Shown piece by piece: positions 1 to 64,000 of a stretch of 64,000 nucleotides of DNA. How positions within the stretch are numbered: position 1 is the stretch's first letter; each line of letters begins with the position of its first letter. The DNA comes from Sphaerobacteraceae bacterium (GTDB taxonomy: Bacteria; Chloroflexota; Chloroflexia; Thermomicrobiales; Thermomicrobiaceae), in assembly GCA_007695115.1 (NCBI GenBank), contig REEK01000170.1, positions 62,001 to 126,000 on the forward strand. The letters run 5' to 3'. The translations under genes were made by a program, and so were the position numbers. Under the pieces are notes generated by a model that was not told the DNA's origin, did not search any database, and saw nothing but the letters and a program-made list of their open reading frames with translations.

Positions 1-318
1 ACCCTGCTGTTCACCTGGCTGAGCCTGCTGCGGTGCAGCATTCGGATCACTGTGATACTGCGGCTCGGCAGGTGGCGGTGCTTGCGGTTGTTGTGCGTAT
101 TGCTGCTGCGGGTACTGCTGACCATACTGCTGCTGGCCGTACTGCTGCTGCTGTTCTTCCTGTTGCTGTTCTTCCTCTTCGTCTTCATCTCGTGCGGATT
201 CCTTGAACTCCCGGATTCCGCGACCGAGTGCACCACCAATCTCCGGCAGTTTACCTGCTCCAAAGATAATGATGACAATCACGAGGATGATGGCCAACTC
301 CCATGGGCCGATTGGCAT
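1..318 (-). CDS. tatA: Sec-independent translocase subunit TatA, 3' end beyond window
   Basis: Pore-forming subunit of the twin-arginine pathway, which exports folded proteins across the cytoplasmic membrane. The protein begins [20 protein letters not shown], a short N-terminal membrane helix, followed by the hallmark [21 protein letters not shown] (hinge and amphipathic helix, residues 19-39). An acidic stretch (about 44-51) then leads into a tail made of Gln, Tyr, Gly and Pro repeats ([15 protein letters not shown] and similar) that runs off the left edge, so at least 106 residues. The ATG at 318 follows an AGAGGAT site. The transporter protein at 57285 in this window has a twin-arginine signal and is a plausible client. 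The Q/Y-rich tail is much longer than in typical TatA. Confidence 0.9.
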
Positions 319-371
319 ATTTCGGATCCTCTCATTCAATAACCCGCCAGCGCGACCACTTCTGGCTCGGG

Positions 372-377
372 ATTATA
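372..377 (-). promoter_or_regulatory. candidate -10 box of tatA
   Basis: On the minus strand the sequence reads GGTTATAATCCC, a perfect TATAAT about 54 bases before the tatA ATG. No good -35 box is present at 16-18 bases. Weak support only. Confidence 0.35.
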
Positions 378-464
378 ACCCATCCGGTTCTGCAAATCCT
401 AACCGGATTTCCTGCCCGGTAACGTCCCGTTCCGGTCTCGTTTCCACGAGCTCTTTACGAGGCG

Positions 465-2198
465 TTACGATCCACCAATACGCCACTCCGGTATCTGCCG
501 GACTCGATCCCCTGGATCAACCAGCGGCATCGGCTCTCCGACTTCTATCCGATCCGAAACAGCATAGTGGTAACGTGGATAGAATAATACCACCGCCGGA
601 ACTTGCTCAGCAAAAACCTGTTGGAATCCTTCGTAGTGCTCGTTCTGTTCCTCGATCGTCGAGGATTGTCTGGCGGCTACCAGATACTCGTCAGCGAGAG
701 TATCGGCAAACCCGGTGAAGTTCGAGCCGTCCTCGCCTCGTGATGAATGCCACATCTGAAACCCGTCCAGGCTTCCGGTAGATGTCCTCCACCCGTACAT
801 CGCAGCAGTAAACTGACGATTCTGCAGGGCCTGCTGGAGATCATCGTTGGACATCACCTGAACATCGACCGATATCCCGATATCGCGTAGTTGCTCCTGA
901 ATCAGGTTGGCCACAGCAATTCGCTGAGAGTCATCGCTATTGACGATGATCGGAACCAGGAAATACTCCCCATCCCGTTGTCGAATCTCGTCACCGTCCT
1001 GAAGATCCCACCCCTCCTGCTCCAGAAGCTCCTCTGCACGCTCAGGATCGAACTCTGCGTGGTCTCCGGGCTGATGGGCAGACGACATCACCGGGATCGG
1101 GCTGGAACCTCGATCGGCACCTCCGTCAAGAATCGACTCCAGGATCGCATCACGGTCGATTCCATGTTCGATTGCCATCCGGGTATTGACCTCGCGAAAA
1201 TGTGGGTGCCGAACATTGAAAAAGAGAGCCGTGTATCCGGAGAGTTCCGGGTCAAATATCTCCCCGGCGTCGTCGATATCGTCGTTCGCGTGAATCTCTT
1301 CGATCGGGATATACGAGATTCCGTCAACATCGCCGTCGAGAAACGCCGCCACCGCCTCCGGACGTGAGTCGTAATAGCGAAAAACCACTGGATCCAGTGC
1401 GTTTTCAGCAGGTTCCACTTGCTCGAAATGTATCTCCGCGGCGGAGTAGTCGATCTCCTGGATCGAGAACGCTCCACTGCCGATCAGTGAGGTATCCAGT
1501 TCAATATCGGCCAGATCCCCGGCCAGATATGACCCGAACTGATGACGAGGAAGAATCGGAAGCTTGAGGTAGTGGGCAAACCCAACATAGGGCTCCATCA
1601 ACTGGAACTCGATCGTATGGTCGTCAATCTGCGTCAGGGTGATCGGCTTCCAGAAGAGCGAGAGGTTTCGATCTCCCGGGAACTCCGGATCCTGCACCAG
1701 CGAGACGGTGAAGAGGACGTCAGTCGCCGTGATCGGCTCGCCGTCATGCCAGCGAGCCTCAGGGTCCAGTTCGATCGTGTGTGTCTGTCCATCTGTCGAC
1801 ACCGTCCACTCCGCTGCTAGATCAGGCACCGGATCGCCGCGCTCATCGGCTTGCATCAGCGAGCGGTACAGCATGGCGGCAACCGATCGCTCGGAAGCCG
1901 ATTCAGCGAGCAAAGGATTCAATGATCGAGGAAACCCGACTGTCGCCTCAACATATGTCAGATCCTGTGGTTCATCAACGACCGGAGTCTCGGACCCTTC
2001 AACGTCAGATTGCTCGGCAAGGTTCTGATCGTCTTCAACGAGGCCAGTCCCAAACTCCCTGATCTCGCCGTAGAAGATCACCGCGATCGCAACGATCACA
2101 ACAAGAAACCCCACAATGATCGCCGAAAACACGGCGACACGATTGCGGGGTTCATGATCGTTACGAGGCGTGGGAGGACGACGTGTCTGACTCACCAC
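465..2198 (-). CDS. peptide/oligopeptide ABC transporter substrate-binding protein (SBP family 5)
   Basis: Extracytoplasmic binding protein of the DppA/OppA type, 577 residues. A basic N-terminus is followed by one hydrophobic segment (about residues 23-43) with no lipobox Cys, so it is probably an uncleaved membrane anchor. The mature part has family-5 features: DLTYVEATVGFPRSLNPLLAE, then AAEWTVSTDGQTHTIELDP and WHDGEPITATDVLFT, the conserved region around residues 130-150. It starts with GTG at 2198, nine bases after GGAGAGG, 21 bases downstream of secG, so it is probably co-transcribed with secG and tpiA. No permease or ATPase gene is adjacent, so the partner transporter must be elsewhere. 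The substrate cannot be told from sequence. Confidence 0.85.
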   Translation of the reverse strand: MVSQTRRPPTPRNDHEPRNRVAVFSAIIVGFLVVIVAIAVIFYGEIREFGTGLVEDDQNLAEQSDVEGSETPVVDEPQDLTYVEATVGFPRSLNPLLAESASERSVAAMLYRSLMQADERGDPVPDLAAEWTVSTDGQTHTIELDPEARWHDGEPITATDVLFTVSLVQDPEFPGDRNLSLFWKPITLTQIDDHTIEFQLMEPYVGFAHYLKLPILPRHQFGSYLAGDLADIELDTSLIGSGAFSIQEIDYSAAEIHFEQVEPAENALDPVVFRYYDSRPEAVAAFLDGDVDGISYIPIEEIHANDDIDDAGEIFDPELSGYTALFFNVRHPHFREVNTRMAIEHGIDRDAILESILDGGADRGSSPIPVMSSAHQPGDHAEFDPERAEELLEQEGWDLQDGDEIRQRDGEYFLVPIIVNSDDSQRIAVANLIQEQLRDIGISVDVQVMSNDDLQQALQNRQFTAAMYGWRTSTGSLDGFQMWHSSRGEDGSNFTGFADTLADEYLVAARQSSTIEEQNEHYEGFQQVFAEQVPAVVLFYPRYHYAVSDRIEVGEPMPLVDPGDRVRQIPEWRIGGS

Positions 2199-2219
2199 TG
2201 TAAAAAGCCTCTCCGGCGA

Positions 2220-2441
2220 TTACAGTACGAAGCTTGCCAGCAACGCCAGAGCGAAGAATACGAACGCAATCCCAATCGTGAACTGGAACAACAACTTCTC
2301 GAACCCACGGCGGGTTCGCTGGACAGACATGTTATCGCCGCCGAACGCACTGCCGAGACCACCACCACGAGCTTGCAGCAGGATGGCCCCAATCAGAACG
2401 ATCGAAACGAGCATCATCGCCAGATAAATCGCGACTTCCAT
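2220..2441 (-). CDS. secG: preprotein translocase subunit SecG
   Basis: Small accessory subunit of the SecYEG channel, 73 residues, two membrane helices (about 3-20 and 52-72) separated by the family loop with LQARGGGLGSAFGG. Length and topology are those of SecG. It lies 66 bases downstream of tpiA in the same direction, an arrangement seen in many bacteria. The loop also carries a basic patch (QRTRRGFEK) before the second helix. Confidence 0.93.
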   Translation of the reverse strand: MEVAIYLAMMLVSIVLIGAILLQARGGGLGSAFGGDNMSVQRTRRGFEKLLFQFTIGIAFVFFALALLASFVL

Positions 2442-2507
2442 GTAGAAAAATCCTCCGAAAACTCAGTCAATTTCAACTGAGACTATATCATCACAGCGGT
2501 TGACCAA

Positions 2508-3281
2508 TCAATTCTCACCACTACCAGCGGCGGCGCGAATTATGGCGACGAACTCGCCGGCATCCAGGCTCGCTCCGCCGACCAGCGCTCCATCGACGTC
2601 CGGGCAAGCCATCAACTCGTCAGCGTTCGACCCTTTGACGCTACCGCCGTATTGAATCTGGACACCATCTCCGGCAGTGGACCCATGAAGAGCACCAATC
2701 GTAGATCGGACAAATGCCGCCATTTCCTGAGCATCGTCAGCCGACGCTGCCACACCGGTTCCAATCGCCCAGACTGGCTCATAGGCGATGACGACGCGCG
2801 ACATGTCGGCCTGAGTGATCCCCGCTAGCGCGCTCCGCAGCTGTCGCTCAACAACGGCGTTCGCGTTGCCGGCTTCTCGCTCTTCCAGCGTCTCCCCCAC
2901 GCAAAGGATTGGGGACAGGCTGGTCCGGAGAACGGCCTCAAGTCGAGCCGCCACTGCAGCATCATCTTCACCCAGGATGTGTCGTCGCTCGCTGTGACCC
3001 AGAACCACATGAGAGCAGAGCGGCGCAAGCATCGACGGCGAAACCTCGCCGGTAAATGCCCCAGAATCCTCGTGATAGCATGTCTGAGCGCCGACGGAGA
3101 TCCCCGAGCCGCTTAGCGCGTCCCGCACCGGAACAATCCAGGGAAAGGGCGGGATCAGGACCCGGTCTACACCGTCGAACTTGGCAGCGCCTTCACGTAC
3201 CTGGCTGGCCAGCGAGACAGCCTCATCCAGGCTCGTGTTCATCTTCCAGTTTCCGGCGATGATGGATCTTCGTGTACTCAT
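2508..3281 (-). CDS. tpiA: triosephosphate isomerase
   Basis: Interconverts dihydroxyacetone phosphate and glyceraldehyde 3-phosphate. The 257-residue protein starts MSTRRSIIAGNWKMN, giving the substrate-contacting Asn and Lys. It has the catalytic-His motif VVLGHSERR, the catalytic Glu in AYEPVWAIGTG, and the phosphate-binding YGGSVKGSNA near the C-terminus. The ATG at 3281 is preceded by GGGGAGTAACCAT. In-frame upstream codons read into the end of pgk and have no ribosome site. It starts four bases after the pgk stop, so translation is probably coupled. Confidence 0.97.
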   Translation of the reverse strand: MSTRRSIIAGNWKMNTSLDEAVSLASQVREGAAKFDGVDRVLIPPFPWIVPVRDALSGSGISVGAQTCYHEDSGAFTGEVSPSMLAPLCSHVVLGHSERRHILGEDDAAVAARLEAVLRTSLSPILCVGETLEEREAGNANAVVERQLRSALAGITQADMSRVVIAYEPVWAIGTGVAASADDAQEMAAFVRSTIGALHGSTAGDGVQIQYGGSVKGSNADELMACPDVDGALVGGASLDAGEFVAIIRAAAGSGEN

Positions 3282-3285
3282 ATGG

Positions 3286-4476
3286 TTACTCCCCATCCTG
3301 TCGCTCGAGTACCGCGACACCAGGCAATGTCTTGCCTTCCAGAAATTCGAGTGAAGCCCCGCCACCGGTCGAAATATGCGAGATCTTGCTGGCGAGCCCC
3401 ATTTGCTCAACCGCAGCAACCGAGTCACCGCCACCGATCAGACTGTAGGAATCTGATTCAGCAACGACGTTTGCGATCGCTCTTGTTCCGGAAGCAAACT
3501 GCTCAAGTTCGAAGACACCCATCGGTCCATTCCAGACGATCGTCTTCGCCCCAGCGAGCGCATCGCTGAAAGATGTGATCGTCTCCGGGCCGATATCGAG
3601 CATCATCTCGTTCGATTCGAACTCACCCATTCTCGCAACCCTGGAATCGGTATCCGCGCTGAATTCAGTTGCTACGACACCGTCCGTCGGGATCATCAAC
3701 TCGACACCCTGAGAGGTCGCCCGCTGCATGAGATCACGTGCGGTGGCGACGTTATCGTCCTCAACCAGTGAAGCTCCCACGTCGTTGCCGGCCGCCTTCA
3801 GGAACGTGTTGGCCATTCCTCCTCCGATCAGCAGTCGCTGTGCTCGTCCCATGAGGCTCTCGATTACCGCAATCTTGTCAGAGACCTTGGCTCCACCAAG
3901 AATCACGACAAACGGCGAATCAGCATCGGTCAGCACCCAGGAGAGTGCTTTGACTTCCTTCTCCATGAGCAAGCCAGCTGCTGACGGCAACAGTTCTGCC
4001 ACGCCGACCGTTGAGGCATGGGCACGATGGGCGGCTCCGAATGCATCAGAGACGTAAAAGTCCGCCAGTTCTGCCAGTTCACGAGCCAGCGCGGGATCGT
4101 TCTTCTCCTCGCGCGGATCGAATCTGAGGTTTTCGATCAAACCGACGTCGCCCGGTTTCAGATCCTCTACCATCTTGCGTGCGGCTGGCCCGGTGATCTC
4201 GCGGGCATAGCTGACCTCTCGGTTCAGCAACGATCCAACCTGCGCGGCAACCGGTCTCAGTCGCAGTTCCTCCCGGACTTCGCCTTTCGGGCGCCCAAGG
4301 TGAGACATCAGGATGACGGCCGCGCCACCGTCAACGAGTCTCTGGATCGTCGGAATCGTCGATCTGATGCGCGTATCGTCTGTAATTCGCCCGTCGCGCA
4401 GGGGCACGTTGAAATCTGCCCGAACCAGCACGCGCTTGCCATCGAAATCCAGATCATCCAGTGTTCGAATCGTCAC
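3286..4476 (-). CDS. pgk: phosphoglycerate kinase
   Basis: Transfers the acyl phosphate of 1,3-bisphosphoglycerate to ADP. The N-terminal domain has RVLVRADFNVPLRDG and the substrate motif LMSHLGRPKG. The nucleotide domain has VILGGAKVSDKI, WNGPMGVFE and the C-terminal IGGGDSVAA and STGGGASLEFLEGK. It has 396 residues, normal for the family. The start is the GTG at 4476, five bases after AGGAGGTG. An upstream ATG at 4623 would add residues that overlap gap and have no homology. Confidence 0.97.
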   Translation of the reverse strand: MTIRTLDDLDFDGKRVLVRADFNVPLRDGRITDDTRIRSTIPTIQRLVDGGAAVILMSHLGRPKGEVREELRLRPVAAQVGSLLNREVSYAREITGPAARKMVEDLKPGDVGLIENLRFDPREEKNDPALARELAELADFYVSDAFGAAHRAHASTVGVAELLPSAAGLLMEKEVKALSWVLTDADSPFVVILGGAKVSDKIAVIESLMGRAQRLLIGGGMANTFLKAAGNDVGASLVEDDNVATARDLMQRATSQGVELMIPTDGVVATEFSADTDSRVARMGEFESNEMMLDIGPETITSFSDALAGAKTIVWNGPMGVFELEQFASGTRAIANVVAESDSYSLIGGGDSVAAVEQMGLASKISHISTGGGASLEFLEGKTLPGVAVLERQDGE

Positions 4477-4530
4477 GGGTACACCTCCTGAGTGTCGAAC
4501 CGGTGCTCCACCCGGGTAACTACACGAAAC

Positions 4531-4551
4531 GGGCGCCACAGTGTGACGCCC
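4531..4551 (-). promoter_or_regulatory. intercistronic hairpin between gap and pgk
   Basis: The 124-base gap between the gap stop and the pgk start holds a 10-base-pair stem (GGGCGTCACA paired with TGTGGCGCCC, one G-U pair) with a minimal loop, followed by GTTTCGTG. It could act as a partial terminator or an mRNA stabiliser that sets the gap:pgk ratio. The T-run is too weak for a firm terminator call. Confidence 0.45.
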
Positions 4552-4600
4552 GCCGCTACTTCCCTGATGGTCCAGCAAAAGCCGGTCCAGACGGGTTGAA

Positions 4601-5617
4601 CTACTCGGCGCCGGCTGCAGCAACCATTGCAGTCAGGTCTGCCACCCGGCAGGCATAGCCCCACTCGTTGTCGTACCAGGCGATGACCTTCACAAGGTTG
4701 TCGCCCATGACCATGGTCGAGAGGCCATCGATGATCGCCGAGTGCGGGTCCATCCGGAAATCGGTGGAAACAAGCGGTTCGTCGGTGTAATCGAGAATAC
4801 CGGCGAGATCGCCCTCGGCAGCTGTCTTGAACGTGTTGTTCAGATCTTCGACTGAGGTGCCCTTCTCGACTTCGCATACGAAATCGACGAGCGAGACGGT
4901 TGGCGTGGGCACACGCAGCGCGAAACCGTCGAACTTGCCCTTGAGCTCCGGAATAACCAGCGCGACTGCTCGTGCGGCCCCGGTTGAAGTCGGAATGATG
5001 TTCATCGCTCCAGCGCGAGCACGCCGAAGGTCTGAATGCTGGGCGTCGAGGATTACCTGATCATTCGTGTAGGAGTGGACCGTCGTCATGAAACCACGCT
5101 TGATGCCGTAGTGGTCGTTGACGATCTTGGCCACCGGCGCCAGACAGTTCGTGGTGCAGGATGCATTGGAAATGATGTGGTGGTTCGCATGATCGTACTG
5201 ATCTTCATTGACACCGAGCACCACGGTGAAGTCTTCGTTCTTGCCGGGTGCGCTGATGATGACCTTCTTGGCGCCAGCAGTGATATGCGCACGGGCCTTT
5301 TCTGCGTCGGTGAACAGACCGGTCGATTCAATGACGATTTCGACGTCGTTGTCGCCCCACGGGAGCGCAGCCGGGTCTCGCTCGGAGAACACCTTGATCT
5401 CGTTGCCATCGATCACCAGCGAGTCGTCAGTTGACTCGACATCAGCATCGAAGCCACCGTATGTGGAGTCGTACTTGAGCAGATGAGCCAGTGAATGTGG
5501 GCTGCTCAGGTCATTGACGGCAACGACTTCGATGTCCCCGTCATACTCATACATGATCGCCTTGACCAGCTGGCGGCCAATGCGTCCGAATCCGTTGATT
5601 CCAATCCGCGTCGTCAT
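4601..5617 (-). CDS. gap: glyceraldehyde-3-phosphate dehydrogenase, type I
   Basis: Oxidises and phosphorylates glyceraldehyde 3-phosphate with NAD(P). The 338-residue protein has the Rossmann start [17 protein letters not shown] and the catalytic Cys motif [16 protein letters not shown]. It also has the phosphate-site region [20 protein letters not shown] and the C-terminal [15 protein letters not shown]. Its ATG at 5617 overlaps the last four bases of yvcK (ATGA), so the two are translationally coupled. It is the first glycolytic gene of the yvcK-gap-pgk-tpiA-secG unit. Confidence 0.97.
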
Positions 5618-7053
5618 CGTCGAACCTCCCTGGTGATCGGGTTGGGCACCGGTCCGGAAGTCCCGTGACCGCCTTGCCCTGACTCCGAGTATCGTTCGTG
5701 CCGGCCATTCTGGCCAGTATGCTCCTTGTATCGTGCATCAGACTCTGAACTACTGTGTCGATGCTCGCGAGCCAGCTGAATCAGCGCCCGCGCGAGTTTG
5801 CCGGGATCGTGTCTCAACGGAAATTCCGGATTCACGACATCTTCCAGCACGACACGTACCGAATCATCGAGCTTCTCCAGCCCGCCGAGTCCTACCTCTC
5901 GCACTGACCATTCCGGCTTGATCAGTGCCTGGGCTGGTTCCAGATTACTGTTGATCAGAACATGGTCCACAACCCCGCGGCCGACATGTTCTTCGAGCGC
6001 AACTACATGGTCAACGGCTTCGAAGTCGTCAGTCTCCCCGCGCTGTGTCGCGACGTTGCAAACGTAAACGGTTGCCGCATTCGAGGCCTTGATTGCTTCA
6101 GGAAGACGATCGACCAGCAAGTTGGGCAATACCGATGTGTACAAGCTGCCGGGGCCAAGAATGATCAGGTCAGCAGACAGAATAGAAAGGAGCGCCGGAT
6201 CATATGGAGACGGATTTGCCGGGTCAAGATAGACAGATGAAATCTTCTGCCGCTCTTCCACGATCGCCGATTCACCACGAATCTCGCGCCCGTCATCCAT
6301 CTTCGCACAGACCGTAATGTTTTCGAGTGAAGAAGGCATAACTTTCCCGCGAACTGCCAGAACGCGAGAGCTCTCGGCAACAGCCTGCTCGAAACTTCCA
6401 GAAACCTGGGTCAGTGCCGTGATGAAGAGGTTCCCGAAGCTATGGCCGTCCAGCGCCGAGCCTTCCTGCTCGAACCGGTACTGGAACAGATCACTCATCA
6501 ACGTTTCAGAGTCTGCCAGCGCCACAATACAGTTTCGGATGTCACCAGGTGGCGGCATATTGAACTCGGTGCGCAGCCGGCCGGAGCTACCACCATCATC
6601 ACCCACGGTGACGACCGCAGTGATATCGATATCATGTGTCTTGAGACCCCGGAGAAGCGTCGATAGCCCCGTCCCACCGCCAATTGCAACCACTCGCAAC
6701 TCGGGCTGACTTGGGCCAAACCGATGCGCCTGGATGATCTCAGCAAGTGGTTGATTCGGTCCAGAACTCGCGTCCCAGAATGGCGCAAGCAGCGAACGGC
6801 TTAGCTGGTAGAAGCCACCAATAATAAACACGATGCCGACGCTGACCATGATCAACTCGCGATATGGGTGCGGAATGAACTGAAGAGTTATCGTTTGTAC
6901 GAAGTTTGTCAGTCCGGCGGGTACGTCGTAGTTCCGATACAGCCAGGCCAGAGCCATGGCAATAGCAAGGCTCGTGAGCACCAGGCCCAGCAACAGGGCA
7001 GCTATCCACCGCTTAACTGCCATACCCGGCCGAAGCCACATGCGAAGATTCAT
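5614..7053 (-). CDS. yvcK: YvcK/CofD-like gluconeogenesis factor with N-terminal membrane domain
   Basis: YvcK proteins bind UDP-sugars and influence carbon flux and cell-wall precursor supply. The first about 90 residues hold two hydrophobic segments (about 14-37 and 66-84). The soluble domain begins with [20 protein letters not shown], followed by [14 protein letters not shown] and [15 protein letters not shown], all typical of the family. Total length is 479 residues against about 320 for the soluble Bacillus type; the extra length is the membrane domain and a polar tail. It overlaps gap by four bases. Its promoter is in the shared region with nusA (see 7089-7118). Confidence 0.93.
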
Positions 7054-7088
7054 GGTTGCCTTTCTTGCGGCTTCGCGACGCAGCCTGA

Positions 7089-7106
7089 GAGGGCAAAATT
7101 GCCCTC
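7089..7106. promoter_or_regulatory. 18-base inverted repeat at the yvcK transcription start
   Basis: Two perfect 8-base arms, GAGGGCAA and TTGCCCTC, are separated by AA. On the minus strand the repeat lies just downstream of the yvcK -10 box, covering the expected +1. This is the position of a repressor operator, or of a hairpin at the mRNA 5' end. Confidence 0.45.
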
Positions 7107-7109
7107 GCG

Positions 7110-7118
7110 ATTATAGCA
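7110..7118 (-). promoter_or_regulatory. extended -10 promoter of the yvcK-gap-pgk-tpiA unit
   Basis: The minus strand reads TGCTATAAT, a perfect extended -10 element, 57 bases before the yvcK ATG. No recognisable -35 hexamer lies upstream, as expected for extended -10 promoters. Confidence 0.6.
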
Positions 7119-7181
7119 TGCAATCCCGCATTTCCCGGGCCGCAATCTGTCGAGAGGCGGCTGTGAGGAATTGAGCATATC

Positions 7182-7190
7182 TGCTATAAT
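7182..7190 (+). promoter_or_regulatory. extended -10 promoter of the nusA-infB unit
   Basis: The plus strand reads TGCTATAAT, the same extended -10 as the divergent yvcK promoter 70 bases away. The -35 region is poor. Transcription would begin near 7197, giving a leader of about 150 bases before nusA. Confidence 0.6.
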
Positions 7191-7220
7191 CGAAGACGGA
7201 ATTGAGATTGCCCGAGGTGG

Positions 7221-7246
7221 AGTGGGCACTGCCCACTTTAATTTTT
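7221..7246 (+). terminator. leader hairpin with U-tract upstream of nusA (possible attenuator)
   Basis: AGTGGGCA and TGCCCACT pair perfectly around a single C and are followed by TTTAATTTTT. It lies between the nusA promoter and the nusA start, so it looks like an intrinsic terminator inside the leader. A NusA-responsive attenuator would make sense for an operon encoding NusA itself; that function is inferred. Confidence 0.5.
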
Positions 7247-7350
7247 GCCCGAAATCCGGTGCAATTTCTTGCCAGACCCGATCTCCCTTGTCCTGACGTC
7301 GCGTCGTCATTGCCTCCGGGAGACAACTGAATATGGAGGTTCTTTCCCCG

Positions 7351-8676
7351 ATGAAAAGTGATTTCTACACCGCAATCGCCCAGATCGCCGCAGAACGAGG
7401 AATTCCGCGTGAAGCGGTCGTCTCGTCAGTCGAGCATGCACTGCAGACAGTCTATAAGAAGATGACCGGTTCTGAAGAAGAAGTCGAAGTGGATATGGAC
7501 TCTGATTCCGGTCAGATCAGGATCTACGTCGCGCTTCAGGTCGTCGAACAGGACGCCGAAGAACTCGGTACAAACGACGTCCGTGTCGAAGATGCCCGTG
7601 CTACCCATCCGGAAGCAGTTGTTGGCGACACGATTCGTCTCGACAAGACCCCGAAGAACTTCGGTCGTATTGCTGCGCAGACCGCAAAGCAGGTCGTGCT
7701 CCAGCGTATCCGCGATTATGAGCGCGATAGCGTCCATTCGGAATACATCGACCGCGTCGGTGAGGTGCTCAACGGAATCGTCCAGCGAGCCGATCCTCGG
7801 GCGGTCATCATAGATCTCGGCAAAGCAGAAGCCGTCATGCCAGCCCGTGAGCAGGTTCCCACCGAGCGGTATCGCCCGGGGCAGCGCCTGAAGGTTTATC
7901 TGCTGGAAGTAAACCGGGACACTCGTGGTCCGCAGGTTATTGTTTCCCGGACCCATGCGCAGCTTATCAAGCGATTGTTCGAACTCGAAGTACCGGAAAT
8001 CTTCTCAGGTGCGGTCGAGATCATGGCCGTCGCCCGTGAGCCAGGCCTGCGATCCAAGGTCGCCGTGGTCGGTCGTCAGGAGAAGGTTGACCCGGTCGGA
8101 TCGTGCGTCGGTATTCGCGGCGTTCGAATCCAGAACATCGTCAACGAGCTCTACGGCGAGAAGATCGACGTCATCGAATGGTCTCCGGACGTTCAGACGT
8201 TCATTTCGAACGCCTTGAGTCCGGCCAAGCCGATCAGCGTTACGCTAAATGAAGACGAGCACGTTGCGCGAGTGATCGTTCCGGTCGACCAGATGTCTCT
8301 GGCAATCGGCAAAGACGGTCAGAACGCTCGACTCGCCTACAAACTCACCGGATGGCGCATCGATATCAAGGATCCGGAAACGCTGCGCGGGGAAGACGGA
8401 GAGTTCTTCTTCCAGCCATCATCCGGTATTGGCGAGGTCCCGGACGATCTGATGGGGTTTGGTCGACAGCCACGGCTAGTTCGCCCAGATGGAACCTTCA
8501 GTATTCGTGACCGCGAGTTCGGACCACTTCCGCATGACCTCGTCGCAATGAGTGTGGACGTTGAAGTCATCGACGAAGAGGTCCACGTCTACTACAACCG
8601 TGAACTTCGAGCCCGGTTCGAGTTCGAGACCGGCCAGGAACTGTCGCTTTCTGAGGAAGAGAGTAGTCAGGTCTAG
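7351..8676 (+). CDS. nusA: transcription termination/antitermination protein NusA
   Basis: Binds RNA polymerase and modulates pausing, termination and antitermination. The N-terminal domain (about 1-125) begins MKSDFYTAIAQIAAERGIPR. The S1 domain (about 130-200) includes GIVQRADPRAVIIDLGKAEAVMP, and two KH domains follow, with VGSCVGIRGVRIQNIVNEL and IGKDGQNARLAYKLTGWRIDI. It has 441 residues, without the acidic repeats of E. coli NusA. I chose ATG 7351, ten bases after GGAGGT; ATG 7333 has only a weaker site. First gene of the translation block. Confidence 0.96.
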   Translation: MKSDFYTAIAQIAAERGIPREAVVSSVEHALQTVYKKMTGSEEEVEVDMDSDSGQIRIYVALQVVEQDAEELGTNDVRVEDARATHPEAVVGDTIRLDKTPKNFGRIAAQTAKQVVLQRIRDYERDSVHSEYIDRVGEVLNGIVQRADPRAVIIDLGKAEAVMPAREQVPTERYRPGQRLKVYLLEVNRDTRGPQVIVSRTHAQLIKRLFELEVPEIFSGAVEIMAVAREPGLRSKVAVVGRQEKVDPVGSCVGIRGVRIQNIVNELYGEKIDVIEWSPDVQTFISNALSPAKPISVTLNEDEHVARVIVPVDQMSLAIGKDGQNARLAYKLTGWRIDIKDPETLRGEDGEFFFQPSSGIGEVPDDLMGFGRQPRLVRPDGTFSIRDREFGPLPHDLVAMSVDVEVIDEEVHVYYNRELRARFEFETGQELSLSEEESSQV

Positions 8677-8727
8677 TGCGCCGGAGTCTCGGTATTCGAC
8701 CGTGTTTCGGCCGAAGCTGAGGAAAAG

Positions 8728-9048
8728 ATGTCCGAGAATACCGGAGCGACGCAACGCAAACGCGGACAGAGACGTCCGAAACATGTTCCACAGCGAACCT
8801 GTGTTGCCTGTCGCGAGAAAGAAGCAAAACGAGCATTTGTCCGGATAGTCCGGACGCCGGAGAAGACGGTCGAGATCGACCCGACCGGCAAGAAGAACGG
8901 GCGCGGCGCCTACTTGTGTACTCGTCGCTCGTGCTGGGATAAAGCCGTCACAGGAAAAGTGCTGGAACGAGCACTGAACGTGACGATTGACCAGGCAACA
9001 CGAGATAGCTTGCACAGATACGCTGATCACCATTTCCGCGACGAGTAA
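8728..9048 (+). CDS. ylxR: YlxR family RNA-binding protein
   Basis: Small basic protein, 106 residues, encoded between nusA and infB as in many bacteria. It has the family core PQRTCVACREKEAKRAFVRIVRT and GRGAYLCTRRSCWDKA, with three conserved Cys-containing patches. YlxR (RnpM in Bacillus) has been reported to bind RNase P RNA and affect its activity. The N-terminal about 20 residues are a basic extension. Confidence 0.9.
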   Translation: MSENTGATQRKRGQRRPKHVPQRTCVACREKEAKRAFVRIVRTPEKTVEIDPTGKKNGRGAYLCTRRSCWDKAVTGKVLERALNVTIDQATRDSLHRYADHHFRDE

Positions 9049-9098
9049 CGCGTGACCGCGGGTGCCGCGCTCCAGCAATAAGCATGGAGGTCCTACAT

Positions 9099-11003
9099 AT
9101 GAGTAAGAACGCAAGAAAACCCCGCGGAAAAGGCGCGCGCGGAAAAAACGCCGGTGGACCGGCACGTGGTCAGCAGCCTCGCCCTCAGGCTCCACAGGCA
9201 CAAACAGCGACAGTTCCATCTGCTGCGGCGACAGCCGAAACGATCATTCTTGGTCAGGTCGTCTCAGTCGGTGAGCTTGCCGAATCCCTGCAGATGCCTC
9301 CCGTCGACGTTATCAAGCCACTGATGGCTCGCGGCGTCATGGCAAGCATCAATCAGCAGATCGACTACGACACGGCTGCCGCTGTGGCCGAGGAGCTCGG
9401 CTTCAAGGTCGAGTTGCACGTTCCGGAAGTCGTTGAGCAGCATGATCGCGATCTGCGGACCCGTGAGGAACGTGACTCTGATCCAAATGCGATCAATCGA
9501 CCACCGGTCGTCACGATCATGGGTCATGTTGACCACGGCAAGACGAAATTGCTGGATGTGATTCGCAAGACCGACGTCGCTGAAGGCGAAGCTGGCGGAA
9601 TTACCCAGCATATCGGTGCCTATCAGGTAGAAGTCAATGGGCGCCGCATCACCTTCCTCGATACACCGGGCCATGAGGCGTTCACGGCAATGCGTGCTCG
9701 CGGAGCCAAGGTAACGGATATCGCCATTCTGGTGGTCGCGGCGGATGACGGCGTTATGCCTCAGACCCGCGAAGCGATCAATCACGCCCAGGCAGCTGAA
9801 GTGCCGATCATTGTGGCGTTGAACAAAATCGATCTTCCGCAAGCGAATCCGGAACGCGTGAAGCAGCAGTTGACTGACGCTGGCGTAATTCCCGAGGAAT
9901 ACGGTGGCGATGTGCCCCTGGTCGAGATCTCGGCCAAAGAAGAGACAGGTATCGAGGACCTCCTCGAGATGATCGGCCTGGTTTCTGACCTGCTCGAACT
10001 CAAGGCAAACCCCGATCTCAATGCCGTTGGCGTTATCGTCGAAGCAGAGATCGACCGCAACCGTGGTCCGGTCGCGACCGTTCTTGTCCAGTCCGGCACA
10101 CTGCAGCAGCGAGACATCGTTGTCGTCGGGGCCACATGGGGCAAGATCAAGGCGATGCACGACGATCGTGCCCGGCGGGTTCGACGAGTTCTGCCAGGTG
10201 GTCCAGTCGAGATCCTCGGCCTTGTCGAAGCACCGCAGGCCGGTGACTACCTGCAGGTCGTTGAAGACGAGAAAACCGCTCGTGATCTGGCTGAAGTGCG
10301 CCAGCGTCAACGACGAGCCGAGGCGTTTTCCGAGACTCGCGTTGTCAAGCTGGACGATAACTACTCCGCCGAGGAAGACGCGTCCCAGGAACTTCGACTT
10401 GTCATTAAGGCAGATGTCCGGGGCTCGCTCGAAGCGATCCAGGGATCACTGCAGAAGCTCAACGAGGAGTCCGACTCGATCGGCATTCGCGTTGTACACG
10501 CTGACACTGGTGCAGTCACGGAATCCGACGTCATGCTGGCGCAGGCGTCTGGTGGAGTGATTATCGGATTCGGTGTCCGGCCAGATGCGGCAGCCAAGCG
10601 ATCGGCTGACACGTCCGGCGTCGATGTTCGCTATTACAACATCATCTACAACCTGGTTGATGAGGTCCGCGCCGCAATGTCCGGACTTCTCAAGCCGGAA
10701 TTCCGTGAAGTCACAGACGGGTACGCCGAAGTCCGACAGGTCTTCCGGCTTCCGAATCGCGAAGTTATTGCCGGACTGTATATTCTGGACGGCAAAGCAG
10801 CCCGGAATTCCAAGGTTCGCGTACTTCGAAGCGGTACGGTACTTCACGATGGCACGGTCTCATCCCTGAAGCGATTCAAGGATGATGCTCGTGAAGTTCA
10901 GACCGGGTACGAATGTGGACTCGGGGTTGCCAACTTCAACAACATCGAAGAAGGTGATCAGATCGAGTTCTATCACATCGAAGAATTTGCACGATCACTG
11001 TAA
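9099..11003 (+). CDS. infB: translation initiation factor IF-2
   Basis: GTPase that brings fMet-tRNA to the 30S subunit. The 634-residue protein has a short basic, Ala/Gln/Pro-rich N-terminus (1-45) and an IF2-N module with [28 protein letters not shown]. The G domain follows: [12 protein letters not shown] (G1), [10 protein letters not shown] (G2), DTPGHEAF (G3) and NKIDLP (G4). Then come the beta-barrel and C-terminal domains with the conserved ending [26 protein letters not shown] 9099 sits six bases after GGAGGTC; the ATG at 9084 overlaps that site. Confidence 0.97.
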
Positions 11004-11015
11004 ACGCGCATGCAG

Positions 11016-11053
11016 GCAGCGCAGGAGGGTACGCCCTTCTGCGCTGCTCTTTT
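11016..11053 (+). terminator. intrinsic terminator after infB
   Basis: A long stem (GCAGCGCAGGAGGG with CCCTTCTGCGCTGC, one G-U pair) around TACG is followed by TCTTTTG. It begins 13 bases after the infB stop. Since rbfA follows in the same direction, it may be partial or separate nusA-infB from the downstream genes. Confidence 0.7.
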
Positions 11054-11095
11054 GCTGAAACCGTGAGTTCGAAGACGAGACAGGAGTGGTAGATC

Positions 11096-11488
11096 ATGTC
11101 CAGTCGCAGACGGCAGCAGGTAGGGGACTTGATTCGAGATCACGTAAGTGAGATTCTGGCCAGCGAGATGAAGGATCCCCGACTGGGAATGGTGAGCATC
11201 ACCCATGTCGAGATGAGCCCGGATCTGCGTTACGCCACGCTGAACACATCCGTGTACGGTTCGGAAGAAGAACAGCAGGAGACGATCCAGGCGCTAAGTG
11301 GAGCGTCCGGGTATATCCGTCGTCTGCTGGCGCCAAGGATGCGCATCCGGCACATTCCTTCAATCCGGTTCCGGCTCGATCACTCGATGGAACATGCCGA
11401 GCAGATAACGCGAACGCTGAATGAAATCCAACCGCAGGATGACGAGACCACCAGCGAAAAAAAGGATGATGAGTCCACGCGCTCATAG
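11096..11488 (+). CDS. rbfA: 30S ribosome-binding factor RbfA
   Basis: Assists 16S rRNA maturation and cold adaptation. The 130-residue protein starts MSSRRRQQVGDLIRDHVSEI, has the KH-fold core with VSITHVEMSPDLRYATLNTSVYG, and ends its domain with IRHIPSIRFRLDHSMEHAEQI, as in the family. An acidic/Lys-rich tail follows (111-130). It is preceded by ACAGGAGTGG. It lies between infB and nrnA/truB, the usual context. Confidence 0.95.
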   Translation: MSSRRRQQVGDLIRDHVSEILASEMKDPRLGMVSITHVEMSPDLRYATLNTSVYGSEEEQQETIQALSGASGYIRRLLAPRMRIRHIPSIRFRLDHSMEHAEQITRTLNEIQPQDDETTSEKKDDESTRS

Positions 11489-11524
11489 CCGAACCCTCGT
11501 CACCTCAGTATGAGTGGAGTATTG

Positions 11525-12535
11525 ATGAACTACCCATCTGAATCGCCCCAGATCAGGGAAGCCATCCAGCGCTCGAAGTCTGTTCTGCTCGTATCTCACG
11601 CCAACCCGGATGCGGACGCAGTGGCGTCGCTCCTCGCCTTTCGGCAAGCGTGTATCGGTGATCAACGAAACATCTCGATGGCGCTGGGACCGGGGACCGT
11701 TCCGGAAAACCTCGGCTACCTGCCAGCTATCGACGAACTTCAGCCAATAGCGGCCGTCGATGTCAACAAGTTCGATCTGGTGGTTTTCCTCGATTCGGCA
11801 GACGAAGACCGGGTAGGTCCGGAAGGTTCAGCACTCCTCGAAGCGGCTAGAACCAATGCGCACGTCATCAACATCGACCATCACGTCACGAACACGCGTT
11901 ATGCGGACGTCAACCTGATTGATGCCGAGGCAGCTGCAACCTGTGAAATTCTCACCCTGCTTCTCTCGGATCTCGGAGTTGAGATCTCACCGCCTATTGC
12001 CACGACGTTGATGACCGGAATCCAGGGCGATACGCTCGGGCTGCGAACCCCCAGCACCACCGGGCGAACGCTCGAAGTCGGTGCAACACTTTTGCGAGCC
12101 GGTGCGGATCTGGATAAGATCGTCGACTCTCTCTTCAGAGTCCGTCCCTACTCCACGTTGAAGCTGTGGGCCGAGGCGCTGGGCAAAACCACCTTCACTG
12201 GCGATCTGATCTGGACTGAAGTGACCGAAGATATGCTCAGTCGATCCGGTGCGGACGAATCCGAGGCCGAAGGGATTGTCAACTTCCTCGCCGGCACCGA
12301 GGGAGCCCGAGCTGCCGCGATGCTCTATCGAAAGCCAGACGGATGGCGCGTCAGCATGCGCTCCCTGGGCGACGAGGTGGATGTATCGAAGCTCGCGGGC
12401 CTGTTCGATGGCGGCGGGCATAGCCGAGCAGCTGGATGCCGACTTAGTGGCGATGAATCCGAGCGGCAACGATTCCTCGACACCATTGCCGAGCAAATCC
12501 GACCATCAATCGCCATGCCGGCGAATCAGAACTAG
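11525..12535 (+). CDS. nrnA: DHH family phosphoesterase, NrnA-like (nanoRNase / pAp phosphatase)
   Basis: Degrades very short RNAs and dephosphorylates pAp in characterised relatives. The DHH domain has ANPDADAVASLLAF, LVVFLDSADEDRVG and NIDHHVTNTRYAD (the DHH motif binding two metal ions). The C-terminal DHHA1 domain has FDGGGHSRAAGCRL. It has 336 residues with the start at ATG 11525, five bases after GTGGAG; the ATG at 11510 has no ribosome site. It sits between rbfA and truB, the usual place in Gram-positive-like operons. Confidence 0.9.
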   Translation: MNYPSESPQIREAIQRSKSVLLVSHANPDADAVASLLAFRQACIGDQRNISMALGPGTVPENLGYLPAIDELQPIAAVDVNKFDLVVFLDSADEDRVGPEGSALLEAARTNAHVINIDHHVTNTRYADVNLIDAEAAATCEILTLLLSDLGVEISPPIATTLMTGIQGDTLGLRTPSTTGRTLEVGATLLRAGADLDKIVDSLFRVRPYSTLKLWAEALGKTTFTGDLIWTEVTEDMLSRSGADESEAEGIVNFLAGTEGARAAAMLYRKPDGWRVSMRSLGDEVDVSKLAGLFDGGGHSRAAGCRLSGDESERQRFLDTIAEQIRPSIAMPANQN

Positions 12536-12547
12536 ACGTTCTCAGTC

Positions 12548-13462
12548 ATGGAACTTCACGGATTCATCAATGTTGACAAGCCATTGGGATGGACATCCCA
12601 CGACGTTGTCGGCAAACTGCGTCGGATCCTTTCCACCCGAAAAATCGGCCACGCCGGAACGCTGGATCCCGCAGCGACCGGGGTACTTGTGGCCGGAGTC
12701 GGACGAGCGACCCGGTTTCTCGACTACGTTCAATCCTCGTCGAAAGAGTACCTGGCGCACGTAGTCCTCGGAACGGAATCTGAATCGGCCGATATCGATG
12801 GCCGGATGGTGGATCACCTGCAAGATTCGATTTTTCCTCCGGAACTTCGCGACATTGAGTCCGCACTTCGCCCATTCATCGGGCAGATCGAACAGGTCCC
12901 ACCAAAGTTCTCGGCAATCAAGATTGATGGGGAGCCGATCTATCGAAAAGCGCGACGGGGAGAATCGGTCGATGTTCCGACGCGAACGGTCACGGTTCAT
13001 GAACTCTCGGTCGTCTCCTATCGATTCCCTGACCTGATTCTCGCAGTGACCTGTGGCTCCGGATTCTATGTGCGCTCGTTAGCTCGTGATGTCGGCGAAT
13101 CGCTCGGGATCCCTTCGTATCTGCATCATCTGGTGCGCACTCGAGTCGGCGACTATACCCTGCAATCGTCGACCTGTATTCAGGAACTTGAGTCGATGAC
13201 GTTCCCGGAGATGTGGACCTTCGCGTCCAGCGGGATCGAAGCTGGTATCGCCCAGCATCGTGCGGCATTTCTTCACGGAGATCACCAGACAGCGTGGTAT
13301 CATGGGCGGTCGATACACGGGCCCGGGATCGTGCAGAATGGACCGGAACTCGTCCGTGGAATCGGTTCGAACGGCGTGTTTCTGGGTCTCGGCAGTCAAT
13401 CGAGCGTCAGCGAGTCCGAGTCGGACATCCAGCCGGCGATCGTCATCCCAGAACGGCAATAG
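12548..13462 (+). CDS. truB: tRNA pseudouridine(55) synthase TruB
   Basis: Makes pseudouridine 55 in the T-loop of tRNAs. The 304-residue protein opens with GFINVDKPLGWTSHDVVGKLR and has the catalytic motif KIGHAGTLDPAATGVLVAGVG (nucleophilic Asp in GTLDP). It also has QVPPKFSAIKIDGEPIYRKAR and CGSGFYVRSLARDVGE. No clear ribosome site precedes ATG 12548, but it starts 12 bases after the nrnA stop, so reinitiation is likely. Confidence 0.95.
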   Translation: MELHGFINVDKPLGWTSHDVVGKLRRILSTRKIGHAGTLDPAATGVLVAGVGRATRFLDYVQSSSKEYLAHVVLGTESESADIDGRMVDHLQDSIFPPELRDIESALRPFIGQIEQVPPKFSAIKIDGEPIYRKARRGESVDVPTRTVTVHELSVVSYRFPDLILAVTCGSGFYVRSLARDVGESLGIPSYLHHLVRTRVGDYTLQSSTCIQELESMTFPEMWTFASSGIEAGIAQHRAAFLHGDHQTAWYHGRSIHGPGIVQNGPELVRGIGSNGVFLGLGSQSSVSESESDIQPAIVIPERQ

Positions 13463-13477
13463 TCCGGGAGTTCCTCT

Positions 13478-14458
13478 GTGAACAGCGAATCCTCCATTTT
13501 CCGATCGTTGGCCGAGCTTCCCGGGGATCGCCATGTCGTAACGGTCGGCAGTTTCGACGGTGTTCATCGCGGACACCAGTATCTGATTCAGCAGGTTGCC
13601 GAACATGCGTCCAGACTCAACGCCTCCGCTCTCGGAGTAACGTTCGACCCTCATCCCGCCGAGGTACTCCGACCGGACAAGGCCCCGTCACGGGTGTGCA
13701 CGACGTCGGTACGCACGCAGGAAATGCTGACTGCTGGCCTCGATCGTGTTGCGGTACTTGAGTTTGACCACCAGATGGCAAACCAGTCGGCAGACGACTT
13801 CCTGTCCGAGCTCGTAGCAGCCACTCATCCGGCAGGCATAATCATCGGTGAGGATTTCGCGTTCGGCCACAAACGACAGGGAACACCAGAGTTTCTCCGG
13901 GAACGGGCAGACCAGTACGGCTACGAGCTGACAATTGTTTCCCGCGTCAACCCCGATAGTCAGGTCGAGTGGAGCAGCTCGTTCATCAGACGTGAACTGG
14001 CCCAGAATGGCAATGTTCGCTCTGCCGCGGATGCCCTTGGACGCCTCTTCAGTCTCTCAGGCACGGTTGGCGACGGAGAAAAACGCGGGCGAGAACTTGG
14101 CTATCCAACGGCCAACCTGAGACCACCGGAGGGCTTGATCATCCCGGCCGACGGCATCTACGCCGCTCTGGTCGACGTCAATGACGAAATCAACCAGAAC
14201 GGACTTCCCTGCCTCGTTTATGTTGGGAAACGCCCCACGTTCGACAACGATCTGCGGGTGATCGAGGTCTACATTCTCGATTTCGATGCTGATCTTTATT
14301 CCCGGAACATTACGGTCCATTTCATCGAGCTCGTTCGGCCCGATCGCGCATTCGACTCTGCAGATGAGCTCGTCCAGCAGATGCACAACGACGAAGTCAG
14401 CGGTCGCCGGATCCTTTCCGAATTCGGCGCAAACGTCTCGACGACACCAGGCAATTAG
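13478..14458 (+). CDS. ribF: bifunctional riboflavin kinase / FAD synthetase
   Basis: Phosphorylates riboflavin to FMN and adenylylates FMN to FAD. The N-terminal nucleotidyltransferase (about 1-185) has TVGSFDGVHRGHQYLIQQV, GVTFDPHPAEVL and GEDFAFGHKRQGTPEFL. The C-terminal kinase has SLSGTVGDGEKRGRELGYPTANL and VHFIELVRPDRAFDS. It has 326 residues, normal length. GTG start at 13478, seven bases after CGGGAG. Downstream of truB, as in many bacteria. Confidence 0.95.
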   Translation: MNSESSIFRSLAELPGDRHVVTVGSFDGVHRGHQYLIQQVAEHASRLNASALGVTFDPHPAEVLRPDKAPSRVCTTSVRTQEMLTAGLDRVAVLEFDHQMANQSADDFLSELVAATHPAGIIIGEDFAFGHKRQGTPEFLRERADQYGYELTIVSRVNPDSQVEWSSSFIRRELAQNGNVRSAADALGRLFSLSGTVGDGEKRGRELGYPTANLRPPEGLIIPADGIYAALVDVNDEINQNGLPCLVYVGKRPTFDNDLRVIEVYILDFDADLYSRNITVHFIELVRPDRAFDSADELVQQMHNDEVSGRRILSEFGANVSTTPGN

Positions 14459-14484
14459 TTAGAACACGAATGGAGCAGGCGCAC

Positions 14485-15696
14485 ATGGTGCTGACGGGTG
14501 AGCAACGTGAAGCGGCGATTCAGCACTTGATGAGCCGTGGAGTAGCTGAAATCATCGTTCGCGAAGATCTCGAGAAGAAACTCCGTGGAGACAAGCAGCT
14601 GCGAATCAAGCTGGGCGTTGACCCGACGCGACCAGATATTCACCTCGGGCACTATGTGGCGTTCCGGAAGCTGCGCCAGTTTCAGCGACTCGGCCACAAG
14701 GTCGTGATCATTATCGGTGACTGGACCGCACGTATTGGCGATCCATCGGGCCGATCGGTTCAGCGCCAGATGATGACCGAGGAAGAGGTCCGCTACAACG
14801 CGCAAACCTATCTCGATCAGCTCTCCAAAGTCGTCGATGTCGATGAGGCTGAAGTTGTCTGGCAGACCGAGTGGTTCAGCGCCTTCACGCTCGAAGACGT
14901 TATCCGTCTGACTGCAAAGTACACCGTTGCGCAGATGTTGACGCGCGAGGACTTCCACAATCGCTACGAGAGTGGTTCTCCAATCGCCGTGACCGAACTC
15001 CTCTACCCTCTGCTCCAGGCCTACGATTCCGTCGCCATTCGGTCTGATGTTGAAATGGGTGGCACGGATCAGACGTTCAACCTGCTGGTTGGCCGTGATA
15101 TCCAGAAAGAGAGTGGCCAGGAACCACAGAACATCTTCACTGTGCCCATTCTTGTCGGCACTGACGGCCATCAGAAGATGAGCAAGAGTCTCGACAACTA
15201 CATCGCCGTCAATGATGCTCCACAGGACATGTACGGGAAGATTATGTCAATTCCTGACGGTCCGATGATCGAATACTATCGCCTGCTGACCGACGTGTCT
15301 GATGAAGAGATCGAACAGATGCAGTCCGATTCAGCCAGCGGAGCCGTCAACCCACGTGATCTCAAAGCACGCCTGGCCCGGATCATCGTGGCTGATCTTC
15401 ACTCTGAAGAGGACGCAACAAAGGCCGAGCAAGCCTTTGATAGCGTTTACCGGCAGAACCAGCTCCCGGATGAGATGCCAGAGTTCGCTTACGTCCCGGG
15501 CACCGGCATTCTGAGCGTACTGACGGGTTCCGGGGTTGCGAGCTCTAACCGGGATGCTCGCCGCCTCATCGAGCAGGGCGGAATTCGCGTCAACGGGGAA
15601 CGAGTGACGGACCCGGAATCTACGATCGCCAACGTTGGCGAGGTCGTCTTGCAGGCCGGAAGACGACGATTCGTGCGACTGGTACCCGCGAGTTAG
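14485..15696 (+). CDS. tyrS: tyrosyl-tRNA synthetase
   Basis: Charges tRNA-Tyr. The class I catalytic core has the HIGH-type motif IHLGHYVAFRK, VVIIIGDWTARIGDPSGRS, the tyrosine pocket LLYPLLQAYDS and EMGGTDQTFNLLVGRD, and KMSKSLDN. A C-terminal S4 RNA-binding domain (about 340-403) contains RLIEQGGIRVNGERV. I chose ATG 14485 because GGAG lies nine bases upstream; the in-frame ATG at 14470, adding five residues, has no clear site but cannot be excluded. It ends just before the tRNA promoter. Confidence 0.95.
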   Translation: MVLTGEQREAAIQHLMSRGVAEIIVREDLEKKLRGDKQLRIKLGVDPTRPDIHLGHYVAFRKLRQFQRLGHKVVIIIGDWTARIGDPSGRSVQRQMMTEEEVRYNAQTYLDQLSKVVDVDEAEVVWQTEWFSAFTLEDVIRLTAKYTVAQMLTREDFHNRYESGSPIAVTELLYPLLQAYDSVAIRSDVEMGGTDQTFNLLVGRDIQKESGQEPQNIFTVPILVGTDGHQKMSKSLDNYIAVNDAPQDMYGKIMSIPDGPMIEYYRLLTDVSDEEIEQMQSDSASGAVNPRDLKARLARIIVADLHSEEDATKAEQAFDSVYRQNQLPDEMPEFAYVPGTGILSVLTGSGVASSNRDARRLIEQGGIRVNGERVTDPESTIANVGEVVLQAGRRRFVRLVPAS

Positions 15697-15714
15697 ACGG
15701 CGGTCGCCAGTCGG

Positions 15715-15741
15715 TTGACAGGCAACTCACTGTGCTATAAT
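15715..15741 (+). promoter_or_regulatory. promoter of the tRNA-Pro/tRNA-Gly unit
   Basis: TTGACA at 15715 and TATAAT at 15736, spacer 15, with the upstream TG of an extended -10 (TGCTATAAT). Transcription would start about 15 bases before tRNA-Pro. Confidence 0.75.
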
Positions 15742-15763
15742 TCCAGTCGCGAAAGCGAACGAT

Positions 15764-15836
15764 CGGGGTGTGGCGCAGTAGGTAGCGCGCGGCGTTTGGG
15801 ACGCTGAGGTCGGAGGTTCGAGTCCTCTCACCCCGA
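15764..15836 (+). tRNA. tRNA-Pro (anticodon UGG)
   Basis: A full cloverleaf can be drawn: acceptor CGGGGTG/CACCCCG, D stem GCGC/GCGC, anticodon stem CGGCG/CGCTG with loop TTTGGGA (anticodon TGG), and T stem GGAGG/CCTCT with loop TTCGAGT. Discriminator A. The 3' CCA is not encoded. Confidence 0.96.
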
Positions 15837-15843
15837 CTGAAAT

Positions 15844-15915
15844 GCGGGAGTAACTCAGTGGTAGAGTCCCTGCCTTCCAAGCAGGTTGTCGCCGGTTCGA
15901 ATCCGGTCTCCCGCT
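15844..15915 (+). tRNA. tRNA-Gly (anticodon UCC), integration site of the adjacent island
   Basis: Cloverleaf: acceptor GCGGGAG/CTCCCGC, D stem ACTC/GAGT, anticodon stem CCTGC/GCAGG with loop CTTCCAA (anticodon TCC), and T stem GCCGG/CCGGT with loop TTCGAAT. Discriminator T, no encoded CCA. Its last 34 bases recur at 21710-21743 with two changes. Confidence 0.96.
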
Positions 15916-15952
15916 CCCAATGATTTTCCCCGCCTGGTTGATCCAGGCGGGG
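15882..15952 (+). repeat. left copy of 71-base duplication (attL-like) covering the tRNA-Gly 3' end and terminator
   Basis: It spans the 3' anticodon arm and T arm of tRNA-Gly plus the terminator. The same order and the same 13-base spacing between the tRNA end and the hairpin are found at 21710-21780. The tRNA part is 32/34 identical; the hairpin part is similar but diverged. Confidence 0.75.
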
Positions 15953-15962
15953 ATTTATGTTT
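15928..15962 (+). terminator. intrinsic terminator of the tRNA-Pro/Gly unit
   Basis: Perfect 10-base-pair stem CCCCGCCTGG/CCAGGCGGGG with loop TTGAT, followed by ATTTATGTTT, 13 bases after tRNA-Gly. Confidence 0.85.
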
Positions 15963-16416
15963 CTACGTCTACCTTCCAGAGGGGCCAGCGGAGATCGAAA
16001 CATGGGAGCAGAACGGTAACAGCTGGACGCTTGTCGGGGATTGGCAGCCAGACATGAGTTGGCATGGCCGATATTGACGAAAACAGAAGCTGGTCGTCTG
16101 GGGTGTGACCGCCGCTTTGCTCCTCGATGCGGCTTGGTCAATGGCGACGAAACTTACCGTGGGTTAGTCCCGAACCGTGTCGCTGGCCTAGCGTTTCCAT
16201 ACCGCCCGATAGTCCTGCAAATACGCTTCATCGTTCGTTTTGCTGCGGCGGTGCTTGCGTCCATCTATACTCCGTAGAGACTGCGTTTCACTCGACACTC
16301 ACCAGATGAAGTGAACCCGCGAGGCAGCCAGACCGTCACTCAGGGGACAGGCGCGGCACTTCACATGCAATGAACTTGTTGACAACACATTCCGGCAACC
16401 AGTCTGGAGTCGCGTT
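15963..16416. other. gene-free island edge, possible relic
   Basis: No convincing gene. A short open stretch (about 15961-16077, plus strand) encodes a protein-like sequence with PEGPAEIETWEQNGNSW and SWHGRY before a stop, but has no start of its own; it may be the tail of a lost gene. The rest has stops in all frames. Confidence 0.3.
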
Positions 16417-17346
16417 GTGGGTCCCGAAATCGCCCATAGTCGTACCCGAAAGGCTACTCGTACCAACTTGTTCGAGATACTGGAACGAGCATACCGTCGA
16501 TATCGAGACGTCAACGGTCACATTTACGCTGCCGCTATTTCCTACTTCTCAATGATCTCGCTGTTTCCATGGCTCATCTTCATCGTCACGATGCTTACTT
16601 TACTCGTGCGGGATCCAGTCGTTCAGAGTCAGATCATCACCCAGGTGGTGGACCAGTTCCCACCGGGCGCCCGAATTCGGGGTGAACTTCGCGCATTTGT
16701 CTCGGAAATTACGGTCAGACGCAGTGGTGTCCTTGGTTTAGCGGGGTTGGTCACAACAATCATCGTAGCAAGCGAAGCGTTCCGGGCGCTCCGCTATGCG
16801 CTCAATGCGGTCTTCGGTGTAACCCAAACCCGTTCGGTGCTCCGGGGCCGGGGGATTGACCTTCTTGGAATGCTGGTCGTGCTGCTGTTCGGGACGGTGT
16901 CAGCCGCGATGGCAACGTTGCTTGATCTGGCCTGGATCGAACGCATTACCCCGGCCACTGGTGGCAGCTTGAGCGTGCCATTGCTGATAATCGGTTACAC
17001 ACTGCAATTCCTGCTCACGTTCGTTGCGTTCGTGCTGATGTACCGGGTCGTGCCCGAGATATCCATGGACTGGCGAATCTTGTGGATTCCTGGACTTATA
17101 GCGGCAATTGGATTCGAGGCGGCACGGATCAGTATTTCACTGTTTCTCAACTACTTTGAACGGTTCCAGCAGATCTACGGTGCGCTAAGCGTCACCGTCG
17201 TTGCGCTCGTTTTCGTATTTGTCGTCGCGAACATCGTACTGATCGCTGCCGCTATCGCCTGCGAGGTCGATCTCAGGCAGTATCAACGCGAATCGAGTCA
17301 TGCCGAATCTCGTGAACCAGAAGAACCGGTGTCTGCAAGCGGATAA
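16417..17346 (+). CDS. YihY/BrkB-type inner membrane protein (UPF0761)
   Basis: Integral membrane protein of 309 residues with about six helices. The family signature is visible early: GHIYAAAISYFSMISLFPWLI, then the amphipathic region, and later SVPLLIIGYTLQFLLTFVAFVLMYRVVP and FERFQQIYGALSVTVVALVF. YihY proteins were once called RNase BN but have no proven enzyme activity. It starts with GTG at 16417. It lies alone inside the tRNA-Gly island with opposite-strand relics downstream, so it has no functional context here. Confidence 0.8.
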   Translation: MGPEIAHSRTRKATRTNLFEILERAYRRYRDVNGHIYAAAISYFSMISLFPWLIFIVTMLTLLVRDPVVQSQIITQVVDQFPPGARIRGELRAFVSEITVRRSGVLGLAGLVTTIIVASEAFRALRYALNAVFGVTQTRSVLRGRGIDLLGMLVVLLFGTVSAAMATLLDLAWIERITPATGGSLSVPLLIIGYTLQFLLTFVAFVLMYRVVPEISMDWRILWIPGLIAAIGFEAARISISLFLNYFERFQQIYGALSVTVVALVFVFVVANIVLIAAAIACEVDLRQYQRESSHAESREPEEPVSASG

Positions 17347-17595
17347 TGCAGTCGCAGCAGCGTATTCGTCGAGACCGCGCATTCGCAAGCTGATCCGGCG
17401 CAACTCTTCCAGAATCTGACCACGCGCATCGTTGCATGCGGCATCGTCGATGTCGCCACGCTCGAAATCAGCCTCAAGACGATTCAGTTCTGAAGCGAGT
17501 GCGAGGCGCTCCTTGCCGAGCAGGTCCTCCACCCGACACCCCAGAGAGCGGGCGATCTAATAGAGCGCGCCGGCACCGATAAGTGGAATCGTCAT
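17347..17595 (-). pseudogene. relic of a small anchored coiled-coil protein, interrupted by TAG
   Basis: On the minus strand an ATG at 17595 opens MTIPLIGAGALY, then TAG, then IARSLGCRVEDLLGKERLAL and SELNRLEADFERGDIDDAAC, continuing to about LEELRRI. The helix pattern (basic/acidic repeats with ERGDIDD) resembles the segment after the anchor in CcmI/CcmH-type or zinc-ribbon membrane proteins, but the match is by eye. The frame then runs antisense into the YihY gene. The single TAG at codon 13 suggests a recent nonsense change in an otherwise coherent reading frame. Confidence 0.4.
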
Positions 17596-17852
17596 CTTCT
17601 GACATCGACGACAGGATTGATTGACCCTCTTTAGAAATATGAACTTTGCCGTAAAGCATGAGTTATGACAAAAAATGTGACGACAGGTGCCGATGGCGCT
17701 GCCTTATCCGGACGGGCGGGCCGAATGGGTGTTCGTGTTCCAGGAATGACCCCGGCAATGCGGCGGATGTGGTTCTTCGACACATAACGTGATTACAACC
17801 AACACGACACGTTCCAAGCTCTAATCAGAGTTTCCCTTGCCGTCGTCTTCTT
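17596..17852. other. intergenic, nothing recognised
   Basis: No gene, tRNA or clear repeat seen. It lies between the relic above and the end of the ProV-like gene. No strong terminator for the latter is visible. Confidence 0.4.
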
Positions 17853-19097
17853 CTAGTTCGCTGCGATGCCGGCATCTCCCGCGTGGTCATATTCGACGTC
17901 GTGTATCAGCGTTTCCAGCAGTTTGTTCTTCGTAATCTGGCCAACCAATACGCCGGATTCGTCGACGACTGCGACCGGAAATCGAGTTCCGATCACAAGC
18001 GGGAATACGTCCAGGAGCGCAGCGTCTGGACTGGTGCTAACTGCCCGCTCGACCTGGTCTACCCAGTTACCACCGCCTCCGGTATCGTTCGCCGACTCTC
18101 TCAATGCATGCAGCCAGATCCTGCCGATCAGTTGCTGATCCGCATCGACCACGAAGCTCCCACGCTCATGCTCCTCGATCACCCTTTGAATGGTGAGCCG
18201 AAGGTCTGTCATGTCGGGTTGTATCGTGATCACGTTCGAATCCATGATGGACTTCGCGGTCAGGACCTTGGCGAGCGAGGCACCTTCAACGAAACTCTCG
18301 ATGTACTCATCAGCCGGGTTAGTTACCAGTTCATTCGGCGTCGCGATCTGCACGATCTCGCCCTCGCGCATGATGGCAATGCGGTCCCCAAGAGTGAGCG
18401 CCTCGTCAAGGTCGTGGGTGACCATGATCGTCGTGTGTCCGATCTCCTCCTGCAAACGAGCGAACTCACGCTGCATTCTATTGCGAATCAGTGGATCCAG
18501 GCCTGAGAACGGTTCATCCATCAGCAAGAGTTGAGGGTCATTCGCCAGCGCACGTGCGACCCCAACCCGCTGTTGCATACCCCCGCTCAACGCGTTCGGG
18601 TACTCATCCTCCCACCCCTGGAGTCCCACTTGAGCGATGGCTTCGAAAACTCGCTCACGGCGTTGCTTCCGCGGGATGCCACGGACATACAGGCCAAACT
18701 CAACGTTTTCCATTACGGTTCTATGCGGTTGAAGTCCGTAGCGCTGGAAGACCATTGCCGTCTCACGCGACCGCAGTTGTCGAACCTCCTTGTCGCTCAG
18801 CTTCATAATATCCCGACCGTTGATCAGGACCTCACCCGTGACAGGTTCGATGAGTCGAATAATCGAGCGGAGCAGCGTCGACTTCCCGCAACCGGAGAGT
18901 CCCATAATGATGAAGAACTCACCTTGATGAACGACGAAAGAAGCGTCTCGCACGGCGACAAACGCCCCGGTTTGTCGCTGTATCTCGTCGCGTGAAATTC
19001 CTTGAGCGACCATCTCCAAAGCGTTTTGTTGGTTGCGGCGTCCACCGAACAGTTGAGAAACGTTCCGTACATCGAGCACAATATTCTGATTATTCAT
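17853..19097 (-). CDS. proV: glycine betaine/proline-type ABC transporter ATPase (ProV/OpuAA-like)
   Basis: ATPase subunit of osmoprotectant importers. The 414-residue protein begins with the QAT-family N-terminus (ALEMVAQGISRDEIQRQTG). It has Walker A GLSGCGKST, the Q-loop FQRYGLQPHRTV, signature LSGGMQQRVG, Walker B LLLMDEPFSGLD and H-loop MVTHDLDEAL. Two CBS-like domains (about 275-400) end the protein, as in ProV, where they sense ionic strength. Normally proW and proX follow; here downstream is only relic DNA. The nucleotide-binding part looks intact, so either it serves a distant permease or it is an orphan in a decaying element. Confidence 0.88.
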   Translation of the reverse strand: MNNQNIVLDVRNVSQLFGGRRNQQNALEMVAQGISRDEIQRQTGAFVAVRDASFVVHQGEFFIIMGLSGCGKSTLLRSIIRLIEPVTGEVLINGRDIMKLSDKEVRQLRSRETAMVFQRYGLQPHRTVMENVEFGLYVRGIPRKQRRERVFEAIAQVGLQGWEDEYPNALSGGMQQRVGVARALANDPQLLLMDEPFSGLDPLIRNRMQREFARLQEEIGHTTIMVTHDLDEALTLGDRIAIMREGEIVQIATPNELVTNPADEYIESFVEGASLAKVLTAKSIMDSNVITIQPDMTDLRLTIQRVIEEHERGSFVVDADQQLIGRIWLHALRESANDTGGGGNWVDQVERAVSTSPDAALLDVFPLVIGTRFPVAVVDESGVLVGQITKNKLLETLIHDVEYDHAGDAGIAAN

Positions 19098-19767
19098 GAC
19101 GCGATCCTCTTCAGGCTCTCGGGTTAAAGCAGTCGAACAATAATTGTAAGTTCACGTATGGCACTTGTTTGCGTTTTGCCATTCACCTGCATGATACGAA
19201 CATTCTTGTCGCAGAACAGCCAATTCGAACCGCGTGATGCAACAAGGACGTGGCACTTGTGTACGGTTACAGCTGTGCTTCAGTGCAACAAACATCAAAA
19301 GGCACAGTTACTCTATAAGCAAAGAATGATTGAAGCAGAGACGCCGTCGCGGAGCGTGGTTGATCTGCGCCGGCGAGCAGCTCGCGGTGCTCAGCGTAGC
19401 CACCGTGTAGACATATTCTGGGATGGAGAACTATGCCTCGTCGGGTTGAGACGATGGGAGCGTAACTCTGCGATCTCTAAATTCGAAGAACAGCAAGAGT
19501 TCGCCCGAAATGACCGAGATATTCCCTCGGTTCAATTCGTCGATGACGATGACGGATCACCCTGCCTCAACCCTGCGCTGACGACAGCGCGTGATGGGTC
19601 ACATTGAAATCTCCGCAAACTCGGAAGACCTGGTTCATGGGCGCACACGGTAGCAGCCACAAGGTCGCGTATAACCCGATGATGTTTGCGTGGTATTGAC
19701 CTTGCGTCGAGGTGGAGTACGCAGTAACGCGTTCTAATCGAGCAACCAAGAAAGGATTGAGTGAACA
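19098..19767. other. 670-base stretch without a convincing gene
   Basis: A plus-strand open frame (19158-19607, 149 codons) has no recognisable motif, many Arg/Cys/Trp residues and no ribosome site, so I do not call it. The stretch holds the promoter regions of the two flanking divergent genes. No clean -10/-35 pair was found. Confidence 0.35.
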
Positions 19768-20097
19768 ATGAGTTGGACACCACAGCAACATGAAGACTAC
19801 GATGCGCTGAAAGGCTACGACGTCTACAGCAGCGACAACGAGAAGATTGGCACTGTCCGTGAGATCTTTCATCCGCAGGAAGATATAACTACTGCGGTAG
19901 GGCGTCACTACTTCCGGGTCGAACCAGGTACGCTTGAAGGATTGTTCAAAGATGTCGATGAAGTCTTTGTGCCGGAAGGGCTCGTACAGCGGGTCGATCC
20001 AGAAAACGAGAGCGTAATTCTCGAGGTGCCAAAGAGCCAGTTGAACGAGCACGAGTTTGGCCGTCCAGCCGATATCGACTCGTTCCGGAGCAGCTAA
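19768..20097 (+). CDS. PRC-barrel/DUF2171-like small protein
   Basis: 109 residues, soluble and acidic, with the beta-barrel start ALKGYDVYSSDNEKIGTVREI and further strand pairs (HYFRVEPG, EVFVPEGLVQRVDPENESV). PRC-barrel-like domains occur in RNA-processing, photosynthetic and general stress proteins; no specific role can be given. The ATG at 19768 follows GAAAGGATTGAG. It carries its own terminator. It is one of the few intact genes of the tRNA-Gly island. Confidence 0.65.
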   Translation: MSWTPQQHEDYDALKGYDVYSSDNEKIGTVREIFHPQEDITTAVGRHYFRVEPGTLEGLFKDVDEVFVPEGLVQRVDPENESVILEVPKSQLNEHEFGRPADIDSFRSS

Positions 20098-20131
20098 CGT
20101 CGATACAGAACAAAGAGTTACGACAACGATG

Positions 20132-20164
20132 CGGGCTGAGGGTTAATCCCCCGGCCCGTTGTTC
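20132..20164 (+). terminator. terminator of the PRC-barrel gene
   Basis: Stem CGGGCTGAGGG/CCCCCGGCCCG, with one wobble and one mismatch, followed by TTGTTC, 34 bases after the stop. Confidence 0.6.
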
Positions 20165-20369
20165 ATTCGCGAAGGAACCGTGATCCAATGAAACTCGGCA
20201 ACTGATGTTGACTTCCGCGGAGATAACGGCCATATGGCGGCACCACCTCGACCTCGATTCTCCCCAGTTTCCCTCGTCCGAGCGCGTGGATGGGACAGAG
20301 TTGTCCTCCCCGCAGATTAACCCAACAACCTTCGCCTTTTACTAAGTACTGGTAGCGATGAAAACGAAG

Positions 20370-20555
20370 CTAGCTTGTTCTGGCCGCTGAAGGATCATGT
20401 CGTGGCGCGCTGACCTCGACCAGTGGCAGATGGTCGACAAATCTCTCCAAGTCCTCAGCCCCTCGGTCGAAATACTCCTCAGCTTCGAGGAACAGATCCT
20501 GGTCGTCGGTTTCTATCGCCTAGTTCATCAGTTCGATGCCGTCGGGCAGGTGCAT
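20370..20555 (-). pseudogene. gene relic with internal TAG
   Basis: On the minus strand the frame reads MHLPDGIELMN, TAG, then AIETDDQDLFLEAEEYFDRG and AEDLERFVDHLPLVEV before a second TAG at 20370. The acidic, amphipathic sequence is protein-like over 60 codons. Restoring the first TAG to CAG (Gln) would join the halves by one C-to-T change. Upstream the same frame meets TAA near 20620 with no start. I do not recognise the family. Confidence 0.35.
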
Positions 20556-21119
20556 CAAGGCAGCGACAAGGGACTGGTGGGCGAATCGACGGGCCGATAG
20601 TGGCTGACTGATCGCTCGTTACTTGACAAGGTTGGGGGGTAACTGGGGGTCAAGTTTCAGGTGCCTGTCCACCAAGCCCTGCGCTGTCGGCGCCGTAATC
20701 GTAATCTCTTACCCCACCGAGACGATAGATTCAGCTCGACGATCAGTTCGCTCAATACTCGGCGGTCAGCGAACTGAATGCGATAGGGAGAAAACACGCT
20801 GCTACAAGGTAGGCAGCCCGCGCGGGAAGGGATCGAATCGACGGCTTAATCGTCTGAAACTAGCTATATGGCCAAGTCGTTCGGTACATAGTAGAATCCA
20901 TTCAACGAATGTGTGAACCATGTCGGTAGGCAATGTCTAGCAAGCATCAAAACCTATCAGCTCAACTTCCCACAGAATTTTCTAGAGTGCGAGCTCTAGC
21001 CGACGGATTCACCCCTTTCCGACTGGTGAGGGCGTGAAGAACCCCTGTTTCGTCAACTCTGAAAAGGCTCGCCATCCATTGGGGATGGTTAGTGCCGATG
21101 ACTCTAGCGAGGAATACGC
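20556..21119. other. degraded intergenic DNA of the island
   Basis: Stops in all frames and no intact gene. It contains the upstream remains of the relic ending at 20370 and the leader of the small membrane genes at 21120. Confidence 0.35.
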
Positions 21120-21287
21120 ATGAAATTGAATGACCTGCCACTCGCCCTGTTCCTGGTTGCCGCATTCATATCCTTCGTCTTTTCCGTGACGCTCTGGTTT
21201 TTCGTTGACAAGGATACCGGCCTCTTTGTTGGTCTCTGGGTTCCGTCGATTCTTGCATTGGCAGCAGCGATTCGGAGGCCACGATGA
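21120..21287 (+). CDS. small two-helix membrane protein, unknown function
   Basis: 55 residues, MKLNDLPLALFLVAAFISFV then FSVTLWFFVDKDTGLFVG and LWVPSILALAAAIRRPR. That gives two hydrophobic segments (about 8-28 and 34-50) joined by VDKD. AGGAA lies five bases before the ATG. Its TGA overlaps the ATG of the next tiny gene (ATGA), so both are probably translated together. Such pairs can be accessory subunits of transporters, but no partner is adjacent. Confidence 0.6.
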   Translation: MKLNDLPLALFLVAAFISFVFSVTLWFFVDKDTGLFVGLWVPSILALAAAIRRPR

Positions 21288-21400
21288 TCCTCGAAGTCTT
21301 CGTGGCACTTACTGGCATTATTGTATTCACAATTGTGTTGATCGCCGGATATCTCACCCTCTCTGCCTCCGAAGAGGGGGACGACGGCAACCGCCGCTAG
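21284..21400 (+). CDS. single-helix mini-protein coupled to the preceding gene
   Basis: 38 residues: MILEVFVALTGIIVFTIVLI, then AGYLTLSASEEGDDGNRR. One membrane helix with an acidic cytoplasmic-type tail. A perfect GGAGG lies five bases before the ATG, inside the end of the previous gene, which strongly supports translation. The layout (helix plus short charged tail) recalls small subunits of secondary transporters; that likeness is only in shape. Confidence 0.6.
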   Translation: MILEVFVALTGIIVFTIVLIAGYLTLSASEEGDDGNRR

Positions 21401-21975
21401 AAGCTTGCGCCAGATAGATAGAGGCCAGCACGATCGCGAACACATCTGGTCTCAGCGAAGCGATCACTAAACAGGGGGAATGCAGAGCTGCGAACAGGCC
21501 CCCCTAGCCTGATGTTAACTAATAGCCTGCAACGATGCCCATTCTGCTGACGTTGCAATCGAAATTAGATATAGCAACGCTACTTTCAACCTCTATGATC
21601 CCGTCACCGCGTTGACGCCGCACCCCTGCCACACCATATGCTCCGAACCCGCAAGCCCACAGAGATATCCCTGAGGATCTGCAATCGTCGCCTTCGTTCG
21701 CGAACATGTCAGGTTGTCGCCGGTTCGAATTCTGTCTCCCGCTCTTAGAGAATATCCCCGTCTGGTGATTCCGGGTGGGGATGTCTTTGTGCCTTGGCGT
21801 TGCTTTTCTGGCTCGATCATGAGGTTGAGCGATTATCCAGTGAGACTAGCGCTCCTGTAGCGCGATATGACGATCAGAGCCTCACACTGGCATTCGTATT
21901 GCGCCCAGGGCTTCCATTCCGGTCCGAAGCCGGACGTTCGCATGCACCAGTGAATACTGACAAGGAGGCTACCTG
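21401..21975. other. island right edge and junction
   Basis: No gene called. It contains the truncated tRNA-Gly copy and terminator (21710-21780), then the leader of the SRPBCC gene with its AGGAGG site. Confidence 0.5.
21710..21780 (+). repeat. right copy of the duplication (attR-like): tRNA-Gly 3' fragment and terminator
   Basis: 21710-21743 matches 32 of 34 bases of the tRNA-Gly 3' end; both changes fall in the 3' side of the T stem. No 5' tRNA half precedes it. After the same 13-base gap comes a hairpin, CCCCGTCTGG/CCGGGTGGGG with loop TGATT, the counterpart of 15928-15952; it pairs completely if three G-U pairs are allowed. Confidence 0.75.
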
Positions 21976-22413
21976 TTGCGGATTGAAGAGAGCGTAGAGA
22001 TTTCGCTGCCACCGGTAAGGGTTTACGAATTCATCGCAGACGTCAACAATCTCACCCGTTGCTCGGATGTGATAACCGAAGTCCACAACGCGCCAGATCG
22101 TGCTGTACAGGTCGGCGACACCTATACGACGAAAGCAACAGTGATGGGGCGCACCGTAACGACGGCTCATCGCGTTGTCACCGCTGATCCCCCAAACCGA
22201 TTGGAGATGGATGGCAAGAACGGCACACTAAACCTGAAGGTTGTTATTGTGTTCGAGCCTTCGGACAGTGGAACGCGCGTCACGCAGATCGGTGAAGGTG
22301 AACTTGGTGGGGCGTTGCGATTCGTTCGACCTGTGGTTGAGCGGACCGTGCGGCAACAAGTTCGCGGTGATCTCGCAAACCTGAAACGCATTCTTGAAGA
22401 GCATAGTTCGTAG
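21976..22413 (+). CDS. SRPBCC (START/polyketide cyclase-like) family protein
   Basis: 145 residues with the SRPBCC pattern: RIEESVEISLPPVRVYEFIA at the N-terminus, then VQVGDTYTTKATVMGR, PPNRLEMDGK, FEPSDSGTRVTQIGEGEL and a long C-terminal helix (ERTVRQQVRGDLANLKRILE). The fold forms a hydrophobic ligand cavity; ligand unknown. It starts with TTG at 21976, seven bases after AGGAGG. First apparently native gene right of the island. Confidence 0.75.
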   Translation: MRIEESVEISLPPVRVYEFIADVNNLTRCSDVITEVHNAPDRAVQVGDTYTTKATVMGRTVTTAHRVVTADPPNRLEMDGKNGTLNLKVVIVFEPSDSGTRVTQIGEGELGGALRFVRPVVERTVRQQVRGDLANLKRILEEHSS

Positions 22414-22609
22414 GCTGGATCTTCACTGCCATCATCTTGTATTGCAGATCAGTCCCTGAAGTACTCGGATTGCGTTGTTCAATGCCTACAGTGGGCCAGG
22501 CAAATCCGCCGCAAAATTGCGGATCGTTACCGTTGTCATACTCACCGAATCCATCCCGTCTGGTACTGTAGCGGTGCGTGGATTTCAGACGTGATCAAAG
22601 GGAGTGCTA

Positions 22610-22930
22610 ATGAGCGCCAATACGGCCGGATTCGTTGTGGTAGACGTCTGGAAAGTGAAGCCGGGCAAGGAGGAGTCGATCAGGGAGGTGCTGGCGGCGG
22701 CGCACCGGAAGTTCTCGGAACGACCAGAGATTCTGTCGGTCGACTATTGCCTGGCGGGTGGCGACCCGAGCCGTTACCTCGTGGTATTCCGATACACCAG
22801 CGAGGAGGCCCGGGAAGCGTTCGTGCAGACTGAGGAGCTCAAGGTGACTATGCAGACGCTTCAGGATTACTGGGACCTCGACGATGTGTTCGTCAAAGGC
22901 CCAGCATCCGACCTTCCGCGGTTCGATTGA
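22610..22930 (+). CDS. antibiotic biosynthesis monooxygenase (ABM)-like small protein
   Basis: 106 residues of the dimeric ferredoxin-like ABM type: GFVVVDVWKVKPGKEESIRE, ILSVDYCLAGGDPSRYLVV and YTSEEAREAFVQTEELKVTM. Members include cofactor-less quinol monooxygenases and heme-degrading enzymes; no catalytic residue identifies which. ATG 22610 lies five bases after GGGAG. Its TGA directly abuts the stop of the convergent DUF4012 gene with no base between. Confidence 0.65.
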   Translation: MSANTAGFVVVDVWKVKPGKEESIREVLAAAHRKFSERPEILSVDYCLAGGDPSRYLVVFRYTSEEAREAFVQTEELKVTMQTLQDYWDLDDVFVKGPASDLPRFD

Positions 22931-24802
22931 TTACTCTTCGATCCACTCGATCTCGGGACAGCTTCCATCCAGCAGGAGGACGATGTCCCGGTCGCCCCAG
23001 TACTCAACCACTTCATCGCACCCGGACTGTTCGATCCCGCCATACATCGTCACCAGACCAGGCTGACGTCGCAAGAGCAAACGTTCAGTGATCGGCATCG
23101 AGAACTCGATAGTGATCTCTTCAGTCGTCTCGACGTGCAGATTCACCACGTACGCACCACCGGAACTCGCGTCCGGATCTTCAACAGCATCGACGGACGA
23201 GTCGAGCAGCGTGGCATTCTCCGGGAGATTTACATCGATCCAGTATCGCTGGAACCCCTCATAAAATGGGTCACCACCAGCGGCACCGGTATGTTCCAGC
23301 GAAATCGTCGCCGTAACATTTACCGAATCATCTTCATCATCCGGCTCGAAGTACAGGTCCATCGTAGGTTGCATGGCCAGACTGGTCTTCAGGCCTGTCA
23401 CGTTGGCGAAAATTGTGGACAGAGTCGGCGTATCTGGTTGCGGTTCGAGCAGTCCCGCCCAATTCCGCTCCTCCAGGAACTGTTGGACATTCTCATCTTC
23501 ATGGTACGCCTGCATGTCGCGTTGATCGAGACGATCGAACATCATCAAGACCGCAGGAATAAGGTCATCCCGATCACCCAGTGAGAGCTGGTCAATCAGC
23601 ACCTCGCCGATCAGTTCGATGACCTCCTTGTGCCCCGTTTCTCCCTCGCCTGTCTCTCGCTGTACCCGGCGCTGTCGTTCAGACTCCTCCAGCAGGTTGT
23701 CTGACGTGATTGTTCGAGTCTCACCGTCGACTTCAACTTCAATTTCGCCAGCAACATCGATTAAATCCTGGAACGTTTCCGGCTGCACAGCCGCAACGCC
23801 GTGGAGTTCAGGCCAGCCGGACGCGTCAGCCATCTCAATCAGCATCGAGGCGGAGTCCGGGAAGTTCGGCCACCAGTTTGCGTCCTGGAACTGCAACTTG
23901 TCAGGCCGGACATACTCACTAATTGCCCACGGTGGCTCGATCTCATGCGAAGTCACCCGGGAATAGGCCCGACTTATATCGTACACATCCTGGAACTCGT
24001 AACTGGAGATCTGCCCGCGGTGAAGCTCGAGAACTGTGATCGTTCCAACGAAACCTCCGGTGGGTCTGAGTTCGGTTGGATTCTGGAAGAGCACCAGATA
24101 GCGGCGCTGTTCATCGATGCCGAGCGCCTCATACGCCATCTCTCGCTGCTGAGCCAGCTCGATCTGACTTCCAAAGTCTTCGATCATCTGGTCGATTCGG
24201 TAAAGGTTTCCCTGAACACGACCCGGTAGCTCCGATTCATCGATCTTGTCGCGCCTGGTTAGTGCTTCATCCATGATCAGGAGTGCTTCGTCGATTTCGG
24301 AATCTCGACGATGAATCACTTCGAGCCAGGTCTCCCCATCGTCCTGGGGATCGAAACGGAATCCCTGTTCGTCCAGCGCTGTCATCGATTCGTTGGCGAT
24401 GTTGGCAATGATCTGGCCAGACTCGGCGAGAAGCGCGGCAACTTCCAGCATCTCCATCATGGATCGGTATCGTGCGGAACCGAACTCAGCTACACGGTCG
24501 AGCCCGAGCGGAAGACTCGATGCATCCTCCATACGTTCGACCCGCTGTGCCAGGGTAGCGAACTCACGTTCGAGCCATGCCATGTCTTCCGGATTGAGTT
24601 CATAGATCTCCCGTTCGCCGAGATACTCCTGAATGGAATCTATCTGCTCGAGTGTTTGTTCATACTCGTCATCCGCTGTTTGCACACGCCCACATCCAGC
24701 GACAAGAACCGCCAGAATAAGGACCGACACAACAAGAAAGCGCATTCGCGCAGCCGAGGGCAGGTGTTTGCTGAATAGCGGACTCTGACTCATTGACTGC
24801 AT
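22931..24802 (-). CDS. DUF4012 lipoprotein
   Basis: 623 residues. A lipoprotein signal (hydrophobic 21-35, lipobox LVAGC, Cys about 37) leads into a helical, heptad-like N-terminal region (about 45-230). The DUF4012 core follows, with YLVLFQNPTELRPTGGFVGT, LQFQDANWWPNFPDSA and GVAAVQPETFQDLIDVAGEI. A beta-rich C-terminal part ends with PGLVTMYGGIEQSGCDEVVE. DUF4012 resembles the core of LytR-CpsA-Psr-like surface proteins in some classifications, but no activity is proven. It is the downstream member of a tandem pair with the gene at 24953. Confidence 0.8.
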   Translation of the reverse strand: MQSMSQSPLFSKHLPSAARMRFLVVSVLILAVLVAGCGRVQTADDEYEQTLEQIDSIQEYLGEREIYELNPEDMAWLEREFATLAQRVERMEDASSLPLGLDRVAEFGSARYRSMMEMLEVAALLAESGQIIANIANESMTALDEQGFRFDPQDDGETWLEVIHRRDSEIDEALLIMDEALTRRDKIDESELPGRVQGNLYRIDQMIEDFGSQIELAQQREMAYEALGIDEQRRYLVLFQNPTELRPTGGFVGTITVLELHRGQISSYEFQDVYDISRAYSRVTSHEIEPPWAISEYVRPDKLQFQDANWWPNFPDSASMLIEMADASGWPELHGVAAVQPETFQDLIDVAGEIEVEVDGETRTITSDNLLEESERQRRVQRETGEGETGHKEVIELIGEVLIDQLSLGDRDDLIPAVLMMFDRLDQRDMQAYHEDENVQQFLEERNWAGLLEPQPDTPTLSTIFANVTGLKTSLAMQPTMDLYFEPDDEDDSVNVTATISLEHTGAAGGDPFYEGFQRYWIDVNLPENATLLDSSVDAVEDPDASSGGAYVVNLHVETTEEITIEFSMPITERLLLRRQPGLVTMYGGIEQSGCDEVVEYWGDRDIVLLLDGSCPEIEWIEE

Positions 24803-24952
24803 CCATCCTGGGGTTAACTCTGCAAATGATTACAAAGACGTACAATTCAACAAACGGGGTGGCGAGATTAAAACCCTTGCTTGACTGTAAATGATAACTC
24901 AACAGGCGACCATTGAGTTACGTGCGATTTCAGCGGTGCACAGAATTTGTGC

Positions 24953-26851
24953 TCACTCTTCGGCACCATCATCAGCCCACTCGATCTCCGGGCACTCGCC
25001 GTCGAGCAGGATCACGCGATCTTCCTCCCCCGTGAATTCCAGAGCTTCGTCGCATCCCGCCTGCTCGACACTTCCATACATCATCGTCAGGCCGGGCTGC
25101 CGCCGAAACAGCAGTCGATCGGTGTCTGGCATCGAGAAGCGGATCACGATCTCCTCGCGCTCACCAACCGGAAGGTTCACGATGTATGCCCCACCATCGC
25201 TGGCGTCAGGGTCTGAGGAAGGATCCGGCCTCGTCTGAACTACGGACGAGCCTTCCGGGAGGTCGAGATCAACCCACCAGCGCTGGAAGCCTTCGTAGAA
25301 CGGATCGCCGTCTTCCTGACCCCGGTGTTCAAGAGCAACCGTCAGGATACCCTCGAGAATCCCGGCAGTGTCACTCTCCAGAATTTGCAGATTAATCGCC
25401 GGCTGCATCGCCAGACTCGTCTTCAGCCCGGTGATGTTCGCGAAGATGGAGGAGACCGTTGGCGTGTCCTGTTTCGGCCTGGCCAGGCCCGCCCAGTCGC
25501 GATCTTCAACGAACGCCTGAACATCTTCATCCCGATGGTAGACCTGCATATCGCGAATATCCAGACGATCAAACAGCAGGAACACCGACTCAATCAGGTC
25601 GTATCGATCACCGTCCGCCAGTTCATCGACAAGGATCTCGCTGATCAGCTCGATGACCTCTTTGTGGAGCGTCTCGGCATCGCCACCCTCACGCATGATC
25701 CGGCGCTGGCGCTCGGCTTCATCATGCAGGTTCTCCGAGGTGATCTCACGCATATCCCCATCGACATCAACGGTGATTGGCCCGGTAACCGCGATGAGAT
25801 CCTGCACCGTTTCAGGCTGAACCGAGACGACTCCGTCCAGCTCCGGCCAGCCAGCGGCCTCGGCCATCTCCATGAGTAGCGTGGCTGATTCGGGAAAATG
25901 CGGCCACCAGTTGGCGTCCTGGAACTGGAGATGGTCCGACCGGATGTATTCGCGGATCGGCCACGGCGCTCGAACGCGGTGGTCGTCCTGATCGGCGTAA
26001 TCCTCCGCCACCTCATAGACATCCAGGAACTCATACTCGGTGATCTGGCCCCGGTGCAGTTCGACTCGCGCCACTGTCCCGACAAACCCGCCTGTGGGAC
26101 GAAGTTCCGCCGGATTCTGAAACAGTACCAGATAGCGAATCGGTTCTTCGGCACCCATTGTTGCGTAGGCCAGCGGAAAGTCCTCTGCCAGCTCGAGCTG
26201 TTCGTCGAACTGATCCATGACCTCGTCGATCTGCATCAGCCGGTCAACGATTCCCTGCCGGAGATACTCCTCATCGATCCGCTGTCGTTGTTCAGCTGCT
26301 TCATCGATCGTGCCCAGCGCCGCGAAGAGATCGTCTTCACGGTCATGAAGCACGTCAAGCCAGGTGACCGCATCGTTTTCAGGGTCATAGCGAATCCCGG
26401 TATCATCGAGTGCAGCGACTGCATCCTGGCCGATTTCAGATACGGTCTGGCCAGCCGTTGCGAGCATTCGACCCAGCTGGAGCGTTTCTACTCCAGCGGC
26501 ATAGCGTGGTTCGATCCATGGGAGCCCTGATAAATGATTCTCCGCCCCGGCCGGCAACTCGCTCAAGCGCTCGATCTCATCAATCCGCTCCTCGAGCAAT
26601 CGAAACTCGCTATTGAGCCAGGCCATGTCCTCGGCGGAGAGCGCGTAGATGTCATCCTGAAGGACCACATCATGGATCCCCGCTACTTGATCGACAACCG
26701 CATTGTATTCAGACTGAACGGCTCGCGCGCGCTGCACCACAATGATCGAAAACAGCACGAGAATGACCAGAACGAAGAGCACGATGAGCTTCCAGCCGAA
26801 CAGCCGGTTGAGAAAGCCAGATAGGCTGCTGCGATCATGGGTCTCACTCAT
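24953..26851 (-). CDS. DUF4012 membrane-anchored paralogue
   Basis: 632 residues, colinear with the neighbour over nearly the whole length: YLVLFQNPAELRPTGGFVGT, LQFQDANWWPHFPESA, GVVSVQPETVQDLIAV and PGLTMMYGSVEQAGCDEALE. The anchor differs: instead of a lipobox there is an uncleaved helix (about 20-42, WKLIVLFVLVILVLFSIIVV). Both would therefore face the outside of the membrane with different attachments. The 150-base gap between the genes has no clear terminator, so they may be one transcript. Confidence 0.8.
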   Translation of the reverse strand: MSETHDRSSLSGFLNRLFGWKLIVLFVLVILVLFSIIVVQRARAVQSEYNAVVDQVAGIHDVVLQDDIYALSAEDMAWLNSEFRLLEERIDEIERLSELPAGAENHLSGLPWIEPRYAAGVETLQLGRMLATAGQTVSEIGQDAVAALDDTGIRYDPENDAVTWLDVLHDREDDLFAALGTIDEAAEQRQRIDEEYLRQGIVDRLMQIDEVMDQFDEQLELAEDFPLAYATMGAEEPIRYLVLFQNPAELRPTGGFVGTVARVELHRGQITEYEFLDVYEVAEDYADQDDHRVRAPWPIREYIRSDHLQFQDANWWPHFPESATLLMEMAEAAGWPELDGVVSVQPETVQDLIAVTGPITVDVDGDMREITSENLHDEAERQRRIMREGGDAETLHKEVIELISEILVDELADGDRYDLIESVFLLFDRLDIRDMQVYHRDEDVQAFVEDRDWAGLARPKQDTPTVSSIFANITGLKTSLAMQPAINLQILESDTAGILEGILTVALEHRGQEDGDPFYEGFQRWWVDLDLPEGSSVVQTRPDPSSDPDASDGGAYIVNLPVGEREEIVIRFSMPDTDRLLFRRQPGLTMMYGSVEQAGCDEALEFTGEEDRVILLDGECPEIEWADDGAEE

Positions 26852-27189
26852 GGAGTGTGTATACCCTGTCAGGAAATTCGTATGCTGCCTGGACGACGAA
26901 ACAACAGTTTCACTGCGATGAGACTCGTGGCCATAATTCTACAAGCTGGAGACCAGACAAGAGGCAACCGCACGGCTGGACAGCCACAATCACTGTAGTA
27001 TGATGGCCGCAGACCAAAGGTTGACCCGCTGGAACCAGAAGTGATCCGGCAGTTCATAACACGATTTAGACGATACACATACGGCCCTGTCTGGCAGTGC
27101 AATGTGCATCGTATCCAGGAACCCGCGGACCGGCATGGGCCATTCGGACCACCGTCGCAGGTTTGAACCCTCGGGAAGGGAACACGACC
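26852..27189. other. divergent promoter region between DUF4012 and UxuA-like genes
   Basis: It holds the promoter at 26977-27004. No gene is seen; an in-frame upstream extension of the UxuA-like gene from 27097 lacks a ribosome site. Confidence 0.5.
26977..27004 (+). promoter_or_regulatory. promoter of the UxuA-like/enolase-superfamily unit
   Basis: TGGACA (5/6) and TATGAT (5/6) with a 16-base spacer. The -10 region TATGATGGCC is repeated before the Asp-box gene at 33597. Confidence 0.5.
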
Positions 27190-28170
27190 ATGATCAAGAT
27201 TGCCGAGGTTTTGCCGCCTTCGCCAGCGCTCGTATGGAAGCTGGCGAGTCAGGCAGGTGTCTCCGAGGTTGTCGGCGGCCTCCCGTTCGATGATCCGATG
27301 AACGGATCTGATGAACCGTGGGACTATATGCCGCTGATGCGTATGAAGCAGCGCTACGAAGATGCCGGTTTCAATGTTGCCGTCATCGAAGCAAGGCCCC
27401 CGCTCAACAAAGCCAAGCGCGGCCAGGACGGTAGAGACGAAGAGATCGAGACAGCCTGCCGACTCCTCGAAAACATGGGTCGGCTTGGCATTCCGGTCTG
27501 GTGTTATGAGTGGATGGCCGACTTCAACTGGCTGCGAACCTCAACCGCCAAACTCTCCCGTGGTGGCTCGCTCGTCACCAGCTTCGATTTGTCGAAACTG
27601 GACCAGGCCCCCAACACCCCGGATGGTCCGATCTCTGAAGAAGAGCTCTGGGAGAATCTGGAGTATTTCCTTGAGAAGACTCTTCCGGTGGCGGAGAAGG
27701 CCGGCGTGGTTATGGCGATGCACCCGGATGATCCACCACTTTCCCCGGTTCGCGGTGTCGGCCGAATCATGAGCAGCATCGACAATTATCAACGGCTACT
27801 CGACATGAAGCCGAGCCCATCGAACGCAATCACTATGTGCCAGGGCAATTTCACGCTAATGACCGATGATCTGCCTGGCGCAATTCGCCATTTCGGCAAC
27901 CAGGGCAAAATCGCATTCGTTCATTTCCGCGATGTTATCGGAGACAAAACGAACTTCGAGGAAGCCTGGCACGACGCCGGAAAGACCGACATGCTCGAGT
28001 GCATGCGCGCCTATCGCGATGTCGGCTTCGATGGTGTGTTGCGCCCGGATCACGTTCCGACGGTATCCGGCGACGCAAACAACCACGCAGGATACTCGGC
28101 TTATGGCCGACTCTACGCACTTGGCTATATCCGCGGTTTGCAGGAAGCTGTGTACCGCGAGAGCAACTAG
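27190..28170 (+). CDS. mannonate dehydratase-like protein (UxuA family)
   Basis: UxuA removes water from D-mannonate to give 2-keto-3-deoxygluconate. This 326-residue TIM-barrel protein has the metal-ligand regions of the family: [43 protein letters not shown] and [13 protein letters not shown]. The N-terminus is [20 protein letters not shown]. It is shorter than E. coli UxuA (about 394), as in many xylose-isomerase-like relatives, so the substrate could be another aldonic acid. It starts the forward run with two enolase-superfamily dehydratases. Confidence 0.78.
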
Positions 28171-28249
28171 TAAATGTCAGCAATTGCTGACCGGTAAATC
28201 GGATGCTCTGGGCAGCGCTGCCCGGGGCAAAGCTTGAGGAGAGCGATCA

Positions 28250-29416
28250 GTGAAGATCACCGACGTTCAGACAGCGGTAATCGAAGGCAACTTTGACTGG
28301 GTACTCGTCCGGATCACCACCGACGAGGGCGTTACCGGGCTTGGTGAAGCCTACTGGGGTGCCGGAGTTGAAGAGCTCATTCACAAAATGCGGCCGATTC
28401 TCATCGGCCAGAACGGCTTCGATATCGGACGACTCTACGAGAAGATGATCCGCGGTATGTCCGGTGCCGGATCTCTTGCCGGAGCAACCGTCACCGCGAT
28501 CAGCGGCGTTGAGCTGGCACTCTGGGATCTCGTAGCCCGGAAACTGAACACGCCGATCTATAACCTGTTCGGCGGTCGCTTCCGCGACAAGATCCGGATC
28601 TACGCAGACTGCCACCACGGTGACGAACCGACTCCAGAATCGTGCGCCGAACGGGCCAGAGCGGTCGCTTCCGAAGGATTCACCGCCATCAAGTTCGACC
28701 TCGATGCCAAGAACCCGTACACCCGGGATATTTCCGATGATCCCGATCAGCGTCGGAACTGGTACGAGCCATACAACCGGACGATCGGCTCGATCGAGCG
28801 CGAGTACATGATTAATGTGGTCGCGGCGGTTCGCGATGCAGTTGGACCAGAGATGATGCTGGCGATGGACTGCCACTGGAAATTCGCAACCAGTGATGTG
28901 ATTCAGCTGGCGAAGGGCCTCGAGAAGTATGACCTGCTCTGGCTGGAAGACCCGATTCCCCCGGAGAACATCGACGCTCAGCTCAAGGTCACCCAGGCCA
29001 CCAGCACGCCGATCTGCACCGGTGAGAACCTCTATCGGAAGCACGGTTTCCGGGATCTGATCGAGAAGCAGGCGGCGGACATCATTGCTCCAGACATTCC
29101 AAAAATGGGCGGCTTGATGGAGGCCAAGAAGGTCGCCGACCATGCTGACATGTACTACATCCCGGTGGCGCCGCATAACGTGGCCAGCCCGGTTGGAACC
29201 GTGGCATCAGCTCACGTCTGCGCCGCGATGCAGAACTTCCTGGTCATGGAGTATCACGCCATCGATGTGCCGTGGTGGTCCGATCTGGTCACCGGCGACC
29301 CGGTGATCAAGGATGGGTTCATCTGGCTGGAAGATAAGCCAGGACACGGACTCGAACTCAACGAGGACGTCGCCCGGGCGCATCTCAAGCCAGGCTGCTC
29401 GTTCTTCGGAGAGTAA
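28250..29416 (+). CDS. enolase superfamily (mandelate racemase group) dehydratase
   Basis: 388 residues with an N-terminal capping domain and a C-terminal barrel. Barrel motifs: AIKFDLDAKN, the Asp ligand in LAMDCHWKFA, the Glu ligand in LLWLEDPIPPEN, the third ligand in TPICTGENLY, APDIPKMGGLMEAKK, and the catalytic His in YIPVAPHNVASPVGTVASAH. These mark a sugar-acid dehydratase or racemase; substrate not determinable. GTG start at 28250, six bases after GAGGAGAG. It follows the UxuA-like gene by 79 bases, so the two are probably one operon. Confidence 0.88.
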   Translation: MKITDVQTAVIEGNFDWVLVRITTDEGVTGLGEAYWGAGVEELIHKMRPILIGQNGFDIGRLYEKMIRGMSGAGSLAGATVTAISGVELALWDLVARKLNTPIYNLFGGRFRDKIRIYADCHHGDEPTPESCAERARAVASEGFTAIKFDLDAKNPYTRDISDDPDQRRNWYEPYNRTIGSIEREYMINVVAAVRDAVGPEMMLAMDCHWKFATSDVIQLAKGLEKYDLLWLEDPIPPENIDAQLKVTQATSTPICTGENLYRKHGFRDLIEKQAADIIAPDIPKMGGLMEAKKVADHADMYYIPVAPHNVASPVGTVASAHVCAAMQNFLVMEYHAIDVPWWSDLVTGDPVIKDGFIWLEDKPGHGLELNEDVARAHLKPGCSFFGE

Positions 29417-29438
29417 GTACGCACCCATGAATGGCATT

Positions 29439-29467
29439 ACGGGTCGCATCATTTCGATGCGGCCCGT
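29439..29467 (+). promoter_or_regulatory. intercistronic hairpin
   Basis: ACGGGTCGCATC/GATGCGGCCCGT, 12 pairs with one G-U, loop ATTTC, followed by TCGTG. It lies between two co-directional dehydratase genes, so it may be a partial terminator or stabiliser. Confidence 0.5.
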
Positions 29468-29503
29468 TCGTGTGAACATCCAGTAAGGAAAAGGAACCTG
29501 ATC

Positions 29504-30802
29504 ATGTCTGAGAACTCCGCGAACTGGCCCGAGCCATTCGTTGCTCCTGCGTGGGATCCTTGTCCCGCTCTGCCACCTGTACGAATAACCAATGTCAAAG
29601 CGATCTGCACCGCGCCGGACGGAATTCGTCTGGTGGTCGTCAAGATCGAAACCAACGAACCGGAGATCTATGGTCTGGGTTGCGCCACGTTTACCCAGCG
29701 ACCGCTCACCGTGGTGACTGCTGTTGAGGAATACCTGAAGCCGTTTCTGATCGGCCGTGATCCCGACGATATCGAAGACATCTACCAGACCTCGTTCGTT
29801 AGCTCATACTGGCGAAGCGGCCCGGTGCTCAATAACGCACTCTCCGGCGTCGATATGGCGCTGTGGGACATCAAGGGCAAGCGCGCCGGTATGCCGGTCT
29901 ATCAACTCCTCGGAGGAAAAGTCCGCAAGGGCGCCTGGCTCTATGCGCACGCCTCGGGCAGCGATGTCAAAGAGGTTGAGGAGAGCGTTCGCCACTATAT
30001 GGAGCAGGGCTACCGCTACGTCCGGGCACAGATGGCGGTCCCGGGCATGTCCACGTATGGGGCAAAGGCGCCAGCCAGCGCCGGAAAGTCCGCTGGAACC
30101 CTCGATGTGCGGCAGCAACCATGGGAGCCGACAGCCTATACGGCCACTGTCCCGAAACTGTTCGACCACCTGCGGAACACCGTGGGCTGGGAAGTGGAGC
30201 TGCTGCACGACATCCACGAGCGCGTTCCACCGATTCAGGCGATCAATCTCGCCAAGGAGCTCGAACAATACAAGCTCTTCTTCCTGGAGGATCCATTCTC
30301 CCCGGAGGACATCGACTACTTCCCGCTCATGCGCCAACAGACTTCGACCCCGATCGCCATGGGTGAACTCTTCGTCAATCAGGCGGAATACGTTCCGCTG
30401 ATTCGAGATCGGCTGATCGACTTCATCCGGGTGCACATCTCGGATATCGCGGGGATCAGCATGGCCCGGAAGATGGCCGCCTTCTGTGAGTTCTTTGGCG
30501 TTCGCACTGCGTGGCACGGCCCTGGAGATGTCTCCCCGGTTGGTCACGCCGCAAACCTGCATCTGGATTTGAACTGCTACAACTTCGGCATTCAGGAGGG
30601 CCACGAGTTCAAACAGAACACGAGAGAGGTTTTCCCGGGAACGCCGGAGGTCCGCGACGGCATGATGTGGTGCAACGAGAAGCCCGGTCTTGGCGTTGAC
30701 ATCGACGAAGCACTCGCCGCGAAGTTCCCATTCCCGGAGCACGCCCTGAACGGCGCCTGGCCACAGGTTCGCCGGCTGGACGGCACGGTCATCAAGCCGT
30801 AG
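29504..30802 (+). CDS. D-mannonate dehydratase-like enolase superfamily protein (ManD/RspA type)
   Basis: 432 residues, longer than the neighbouring paralogue because of the ManD-type loop. Motifs are GYRYVRAQMAVPGM, LLHDIHERVPPIQA, LFFLEDPFSPEDID, TPIAMGELF, RVHISDIAGISMARK and the C-terminal AWHGPGDVSPVGHAANLHLD. These match ManD proteins, which dehydrate D-mannonate or D-gluconate with variable efficiency. A UxuA-type protein is encoded two genes upstream, so two unrelated folds for similar chemistry sit in one cluster. Confidence 0.88.
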   Translation: MSENSANWPEPFVAPAWDPCPALPPVRITNVKAICTAPDGIRLVVVKIETNEPEIYGLGCATFTQRPLTVVTAVEEYLKPFLIGRDPDDIEDIYQTSFVSSYWRSGPVLNNALSGVDMALWDIKGKRAGMPVYQLLGGKVRKGAWLYAHASGSDVKEVEESVRHYMEQGYRYVRAQMAVPGMSTYGAKAPASAGKSAGTLDVRQQPWEPTAYTATVPKLFDHLRNTVGWEVELLHDIHERVPPIQAINLAKELEQYKLFFLEDPFSPEDIDYFPLMRQQTSTPIAMGELFVNQAEYVPLIRDRLIDFIRVHISDIAGISMARKMAAFCEFFGVRTAWHGPGDVSPVGHAANLHLDLNCYNFGIQEGHEFKQNTREVFPGTPEVRDGMMWCNEKPGLGVDIDEALAAKFPFPEHALNGAWPQVRRLDGTVIKP

Positions 30803-30826
30803 CCTCGCCATTCAGTCAATTGCGAA

Positions 30827-30855
30827 GAACCCCGGGCCAGAACGGCTCGGGGTTC
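30827..30855. terminator. bidirectional terminator between convergent dehydratase genes
   Basis: GAACCCCGGGCC/GGCTCGGGGTTC, 12 pairs with one G-U, loop AGAAC, then CTCGTTT on the plus strand. Lies between stops at 30802 (+) and 30886 (-). Confidence 0.75.
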
Positions 30856-30885
30856 CTCGTTTAGTGGTTCACGGACGCTGACGAG

Positions 30886-32046
30886 TTACCAGTTCGTGTG
30901 CTGGCCATCTCGTCGTTTCCACATCGGCGGGTTCCAGAACTCAAACGGATGATCATCGACCTTGGACTCATCGAACGTCACACCCAGCCCTGGCTCGGTC
31001 GGCAATGGGAACGAGTCGCCCTCCAGTTCCGGGAATGTGGGGAACAGGTCACGCGGATAGGCTTCAGCATTGCGATGCTGATACTCCTGCTGCGCAAAGT
31101 TGTTGATCGATGCGGCAAGGTGAATCGTCGCCGCAGTGCAGACCGGTCCGAGCGGGTTGTGCGGCATCACATCGATATAGTGCGTCTCACACCAGCCAGC
31201 AATCTTCTTGGATTCAGTCAACCCACCAACGTTTGAGACGTCGATCCGGGCGAAATTCAGGATGCCGTCATCGATGAACGGCTGGAACTCCCACTTGTTA
31301 GAGAACTCCTCGCCGATGGCAAACGGAATCGGCGTCATCGTGCGCAACTGCTGATAGGCTCGCGGGTTCTGGGCTCGGATCGGTTCTTCAAGGAACATCA
31401 GATTGACGTCAGAGATCTTCTGGCAGAAGAGCGCCGCTTCAGCGACATTCAAACGGTGATGGAAATCGATCGACAGCCCGATTGCTGGTCCGACTTCCTT
31501 GCGAACCTCGTGAATCCAGTGTGCCGCGAGTTCCAGCGACTCCATCGGTTCGTAAATGACCTCGGTTCCGGTCGGCCAGTCGTCGCCACTCATTCCTGCG
31601 CCAAACCGGAGATACTTCCAGCCTTCGTCGACGGCCTTGCGAGCCTGTTCCACGACCTTCGGCCCCGTCAGCCCACCTGGAGTGGCAAACGCGGGAATTC
31701 GATCCCGGCAGGCACCGCCAAGAAGCTGATAGACCGGCACCCCGAGCGACTTGCCGAGGATGTCCCACAGCGCGATGTCGATCGCCGAGAGTGCCGCCCC
31801 GAAGACTTTGCCACCCTCGAAATACTGCGATCGATACAGCCGCTGCCAGTGGTGCTCGATCCGGTGGGGATCCTCACCGACTAGCAAACGCTCATAGTGC
31901 TGGACGGCACCGAGCTGGGCGAGTTCACGGCCCGACATTCCGCCTTCACCAACGCCGTAGATCCCGGCGTCGGTGTCGATCTTCACAATGAAGATATCCC
32001 GGTGCCCGACCTTGACCGGAAATCCCTTGACAGACGTAATCTTCAT
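30886..32046 (-). CDS. galactonate dehydratase-like enolase superfamily protein
   Basis: 386 residues, start MKITSVKGFPVKVGHRDIFI. Barrel motifs: LSIDFHHRLNVAEA (first metal ligand), LMFLEEPIRAQN, FAIGEEFSNKWEF, ARIDVSNVGGLTESKKIAGW and the catalytic-His loop VMPHNPLGPVCTAATIHLA. The last two closely resemble DgoD-type galactonate dehydratases. It is the third enolase-superfamily paralogue within 4 kb and is transcribed opposite to the other two, towards them. Confidence 0.85.
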   Translation of the reverse strand: MKITSVKGFPVKVGHRDIFIVKIDTDAGIYGVGEGGMSGRELAQLGAVQHYERLLVGEDPHRIEHHWQRLYRSQYFEGGKVFGAALSAIDIALWDILGKSLGVPVYQLLGGACRDRIPAFATPGGLTGPKVVEQARKAVDEGWKYLRFGAGMSGDDWPTGTEVIYEPMESLELAAHWIHEVRKEVGPAIGLSIDFHHRLNVAEAALFCQKISDVNLMFLEEPIRAQNPRAYQQLRTMTPIPFAIGEEFSNKWEFQPFIDDGILNFARIDVSNVGGLTESKKIAGWCETHYIDVMPHNPLGPVCTAATIHLAASINNFAQQEYQHRNAEAYPRDLFPTFPELEGDSFPLPTEPGLGVTFDESKVDDHPFEFWNPPMWKRRDGQHTNW

Positions 32047-32182
32047 TCAGCACGCCCTTCCCTGCCTGCAGTTGCAGGCCAACCCAATGGTTCATCAACT
32101 ATCACTTCGAAGTTCGATCTCTGTCTTGCTATACCATGACTCTGCAGACGGCACAATCGTTGCGTCCGTTCGAATTTCGATG

Positions 32183-33388
32183 TCAGGTCAGCGCCTTTAC
32201 CTCAGCGGCTATCCGTTCACCTGCCCTGTGCGCATCGCTCGATTTCAACGCGCTGGCAATGATCCCGATCCCGCCACGGTGCATCAGCCCTTGCGACACC
32301 GCCACAGATGGATCGCCATCAATCAGCGAATTGATCAGCATGGAGATCGACTTCCCGGGATCTCCGGTGAAATGAGGATAGATCTCCAGCACGGGAAATC
32401 CACGCCCGCCCTCACCTGGTTCGTGCAACACCGCTTTCGATCGGGTTGAACTGAGATAGTCAGAAATGGTCAGGAGATCTTCCCGCTGGCGTCGAATCTC
32501 CTTCTCTTCATCTCCTTCGAGATACGCCCTCAGTGCCACCACCAGGCCGGCCACTTCCTCCTTGCCAACTTTCATCGGTCGCCCGAGCCCGTGATGCGGG
32601 GGGCCGGGTAGTCGCTGGCTGTTCAGATAGGTGTCCCGGAACGTCCAGGTTTCGGGATAGACGTCCATATCCTGGTGTTGCAGGGCAACCGACTCGATCA
32701 GATCTGACCGACCGACGAGGATTCCTGATGCCTGGGGGCCTCCGATCGCCTTGCCCCCACTGAACACAACGAGATCTGCCCCCAGCTCGACAAAGTGCCG
32801 CAGGTTCGACTTCGGCGGAAGTGCTGCCGCGGCATCTACGATTACTGGAATACCGTGCTTGCGACCGATCTCGACGAGTTCGGGGAGTTCGACGATCCCT
32901 TCCGCAGAACCAACCGAGTAGAACAGGGCGGCTGTTCGATCATTGATCGCCGCTTCAACCTGCCATCCCCAGGTGATACCCTGCCCCGGAAATCCTACGT
33001 AGCCGACGTCGATCAGTTTTGCGCCGGATACCCTCAGCGCATGTGAGTAGGCTGTAACGTGCGCCCGCTGCACCACGATCTCGTTCTTTAGCCCTGTCGT
33101 ATCGGGGAGTTGATCCATCGCTGCTGGAGACAGACCCGCGATGCACGCCGCAGCCCCGACGGTCAGGCCGGCCGCGGCCCCGGCAGTGACGTATCCAGCC
33201 TCGGCGCCACAGACGTCTGCGAGATACGCACCAGCAGCCCGCTGGACATCTTCGATTCGAGCGCTATCCCTGCCAGCAGCGGCCATCGCATCAGTCACAC
33301 GGGCACTTAGCGGCATTCCGCCAAGCCTGGTCAGTGGTCCGGCGCAGTTAATCACCGGTTCGATCCCGAGAATCTCTTTCAGGGACAT
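32183..33388 (-). CDS. SelA/DgaE-like PLP-dependent enzyme
   Basis: 401 residues of the SelA fold group: NCAGPLTRLGGMPLSARV near the start, AEAGYVTAGAAAGLTVGAAA, the Asp in VIVDAAAALPP, and the PLP Lys in VVFSGGKAIGGPQASGIL. The conserved SelA-like layout without other selenocysteine genes suggests a sugar-amine lyase or D-glucosaminate-6-phosphate ammonia-lyase-type (DgaE) enzyme rather than selenium transfer. That fits the sugar-acid neighbourhood. ATG 33388 follows GGAG by nine bases. It starts 136 bases upstream of the galactonate dehydratase-like gene. Confidence 0.78.
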   Translation of the reverse strand: MSLKEILGIEPVINCAGPLTRLGGMPLSARVTDAMAAAGRDSARIEDVQRAAGAYLADVCGAEAGYVTAGAAAGLTVGAAACIAGLSPAAMDQLPDTTGLKNEIVVQRAHVTAYSHALRVSGAKLIDVGYVGFPGQGITWGWQVEAAINDRTAALFYSVGSAEGIVELPELVEIGRKHGIPVIVDAAAALPPKSNLRHFVELGADLVVFSGGKAIGGPQASGILVGRSDLIESVALQHQDMDVYPETWTFRDTYLNSQRLPGPPHHGLGRPMKVGKEEVAGLVVALRAYLEGDEEKEIRRQREDLLTISDYLSSTRSKAVLHEPGEGGRGFPVLEIYPHFTGDPGKSISMLINSLIDGDPSVAVSQGLMHRGGIGIIASALKSSDAHRAGERIAAEVKALT

Positions 33389-33526
33389 CAGGGCTTTCTC
33401 CGTTCGAGACGATCGACTACCGATCACGTTCCTGTGTCTCCGCACCATACCGGAATTCGCCGGGACGGGAAAGCCCGACGATTACAGTAGCCACAGATTC
33501 ATCGTAGACGATCCGCGATGCTGGGT

Positions 33527-33532
33527 TATGAT
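33527..33532 (+). promoter_or_regulatory. candidate -10 box of the Asp-box gene
   Basis: TATGAT within TTATGATGGCCACAG, nearly the same as TATGATGGCCGCAG at 26999. The -35 is weak (TAGACG at 33505). Confidence 0.35.
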
Positions 33533-33596
33533 GGCCACAGCTAGCGTTTAGACAGAAGTACAGAGGAAACAAGGGCTCGAACGGAGGATCGACGAC

Positions 33597-34592
33597 ATGA
33601 GCACAGTACTCGCAGGAACACGTTCAGGCGTCTATCGTGTCGATTCAGACGGACCAACGTTTCTTGGGCTCGACGGTGAACAAATCTCCGCGATGATGGT
33701 GGTTCAACGCAATAACCAGACATCACGAATCATTGCCGGCACCTACGAAAGTGGAATGTTCCGTTCCGATGATCACGGTAGGACTTGGCAGGAAGTAACA
33801 GACGGATTTACGTTGAGCTGTGTTCGATGGCTCGGCTCTGATCCGTTGAATACAGGTGCGTTGCTCGTCGGAACTGAACCTGGGCGAATTTTCCGCAGCT
33901 TCGATCAAGGAGAACGCTGGACGGAACTGAGCGGAATTCGCCAGATTCCGGGATACGAGAAATGGTATCTCCCCTACTCACCAAGGGCTGGCGCAGTTCG
34001 AAACATCTACTCGCCACCAGAATCCCGAACCTATTTCGCTTCGGTGGAAGTGGGAGGCCTGCTGATCAGTGACGACGAGGGAGAGTCATGGCGGTGCGAG
34101 TTTGTGGGGGTCGATTCAGACATTCATTATGTCACTGGCCACCCGGTCGAGAGACAGCTCCTGTTCGCCGCGCTCGGGTATGCCGGAATCGATCACTCGC
34201 CGAACGATTCCCCGGATCATCGGGGAGGTCTTGCACGCTCGACAGACGGTGGCCGCACCTGGACCAAGCTGTTTGGCGACTACACTCGTGGCGTGATCGT
34301 CCCGTCAAGCAATCCGGAAATCGTGCTCGCGGGCCCGTCTCCGTATGTAGGACGGCACGGCCGAATCGAGATTTCCCACGATCAGGGTTCAACATGGGAA
34401 TCGGCTTCCACCGGGATCAAAACTCCAATGGAGGACATGGTGGAGTCGTTCCTGGAGACTCCTGATGGCCGCGTCTGGGCGATTTGCTCGGGTGGAACAC
34501 TGCTGGAGTCGAAGACCGACGAGATACGCTGGTCACCTGTTCAAGGGACCGAGCAATTAGACGTCGACTCAGTCGCATTTCTGAACGACTGA
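33597..34592 (+). CDS. Asp-box (BNR/sialidase-like) beta-propeller protein
   Basis: 331 residues made of repeated beta-propeller blades with Asp boxes: RSDDHGRTWQEV, RSFDQGERWTEL, ISDDEGESWRC, RSTDGGRTWTKL and ISHDQGSTWESA. No signal peptide is visible after MSTVLAGTRSGVYRV, so it appears cytoplasmic, unusual for Asp-box proteins, most of which are secreted. No sialidase catalytic arginine triad is evident; a binding or scaffold role is possible. It lies upstream of M42 and M81 peptidases in the same direction. Confidence 0.7.
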   Translation: MSTVLAGTRSGVYRVDSDGPTFLGLDGEQISAMMVVQRNNQTSRIIAGTYESGMFRSDDHGRTWQEVTDGFTLSCVRWLGSDPLNTGALLVGTEPGRIFRSFDQGERWTELSGIRQIPGYEKWYLPYSPRAGAVRNIYSPPESRTYFASVEVGGLLISDDEGESWRCEFVGVDSDIHYVTGHPVERQLLFAALGYAGIDHSPNDSPDHRGGLARSTDGGRTWTKLFGDYTRGVIVPSSNPEIVLAGPSPYVGRHGRIEISHDQGSTWESASTGIKTPMEDMVESFLETPDGRVWAICSGGTLLESKTDEIRWSPVQGTEQLDVDSVAFLND

Positions 34593-34657
34593 TTGATAGG
34601 TTGATCAACTGAATCAACCTGAGCACTCGATTGATTGAAAGGAGCTGGCAAAAGCCT

Positions 34658-35689
34658 ATGTCGTGGTTCGAACTTCTGGATGAACTGTGCAGTATTCCCG
34701 GGCCGACTGGTCAGGAAGCCGAAGTCATGGAATGGTGCGAAAAGCGCTGGACGTCCGCGGTTGAGTCGATCGAACGATCGCCCACCGGCAACCTGTATGC
34801 GCGAGTCGGCGGTACAGGCCGGAAGGTGCTGATCCAGGCGCACGCCGACGAAATCGGATTCATGGTGCGCAGTATCGATGAGAATGGATTCCTTCACCTT
34901 GCCACCGCGCAGGTCATGGATGACCCGGCCAAGCGATTTCCCATCGGCCAACCTGCCCTGGTGCTGGGCCGCCACGGGCCAGTGGAAGGGTTGCTGGCCA
35001 CGGCCACCGGGCACGTTCTCACCGAGGACCAGCGCAACAAAGCCGGGATGTCCTACCAGGATTTCTGGGTCGATATCGGGGCCAGTTCCAGGGAGAGCGC
35101 CGAATCACTCGGTGTCCATCCCGGCGCACGGGTGATCTGGAATCCTCCGATGCGGCAACTCGGCTCGAAGATCTACGGCAAAGCGATCGACGATCGCATG
35201 CTCATCGCCCTGATGACGAAGTTACTCGAAGACGGAGTTGCGGATTCGTTGAATTGCCAGTTGAGTTTCGCCGTGACCGTCCAGGAGGAGAACGGGCTGA
35301 TCGGCGCCAATGCGTTGTTCCGTGACATGAAGCCGGATGTCGCCCTGGCCCTCGATGTCGGGCTGGCCGGAGACATCCCACTCGTGGCCGACACCACCAT
35401 GCCAACTGGTCTCGGCAAGGGCCCAATCCTCGTCCACAAAGACGCATCAACCCACTATAGCCGTGAGATCATCTGGGAACTGGTCGACGTCGCAGAGGCC
35501 AACGGCATCCCGGTGCAACATGCGATCTTCGAACGATTCGGTAGCGACGGCGCGCAGTTCATCCGTCACGGAATTCCTGCGGTCCTGCTGGCCCCGCCGA
35601 CTCGATACACGCACTCTCCGTTCGAAATGATCGAGGAATCAGACCTGGACGCGACCGTGGAACTCTTGCGACATTACGTCACGAAGTAG
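34658..35689 (+). CDS. M42 family metallo-aminopeptidase
   Basis: 343 residues, cytosolic dinuclear metallopeptidase of the glutamyl aminopeptidase/TET type. Metal and catalytic motifs: IQAHADEIGFMVRSID (His and Asp ligands), KAIDDRMLIAL, the Glu pair in TVQEENGLIGA, ALDVGLAGDIP, and the final His in TRYTHSPFEMIEESD. N-terminus MSWFELLDELCSIPGPTGQE is typical. ATG 34658 is chosen over an in-frame TTG at 34631 for homology; AGGAG lies 13 bases upstream, which is rather far. It is followed 54 bases later by the M81 gene. Confidence 0.88.
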   Translation: MSWFELLDELCSIPGPTGQEAEVMEWCEKRWTSAVESIERSPTGNLYARVGGTGRKVLIQAHADEIGFMVRSIDENGFLHLATAQVMDDPAKRFPIGQPALVLGRHGPVEGLLATATGHVLTEDQRNKAGMSYQDFWVDIGASSRESAESLGVHPGARVIWNPPMRQLGSKIYGKAIDDRMLIALMTKLLEDGVADSLNCQLSFAVTVQEENGLIGANALFRDMKPDVALALDVGLAGDIPLVADTTMPTGLGKGPILVHKDASTHYSREIIWELVDVAEANGIPVQHAIFERFGSDGAQFIRHGIPAVLLAPPTRYTHSPFEMIEESDLDATVELLRHYVTK

Positions 35690-35743
35690 CAGCCCGCAAA
35701 ACCCGACAGGAAGTCGACCAGAATTGGCGAAGGGAGCCATCTC

Positions 35744-37264
35744 ATGACGCTGCGAATCGTAACCGGCGGAATCTCTCAGGAGACCAATACCTTTCAGTGG
35801 GAACCAACTTCCCTCGAAGATTTCCAGAAAGGCTCCAGTGCCATCCATCGGGGTCAGGGAATCCTCGATCTGGAAGGCACCGGAACCATTTACGGCGGAA
35901 TCATCGCCGAGGCGAAGAAGCACGACGTCGAACTCATCCCGACGACATTCGGTCGATCAGTTCCCGGTGGACGGGTATCCCGCGAAGCGTTCGAGACGAT
36001 GGCGGGCGAGATCGTTGACGGCATCAAGAACGCTGGAGAGATCGATGGCGTCCTGCTCGGCATCCACGGCGCAATGGCTCTGGAGCACGATCACGACGGC
36101 GAGGGCCCCCTTCTCAAGGCGATCCGTGATGTCGTCGGGCCGGATCTTCCGATCATCGCTCCGCTCGATCTGCACACCAATCTGTCCGAACAGATGATGG
36201 AACTTGCCACGGCCTTCGTCGGATACAAGGAGTATCCGCACATCGACACGCCAGAGACCGGCGCTCGCGCGATGGAGATGCTGGTTGAGACACTCCAGGG
36301 CAAGATCAAGCCAGTAATGCGACACGTGAAGGTCCCGGTCATCGCTCCGAACCAGTCGATGGTCACCACCTGGCAGTCACCACTGAAGACGATCATCGAT
36401 CGTGCCCGGGAGATGGAGCAAGAAGCAGGCGTCGTCGCCGCAACCGTACTCGGCGGGTTCCCCTTCTCCGACGTTCCATACACCAGCATTTCGACAATCG
36501 TTGTCACCGATAACGATCCGGAACTCGCTCAGAAGTACGCCGAGGAGCTGGCCCAGATGGCCTGGGATCTCCGCGCAGACTTCGAGATCGATCCGGTGCC
36601 CGTGGACGACGCCATCCAGGAGGCCATGAACGGCCCAGAGGGAAGCGTTTATGTGCTGGCCGACATCTCCGATTCCGGAGCGAGCGGGACAGCCGGAGAT
36701 GGCACCGCAATTCTCGCCGGACTGCTTCGCAACAACGCGAAAAGCGCGGCCGTCGCCCAGATCATGGACAAAGAAGCGGTGCAGACCTGCATCGAAGCCG
36801 GAGTCGGCAGTACGGTGACGCTCAACGTTGGTGGAAAGCATGATGGCCTGCACGGAGATCCTGTGGAAGTAACCGGCAAGGTCCGGCTGATCCACGAAGG
36901 CAGCTTCCTGATGGCCGGCCCGATGGGTGCCGGAACCGTTGCTGGACGAGGCAAGACGGTGGTTCTGGAGATCAACGGACGTGGCGGTATCGAGCTCCAG
37001 ATCTCCGAACTGCGTGGTCATCCCAACGACCACAACTACTTCAGGGCCTTCGGAATAGAGCCAACGGAGCGGCGGATTCTGGTGCTCAAGAGTGCCGCCC
37101 ACTTCCGAGCCGCCTTCGAACCGATCGCCACGAAGGTGATCGAGATCGATGCGCCCGGTATCAGTAGCCCGAAACTCGCCGAGCAGTTCGACTATAAGAA
37201 CCTGCGCCGGCCGATGTATCCGCTCGAGAAGGATTTCGACTGGTCTCCGGCTCAGGCACGGTAG
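35744..37264 (+). CDS. M81 family (MlrC-like) metallopeptidase
   Basis: 506 residues with both M81 halves. The N-terminal part (about 1-290) has RIVTGGISQETNTFQWEPT, LGIHGAMALEHDHDGEG, IIAPLDLHTNLSEQMME (Asp/His metal ligands) and YKEYPHIDTPETGARA. The C-terminal part has VLADISDSGASGTAGDGT and RILVLKSAAHFRAAFEPIA. MlrC finishes breakdown of linearised microcystin in sphingomonads, but most M81 proteins have no known substrate. It lies between an M42 aminopeptidase and a serine hydrolase of the fold to which MlrB belongs. Confidence 0.88.
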   Translation: MTLRIVTGGISQETNTFQWEPTSLEDFQKGSSAIHRGQGILDLEGTGTIYGGIIAEAKKHDVELIPTTFGRSVPGGRVSREAFETMAGEIVDGIKNAGEIDGVLLGIHGAMALEHDHDGEGPLLKAIRDVVGPDLPIIAPLDLHTNLSEQMMELATAFVGYKEYPHIDTPETGARAMEMLVETLQGKIKPVMRHVKVPVIAPNQSMVTTWQSPLKTIIDRAREMEQEAGVVAATVLGGFPFSDVPYTSISTIVVTDNDPELAQKYAEELAQMAWDLRADFEIDPVPVDDAIQEAMNGPEGSVYVLADISDSGASGTAGDGTAILAGLLRNNAKSAAVAQIMDKEAVQTCIEAGVGSTVTLNVGGKHDGLHGDPVEVTGKVRLIHEGSFLMAGPMGAGTVAGRGKTVVLEINGRGGIELQISELRGHPNDHNYFRAFGIEPTERRILVLKSAAHFRAAFEPIATKVIEIDAPGISSPKLAEQFDYKNLRRPMYPLEKDFDWSPAQAR

Positions 37265-37304
37265 TCGATCAGGCAGGTATTCAAACGGTCAGAAAGGGGA
37301 ATAG

Positions 37305-38429
37305 ATGGCTACAGATACATCCACCGGGTACGTGCCCGGTGCAAACGAATGGAAGTCGGTCAGTCCGGAAGACGTCGGCATGAGCGCGGACGGTATCCAG
37401 GAGGCGATCCGGTTTCACACCGACGAAATCGGAACCTCACAGTTCAGGGATGGCCGGGAGATCCTTGGTGAGCTCGCCGGTCGAACAGACGCCGAGATGC
37501 CATCCGATGAGCCCTACGCAGGGGTGATAGGTCCCATCAAGCGACGTGGGCCGGAGAACGGCGCAATCCTGCGGCATGGCCACCTGGTGGCGGAGTGGGG
37601 CAACACCTGGCAGATCGATATGACCTATAGCGTTGCCAAGAGCTACCTGGCCACGATGGCAGGACTTGCACTCGATCGCGGGCTGATTCGCGACGTCAAC
37701 GACCGTGTCGGTGACTACGTGGTCGATGGCAGCTTCGACAGCGAACACAACAGCCAGATCACCTGGAGACACCTGCTGCATCAATCGAGCGAGTGGGAAG
37801 GCACGCTCTGGGGCAAGCCCGACTGGTGCGATCGCCCCGAGATGCCGCCCGGATACTGGCATGAGCGTGAGCTTCAGACGCCTGGTAGTCGATACAAGTA
37901 CAACGATGTCCGGGTCAATCTTCTGGCGCTCTGCCTTACTCACGTCTGGCGTCGTCCACTGGCGCAGGTGTGCAAGGAATTCATCATGGATCCGATTCAG
38001 GCCTCTCCAACCTGGCGCTGGAACGGGTATTTCAATTCATGGATCGAACTCGATGGTCTGCACATGCAGGTTGTCAGCGGTGGTTCTCACTGGGGCGGTG
38101 GTTTCTGGAGCCATACCCGGGATCATCTGCGCTTCGGGCTGCTCAACCTCCGACGCGGAAACTGGGGCGGTCAGCAACTCATCTCTGACGAGTGGTATCA
38201 GCAGGCACTGGCGCCGTCAGAGACGTTCAAGTCCTACGGGTACATGTGGTGGCTGAACACAGACAAGGATCAGATGCCCAGTGCTCCGGAGTCGGCGTTT
38301 GCCGCACGCGGAATGGGTGCCAACATCATTTACATCGACCCGGAGAACGATCTTGTGGCGATGACCCGTTGGATCGATTCCGAGCAGTTCGACGGCTTCG
38401 TCAAACGACTGCTCGCGTCCATCAAGTAG
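37305..38429 (+). CDS. beta-lactamase-fold serine hydrolase
   Basis: 374 residues of the class C beta-lactamase/esterase/DD-peptidase group. The nucleophile motif is S109-V-A-K112 (MTYSVAKSYLATMAGLALDR), the second motif appears as Y-N-D in SRYKYNDVRVNLLAL (Asp where Asn is usual), and the third region is FAARGMGANIIYIDP. No signal peptide, so probably cytosolic. It starts 40 bases after the M81 gene behind AAAGGGG, likely the same operon. Function could be peptidase, amidase or esterase. Confidence 0.8.
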   Translation: MATDTSTGYVPGANEWKSVSPEDVGMSADGIQEAIRFHTDEIGTSQFRDGREILGELAGRTDAEMPSDEPYAGVIGPIKRRGPENGAILRHGHLVAEWGNTWQIDMTYSVAKSYLATMAGLALDRGLIRDVNDRVGDYVVDGSFDSEHNSQITWRHLLHQSSEWEGTLWGKPDWCDRPEMPPGYWHERELQTPGSRYKYNDVRVNLLALCLTHVWRRPLAQVCKEFIMDPIQASPTWRWNGYFNSWIELDGLHMQVVSGGSHWGGGFWSHTRDHLRFGLLNLRRGNWGGQQLISDEWYQQALAPSETFKSYGYMWWLNTDKDQMPSAPESAFAARGMGANIIYIDPENDLVAMTRWIDSEQFDGFVKRLLASIK

Positions 38430-38456
38430 TCGGACACACGGCAAAAGTAGCAACAA

Positions 38457-38485
38457 AAAGCGCCGGAGCAATGCTCCGGCGCTTT
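38457..38485. terminator. bidirectional terminator
   Basis: Perfect 14-base arms (AAAGCGCCGGAGCA/TGCTCCGGCGCTTT) around one A, with A-run and T-run at either side. It separates the convergent serine hydrolase and 1047-residue Asp-box genes. Confidence 0.85.
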
Positions 38486-38514
38486 CTTCGTTATCAGAGA
38501 ACTGATTCAGAACG

Positions 38515-41500
38515 TTACGGTGCGACCGGTGGCACGTTGGCTCCGGACACCTTATCGGTAAACGCCTTGACGTCTTCCGATACGATCTGCGCCAGACGGG
38601 ACTTCTGGGCGTCTAGCTGCTCGCTGAGGAGATTGAAGACCTCCTCGGCACCAGCAGTCGGACGGGCGTCGGATTCGTCGATCATCGACGTCAGCGACAG
38701 GAACTTCTCGCGAATCTTCGCTTCACCCGGCTGAGCAGCGCCAGCGTCCACCTGGGTCAACTCGGCTTCAACCGAGGCCAGCTTCTCCTTGAGTTCATCG
38801 GCAGCAGAGCGGACGCCGTCTGGATCGTCTCCAGCATCGGCTCGTTTGGCCCACTGTTCGACCTGCTCGCGGATCGACTTGATCTGATTGATCGCCTCGT
38901 TCGTGGAGGAAACCAGGTCACGGATGTTGCTCTTCATCTCGAACTGAGCCTGCAGATCTTCATCGCTGGACTTGAGCCGTGGATCTCGCAGAATCCGGAA
39001 TGATTCCGTCATCGACTCGTCTCCAACAGTGAGGCGAACCTGATACTCACCCGGCGTCACGCGCGGGGAGACCGCTTCTTCGGCTCGCTGAATCCGCTTG
39101 TCTTTTCCGCCCTCAGAGTCGAGCGGTGTTGCACCCTTCGTCCGCAGATTCCAGAGGAACCGGTTGGAGCCCGCGTTGGCGGGTGCCCAAGGTGCTTCTT
39201 CGCTCTTGCTGGAGTAACTGTTTAGCTCGTTGCCGTCAGCGTCCAGGAACGTCAGCGTCACTTCTTCCTCTGGCTTATCACCGAGATAGTAGTGAACGAT
39301 GACCCCATCCGGAGGGTTGTTTCCAGCGTCGAGGAACAATCGCTGATCCTGACCGGAAGCATCCTTCTTGAGACGGTAGGAGATCGTTATCGGGCCGTTC
39401 ATCATGAAGTTGAGATCTTCTGGATCACTCGATGCGCCGAACGCACGGCCATAGAAGCGATACTTGTAGGTATCCCGTGGCTTGAACAGATGCGCGCTCT
39501 TGGATGCCAGATCATCCTGCATCTGCCGGAGCGGGCTAATGTCGTCCAGGATCCAGAACGATCGCCCATGCGTTGCCGCAACCAGGTCGCCATTCTTGAC
39601 GATCAGGTCGTAGATCGGCACGATCGGCAGATTTGTATCCAGCCAGTGCCAGTTGCCGCCGTCATCGAGCGAGACGTACACGCCCAGCTCAGTGCCGACG
39701 AACAACAGGCCTCGGCGCTCCGGATCCTCGCGAATCGCCCGGGTGAAATCGTCATCCGGGATACCGTTGTTGATCCGCGTCCAGGTCTCACCGTAGTCAT
39801 TGGTCTTGTAGAGATACGGACGGTTGTCGTCATGCTTGTACATCGTGGCTGCAATGTAGGCGGTTGCCGGATCATGTGGCGATGCCTCGATCATGCTGAT
39901 CATCGCCCACTCTGGAAGGTCACCTGGAGTGATGTTCTTCCAGTTCTCGCCGCCATCACGGGAGATGTGCACCAGGCCATCGTCGGAGCCTGCCCAGTAG
40001 ACACCCTGTTCATGTGGCGATTCCACGAAAGCGAAGATCGTGCAGTAGATCTCGGCACCACTGTTGTCAGCGGTAATCGGCCCACCGGAGTTCTGCAGCT
40101 TGTCCGGGTCGTTGCGAGTCAGATCCGGGCTGATCACCTGGTAGCTATGTCCGAGATCGGTCGACTTGTGGACATACTGCGATGCGATGAACATCGTCTT
40201 CGGATCGTGTGGCGAGAATTCGAGCGGGAACGTCCACTGGAATCGATACTTCAGATGGATCGCTCCGGCACCGAATCCATGAACTTCCGGCCACGCCGTG
40301 ATGTTTCGGCGCTGATCCTCTTCCGGGTCCCAGTTGACCAGCCGGCCATGACCAAGTCCCGTGCCGATTCCGCCACCGAGCACCTTGTATGGTGCTTCTG
40401 GCTGAACCCGCATGTAGCCACTCTCGCCGCCACCGGGCTCGTAGTAGTTCTTCCAGCTGATCGCGCCTTCTGCGTCCGCCATCGGCAGGCGCATGGCGAA
40501 GTTGTCCTGCTGCGAACCGTAGATCCGGTATGGGAAGTGGTTGTCAGCTTCGACATGATAGAACTGCGCGGTCGGCTGGTTCATACAGGATGACCAGCTC
40601 TTGCCACCATCCAGCGAGACCACAGCACCGCCATCGTTACCTTCGATCATGCGGAGCGGGTTGTTCGGATCGACCCACAAATCGTGGTTGTCACCGTGTG
40701 GCGTCGGGATCTGCTTGAACGTCTTGCCGCCATCGATGGACTTCAGGAACTGCAGGTTACAGATATAGACGGTATCTGCGTCCTGCGGGTCGGCGTAGAT
40801 GTGCATGTAGTACCACGGTCGCCGACCTACATCGAGATCATCGTTCTCACGACTCCAGGTAGCGCCGAAGTCATCGCTGCGATAGACGCCGGCGTCCTCG
40901 GCTTCGATCTGCGCATACACGCGACCAGCCTTGGCGCCAGACACCGCCACGCCAGACTTGCCCCAGATTCCCTTGGGAAGTCCTTCGTTGCGAGTTATGT
41001 CTTCCCAGGTATCGCCGCCGTCCATCGACCGCCACATACCCGAATCTTCGCCACCACTGACCGCACCGTGCGGCAGTCGCTGGCCTTGCCAGAAGGTCGC
41101 AAAGACGACCCTCGGGTTGCTCGGGTCCATCGAGATGTCGATAGCTCCAGCTTTGTCGCTCTTGTAGAGGACGTGCTCCCAGGTCTTGCCGCCATCGAGC
41201 GTCCGGTAGACACCACGGTCCTCGTTCTGGCCCCACGCATGGCCGAGTGCCGAGACGAAGACCACATCCGGGTTCGCCGGATGAATCTGGATCTCACCGA
41301 TGTGACGGGTTGCTGCGAGGCCGACGTTTGCCCAGGTTCGGCCTCCGTCGGTCGACTTGTAGACACCGTCACCGTGCGAGATGTTACTCCGAATCGCCGT
41401 CTCACCGGTTCCGGCATAGATGACGTTCGGGTCCGAGTGCGAAACTGCGAGCGCACCTACGGCAGATGTCTTGAAAAACCCGTCGGTGACATTCTCCCAG

Positions 41501-41658
41501 TGAGAGCCTGCGTTCGTGGTTTTCCAGACGCCGCCAGCACAGGCGCCGAAATAGAAGGTTCCGAGTTCGGTTGGATGACCGGCAACAGCGACTGTTCGCC
41601 CGGCACGGTGTGGACCAACCAGTCTCCACTCGAGTGACTGGAATGCATTCGCGACCAA
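38515..41658 (-). CDS. large Asp-box propeller protein (VPS10/sialidase-like, photosystem II assembly factor-like)
   Basis: 1047 residues. Two propellers' worth of Asp boxes fill about 1-720: KTTNAGSHWENV, KSTDGGRTWANV, RTLDGGKTWEHV, RSMDGGDTWEDI, RSDDFGATWSRE, VSLDGGKSWSSC, ISRDGGENWKNI, KTNDYGETWTRI and VSLDDGGNWHWL. An Ig-like region follows (SYRLKKDASGQ to GEYQVRLTVGD) and then a helical coiled-coil tail (about 900-1040). The start is TTG at 41658, eight bases after AAGGAG; upstream codons have no homology. No signal peptide is visible. Similar giants are common in Chloroflexota and Acidobacteriota genomes, with unknown substrates. Confidence 0.75.
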   Translation of the reverse strand: MVANAFQSLEWRLVGPHRAGRTVAVAGHPTELGTFYFGACAGGVWKTTNAGSHWENVTDGFFKTSAVGALAVSHSDPNVIYAGTGETAIRSNISHGDGVYKSTDGGRTWANVGLAATRHIGEIQIHPANPDVVFVSALGHAWGQNEDRGVYRTLDGGKTWEHVLYKSDKAGAIDISMDPSNPRVVFATFWQGQRLPHGAVSGGEDSGMWRSMDGGDTWEDITRNEGLPKGIWGKSGVAVSGAKAGRVYAQIEAEDAGVYRSDDFGATWSRENDDLDVGRRPWYYMHIYADPQDADTVYICNLQFLKSIDGGKTFKQIPTPHGDNHDLWVDPNNPLRMIEGNDGGAVVSLDGGKSWSSCMNQPTAQFYHVEADNHFPYRIYGSQQDNFAMRLPMADAEGAISWKNYYEPGGGESGYMRVQPEAPYKVLGGGIGTGLGHGRLVNWDPEEDQRRNITAWPEVHGFGAGAIHLKYRFQWTFPLEFSPHDPKTMFIASQYVHKSTDLGHSYQVISPDLTRNDPDKLQNSGGPITADNSGAEIYCTIFAFVESPHEQGVYWAGSDDGLVHISRDGGENWKNITPGDLPEWAMISMIEASPHDPATAYIAATMYKHDDNRPYLYKTNDYGETWTRINNGIPDDDFTRAIREDPERRGLLFVGTELGVYVSLDDGGNWHWLDTNLPIVPIYDLIVKNGDLVAATHGRSFWILDDISPLRQMQDDLASKSAHLFKPRDTYKYRFYGRAFGASSDPEDLNFMMNGPITISYRLKKDASGQDQRLFLDAGNNPPDGVIVHYYLGDKPEEEVTLTFLDADGNELNSYSSKSEEAPWAPANAGSNRFLWNLRTKGATPLDSEGGKDKRIQRAEEAVSPRVTPGEYQVRLTVGDESMTESFRILRDPRLKSSDEDLQAQFEMKSNIRDLVSSTNEAINQIKSIREQVEQWAKRADAGDDPDGVRSAADELKEKLASVEAELTQVDAGAAQPGEAKIREKFLSLTSMIDESDARPTAGAEEVFNLLSEQLDAQKSRLAQIVSEDVKAFTDKVSGANVPPVAP

Positions 41659-41890
41659 GTGTTCTGCTCCTTTCGGATCGGCGTATTCCCGCGAATAGCG
41701 CCCGAATCCGTAGCTGAAACGTTTGTTGTTCCTGACTGCCAATTGTTCACAGATCCGCCGGACTGTCAACGAATTCGCCCCGGAACAATTCACATGCGCT
41801 AGCCGTTGATAGAATCGAAGAGAAACGATCTCAACGCAACCCGGTTTCACTCAGCAGACTGGCAATCTTCGATTGAGAGTAGATCCGACC

Positions 41891-43168
41891 ATGTCATCGA
41901 ACGATCAGAAACGAGTCCTGATGCTGCTCTCTCCGCAGAGCTACCGGAACGCTGCATTTCTGAAAGCTGGAGAGCGACTCGGGCTGGACGTTATTCAGGT
42001 TGTCGATGTCCCGGAAGCGCTCGCCAGCGAATGGGGAATCAACAATGGCGTCGAGTTCCGGAAACCAGAGCAGGCCGAGCAGAAACTCATGGACAGACTC
42101 GGCAGCGATCCGGTCAATGCGGTGATTTCCCTCGACGATAGTGCGACATTACTCGCCTCGAAAGTCGCCCATCGACTGAACCTGCCGAGCAATGATCCAG
42201 AGGCTGCCCTGGCAGCTCGTGACAAGTGGGTCATGCGGCAGCGCCTTCACGATCACGGTGTTCCAGCCCCAATGGCCTGGCGACACGATCTCGATGCAGA
42301 TCCTGCGACCATCGCGGTCGATGTCCGGTATCCGTGCGTGGTGAAGCCGAATCTCCTGTCCGGAAGCCGGGGGGTGATTCGTGCCAACGACCCCGACGAG
42401 TTCACCAAAGCGTTCGAGCGAACCCGGCAGATTCTGGTCTCTGAGGGATTTACCAACGAGACCGCCGGCATTCTGGTTGAGGACTATCTGCCAGGCATCG
42501 AGGTAGCACTCGAAGGAATTCTCACCGAGGGCAAGTTACAGGTGCTGGCGCTATTCGATAAGCCGGACCCGCTCGAAGGCCCGTTCTTCGAAGAGACGAT
42601 CTATACGACGCCGTCTCGCCTCTCAGACGAGGAGCAGCAAGCAATCGCGACCTGCACTGAGGAAGCATCTGCAGCGCTCGGGCTCCGAACTGGCCCGGTC
42701 CATGCGGAGCTTCGTCTGAATGACATGGGGCCATGGATTATCGAGATCGCCGGTCGGTCGATCGGCGGCCTCTGTTCGACCATCCTCGAGTTCGGCACCG
42801 GGCAGTCGCTCGAAGAGTTGATCCTGCGCCACGCGATCGGTGAGCCAATCTCCGGCGCAGAACGCGGAGATGATGCGGTGGGCGTGATGATGATTCCGAT
42901 ACCGAAGGCCGGAATTCTCCGGGAAGTGTGCGGCGTCGAAGAGGCGAAGCAGGTTCCAGGAGTCACTGGGGTCGAGATCTCGGCTCCGATCAATCATTCG
43001 ATCGTGCCGTTGCCCGAAGGGTCCAGTTATCTGGGATTCATCTTCGCAAAGGGCGATAATGTGGATGACGTAGAAGCGGCGTTGCGAACGGCACACAATG
43101 CCCTGGAATTCCGGATCAGCAGTCAGATTCGATTGACTGCCGACCCGGTGAGTCCGCCATCGCGATGA
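41891..43168 (+). CDS. ATP-grasp family ligase
   Basis: 425 residues. An N-terminal Rossmann-like domain (RVLMLLSPQSYRNAAFLKAG) is followed by the ATP-grasp core: DKWVMRQRLHDHGVPAPMAW, YPCVVKPNLLSGSRGVIRA, ILVEDYLPGIEVALEGIL, VHAELRLNDMGPWIIEIAGR. These match amino-acid ligases and carboxylase-like members that join a carboxylate to an amine through an acyl phosphate. The substrate cannot be told. The stop is six bases from that of the convergent YggX-like gene, so no co-transcribed partner is downstream. Confidence 0.82.
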   Translation: MSSNDQKRVLMLLSPQSYRNAAFLKAGERLGLDVIQVVDVPEALASEWGINNGVEFRKPEQAEQKLMDRLGSDPVNAVISLDDSATLLASKVAHRLNLPSNDPEAALAARDKWVMRQRLHDHGVPAPMAWRHDLDADPATIAVDVRYPCVVKPNLLSGSRGVIRANDPDEFTKAFERTRQILVSEGFTNETAGILVEDYLPGIEVALEGILTEGKLQVLALFDKPDPLEGPFFEETIYTTPSRLSDEEQQAIATCTEEASAALGLRTGPVHAELRLNDMGPWIIEIAGRSIGGLCSTILEFGTGQSLEELILRHAIGEPISGAERGDDAVGVMMIPIPKAGILREVCGVEEAKQVPGVTGVEISAPINHSIVPLPEGSSYLGFIFAKGDNVDDVEAALRTAHNALEFRISSQIRLTADPVSPPSR

Positions 43169-43174
43169 GACCAG

Positions 43175-43507
43175 CTATTTCTTTGCGGGAGCTGCACCCT
43201 TCGACGGGGCGCCACCCTTTGACGAGCCGCCAGCAGCAGCGCCAGCCGGCTGCCAGCCTTCGGGCATCTGGGAGCCTTCGCCGAAGAAGAACTCTTCCAT
43301 ATGCTCGCGCAACACCTTGCGATCGTTCGGATCGGCAGGATTCAGGGCGTAATGGTTGATCATGATCGTCTGATGCTCACGCCACATCTCCCACGCCTGT
43401 TCCGAAATCTCATTGAAGATGCGCTCTCCGAGCGGTCCTGGCACTGGCTGGCGTTCGAGTCCAGGCAATTCGCGTTGGAACTTGTTGCAGAAAACCATTC
43501 GTGCCAT
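43175..43507 (-). CDS. yggX: YggX-like Fe(II)-trafficking/oxidative damage protection protein
   Basis: 110 residues. Residues 1-80 match the YggX fold: RMVFCNKFQRELPGLERQPV, GPLGERIFNEISEQAWEMW, QTIMINHYALNPADPNDRK and HMEEFFFGEG. The conserved Cys (residue 7) sits in FCNKFQRE. E. coli YggX protects Fe-S clusters from oxidants. The last 25 residues are an Ala/Gly/Ser/Lys-rich tail absent in enterobacteria. It is encoded opposite to both neighbours. Confidence 0.88.
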   Translation of the reverse strand: MARMVFCNKFQRELPGLERQPVPGPLGERIFNEISEQAWEMWREHQTIMINHYALNPADPNDRKVLREHMEEFFFGEGSQMPEGWQPAGAAAGGSSKGGAPSKGAAPAKK

Positions 43508-43602
43508 TGCATTATCCTCATCATGACTGAGCGAAAGTCTATTCGAAGCCTACGTGAGCACTCAACAGGCTGTCAATCTGCGTTTCGAACCGGAGGTGCC
43601 CG

Positions 43603-44514
43603 TTGAGTCGTTCAATCATCTTTTTCGGCATTCCCTGCTCGTTTGCCGATACGGTGCTGGCCGCGATCCTCGAGGCTGGTCACGATGTCCGCGCGCGAGT
43701 TGTTCCCGGAAATTCGCGAGTGCCGCAGCCGACTACCCGACTGAATCCGCCGGGGCGTTCAAAGTCCGCATCCTCTCTTCCGATCTCGGGAAGCGCCGCC
43801 ACTGCCGGGAATGGTCATCCGGGTCAGTCAGACATTCCGGTCCTCCGGATCAATAATCACCAGGATCCCGGAACGCAGGAGTCGCTCGCTGAATTCGATG
43901 CAGACATCGCGATTGTCTGTTGCTACTCGGTGCGAATCCCTCAAACACTGATGACATCCACCCGACACGGTGGTCTGAACGTCCACCCCTCGCTGCTTCC
44001 ACGTTTCCGGGGACCTGAGCCACTCTTCTGGACGTACCGCGAAGGAACCACAGAGTCTGGGGTCACGATTCATCAGCTCATCGATCAACTCGATGCCGGA
44101 CCAATCGTCCGGCAGCATCACCTGGAGATTCCGATCGGGAAGTCCGGAGGCGAGCTCTGGCTAGAGTCGGCGGCAATTGGCGGGCAACTCGTCACCGAGA
44201 TCCTTCAGGATCTTGAGACATCGCTGACCCACGCCCGAGCGCAACTAGGCGAAGGATCTTCCTATCAGAGCTGGCCAACGATGCAGGATCTCCAGATTGA
44301 TCCGGCTGAATGGGAAGCCTGGCATGTGTTCCACTTCTGCCGAGGAGTAATCCCGCTGGGATACCAACCCGAGATTCTGACTGACGGAGCATACCGACGA
44401 GTCGTGGAAGCAGTCGATTTTGAGCGCCGAAACGATGAGAAGCGATCCGCCATTGACCTGGACGTTGAATCGGTCGAATGCCGCGACGGCCAGGTTCTGA
44501 TCAAGCTAGCCTGA
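43603..44514 (+). CDS. formyltransferase family protein (Fmt-like)
   Basis: 303 residues with the N10-formyl-THF transferase core: IIFFGIPCSFADTVLAAILE, IAIVCCYSVRIPQTLM, the catalytic region GLNVHPSLLPRFRGPEPLFW (Asn, His and SLLP loop), and the Asp in QLIDQLDAGPIVRQ. A C-terminal domain (about 220-303) resembles that of Fmt in outline. It may be methionyl-tRNA formyltransferase or a sugar/amine formyltransferase; the usual neighbour def is absent. TTG start behind GGAGGTG. Its stop is one base from that of the convergent epimerase gene. Confidence 0.78.
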   Translation: MSRSIIFFGIPCSFADTVLAAILEAGHDVRARVVPGNSRVPQPTTRLNPPGRSKSASSLPISGSAATAGNGHPGQSDIPVLRINNHQDPGTQESLAEFDADIAIVCCYSVRIPQTLMTSTRHGGLNVHPSLLPRFRGPEPLFWTYREGTTESGVTIHQLIDQLDAGPIVRQHHLEIPIGKSGGELWLESAAIGGQLVTEILQDLETSLTHARAQLGEGSSYQSWPTMQDLQIDPAEWEAWHVFHFCRGVIPLGYQPEILTDGAYRRVVEAVDFERRNDEKRSAIDLDVESVECRDGQVLIKLA

Positions 44515-44515
44515 C

Positions 44516-45469
44516 TCAGGTGTCTGTCCTGTTGATTTGATCTCGCCAGTAATCGAGCACCTCTCGAAGGGTCTGCGCTAACGGGATTTCGGACTGCCAG
44601 CCGGTCAGCTCTGTGAGGCGGCTCGAATCTCCCCGGAACTCCGGCACTTCGACCGGTCTCACCCGTTCAGGATCAACCCGTACTTCGATATCGTGCGTCG
44701 ATTCGGCGATCAGCATGTCGAGCACATCCTGAATTCGCACCCCGACGCCGGAAGAGATGTTGAACACCTGACCGGCAAACGACTCCTCAGCCACCAGCTG
44801 ATAGGCCCGCACCACGTCCCGCACATCCAGAAAGTCCCTGATCGGGTCGAGATTCCCTACCAGAACCACAGGATCGGCCAATCCAGCTTCTACTTCCGCA
44901 ATCTGGCGAGCAAAGCTGGATACGACGAAGCGGTCTGTCTGTCCCGGCCCGACGTGGTTGAAGGGGCGAACCCGGACGATCTTCATCCCGTAGCTCGCGA
45001 AATACTGACCGGCATACAGATCCTGCGCCGCTTTACTGCTCGCGTACGGGTTGTTCGGGTTGAGTGGCTGTTGCTCGTTGATTGGGATCTGGCTCGGTGA
45101 GACTGCCCCGTAGATCTCGGCAGAACTGACTGACACGATCACCGGGTCGATCCCGGCGCTGCGGCACCCTTCAAGAAGATTGATCTGCCCTACTGCGTTT
45201 GCCACCAGGGTTTCCGCAGGAGCGGCGAAGGCACGCGGAATATGGGATTGTCCAGCCAGATGGTAGATGATCTCCGGCTGGTAGTGCTCGAGTGTCCGAC
45301 GCGTCAGGTCCGCGTCGCGGAGATCGCAGACAAGCAGGCGGCCCCCTTCTATCGGGGACCGTTTCTGTGACGACAGTCCAACAATGTCGAACCCGCCGGC
45401 GTGTACCAGCTGTGCAACGAGGTGGCGGCCAACGAATCCACTGGCTCCAGTAATGAGCACGCGCGTCAT
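44516..45469 (-). CDS. NAD(P)-dependent epimerase/dehydratase, GDP-4-keto-6-deoxymannose reductase-like
   Basis: 317-residue extended short-chain dehydrogenase: GASGFVGRHLVAQLVHAG (cofactor loop), IYHLAGQSHIPRAFAAP, SVSSAEIYG (catalytic Ser), NPYASSKAAQDLYAGQYFA (Tyr and Lys), and VRPFNHVGPGQTDRFVVSSF as in Rmd/GMD proteins that make GDP-deoxysugars. Activity on another NDP-sugar is possible. It starts 33 bases after the metK stop in the same direction, so it may be transcribed with metK. Confidence 0.85.
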   Translation of the reverse strand: MTRVLITGASGFVGRHLVAQLVHAGGFDIVGLSSQKRSPIEGGRLLVCDLRDADLTRRTLEHYQPEIIYHLAGQSHIPRAFAAPAETLVANAVGQINLLEGCRSAGIDPVIVSVSSAEIYGAVSPSQIPINEQQPLNPNNPYASSKAAQDLYAGQYFASYGMKIVRVRPFNHVGPGQTDRFVVSSFARQIAEVEAGLADPVVLVGNLDPIRDFLDVRDVVRAYQLVAEESFAGQVFNISSGVGVRIQDVLDMLIAESTHDIEVRVDPERVRPVEVPEFRGDSSRLTELTGWQSEIPLAQTLREVLDYWRDQINRTDT

Positions 45470-45502
45470 GATGTCAGCCCGCCTGATCTTCCTGTTCCCG
45501 GT

Positions 45503-46690
45503 TTACAGTCCGGCTTCCTGTCGAAGGATATCCGCTTTATCGGTACGCTCCCACGGGAGATCGAGATCCGGGCGGCCAAAGTGACCATAAGCTGCAACCT
45601 GCTGGTAAATCGGTCGTCGCAGATCCAGATCACGGAGAATTGCGCCCGGCCGGAGATCGAAATGCTGAGCGATCAGAGTCTCGATCTTCTCTTCATCGAT
45701 CCTGGCAGTACCGAACGCCTCGATGTGGATCGAGATTGGCTCGACGACACCGATCGCGTAAGAGACCTGAACCTCGAAGCGATCAGCCAGTCCTGCCGCA
45801 ACCACGTTCTTTGCGACATACCGGGCCGCGTATGCGCCAGACCGATCGACCTTGGTCGGGTCTTTGCCGGAGAATGCGCCGCCACCGTGACGGGCAATCC
45901 CGCCATAGGTATCGACGATGATCTTGCGTCCGGTCAGTCCGGCGTCACTCATCGGTCCGCCGAGCATAAAGCTGCCGCTCGGGTTCACATACAGCTTGAG
46001 AGCGTCGTCGAGCATATCGGCCGGAACACAGTGGTGGACCACCGCCTCTTCCAGATCCTTGCGAATCCGGTCCTGCGTGACCTCACGATCATGCTGGGTT
46101 GACAGCACGATGGTCGGGACACGTCTGGCGATGCCGTGCTCATAGGCAACGGTCACCTGACTCTTGCCATCCGGGCGGAGATAGTCGAGTTCACCGGAAT
46201 GCCGGAGGTCGGCCATCCGGCGGGTCATCTTGTGTGCCAGCGATATTGGCAGTGGCATCAACTCGGGGGTCTCGTTACAGGCGAACCCGATCATCATGCC
46301 CTGATCACCTGCACCGACTGACTCCGCGTCATCCTGCGATACCTTGCGAACACCCTGATTGATCTCCGGCGACTGTTCGTTGATCGCCGTCACAACGCCA
46401 CAGGTTGCCGCGTCAAAACCATACTCTGCGCTGGTATAGCCGATGTCGCGCACCGTCTTGCGCACGATGCTTGGAATATCGATGTACGTTTCGGTGGTGA
46501 TCTCACCGAAAACCAGAATCAACCCGGTGGTTGTCGACGTTTCACAGGCGACGTGCGCCTGCGGATCATGTCGGTAAATCTCATCCAGAACCGCATCTGA
46601 GATCTGATCACAGAGCTTGTCCGGGTGCCCCTCGGTCACTGACTCCGAGGTGAATAGCGTATGCGGAGACCGCATGAAACTGGTGGTCAC
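45503..46690 (-). CDS. metK: S-adenosylmethionine synthetase
   Basis: Makes SAM from methionine and ATP. The 395-residue protein has [36 protein letters not shown], and the ATP/phosphate loops [20 protein letters not shown] chose GTG 46690, nine bases after AGGAG; the in-frame GTG at 46696 is too close to that site, and the ATG at 46675 would also be possible. It follows ahcY with a terminator-like hairpin between, consistent with a methyl-cycle unit. Confidence 0.96.
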
Positions 46691-46719
46691 GTACACATTC
46701 TCCTTTTTCGCACGTAAAC

Positions 46720-46742
46720 GGGGCGGCTCAGATAGCCGCCCC
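46720..46742 (-). terminator. hairpin between ahcY and metK
   Basis: GGGGCGGCT/AGCCGCCCC with loop ATCTG, followed by GTTTACG. The T-run is short, so read-through into metK is likely. Confidence 0.5.
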
Positions 46743-46780
46743 GACCGTCCCGAACATTGCCGGGATTAGTGACGACCGAT

Positions 46781-48243
<1,463 letters not shown>

Positions 48244-48249
48244 CATATG

Positions 48250-48278
48250 ACTATAGCAAACAGCGGGAAGCCCCTCAA
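48250..48278 (-). promoter_or_regulatory. promoter of ahcY
   Basis: TTGAGG and TATAGT with a 17-base spacer and an extended TGC before the -10, minus strand. Confidence 0.65.
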
Positions 48279-48295
48279 CTCGAGGGACTAGAAAT

Positions 48296-49939
48296 CTACT
48301 CCGCCCCGATCTCCCGGGCGACCTTCACCACAGCATCAATCGGGACATCCTGACGCACCGTGACAGAACCAGGAGCCACCGGAAGAATCCAGGTCAGGCG
48401 GTTGTGGATCGCCTTCTTGTCCCGCGCCATTCGCTCCAGCACAACATCCAGGTCACCGTCGAATTTCTGAGGAATACCTGCTCCATCTAGCAGATTATCC
48501 TGTCGGTCGACCAGATCCTGATCACACATCCCGAGATGTTTGCTCAACCGTGCAGCGGCACGAAGGCCCAGCCCGACCGCTTCACCGTGGATATACCGGT
48601 ACTCGGCCGCCTCCATGGCATGACCCATCGTGTGGCCGAGATTCAGCAACCAGCGATGACCGGATTCTCGCTCATCCTGCCGGACGACTTCAGCTTTAAT
48701 GTTGATGTTCCAGGCGACCACATCCGCGAGGGTTTCCGCCGAAATCCGGCATGGATTGCCACCAAGACCTTCCAGCGCTTCAAGCAATCCGGCCGAAGGC
48801 GCACCGGTTGCGCTGCGTTCGATCATGCCGTGTTTGATCACTTCGGCCCAGCCCGCACACAATTCACGCTGCGGCAACGTCTCCAATAGGTTAGTGTCTG
48901 CGATCACAAGTTGAGGCTGGTAGAACGCGCCGATCAGGTTCTTGCCCAACTCGTGATTCACGCCGGTCTTGCCGCCGACGCTGCTATCCACCATCGCCAG
49001 GAGACTGGTCGGAATCTGAACCAGGTTGATACCACGGAGAACGATCGAGGCGGCAAACCCGGCGAGATCGCCGACGACCCCACCGCCGAGGGCAACCAGA
49101 ATGTCCCGTCGATTCACCCGACCACGAATCATCCAGTCGAGAAGCTCTTCAACGGACCTCAGCGACTTCGATACCTCTCCCGGATCAACGGCGTACACCT
49201 CGGTGGTGAAACCTTCGTCCTGCAGCTGTCGACGCATGGGACTGGCCCAGTGTTGCTGGATATTGTTATCGGTAACCAGCCAGATCCGCTGCGCCTCTGG
49301 CCAGCGACTCCGAATCAACTGGGCCGCAAACTTGCTGATTCCGGCACCTGCGTAGATATCAGAACGCCCTGCAGGCACCTCGATTGATGTCACCGGAACC
49401 AGTCCGGTCTCAGACACGCGACGGACCGAACGGACGATCTCTCGCACGATCTGGTCTGGCGTCTTCCTGTCGGTCTCGATTTCGATATCGGCCCGGTCGT
49501 AGAGCGGTTTGCGCCGACTCCACAGTTCGGTGAGGCGCTGTTCCGGGTCGTCACCCTGAAGCAGTGGGCGAACATCTTCCGGATCGCCCTGTTCGGCTGA
49601 TTGCAATCGGTTGACGATCTCTTCGGTAGATGCCCGGAGATGGATGATGACCGCCCCTGGACGCATACAGGCCCAGTTCGCTTCATCGAGAACCGCGCCA
49701 CCTCCGGTGGCAACGACGACCTCTTCACGCAGGCAAGCAGACTTGATAACGTCCCTCTCCACCGAGCGAAACGTCGATTCTCCGAACTCGCGGAAAACGT
49801 CCGGGATAGGCATGTTGAATCGCTGGGTGATCTCCTGATCGGTATCAACCCATGAATAGCCAATCTCGCGAGCGACCAGCGGGGCAAGGCTCGACTTTCC
49901 GGTACCGCTCAGACCAATCAGGATGACTCGTTTCACCAC
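48296..49939 (-). CDS. aroKB: shikimate kinase - 3-dehydroquinate synthase fusion
   Basis: Two shikimate-pathway enzymes in one 547-residue chain. Residues 1-175 are shikimate kinase: ILIGLSGTGKSSLAPLVARE (Walker A), WVDTDQEITQRF, TGGGAVLDEAN and VRPLLQGDDPEQRL. Residues about 190-547 are dehydroquinate synthase: VNRRDILVALGGGVVGDLAG, VQIPTSLLAMVDSSVGGKTG, AEVIKHGMIE and NLGHTMGHAMEAAEYRYIHG (metal-binding His). The two enzymes are not consecutive steps (AroB is step 2, AroK step 5). Both halves keep their key motifs, so both are probably active. Confidence 0.94.
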   Translation of the reverse strand: MVKRVILIGLSGTGKSSLAPLVAREIGYSWVDTDQEITQRFNMPIPDVFREFGESTFRSVERDVIKSACLREEVVVATGGGAVLDEANWACMRPGAVIIHLRASTEEIVNRLQSAEQGDPEDVRPLLQGDDPEQRLTELWSRRKPLYDRADIEIETDRKTPDQIVREIVRSVRRVSETGLVPVTSIEVPAGRSDIYAGAGISKFAAQLIRSRWPEAQRIWLVTDNNIQQHWASPMRRQLQDEGFTTEVYAVDPGEVSKSLRSVEELLDWMIRGRVNRRDILVALGGGVVGDLAGFAASIVLRGINLVQIPTSLLAMVDSSVGGKTGVNHELGKNLIGAFYQPQLVIADTNLLETLPQRELCAGWAEVIKHGMIERSATGAPSAGLLEALEGLGGNPCRISAETLADVVAWNINIKAEVVRQDERESGHRWLLNLGHTMGHAMEAAEYRYIHGEAVGLGLRAAARLSKHLGMCDQDLVDRQDNLLDGAGIPQKFDGDLDVVLERMARDKKAIHNRLTWILPVAPGSVTVRQDVPIDAVVKVAREIGAE

Positions 49940-50136
49940 AATTCTCGATTCTGTTTCCCAAGGGTTCCAAATTCGTCCGATTTCCTCTAGCCTAGCATGA
50001 GACCCACGAAATCGCTGTGTTCAAAGCGTTACAAGACTATTTCACTCCGGTTGTTATACTATCGGCGTCCGTTTCATCAACAAGGACGCCGAAGCTACGC
50101 GATTTAGACCAACGCATCGAGGGAAGCAACTCAATC

Positions 50137-51531
<1,395 letters not shown>

Positions 51532-51534
51532 TCA

Positions 51535-51557
51535 TGGCCGGGCATTTGACCCGGCCA
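51535..51557. terminator. bidirectional terminator
   Basis: TGGCCGGG/CCCGGCCA with loop CATTTGA between convergent genes ending at 51531 and 51581. Confidence 0.6.
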
Positions 51558-51580
51558 CGCTTCATATCTTCACCAAATCA

Positions 51581-52516
51581 CTATTTCGAGACTGAAACCC
51601 CAGTGGCGGGGCGGCCACCGGAGAGCGACGCCTCCTCTGGCGGGACTCCCTCTCGTTCCGCACGTGTCAGCACGGATACCCCACGCTCGTAGAGGCGCTG
51701 CATGTCTTCCGCGCCGATTTCATAACCACACTCGTAGTAGGCGCGCGCTGCCTGTCCGATCGCATAGGTACCGGCATAGGCAATGGCCACTTTCGGCACT
51801 GCGCCCAGGGCAACTGGCAACACGGCCGCCGCCTGGCGAGCGGTGGTTCTCCACAGAAAACCTGCCCCCACCACGGGCAGCAGCTCAGAGTAGATTCGCC
51901 ATCGATCGTCCAGATCACGATCATAGATTGCGGCGAGACGATACATCATCATGAGCTGGTTCTTCGTAAGAACCACCAGATCTGCGCCAGCTGCGAACAG
52001 GGTTCCAACCAGGGGAACCATCGCCGGGATATTTGATAGTGCCGCGAATTGGGCGTTGACTCGGGAAGTATCGGCCACGATCTCGGTCGTTGCCGCCGAA
52101 CGCATCGGCTCAATATAGCGACCAAACGCAACTGAACGATCCCTGCACACATCACAGATAACTCGCTGGATCCTTGAGGCGTCTGGCGTTTCGCTCTCTG
52201 CCGAAACGTCAACCTCGATCAGGCGCATTTCTTCATCGGCCCGGCGAAATCGATTCACCCAGTCCCGGGTCAGGGCAGGTTCCAGTTCACCAATCGAGAT
52301 AATCGCATCGTAGGCCAGCGGGTCGACCGTGGTGTCCGAGTTGTCCATCAGTTCAACGAACGGGTGAGCATCATCACCAAAAATGGCGCGCAGCCATTCA
52401 TTCCCGTCAGCCGGATCCCGGGCAACAACGAGAAACCTTGGCGGGATCATCGCCTCGTGTCGAATCTCCGAGAAACTCAGCTCTCGAACGATTCCAAAAA
52501 AATCACTCATCTTCAT
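51581..52516 (-). CDS. DUF697-like membrane protein
   Basis: 311 residues. An N-terminal domain (about 20-110) has a degenerate P-loop-protein look without Walker A. The DUF697-type segment follows: RVNAQFAALSNIPAMVPLVG, TLFAAGADLVVLTKNQLMMM, then VLPVALGAVPKVAIAYAGTYAIGQA with several hydrophobic helices. DUF697 domains usually follow a GTPase domain (Era/YcjF-like); here that domain seems lost or decayed. Function unknown. It may be transcribed downstream of moeA, 149 bases away. Confidence 0.6.
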   Translation of the reverse strand: MKMSDFFGIVRELSFSEIRHEAMIPPRFLVVARDPADGNEWLRAIFGDDAHPFVELMDNSDTTVDPLAYDAIISIGELEPALTRDWVNRFRRADEEMRLIEVDVSAESETPDASRIQRVICDVCRDRSVAFGRYIEPMRSAATTEIVADTSRVNAQFAALSNIPAMVPLVGTLFAAGADLVVLTKNQLMMMYRLAAIYDRDLDDRWRIYSELLPVVGAGFLWRTTARQAAAVLPVALGAVPKVAIAYAGTYAIGQAARAYYECGYEIGAEDMQRLYERGVSVLTRAEREGVPPEEASLSGGRPATGVSVSK

Positions 52517-52665
52517 AGTCGGATCTCAATCCTTCCGGTGCCGGGACTGGGCATGTCGAGCTGGTTGCGCGAGTGACCGGCAAGCAATTAGTCGTCGGTC
52601 AATCCAGCGCAAGACACGCGCCAGTCTCAGAGAGGGGCTTCACGCATTCGCCTGTTGCACTCGGA

Positions 52666-53967
52666 CTAAGAGAGCGGAATAACGTCAACAATCATCCCGG
52701 CATGAGCCTGGTCGATCGATTCCGGCAACACGAACAGGCAGTTGGCGCGGGTGATGGATGTCAATACGCCAGACCCCTGCGTGGGAACGGCCTGAACAAC
52801 GAGCTCGCCAGCCTCATCGCGGAACACACCGCGCACGAAATGGCGCCGGTTTCCTCGATTTTCGTGATCGTGGAGGAGTCGAGCTCGCTTTGTCTCGACG
52901 GGATGGTAGGTCAATCCCCGGAGCTTGTGAATCGCTGGTACCGCGAACTGCAGGAAAGCCACGAATGCGGCGACTGGATTGCCGGGGAGCCCGATCAGGG
53001 GCGTATTGCCGAGATGACCAAAGGCCATCGGTTTACCGGGCTTGATACGAACCTGCCAGAGATCGATGTGGCCGTCGGTGTTGAGGACGTCTTTGACCAC
53101 ATCATAGTCGCCGATAGAGACGCCACCTGAGGTGATGATCAGGTCATAATCTGCCGCAGCAGCCAGACGATTGCGGATATCCTCCGCCGTATCCCGGGCA
53201 ATCCCGATCACCTCTGGGACTCCGCCAGCTTCACGCACCAGTCCGGCGATCAGTGGATTGTTGCTGTTGCGAATCTGGCCCGGTGAGATCGGGTCTCCCG
53301 GCTCGGCGACCTCATCGCCTGTCGCCAGAATAGCGACTCTCGGGCGAGGGGTCGCATTGACCTTCGGGAGATTCACTGCGGCAAGTACACCGGCAAGGGC
53401 GGGAGAGATGATGTCACCCCCATGGCCGACGATCTGTCCCGGCTGGATATCTTCACCAGCTTCCCGAACGTTGGCACCTGCGCCTGGATCCTTGAAGATT
53501 TTCACGGTAAGGCTGCCGGGCACGTTGTCGTCAGGAACACCGGGATCGTTGGTTTCTTCGAAACGGACCACTGTATCGGCGCCATCAGGCATGACGGCAC
53601 CGGTCATGATGCGAATCGCCTGGCGGGGTTCGACCACGCGATCAGGCACTGCTCCTGCGGGCAAGTTGGCGATTACGTCCAGTTCGACCGGGGAATCCCA
53701 GCTGGCTTCAGCCAGATCAGCGGCACGTACAGCGTAGCCGTCCATCGCGGAATTGCGAAATGGCGGCACGGGATCACTGGCAACCACGTCTTGAGCGAGG
53801 ACGAGCCCATGGCAATCATTGATCGCCACGGGCCCGGGAGCAATTGCCTTAATGCTCGACACGATCTGCTCGCGTGCCTCATCGACTGAGAGCATCGCAT
53901 CGAGATTCTGCCATGGGCGGTATTCACCCGCTGGCGTGCTGTCGCGTCCGGCTCGATCGTCGGACAT
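52666..53967 (-). CDS. moeA: molybdopterin molybdenumtransferase MoeA
   Basis: Inserts molybdenum into adenylylated molybdopterin, the last step of Mo-cofactor synthesis. The 433-residue protein has DPVPPFRNSAMDGYAVRAAD, AIRIMTGAVMPDGADTVV, VAILATGDEVAEPGDPISPG, SGGVSIGDYDVVK and the MoCF-domain GLPGNPVAAFV. About 23 N-terminal residues precede the homologous start; MLSVDEA (codon 25) is an alternative. It lies 18 bases downstream of the mdh stop reading left, so the two are likely co-transcribed with mdh first. Confidence 0.93.
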   Translation of the reverse strand: MSDDRAGRDSTPAGEYRPWQNLDAMLSVDEAREQIVSSIKAIAPGPVAINDCHGLVLAQDVVASDPVPPFRNSAMDGYAVRAADLAEASWDSPVELDVIANLPAGAVPDRVVEPRQAIRIMTGAVMPDGADTVVRFEETNDPGVPDDNVPGSLTVKIFKDPGAGANVREAGEDIQPGQIVGHGGDIISPALAGVLAAVNLPKVNATPRPRVAILATGDEVAEPGDPISPGQIRNSNNPLIAGLVREAGGVPEVIGIARDTAEDIRNRLAAAADYDLIITSGGVSIGDYDVVKDVLNTDGHIDLWQVRIKPGKPMAFGHLGNTPLIGLPGNPVAAFVAFLQFAVPAIHKLRGLTYHPVETKRARLLHDHENRGNRRHFVRGVFRDEAGELVVQAVPTQGSGVLTSITRANCLFVLPESIDQAHAGMIVDVIPLS

Positions 53968-53985
53968 TCGCGTCAGCCATCCTGT

Positions 53986-54912
53986 CTAGAGGTTTGCCAT
54001 CGCGTCCACGAGCTCGCGGACGGCATCAGCTGAGTGGTTGAGCGCCTTGCGTTCATCGTCCGACAGCTCGATCTCGATAATCTCCTTGACGCCACCAGCG
54101 CCGATTTTGATCGGCACACCGACGTAAAGGTCGTTGATCCCATACTCACCAGTCAGGAAGGTGCTGCACGGGAGAATCCGGTTCTGATCCAGCAAGACGG
54201 CCTCGACCATCTCGACGGTGGATGCCGCCGGCGCATAGTAGGCGCTGGTACCGAGCAAACGAACGATCTCGCCACCACCATCGCGGGTGCGGTCGACGAT
54301 CTCCTCGATTCGCTCCGCGGAGATCCACTTGGTGATCGGAATCCCGGCCACGGTTGAATAGCGCGGCAGCGGAACCATAGTGTCACCGTGTCCGCCAAGC
54401 ACGAATGCGTTGACATCTTTTGGCGAGACATCGAGCTCCATCGCGATGAAGGCGCGGAATCGGGCCGAGTCCAGAACACCGGCCTGTCCCAGCACACGCT
54501 CGGACGGGAATCCGCTCTTCTCGAGTGCGGCATGGCACATGGCATCGAGCGGGTTCGTTACCACAATGATCACGGCGTCCGGAGAATGCTTCACCGCTTC
54601 TTCGGTCACGCTATGCACAATGTTCTTGTTGATCCGCAGCAGATCATCTCGGCTCATACCTGGCTTGCGAGGCGAGCCCGACGTGATAACGACTACGTCC
54701 GAACCGGCCGTGGCGGCATAATCGTTGGCACCGACCATCTTAATGTCGTAGCCGACTACTGGCCCGGCCTGGGCCAGGTCCAGCGCCTTGCCCTGGGGCA
54801 TGTCTTCAACAATATCGACGAGCACGACATCGGCGATGTTCTTCGCCGCCAGATACTGAGCGGTCGTTGCGCCAACCATTCCCGCGCCTACGACGGTCAC
54901 TTTCGATCGCAT
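53986..54912 (-). CDS. mdh: malate dehydrogenase (LDH-like type)
   Basis: Oxidises malate to oxaloacetate with NAD in the citric acid cycle. The 308-residue protein has [19 protein letters not shown] (dinucleotide loop), [17 protein letters not shown] (Asp for NAD), [19 protein letters not shown] (substrate Arg pair), [20 protein letters not shown] and the catalytic His in [18 protein letters not shown] 54912 follows GGGAG by five bases; the in-frame ATG at 54924 overlaps that site. An extended -10 is at 55024. Confidence 0.95.
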
Positions 54913-55023
54913 ATTGACTCCCATCGAGAATCGAATCGAGCAGTTCTCACTCGGATTTCAGTGCATGTCCCGGGCCCCGGAACAATAGCTCCTGTGCGGC
55001 CGGGCTCAGTCTATCTGCCCGCG

Positions 55024-55032
55024 ATAATAGCA
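55024..55032 (-). promoter_or_regulatory. extended -10 promoter of mdh
   Basis: TGCTATTAT on the minus strand, about 112 bases before the mdh ATG, back to back with the tRNA-Leu promoter. Confidence 0.45.
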
Positions 55033-55057
55033 CACGCTGGATGAGACGGGACGATGC

Positions 55058-55087
55058 TTGACACCGGGAGAAGCCCGCCGCTATAAT
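55058..55087 (+). promoter_or_regulatory. promoter of the tRNA-Leu/Val/Phe cluster
   Basis: TTGACA and TATAAT, both perfect, spacer 18. Confidence 0.85.
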
Positions 55088-55115
55088 CAGCCCTGCTCGC
55101 ACGGCGAGTAAGTAT

Positions 55116-55200
55116 GCCGAGGTGGCGGAATAGGCAGACGCGCTAGCTTGAGGGGCTAGTGCCCTTCACGGGCGTAAGGGTTCGAGTCCCTTCCTCGGCA
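55116..55200 (+). tRNA. tRNA-Leu (anticodon GAG)
   Basis: Acceptor GCCGAGG/CCTCGGC, anticodon stem CTAGC/GCTAG with loop TTGAGGG, long variable arm, T arm with TTCGAGT. Discriminator A; CCA not encoded. Confidence 0.96.
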
Positions 55201-55219
55201 CGAAAGACCGTTGCAGCAC

Positions 55220-55292
55220 GGGCGATTAGCTCAGCTGGAAGAGCGCCACGTTTACACCGTGGAAGTCAGAGGTTCGAGCCCTCTATCGCCCA
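55220..55292 (+). tRNA. tRNA-Val (anticodon UAC)
   Basis: Acceptor GGGCGAT/ATCGCCC, D stem GCTC/GAGC, anticodon stem CCACG/CGTGG with loop TTTACAC, T stem AGAGG/CCTCT. Discriminator A; CCA not encoded. Confidence 0.96.
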
Positions 55293-55338
55293 CGAAACGC
55301 GGCGCAACGGTCAAACCCGAATCGCCGCAAACGTAAAT

Positions 55339-55414
55339 GGCTGGATAGCTCAGTAGGTAGAGCACCGCACTGAAAATGCGGGTGTCCCCAGTTCGAATCT
55401 GGGTCCAGCCACCA
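55339..55414 (+). tRNA. tRNA-Phe (anticodon GAA)
   Basis: Acceptor GGCTGGA/TCCAGCC, D stem GCTC/GAGC, anticodon stem CCGCA/TGCGG with loop CTGAAAA, T stem CCCAG/CTGGG. Discriminator A followed by an encoded CCA, unlike the other four tRNAs here. Confidence 0.96.
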
Positions 55415-55426
55415 GCAATCTCAACC

Positions 55427-55454
55427 GCCTGATCACATAGGATCAGGCTTTTTT
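55427..55454 (+). terminator. intrinsic terminator of the tRNA cluster
   Basis: GCCTGATC/GATCAGGC with loop ACATAG followed by TTTTTTG. Confidence 0.9.
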
Positions 55455-55548
55455 GTGCCCAGAACACCGAGATCTGAATAACATACGCAGAAAGCCGGGA
55501 CACGAATGTCCCGGCTTGTGTCGTCGGTCGAGAAGACTGGCTGAGCGA

Positions 55549-57009
55549 CTAATCGGTCACCGCAATGTCGATCGGCGGCCGGTACTTGGCGCAGGTGGCC
55601 AGTGCCTCGTGGATGTCACTGGTGAAGAAGTTCTCAATCAATTCTTCATCAGTGATTGGTCGCTGATCAAGGTCTGGCAGCGCCTCGTGCATCAACACGT
55701 GGTCAAACCGCGGGCCCCACTTCCGGGCGCCGAGCCGCGCAGTGGTCGAGCAGTTATCGACCATGTGGGCAACACCTTTGGCGTGCATATACGGGTTGAG
55801 TGAGTCCACAGCCTCGATGATCGACTCGTTGGCGATCTCCGAGTACGGATGGCCGTTCTTCTTCAACACATCGACCTGAGCCATCATTGTGGCGATATAC
55901 ACGCCAGCAGTGACCGGGTTGATCGGGAACTCATCATCAGTGCGGGCGGCCCGAACCTTCTCGCCGACCTGCCACATCGCGCTGCCCTCGATCTTGCCCA
56001 TCGGATGGGTTGTCAATCGATTGCTACTGAGAATGATGCTTCTGATTTCGTTGCCGGACTCCACCTCTTCGTAGATCTCGGTCAGTACCGCGTATGCCGG
56101 GCGATAGGCTGCTGAGTAGGCGTGTCGGAACTGCATCTTGCCGCGGTCATCCAGCTTTTCGTAAACCGCGGTGATTCCGTCCCGTGAGATCGTCTTGCTG
56201 ATCGGTCCGGTGATCGCTTCGACCGAGTCCCGGAACGCTTCTTCAGGTGACGAGCCCTTGGCGATGAAGTAGCGATAGAGCGTTTCCACTACCCCGTGGA
56301 CGGCCCCGAGAAGGATGCCGCGCTCGCCGAAGATGTCTGAGGTGTACTCCGACGTCAGCGTCGTCTCGAACGTGGCCGGTGAACCCAGGCCAACTGCCCA
56401 GCCGAGAGCGTAGTCGACTGCCTTGCCATTGACATCCTGCTCGATCGCAACGCTGGCATTGATGCCGGAACCCTGCTCGTACAGACGTCGAACGGATCGT
56501 CCCATACCCTTCGGGCAGACACCGATGACGTTGATGTTGTCCGGCAGCGATTCGCCTTGGGACTTCAGATGCCCAATCAGAAATCCGTGGGACAGACCCA
56601 GCGTCGAGCCTGGCTTCATCGCTTTGAAAATCTTGTCGTACAGCGCGGCCAGCGCAGCATCGGCGATAAGAAGCAACGTGAGGTCGGATGACTTGATCAC
56701 GTCGAACATCTCACCCAGTGTGCCGTTCTCCCGGGTAAACCCGGCAGCTTCGGCAGACGGAATCGAGGTGGAGTTCTCGCGAAGTCCTACCACCACCTTG
56801 ATGTCGGTGCCGGCCAGCGATTCGCGGAGGTTTTGCGCCTGAGCCGGCCCCTGAGCTGACCAGCCAATGACACCGATCTGCTTGATGCCGTCGAAGGCCT
56901 CTGGCAGTTTCGGCAGAAGTTCTCGTCCCCCACGGAGTACGTACTCCTGATTCTCACCGAGTTGAACTGGCTCCAGTTCGAACACTTTGGAGTTCTGAAT
57001 CACGCCCAT
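55549..57009 (-). CDS. ilvC: ketol-acid reductoisomerase, class II (plant-like)
   Basis: Second step of branched-chain amino acid synthesis: isomerises and reduces acetolactate or acetohydroxybutyrate. At 486 residues it has the duplicated knotted domain of class II enzymes. The cofactor loop IGVIGWSAQGPAQAQNLRES resembles plant KARI rather than E. coli IlvC. Other motifs: LGLSHGFLIGHLK, VIGVCPKGMGRSVRRLYEQG, EYTSDIFGERGILLGAVHG (Mg ligands) and a second half with YSEIANESIIEAVDSLNPYM. ATG 57009 lies seven bases after AAAGGA. The ilvBN genes are not in the window. Confidence 0.92.
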   Translation of the reverse strand: MGVIQNSKVFELEPVQLGENQEYVLRGGRELLPKLPEAFDGIKQIGVIGWSAQGPAQAQNLRESLAGTDIKVVVGLRENSTSIPSAEAAGFTRENGTLGEMFDVIKSSDLTLLLIADAALAALYDKIFKAMKPGSTLGLSHGFLIGHLKSQGESLPDNINVIGVCPKGMGRSVRRLYEQGSGINASVAIEQDVNGKAVDYALGWAVGLGSPATFETTLTSEYTSDIFGERGILLGAVHGVVETLYRYFIAKGSSPEEAFRDSVEAITGPISKTISRDGITAVYEKLDDRGKMQFRHAYSAAYRPAYAVLTEIYEEVESGNEIRSIILSSNRLTTHPMGKIEGSAMWQVGEKVRAARTDDEFPINPVTAGVYIATMMAQVDVLKKNGHPYSEIANESIIEAVDSLNPYMHAKGVAHMVDNCSTTARLGARKWGPRFDHVLMHEALPDLDQRPITDEELIENFFTSDIHEALATCAKYRPPIDIAVTD

Positions 57010-57113
57010 GTATTGTTCCTTTCCCATCCATCTACTCTCGAACCTGAACCGGCCCGATTGATCAATCTATCATGCACGAAACGCCTCATACGTAAAGCCC
57101 GTGTCGATACGCC

Positions 57114-57142
57114 TTGACACGGGGAAAACCATCACGTATTCT
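57114..57142 (+). promoter_or_regulatory. promoter of the iron-type ABC transporter genes
   Basis: TTGACA and TATTCT, spacer 17. The inverted repeat at 57143 starts at the base after the -10. Confidence 0.8.
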
Positions 57143-57167
57143 AATCCCGACCAATCAAGTCGGGATT
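57143..57167 (+). promoter_or_regulatory. inverted repeat AATCCC-N13-GGGATT, candidate operator (copy 1)
   Basis: Arms of nine bases (AATCCCGAC/GTCGGGATT) around CAATCAA. It covers the expected +1 of the promoter. The same outer arms, 13-base spacing and GTCGGGATT half occur at 60133. Confidence 0.65.
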
Positions 57168-57284
57168 ATGGATTGGCGCTGAATCGCAACGCCGGCCGGC
57201 GAGAACAGGCGAACAGCACACGGATCAACCCTCACATGCCGGGAATCCGAATTGGGCTCCCTGGAAAGGCCAACGGAACTCTCC

Positions 57285-58448
57285 ATGAGAATCAACCCAC
57301 GCTTCTCTCGACGCCGGTTGGTACGAACGATGGCGGGCGGCGCTCTCGTGTTCGGTGCGATTCCGATTCTGGGTGCTTGCACCACCCAATCAAACCGCAC
57401 GGACGATGACGCCGCCACCGAACCTGCAGCAGATGATAGCACGGATGACGCAGCAGTTGAGGAAGCAGACGATACAGAGGCGAGCGATGACACTGCCGCC
57501 GCTAACGGTGAGTCGATCGGCGGGCAGGTCACGGTCTACTCCGGCCGAGGGCAGGATCTGGTTCAACCGATTCTCGATCGCTTTTCCGAGCAGACCGGCA
57601 TCGAGGTTCGAGTTCGCTACGGAGACACGGCCGAGATGGCAGCCGCAATCCTTGAAGAGGGCTCGAACTCACCCGCAGACATCTACTACGGACAGGATGC
57701 CGGCGCACTTGGTGCGCTCGCCCTCAACGGTATGACTCGCCAGATCCCGCAATCTTCGCTGGATCTCGTTGACTCACGTTTTCGCTCTCCGGACGGGCAC
57801 TGGGTCGGTTCCAGCGGTCGGGCACGAACGGTTATCTACGATACCGACCAGTTCGATGAAGGCGATCTGCCAGGGTCGATACTGGATTATGCCGATCCTC
57901 AGTGGGAGAATATGCTCGGCTGGGCGCCGACGAATGGCTCGTTCCAGGCCTGGGTAACCGCGCTCCGGATTCTCGAAGGTGAAGACGTCGCCCGCGAATG
58001 GCTCGAAGATATCCACGCACTGAATCCACTGGTGTACGAGGGCAATACGCCGATCGTCACCGCAGCGATGGCAGGCGAGGTACCGGCGGGATTCGTGAAC
58101 CACTACTATCTCTACCGCTTCCAGGCTGAAGAGGGTGGCGATGTCGGAGCCGAGAACTACTTCTTCCGGGATGGTGACATCGGCGGCCTGATAAACGTTG
58201 CAGGCATGGCGATTCTGGAACCGTCTCGAAACGTCGAGCAGGCAGAGATGCTCGTGGAGTTCATGCTCCAGGACGAAGCACAGGAATACTTTGCAACCGA
58301 AACGTTCGAGTACCCGCTGGCAGGTAACATTGACCCTGCAGCCGAGATTCCGGGTCTCGATGAACTGGAAACGCCGGATATCGACCTGTCGAACCTCGAA
58401 GATCTCGAGGGCACGCTCGCACTGCTTCAAGAGGTGGGACTGATCTAG
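57285..58448 (+). CDS. ferric iron-type ABC transporter substrate-binding lipoprotein, Tat-exported
   Basis: 387 residues. The signal combines a twin-arginine motif (SRRRLVRTMAGGALVFG) with a lipobox (ILGAC, Cys about 28). A very acidic Asp/Ala/Glu/Thr linker follows (about 32-70). The binding domain begins GGQVTVYSGRGQDLVQPILD and has RVRYGDTAEMAAAI, ADIYYGQDAGALGAL and the double Tyr in FVNHYYLYRF, the position of the ferric-ion tyrosines of FbpA/FutA. Iron is inferred from family. ATG 57285 is chosen because the twin-arginine signal starts there. The permease follows with no gap. Confidence 0.87.
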   Translation: MRINPRFSRRRLVRTMAGGALVFGAIPILGACTTQSNRTDDDAATEPAADDSTDDAAVEEADDTEASDDTAAANGESIGGQVTVYSGRGQDLVQPILDRFSEQTGIEVRVRYGDTAEMAAAILEEGSNSPADIYYGQDAGALGALALNGMTRQIPQSSLDLVDSRFRSPDGHWVGSSGRARTVIYDTDQFDEGDLPGSILDYADPQWENMLGWAPTNGSFQAWVTALRILEGEDVAREWLEDIHALNPLVYEGNTPIVTAAMAGEVPAGFVNHYYLYRFQAEEGGDVGAENYFFRDGDIGGLINVAGMAILEPSRNVEQAEMLVEFMLQDEAQEYFATETFEYPLAGNIDPAAEIPGLDELETPDIDLSNLEDLEGTLALLQEVGLI

Positions 58449-60104
58449 GTGACATCGGGCGGGGCACACCGCAACGAGCAGCGTTCTCGATTCGGGCAAT
58501 TACGCTCGATTCTCGCAGCACCACTTGGTGGGGCGCCGGCGGCCATTTGGCTCCCGGCGCTCGCCATTGTCTCGTTGATGATCGTTCCGCTCCTCTATCT
58601 GGTAATTCGCTCCACTGGTGGAGACGCAAGCTGGTTCGAGCAAATCTTTCGAGAACGCACGTTCAACCTCCTGCAGAACACAGTCTTCCTTACCCTCGCC
58701 GTCACCTTCTCCTCCGTGGCAGTCGCTCTTCCACTCGCCTGGCTGACAACGCGGACTGACCTTCCCTGGCGCCGGTTCTGGTCGATCGTGACTCCACTGC
58801 CACTGGTAATTCCCAGCTATGTCGGAGCGTTCACCGTCATTGCCTTTCTCGGGCCACGCGGGATGCTGCAGGGATGGCTGGAGCCGGTGTTCGGAATCGA
58901 ACGTTTGCCGGAGATCTACGGGTTCGCTGGGGCCTGGCTAACTCTCACGCTATTCGCCTTCCCCTACGTGCTCCTGTCGCTGCGCGCGGCGATGAACGGG
59001 CTTGATCCAGCGCTCGAGGAATCATCGCGGTCGATGGGTTTCGGCGCCATTACTACCTTCTTTTATGTCACGTTACCGAATCTTCGCCCGGCTATCGCTG
59101 CCGGATCTCTTCTGATCGCGCTGTACGTCATCAGTGACTTCGGCGCCGTCTCGCTCATGCAGTACGACACGTTTACCCGGGGAATCTACAACCAGTATCG
59201 CGGGGCTTTCGATCGGAGCACCGCAGCAACACTGGCGCTCGTGCTGGTGGCACTCACCGCAATCATTCTGTTAGCCGAAAGCTGGATGCGCGGCAGAGCG
59301 CGCTACTACCGCAGTTCCGCAGGCGTAACACGTCCATCGAAACGGCATGAACTCGGCAGATGGAAGTATCCAGCGGTGGGCTACTGTATCGCCGTCAGCA
59401 CAGTCGCGCTGATCATGCCGCTCTTCGTCATCGGTTTCTGGCTGCAGCGCGGGCTCAGGGCCGGAGAGCCGCTCGTGCTCGTCTGGGACGCCGCATTCAA
59501 TTCGGGGATGGTCTCGCTACTGGCGGCGCTCGCGGCACTGGTGATGGCAACACCGATCGTGATCTTTTCAGTGCGCTATCCAACCTGGCTGAGTTATCTG
59601 TGTGAACGTCTGTCATATATGGGGTTCGCACTTCCGGGGATCGTGGTAGCGCTGGCGTTCGTCTTTTTCGGTGCGAACTACCTTACCCCGCTCTACCAGA
59701 CACTCGGCATGTTGATCCTCGCCTATGTTGTGCTGTTTCTGCCGCAGGCTGTGGGAATCATGCGATCGGCGTTGCTGCAGATCAATCCGCACATCGAGGA
59801 GGCCGCCAAGAGTCTTGGTTCATCATCCTCCGGGGTCTGGTTCAAGATCACGGGACCGCTCATTCGTTCCGGAATGGTCAGCGGTGGGCTTCTCGTGTTC
59901 CTGACGGTGATGAAAGAGCTTCCAGCCACAATTCTTCTGCACCCGATCGGCTTCGACACGCTGCCCATGCGGATCTGGAATGCCACACTGGAAGGGTTCT
60001 GGGCACGAGCTGCCGCGCCATCACTCTTGCTGATCCTCGTAGCAGCAATTCCGATGATCTTGCTCGCCATCAACGAGGACCGCAGAGACCGTCAGAGCCG
60101 TTAG
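58449..60104 (+). CDS. ferric iron-type ABC transporter permease (FbpB-like, two fused modules)
   Basis: 551 residues, about 12 membrane helices, two binding-protein-dependent permease modules in one chain as in FbpB/SfuB. Each has its EAA loop: EESSRSMGFGAITTFFYVTL (first half) and EEAAKSLGSSSSGVWFKITG (second half), the ATPase contacts. Starts with GTG 58449, immediately after the TAG of the binding-protein gene, so translation is coupled. Confidence 0.9.
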   Translation: MTSGGAHRNEQRSRFGQLRSILAAPLGGAPAAIWLPALAIVSLMIVPLLYLVIRSTGGDASWFEQIFRERTFNLLQNTVFLTLAVTFSSVAVALPLAWLTTRTDLPWRRFWSIVTPLPLVIPSYVGAFTVIAFLGPRGMLQGWLEPVFGIERLPEIYGFAGAWLTLTLFAFPYVLLSLRAAMNGLDPALEESSRSMGFGAITTFFYVTLPNLRPAIAAGSLLIALYVISDFGAVSLMQYDTFTRGIYNQYRGAFDRSTAATLALVLVALTAIILLAESWMRGRARYYRSSAGVTRPSKRHELGRWKYPAVGYCIAVSTVALIMPLFVIGFWLQRGLRAGEPLVLVWDAAFNSGMVSLLAALAALVMATPIVIFSVRYPTWLSYLCERLSYMGFALPGIVVALAFVFFGANYLTPLYQTLGMLILAYVVLFLPQAVGIMRSALLQINPHIEEAAKSLGSSSSGVWFKITGPLIRSGMVSGGLLVFLTVMKELPATILLHPIGFDTLPMRIWNATLEGFWARAAAPSLLLILVAAIPMILLAINEDRRDRQSR

Positions 60105-60132
60105 ATCTCGCGGAACCTTTAGGCAAAAGTTC

Positions 60133-60157
60133 AATCCCTATGCAAACAGTCGGGATT
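60133..60157 (+). promoter_or_regulatory. inverted repeat AATCCC-N13-GGGATT, candidate operator (copy 2)
   Basis: Same outer arms and spacing as 57143-57167, with the right half GTCGGGATT identical and the left half shortened to AATCCC. It lies upstream of a TACACT -10 candidate (60163) before the ATPase gene. Confidence 0.6.
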
Positions 60158-60216
60158 GCTGCTACACTTTGTTCGAGCATTGACCAGCCCGTCACACAGG
60201 GCAGGGAGCCCAGAAT

Positions 60217-61392
60217 ATGAAAGATCACATCGTACTATCGCAGGTTTCCAAATCGTTCGCCAACGCGGATGAACCTGCAGTACGGGACGTCACGATTTCG
60301 ATCGACCAGGGTGAAATCGTGGCGCTGCTCGGACCGTCTGGTTGCGGAAAAACTACCTCATTACGACTCATCGCCGGCTTCGAAAAGCCAGATACCGGCA
60401 GCGTGAGCATCGCCGGCCGAATCGTTGCCGATCACGAAGGCTTCGTTCAGCCGGAGAATCGCGGAGTCGGCATGGTCTTCCAGGACTATGCGTTGTTCCC
60501 GCATCTCAACGTCCGGGACAACATCTCCTTCGGGCTCCGCAAGTGGGACAGAAAACGCCGAAAAGAGCGTGTCGAGGAGCTGATCGAACTCAGCGGACTC
60601 TCCGAGCTGGAAGACCGCTATCCGCATCAGCTTTCCGGTGGGCAGCAGCAGCGGGTGGCAATGGCCAGAGCGCTGGCACCGGAGCCACATGTTCTCCTGC
60701 TCGACGAACCATTTTCCAACCTCGACACCGAGCTCCGATTCCAGATGCGTGCCGAAGTGCGCAACCTTCTGAAGCAAGTGAACACCACCGCCATTCTGGT
60801 GACGCATGATCAGCAGGAAGCCATGATGATGGCTGATCGGATGGCCGTCATGCTCGACGGCCGAGTCGAGCAGATCGACGCACCAGATATCATTTACCAT
60901 TATCCGGCGACCCGGGCGGTCGCCAAATTTGTGGGACAGGGCACGTTTGTCCCGGCGACTGTTGCGGGAAGCGTCGCCGAATCTGACCTTGGGAGCTTCG
61001 AGCTCGAGCGAGATAGCGCTGCTGAAAAGGTCGATCTGTTGCTTCGCCCGCGTGATGTCACCCTGGAAGTTGATCCAGACGGTATCGCCTACGTCGTCTC
61101 CCGAACATTCCAGGGGGCAGAGTTCACCTATCTGGTGCAGCTTCCCTGTGGTGTCCAGTTGATCTCGAATCAGCCGTCGCACGTCGACGTATCACCGGGC
61201 GCGCGTGTTCGGGTTCGTTGCAACCGGGTGCGTCTGGCGGCCTATGACCAGTACGCCCAGGTGGCGATGACCTCGCCGCCACCGATGATAGCCCCACCGT
61301 TGCTTTCGGATCTGAGCACGTCGAGTATCGCGCCAGCTCCAGCGACAGAAGCCGACGAAACCCAGTCCTCCGGGCATGGAAATTACGACTGA
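60217..61392 (+). CDS. ferric iron-type ABC transporter ATPase (FbpC-like)
   Basis: 391 residues. Walker A GPSGCGKTTSLRLIAGF, Q-loop FQDYALFPHLNV, signature LSGGQQQRVAMARAL, Walker B VLLLDEPFSNLD and H-loop LVTHDQQEAMMMADRM. A C-terminal TOBE-like regulatory region (about 240-350) and a disordered Ser/Pro/Ala tail follow. The 112-base gap after the permease carries its own candidate operator, so the ATPase may be transcribed both with and without the upstream genes. Confidence 0.9.
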   Translation: MKDHIVLSQVSKSFANADEPAVRDVTISIDQGEIVALLGPSGCGKTTSLRLIAGFEKPDTGSVSIAGRIVADHEGFVQPENRGVGMVFQDYALFPHLNVRDNISFGLRKWDRKRRKERVEELIELSGLSELEDRYPHQLSGGQQQRVAMARALAPEPHVLLLDEPFSNLDTELRFQMRAEVRNLLKQVNTTAILVTHDQQEAMMMADRMAVMLDGRVEQIDAPDIIYHYPATRAVAKFVGQGTFVPATVAGSVAESDLGSFELERDSAAEKVDLLLRPRDVTLEVDPDGIAYVVSRTFQGAEFTYLVQLPCGVQLISNQPSHVDVSPGARVRVRCNRVRLAAYDQYAQVAMTSPPPMIAPPLLSDLSTSSIAPAPATEADETQSSGHGNYD

Positions 61393-61434
61393 GACTGAGG
61401 TATCCGGCCCATAACAACTTGAATGGCAGCGAAA

Positions 61435-61461
61435 CGAGCCCAGCCAGATTGGCCGGGCTCG
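61435..61461. terminator. bidirectional terminator
   Basis: CGAGCCCAGCC/GGCCGGGCTCG around AGATT, with outer GCAGCG/CTGC pairing, between convergent genes ending at 61392 and 61486. Confidence 0.6.
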
Positions 61462-61485
61462 CTGCATTTGCTGAATCGTTGATCG

Positions 61486-63456
61486 CTACTCTTCGGTGCC
61501 CTCGTACTGCTTCTTGATGTCCTCGAGCACTGAAGGATCAGTCAGTGTCGTGGTATCCCCGACAACACGTCCTTCGGCAACATCCCGGAGCAGACGTCGC
61601 ATGATCTTGGCGCTTCTCGTCTTGGGAAGCTCAGCAGTGAAGTAGATGCGATCCGGTCGGGCAATCGGGCCGATCTTGTCGGCAACGTGCTGCCGCAACT
61701 CTTCGGCGAGATCCCAGGTTGCTTCAACGTTTCCTCGCGGGGTCACGAACGCAGCGACAGCCTGCCCCTTGAGGTCGTGGGAAACACCGATAACGGCAGC
61801 CTCCGCAACCGATGGGTGGCTTACCAGGGCGCTCTCCAGCTCCATCGTGCCGAGCCGGTGTCCAGCGATGTTCAGCACATCGTCCACGCGGCCCATGAGC
61901 CAGTAGTAGCCGTCTTCATCTCGCCGTGCGCCGTCGCCGGTGAAATAGACATCCGGTGTGAACTTGCTGAAATACTGTTCCACGTAGCGATCGTCATCTC
62001 CCCAGACGGTTCGGGAAATCGCAGGCCAGGGTTTGCGAATAATCAGAAACCCGCCCTGCCCAAGCGGTACCGATTCACCTTGCGCGTCAACGACATCTGG
62101 TTCGATACCCGGGAACGGATGAGACGCTGATCCAGGTTTCATGGTCGTAATACCGGGCAACCCGCCGATCATGACGGCACCGGTCTCCGTCTGCCACCAC
62201 GTATCGACCACGGGTGTCTCGTTGCGTCCGATATGCTCTCGATACCAGATCCAGGCTTCCGGGTTGATCGGTTCTCCAACGGTGCCTAGCAGACGGATCG
62301 AGGAGAGATCATGCCGCTCGACGTGTTCGGCACCCCATCGCATGAAGCCACGGATTGCCGTCGGTGCCGAGTAGAGTACTGTTACAGCCCGACGCTCCAC
62401 GATATCCCAGAAACGGTCTTTGTCGGGGTAATCCGGGGCACCCTCGTACATGACTGTGGTGGCACCGTTGGCCAGTGGCCCGTAGACGATATAGCTGTGG
62501 CCAGTAACCCAGCCGATGTCGGCGGTACACCAGTAGATATCTTCGTCCTTGAGATCGAGTACCCACTTCGACGTCAGATAGGCTCCCACCAGATAGCCTC
62601 CAGTGGTGTGCAGCAGTCCCTTCGGCTTCCCGGTCGTGCCGGACGTATATAGGATATAGAGCGGATGCTCGGAATCGAGCTGCTCCGGCTCGCAGTACCC
62701 GCCGTTGCCGGCCTGAATCGCATCGTGCCACCAGACGTCCCGGCCAGTTCGCATACGTACTGGATGAACGTGGCGACCCAGTCGCTGAACAACGACCATC
62801 TTTTCAACGTTGGGAGTGTTCTCAACTGCACGATCGGCGTTATCTTTCAGCGGGACCACTGAGCCGCGCCGGTATCCACCATCGGAGGTGACCACGACCT
62901 TGGCACCGCAATCGTTGATCCGGTCAGCCAGTGAATCCGGGCTGAACCCGCCGAAAACTACCGAATGTGGCGCGCCGATTCGGGCGCACGCCAGCATCGT
63001 GATCGGGAGCTCGGGAATCATTGGGAGATAGATCGCCACCCGGTCGCCTTTTTCGACTCCGAGTCGCTTGAGCATGTTCGCGGCCTGATTGACTTCGCGA
63101 TAGAGATCCTGGTAGGTGAGGATGCGCTCATCGCCCGGTTCACCCTCCCAGATGATCGCGGCCTTGGTTCGGCGCCAGCCCTTGATATGTCGATCAACAC
63201 AGTTGTAGGAGACGTTCAGCTTGCCGCCATCGAACCACTTGACCCACGGCGGGTTCCAGTCCATCACCGTGTTCCACTTCTCGTACCAGTCAAGTTCCCC
63301 GGCTATTTCCGCCCAGAATCCCTCGGGATCCTCACTGGCGCGCCGGTAAACATCGGGATCATTAATATTGGCGGCGCTGGTGAATGACGCGGATGGCTCA
63401 TATGTTCGTGTCTCATTGAGCAATCCTTCGATCGTTCCACCCTGTTCTTCTGACAT
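61486..63456 (-). CDS. acsA: acetyl-CoA synthetase (AMP-forming)
   Basis: Activates acetate to acetyl-CoA through acetyl-AMP. The 656-residue protein has the P-loop-like [57 protein letters not shown] and the catalytic-Lys region [16 protein letters not shown]. In the last, Ala replaces the usual Gly of PKTRSGK, the motif recognised by lysine acetyltransferases. Length and N-terminus are typical. Convergent with the iron-type ABC genes; the DUF983 gene lies 143 bases upstream. Confidence 0.95.
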
Positions 63457-63599
63457 CGTGGCTCCTTTCCCGGTACTCCCTGGTCATCATTATCAAACAG
63501 CTATTGTCGATCAGTTCATCAAACGCATCAGGGCTCCCACCCGTTTTCTCCGCATCATCCTAACCGAGAACCAGGCTCAGGCAAACCTTCTGCAGATCT

Positions 63600-63986
63600 T
63601 CACCGGGGATCATGGTACTCGGGCTGATCCGATGGATTGAACGCCCGGTCGAAACTCATCCAGATCGTTTTTGAGAACGGATAGAAGAACATCGGGAAGA
63701 AAATCGTAAACGCTACCCCGCCGATAATCATCTGGGCCACCGGCGGATCGGACCATGTCAGAATGAACGTCAGGACCATCAGAGAAATAAAGATCAGCTC
63801 CGTCATGATGATATTGGCGCCCATCGCTCCGGTCCAGTAGCCCTCTTCTCGCTCGAATTGCAGCGCGCAACCGGGGCAACGCGGTCGCAAAGTGAACCAG
63901 CGTTGAAACAATCCCCGCTGACCGCACCGGGGACATGCCTTCGTCCAGCCCCTCCAGGCGAGTCTGAGGGTCCGTCGGAACGACAC
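63600..63986 (-). CDS. DUF983 family membrane protein, 5' end near or beyond the window edge
   Basis: At least 128 residues. A Cys-rich zinc-finger-like N-terminus (TKACPRCGQRGLFQRW, RPRCPGCALQFEREEGYWTG) leads into two membrane helices (about 55-75 and 82-103), then a polar C-terminus. This is the DUF983 layout, whose members occur near cytochrome oxidase or energy genes; function unknown. GTG 63986 is a possible start; the frame stays open to the right edge. Confidence 0.75.
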   Translation of the reverse strand: MSFRRTLRLAWRGWTKACPRCGQRGLFQRWFTLRPRCPGCALQFEREEGYWTGAMGANIIMTELIFISLMVLTFILTWSDPPVAQMIIGGVAFTIFFPMFFYPFSKTIWMSFDRAFNPSDQPEYHDPR

Positions 63987-64000
63987 TTCTCTGGAATCAT

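Follow-up and report, generated by a model that had tools for sequence, protein, structure and literature searches.

The DNA at 15918 to 21709 is probably the remainder of an old insertion, made by site-specific recombination in the 3' part of a tRNA-Gly(UCC) gene. It resembles a cis-mobilizable element (CIME). The window, meaning the whole 64,000-nucleotide stretch analyzed, is positions 62001 to 126000 of contig C64 (157 kb) from genome G000. The host genome is a MAG of the Thermomicrobiaceae and lies close to MAGs from Cock Soda Lake, the source of MAGs with the name prefix CSSed (PMC6704655). We compared it with three Thermomicrobiaceae MAGs of the same genus: CSSed162cmB_603 (G002), CSSed162cmA_58 (G003), and CSSed165cm_354 (G001). 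The tyrS product was 99% identical in amino acids to that of the window in G002 and 83% in G001. All sequences compared are from MAGs. The G002 assembly is 87% complete, so sequence missing from it is not proven absent.

The tRNA-Gly(UCC) gene and its displaced 3' end

The window encodes a tRNA-Pro at 15764 to 15837 and, beside it, an intact tRNA-Gly(UCC) at 15844 to 15917 on the forward strand (ARAGORN, Rfam). The latter lies on the left, reconstituted side of a putative att pair. A repeat search of the window retrieved a 73-nt repeat with 81% identity between 15882 to 15954 and 21710 to 21782, both on the forward strand. It consists of the last 36 bases of tRNA-Gly(UCC) (nucleotides 39 to 74) and the terminator. 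The left copy is attL-like and the right copy attR-like. The right copy matches 33 of the 36 bases of the tRNA end, and the site ranked third in the window matches 23 (ungapped, both strands). It was found with an E value of 9e-13 in a whole-genome BLAST search. Neither ARAGORN nor Rfam predicted a tRNA at 21710. A 5' half was sought in the 60 bases upstream of the right copy, where 14 of 38 positions were identical versus a shuffled mean of 15.0. Because most of the 3' part survives with no 5' half above chance, the right copy is best read as a displaced 3' fragment and not as a decayed full gene. The initial annotation had described just such a recurrence, and it holds.

The duplication includes the terminator, as had also been proposed. 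The hairpin CCCCGCCTGG-TTGAT-CCAGGCGGGG lies at 15928 to 15952 (forward strand) in the left copy, and a terminator-like hairpin lies at 21756 to 21780 in the right copy. The right copy of G002 is orthologous and has the same stem-loop; its terminator stem is identical to that of the left copy in the window. The boundary and the bases upstream of the right copy are also the same in G002.

G000 and G002 are identical in the right copy through the T-loop. They are then 71 to 78% identical for about 150 bp, and more than 90% identical again beyond. This block of excess divergence, at 21731 to 21885, starts just past the T-loop GGTTCGAAT and compares with about 88% identity in intergenic DNA. It is possibly a further recombination scar.

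Contig C64 contained no match to PF00589. The claim that no integrase is left was thus confirmed for a tyrosine integrase detectable with Pfam. No PF00239 match was found on the contig, and a serine recombinase was rejected as the agent, with none near the locus. Some of the ORFs of the interval were scanned, and none of these was recognized as an integrase, excisionase, relaxase, or phage gene. The named ORFs of the interval had no Pfam or NCBIfam hit to transfer families.

Modules and selection in the interval

The G002 contig with tyrS, tRNA-Pro, and tRNA-Gly matches the window at 97% identity as far as 15917 and is unrelated beyond. Similarity to G002 ends at exactly this position and is back at about 17806. 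Beyond the terminator, no counterpart of 15918 to 17800 was found in the 87% complete G002 assembly. The 5.8-kb interval is therefore not one unit. It is a mosaic that combines two modules or more, 1.9 kb on the left and 3.9 kb on the right.

The left module (15918 to 17805) was seen in one assembly only. It encodes a YihY/BrkB family inner-membrane protein at 16417 to 17346 on the forward strand (Pfam PF03631; TIGR00765 above the cutoff). A homologue in G001 has 69% amino acid identity and lies at a different locus.

The right module (17806 to 21709) is 94% identical in DNA to the sister genome G002. It encodes a ProV-type glycine betaine/proline ABC ATPase with a CBS domain at 17853 to 19097 on the reverse strand (TIGR01186 above the cutoff). 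This proV is an orphan with no proWX adjoining. It also encodes a PRC-barrel protein at 19768 to 20097 (forward; PF05239), a hydrophobic mini-protein of 55 amino acids at 21120 to 21287 (forward), and a mini-protein of 38 amino acids at 21284 to 21400 (forward). The start of the last overlaps the stop of the 55-amino-acid ORF (ATGA). Directly right of the island is a gene for an SRPBCC protein at 21976 to 22413 (forward; PF10604). It was found at close identity in G000 and G002 only, and neither G001 nor G003 has a close homologue. The order ProV, PRC, two mini-proteins, right copy, SRPBCC, ABM, and DUF4012 is conserved in G002, with a DNA identity of 93 to 94%.

The interval had been called gene-poor. 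It does contain long noncoding stretches, but BrkB/YihY, ProV, PRC, and the two small overlapping ORFs are intact. Its G+C content is 0.51 to 0.58 versus 0.54 to 0.60 in the flanks, which is slightly lower but not diagnostic. In G002 the ORF at 19158 to 19607 has a frameshift and an identity of about 88%, and for this reason it is probably noncoding.

The cargo shared by G000 and G002 (ProV, PRC, and the mini-proteins) is maintained under purifying selection, with dN/dS values of 0 to 0.13 for this pair. The values were 0.11 for ProV and 0.13 for PRC; SRPBCC had 0.08. Both mini-proteins have 100% amino acid identity in G002, with three synonymous changes in the longer and two in the shorter, so that the signal from each alone is weak. 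BrkB lies outside this test, with no G002 copy found. The description of the cargo as relics being eroded is contradicted by these ratios, and decay of this shared cargo was rejected.

Synonymous divergence from G002 was also compared across 12548 to 37264. It is lowest in the island, with 0.07 to 0.09 in ProV and the mini-proteins. It is 0.2 to 0.44 some 10 to 20 kb to the right and 0.36 on the left. The pattern looks as if homologous recombination had exchanged the region.

The same tRNA in relatives

The DNA directly after tRNA-Gly is different in each of G000, G001, G002, and G003, and several contigs from the genus end at this tRNA. G001 contains a 0.93-kb insert after tRNA-Gly with an intact SnoaL-family ORF. 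The insert is flanked by a perfect 53-bp repeat that runs from tRNA nucleotide 54 to the terminator, and only a 3' fragment is repeated. Past this repeat lies a gene that is absent from G000 and G002. The G001 insert is independent of the insertion in the window. In G003 we read the sequence downstream of tRNA-Gly as transposase-like debris. An empty site, with tRNA-Gly joined to DNA from 21781, was found in none of the available relatives; G001 and G003 contain other DNA there, and the G002 contigs break. A search by synteny of SRPBCC, DUF4012, and the M81 peptidase also found no empty site. In G001 the contig that contains the ABM-DUF4012 pair has no tRNA close to it. The distance from M81 to tRNA-Gly is 1.3 to 6 kb in G006, G028, and G011 and 19.8 kb in the window.

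An orthologue of ProV is encoded in G001 (80% amino acid identity) and G003 (68%). It adjoins a tRNA-Cys-like sequence and an ade-like gene, which we read as tRNA-Cys and ade. Another gene, by our reading a uracil-DNA glycosylase, occupies the ProV/tRNA-Cys place in G002. Because the orthologue sits beside the tRNA-Cys-like sequence, the cargo appears to be at least partly genus DNA adjoining different tRNA genes and not distant foreign DNA. With this orthologue-grade relative kept by G001 and G003, proV may mark a part of the cargo that is moved genus DNA.

Elements with integrases use the same tRNA elsewhere in the order. G057 contains a PF00589 integrase gene directly after tRNA-Gly(UCC), and G038 contains an intact integrase gene after the 5' half of tRNA-Gly. 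Both lie beside the tRNA-Pro/tRNA-Gly unit. Two contigs were retrieved from G048. One contains an intact tRNA-Gly and 558 bp; the other contains foreign DNA, CTTCCAAG and the 3' half, and then the same 558 bp at 95% identity. They diverge at the anticodon loop. This pair has the appearance of an empty site together with a right junction, here probably from mixed strains, a reading that replaced that of a long repeat with a terminator. The empty and occupied pair shows that tRNA-Gly(UCC) is an insertion target in the order. Isolated 3' halves of tRNA-Gly were found in G036, G056, G057, G038, and one marine Chloroflexi MAG.

The tRNA-Gly(UCC) of G038 is split at the 7-nt anticodon loop. The 5' half with a XerD-like integrase and the 3' half are on separate contigs (L134, G038:C36, 1820 to 1985 and 632 to 1633; L133, G038:C54, 1710 to 1785 and 1902 to 1946). 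In this genome, which is 82% complete, a single tRNA-Gly(UCC) was found, a divergent full-length gene located 116 bp ahead of the 3' half. It looks as though the element had brought a replacement tRNA with it. Besides one full tRNA-Gly(UCC) gene, the marine Chloroflexi MAG (L155, L171, L178) contains two 3' halves on their own, each starting at CTTCCAAG, from which multiple insertions at the same tRNA are probable.

Explanations and known elements

Insertion at the 3' end of the tRNA, as first proposed, is the best explanation given the hotspot, the G001 insert, and the integrases and junction pair of the order. The parts of that proposal that describe a single unit and its decay do not stand. 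An element whose attP held a tRNA 3' end and terminator would have recombined with the chromosomal tRNA-Gly. The tRNA would have been rebuilt on the left with the 3' end of the element, and the original 3' end and terminator of the host displaced to 21710 to 21782. The integrase may have been provided in trans or lost later; presumably it was a tyrosine integrase. Because the repeat begins at nucleotide 39 in the window and 54 in G001, the crossover would lie 3' of the anticodon loop, in the T-loop/acceptor-junction class. Islander separates this class from anticodon-loop crossovers (PMC4383910). The order-level elements of G038, G048, and G057 have the same tRNA-Gly(UCC) target beside tRNA-Pro, but their junctions start at the 7-nt anticodon loop CTTCCAA and the window repeat starts further 3', at nucleotide 39. 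We infer from this that the genus insertions were made by another class of integrase. The site would have been used more than once, with different histories for the BrkB part (1.9 kb) and the ProV-PRC-mini-protein part (3.9 kb). Since the cargo that is left is fixed and under selection, the interval would now behave as CIME-like resident DNA with att-like borders; it would not be an element in active decay.

RecA-type (Campbell) integration of a circle with a tRNA-Gly 3' fragment and terminator would need no site-specific integrase, and none is present. The repeat takes in the terminator in both genus-level cases, which makes it longer than a minimal att core. However, the 53 to 73 bp shared is short for homologous recombination, and the independent G001 insertion at the same tRNA 3' part and the order-level integrase elements favor site-specific recombination. 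We consider this route unlikely. It is slightly more doubtful that the genus site gathers very small integrase-less cassettes moved in trans, as a tRNA-targeted single-gene cassette system. The cassettes would be the 0.93-kb, one-ORF insert of G001 and the 1.9- and 3.9-kb modules of the window, each with its own tRNA 3' end and terminator.

An assembly artifact or strain mixture could have joined unrelated DNA at the tRNA. The data come from MAGs, several contigs of the genus are interrupted at this tRNA, and the BrkB module has no support from G002. The contig is nevertheless 157 kb long, and an independent assembly contains the right half as well, which makes an artifact very unlikely. Least probable is a gene duplication. 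The right copy would then be the decayed remnant of a second, full tRNA-Gly gene, and the interval would be ordinary DNA inherited vertically. Copies of tRNA genes and terminators do duplicate, and the same genome has another tRNA-Gly-like gene at C83 (85% match). Against this stand the lack of a 5' half, the unchanged boundary in G002, and the G001 case, which likewise has a 3' fragment only.

Read as a site-specific insertion, the interval is of a known kind: a tDNA island without an integrase, CIME-like, and with a corrected history. It resembles the tDNA islands of Islander (PMC4383910) in its intact tRNA, its displaced 3' fragment in the same orientation downstream and without a 5' half, and an island of more than 2 kb between them. 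Unlike them, it contains no integrase gene and does not pass the Islander integrase filter. It resembles a CIME (PMC5704250, after Pavlovic et al. 2004) in that attL/attR-like ends are kept, no integration genes are recognized, and the site is repeatedly used; transfer genes were not recognized among the named ORFs of the interval. Integration genes are absent from the contig, and their prior presence is presumed. In contrast to a CIME, the cargo is housekeeping-like. A CIME would derive from a parent ICE or IME and undergo accretion and mobilization in cis by a related element; no related intact element was found in the genus. The interval adds a tRNA-Gly insertion hotspot in the Chloroflexota (Thermomicrobiaceae). 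The integrase-less island described here has been retained under selection and is not decaying. Island finders based on integrases are blind to islands of this type.

Phage contigs that share the tRNA-Gly end were set aside, as most of these contain tRNA genes in full, within phage tRNA arrays. One exception is viral contig L182 (IMGVR_UViG_3300037160_000193). At 7044 to 7073 it contains the 3' half of a tRNA-Gly(CCC)-like sequence with no 5' half, which is a candidate att site.
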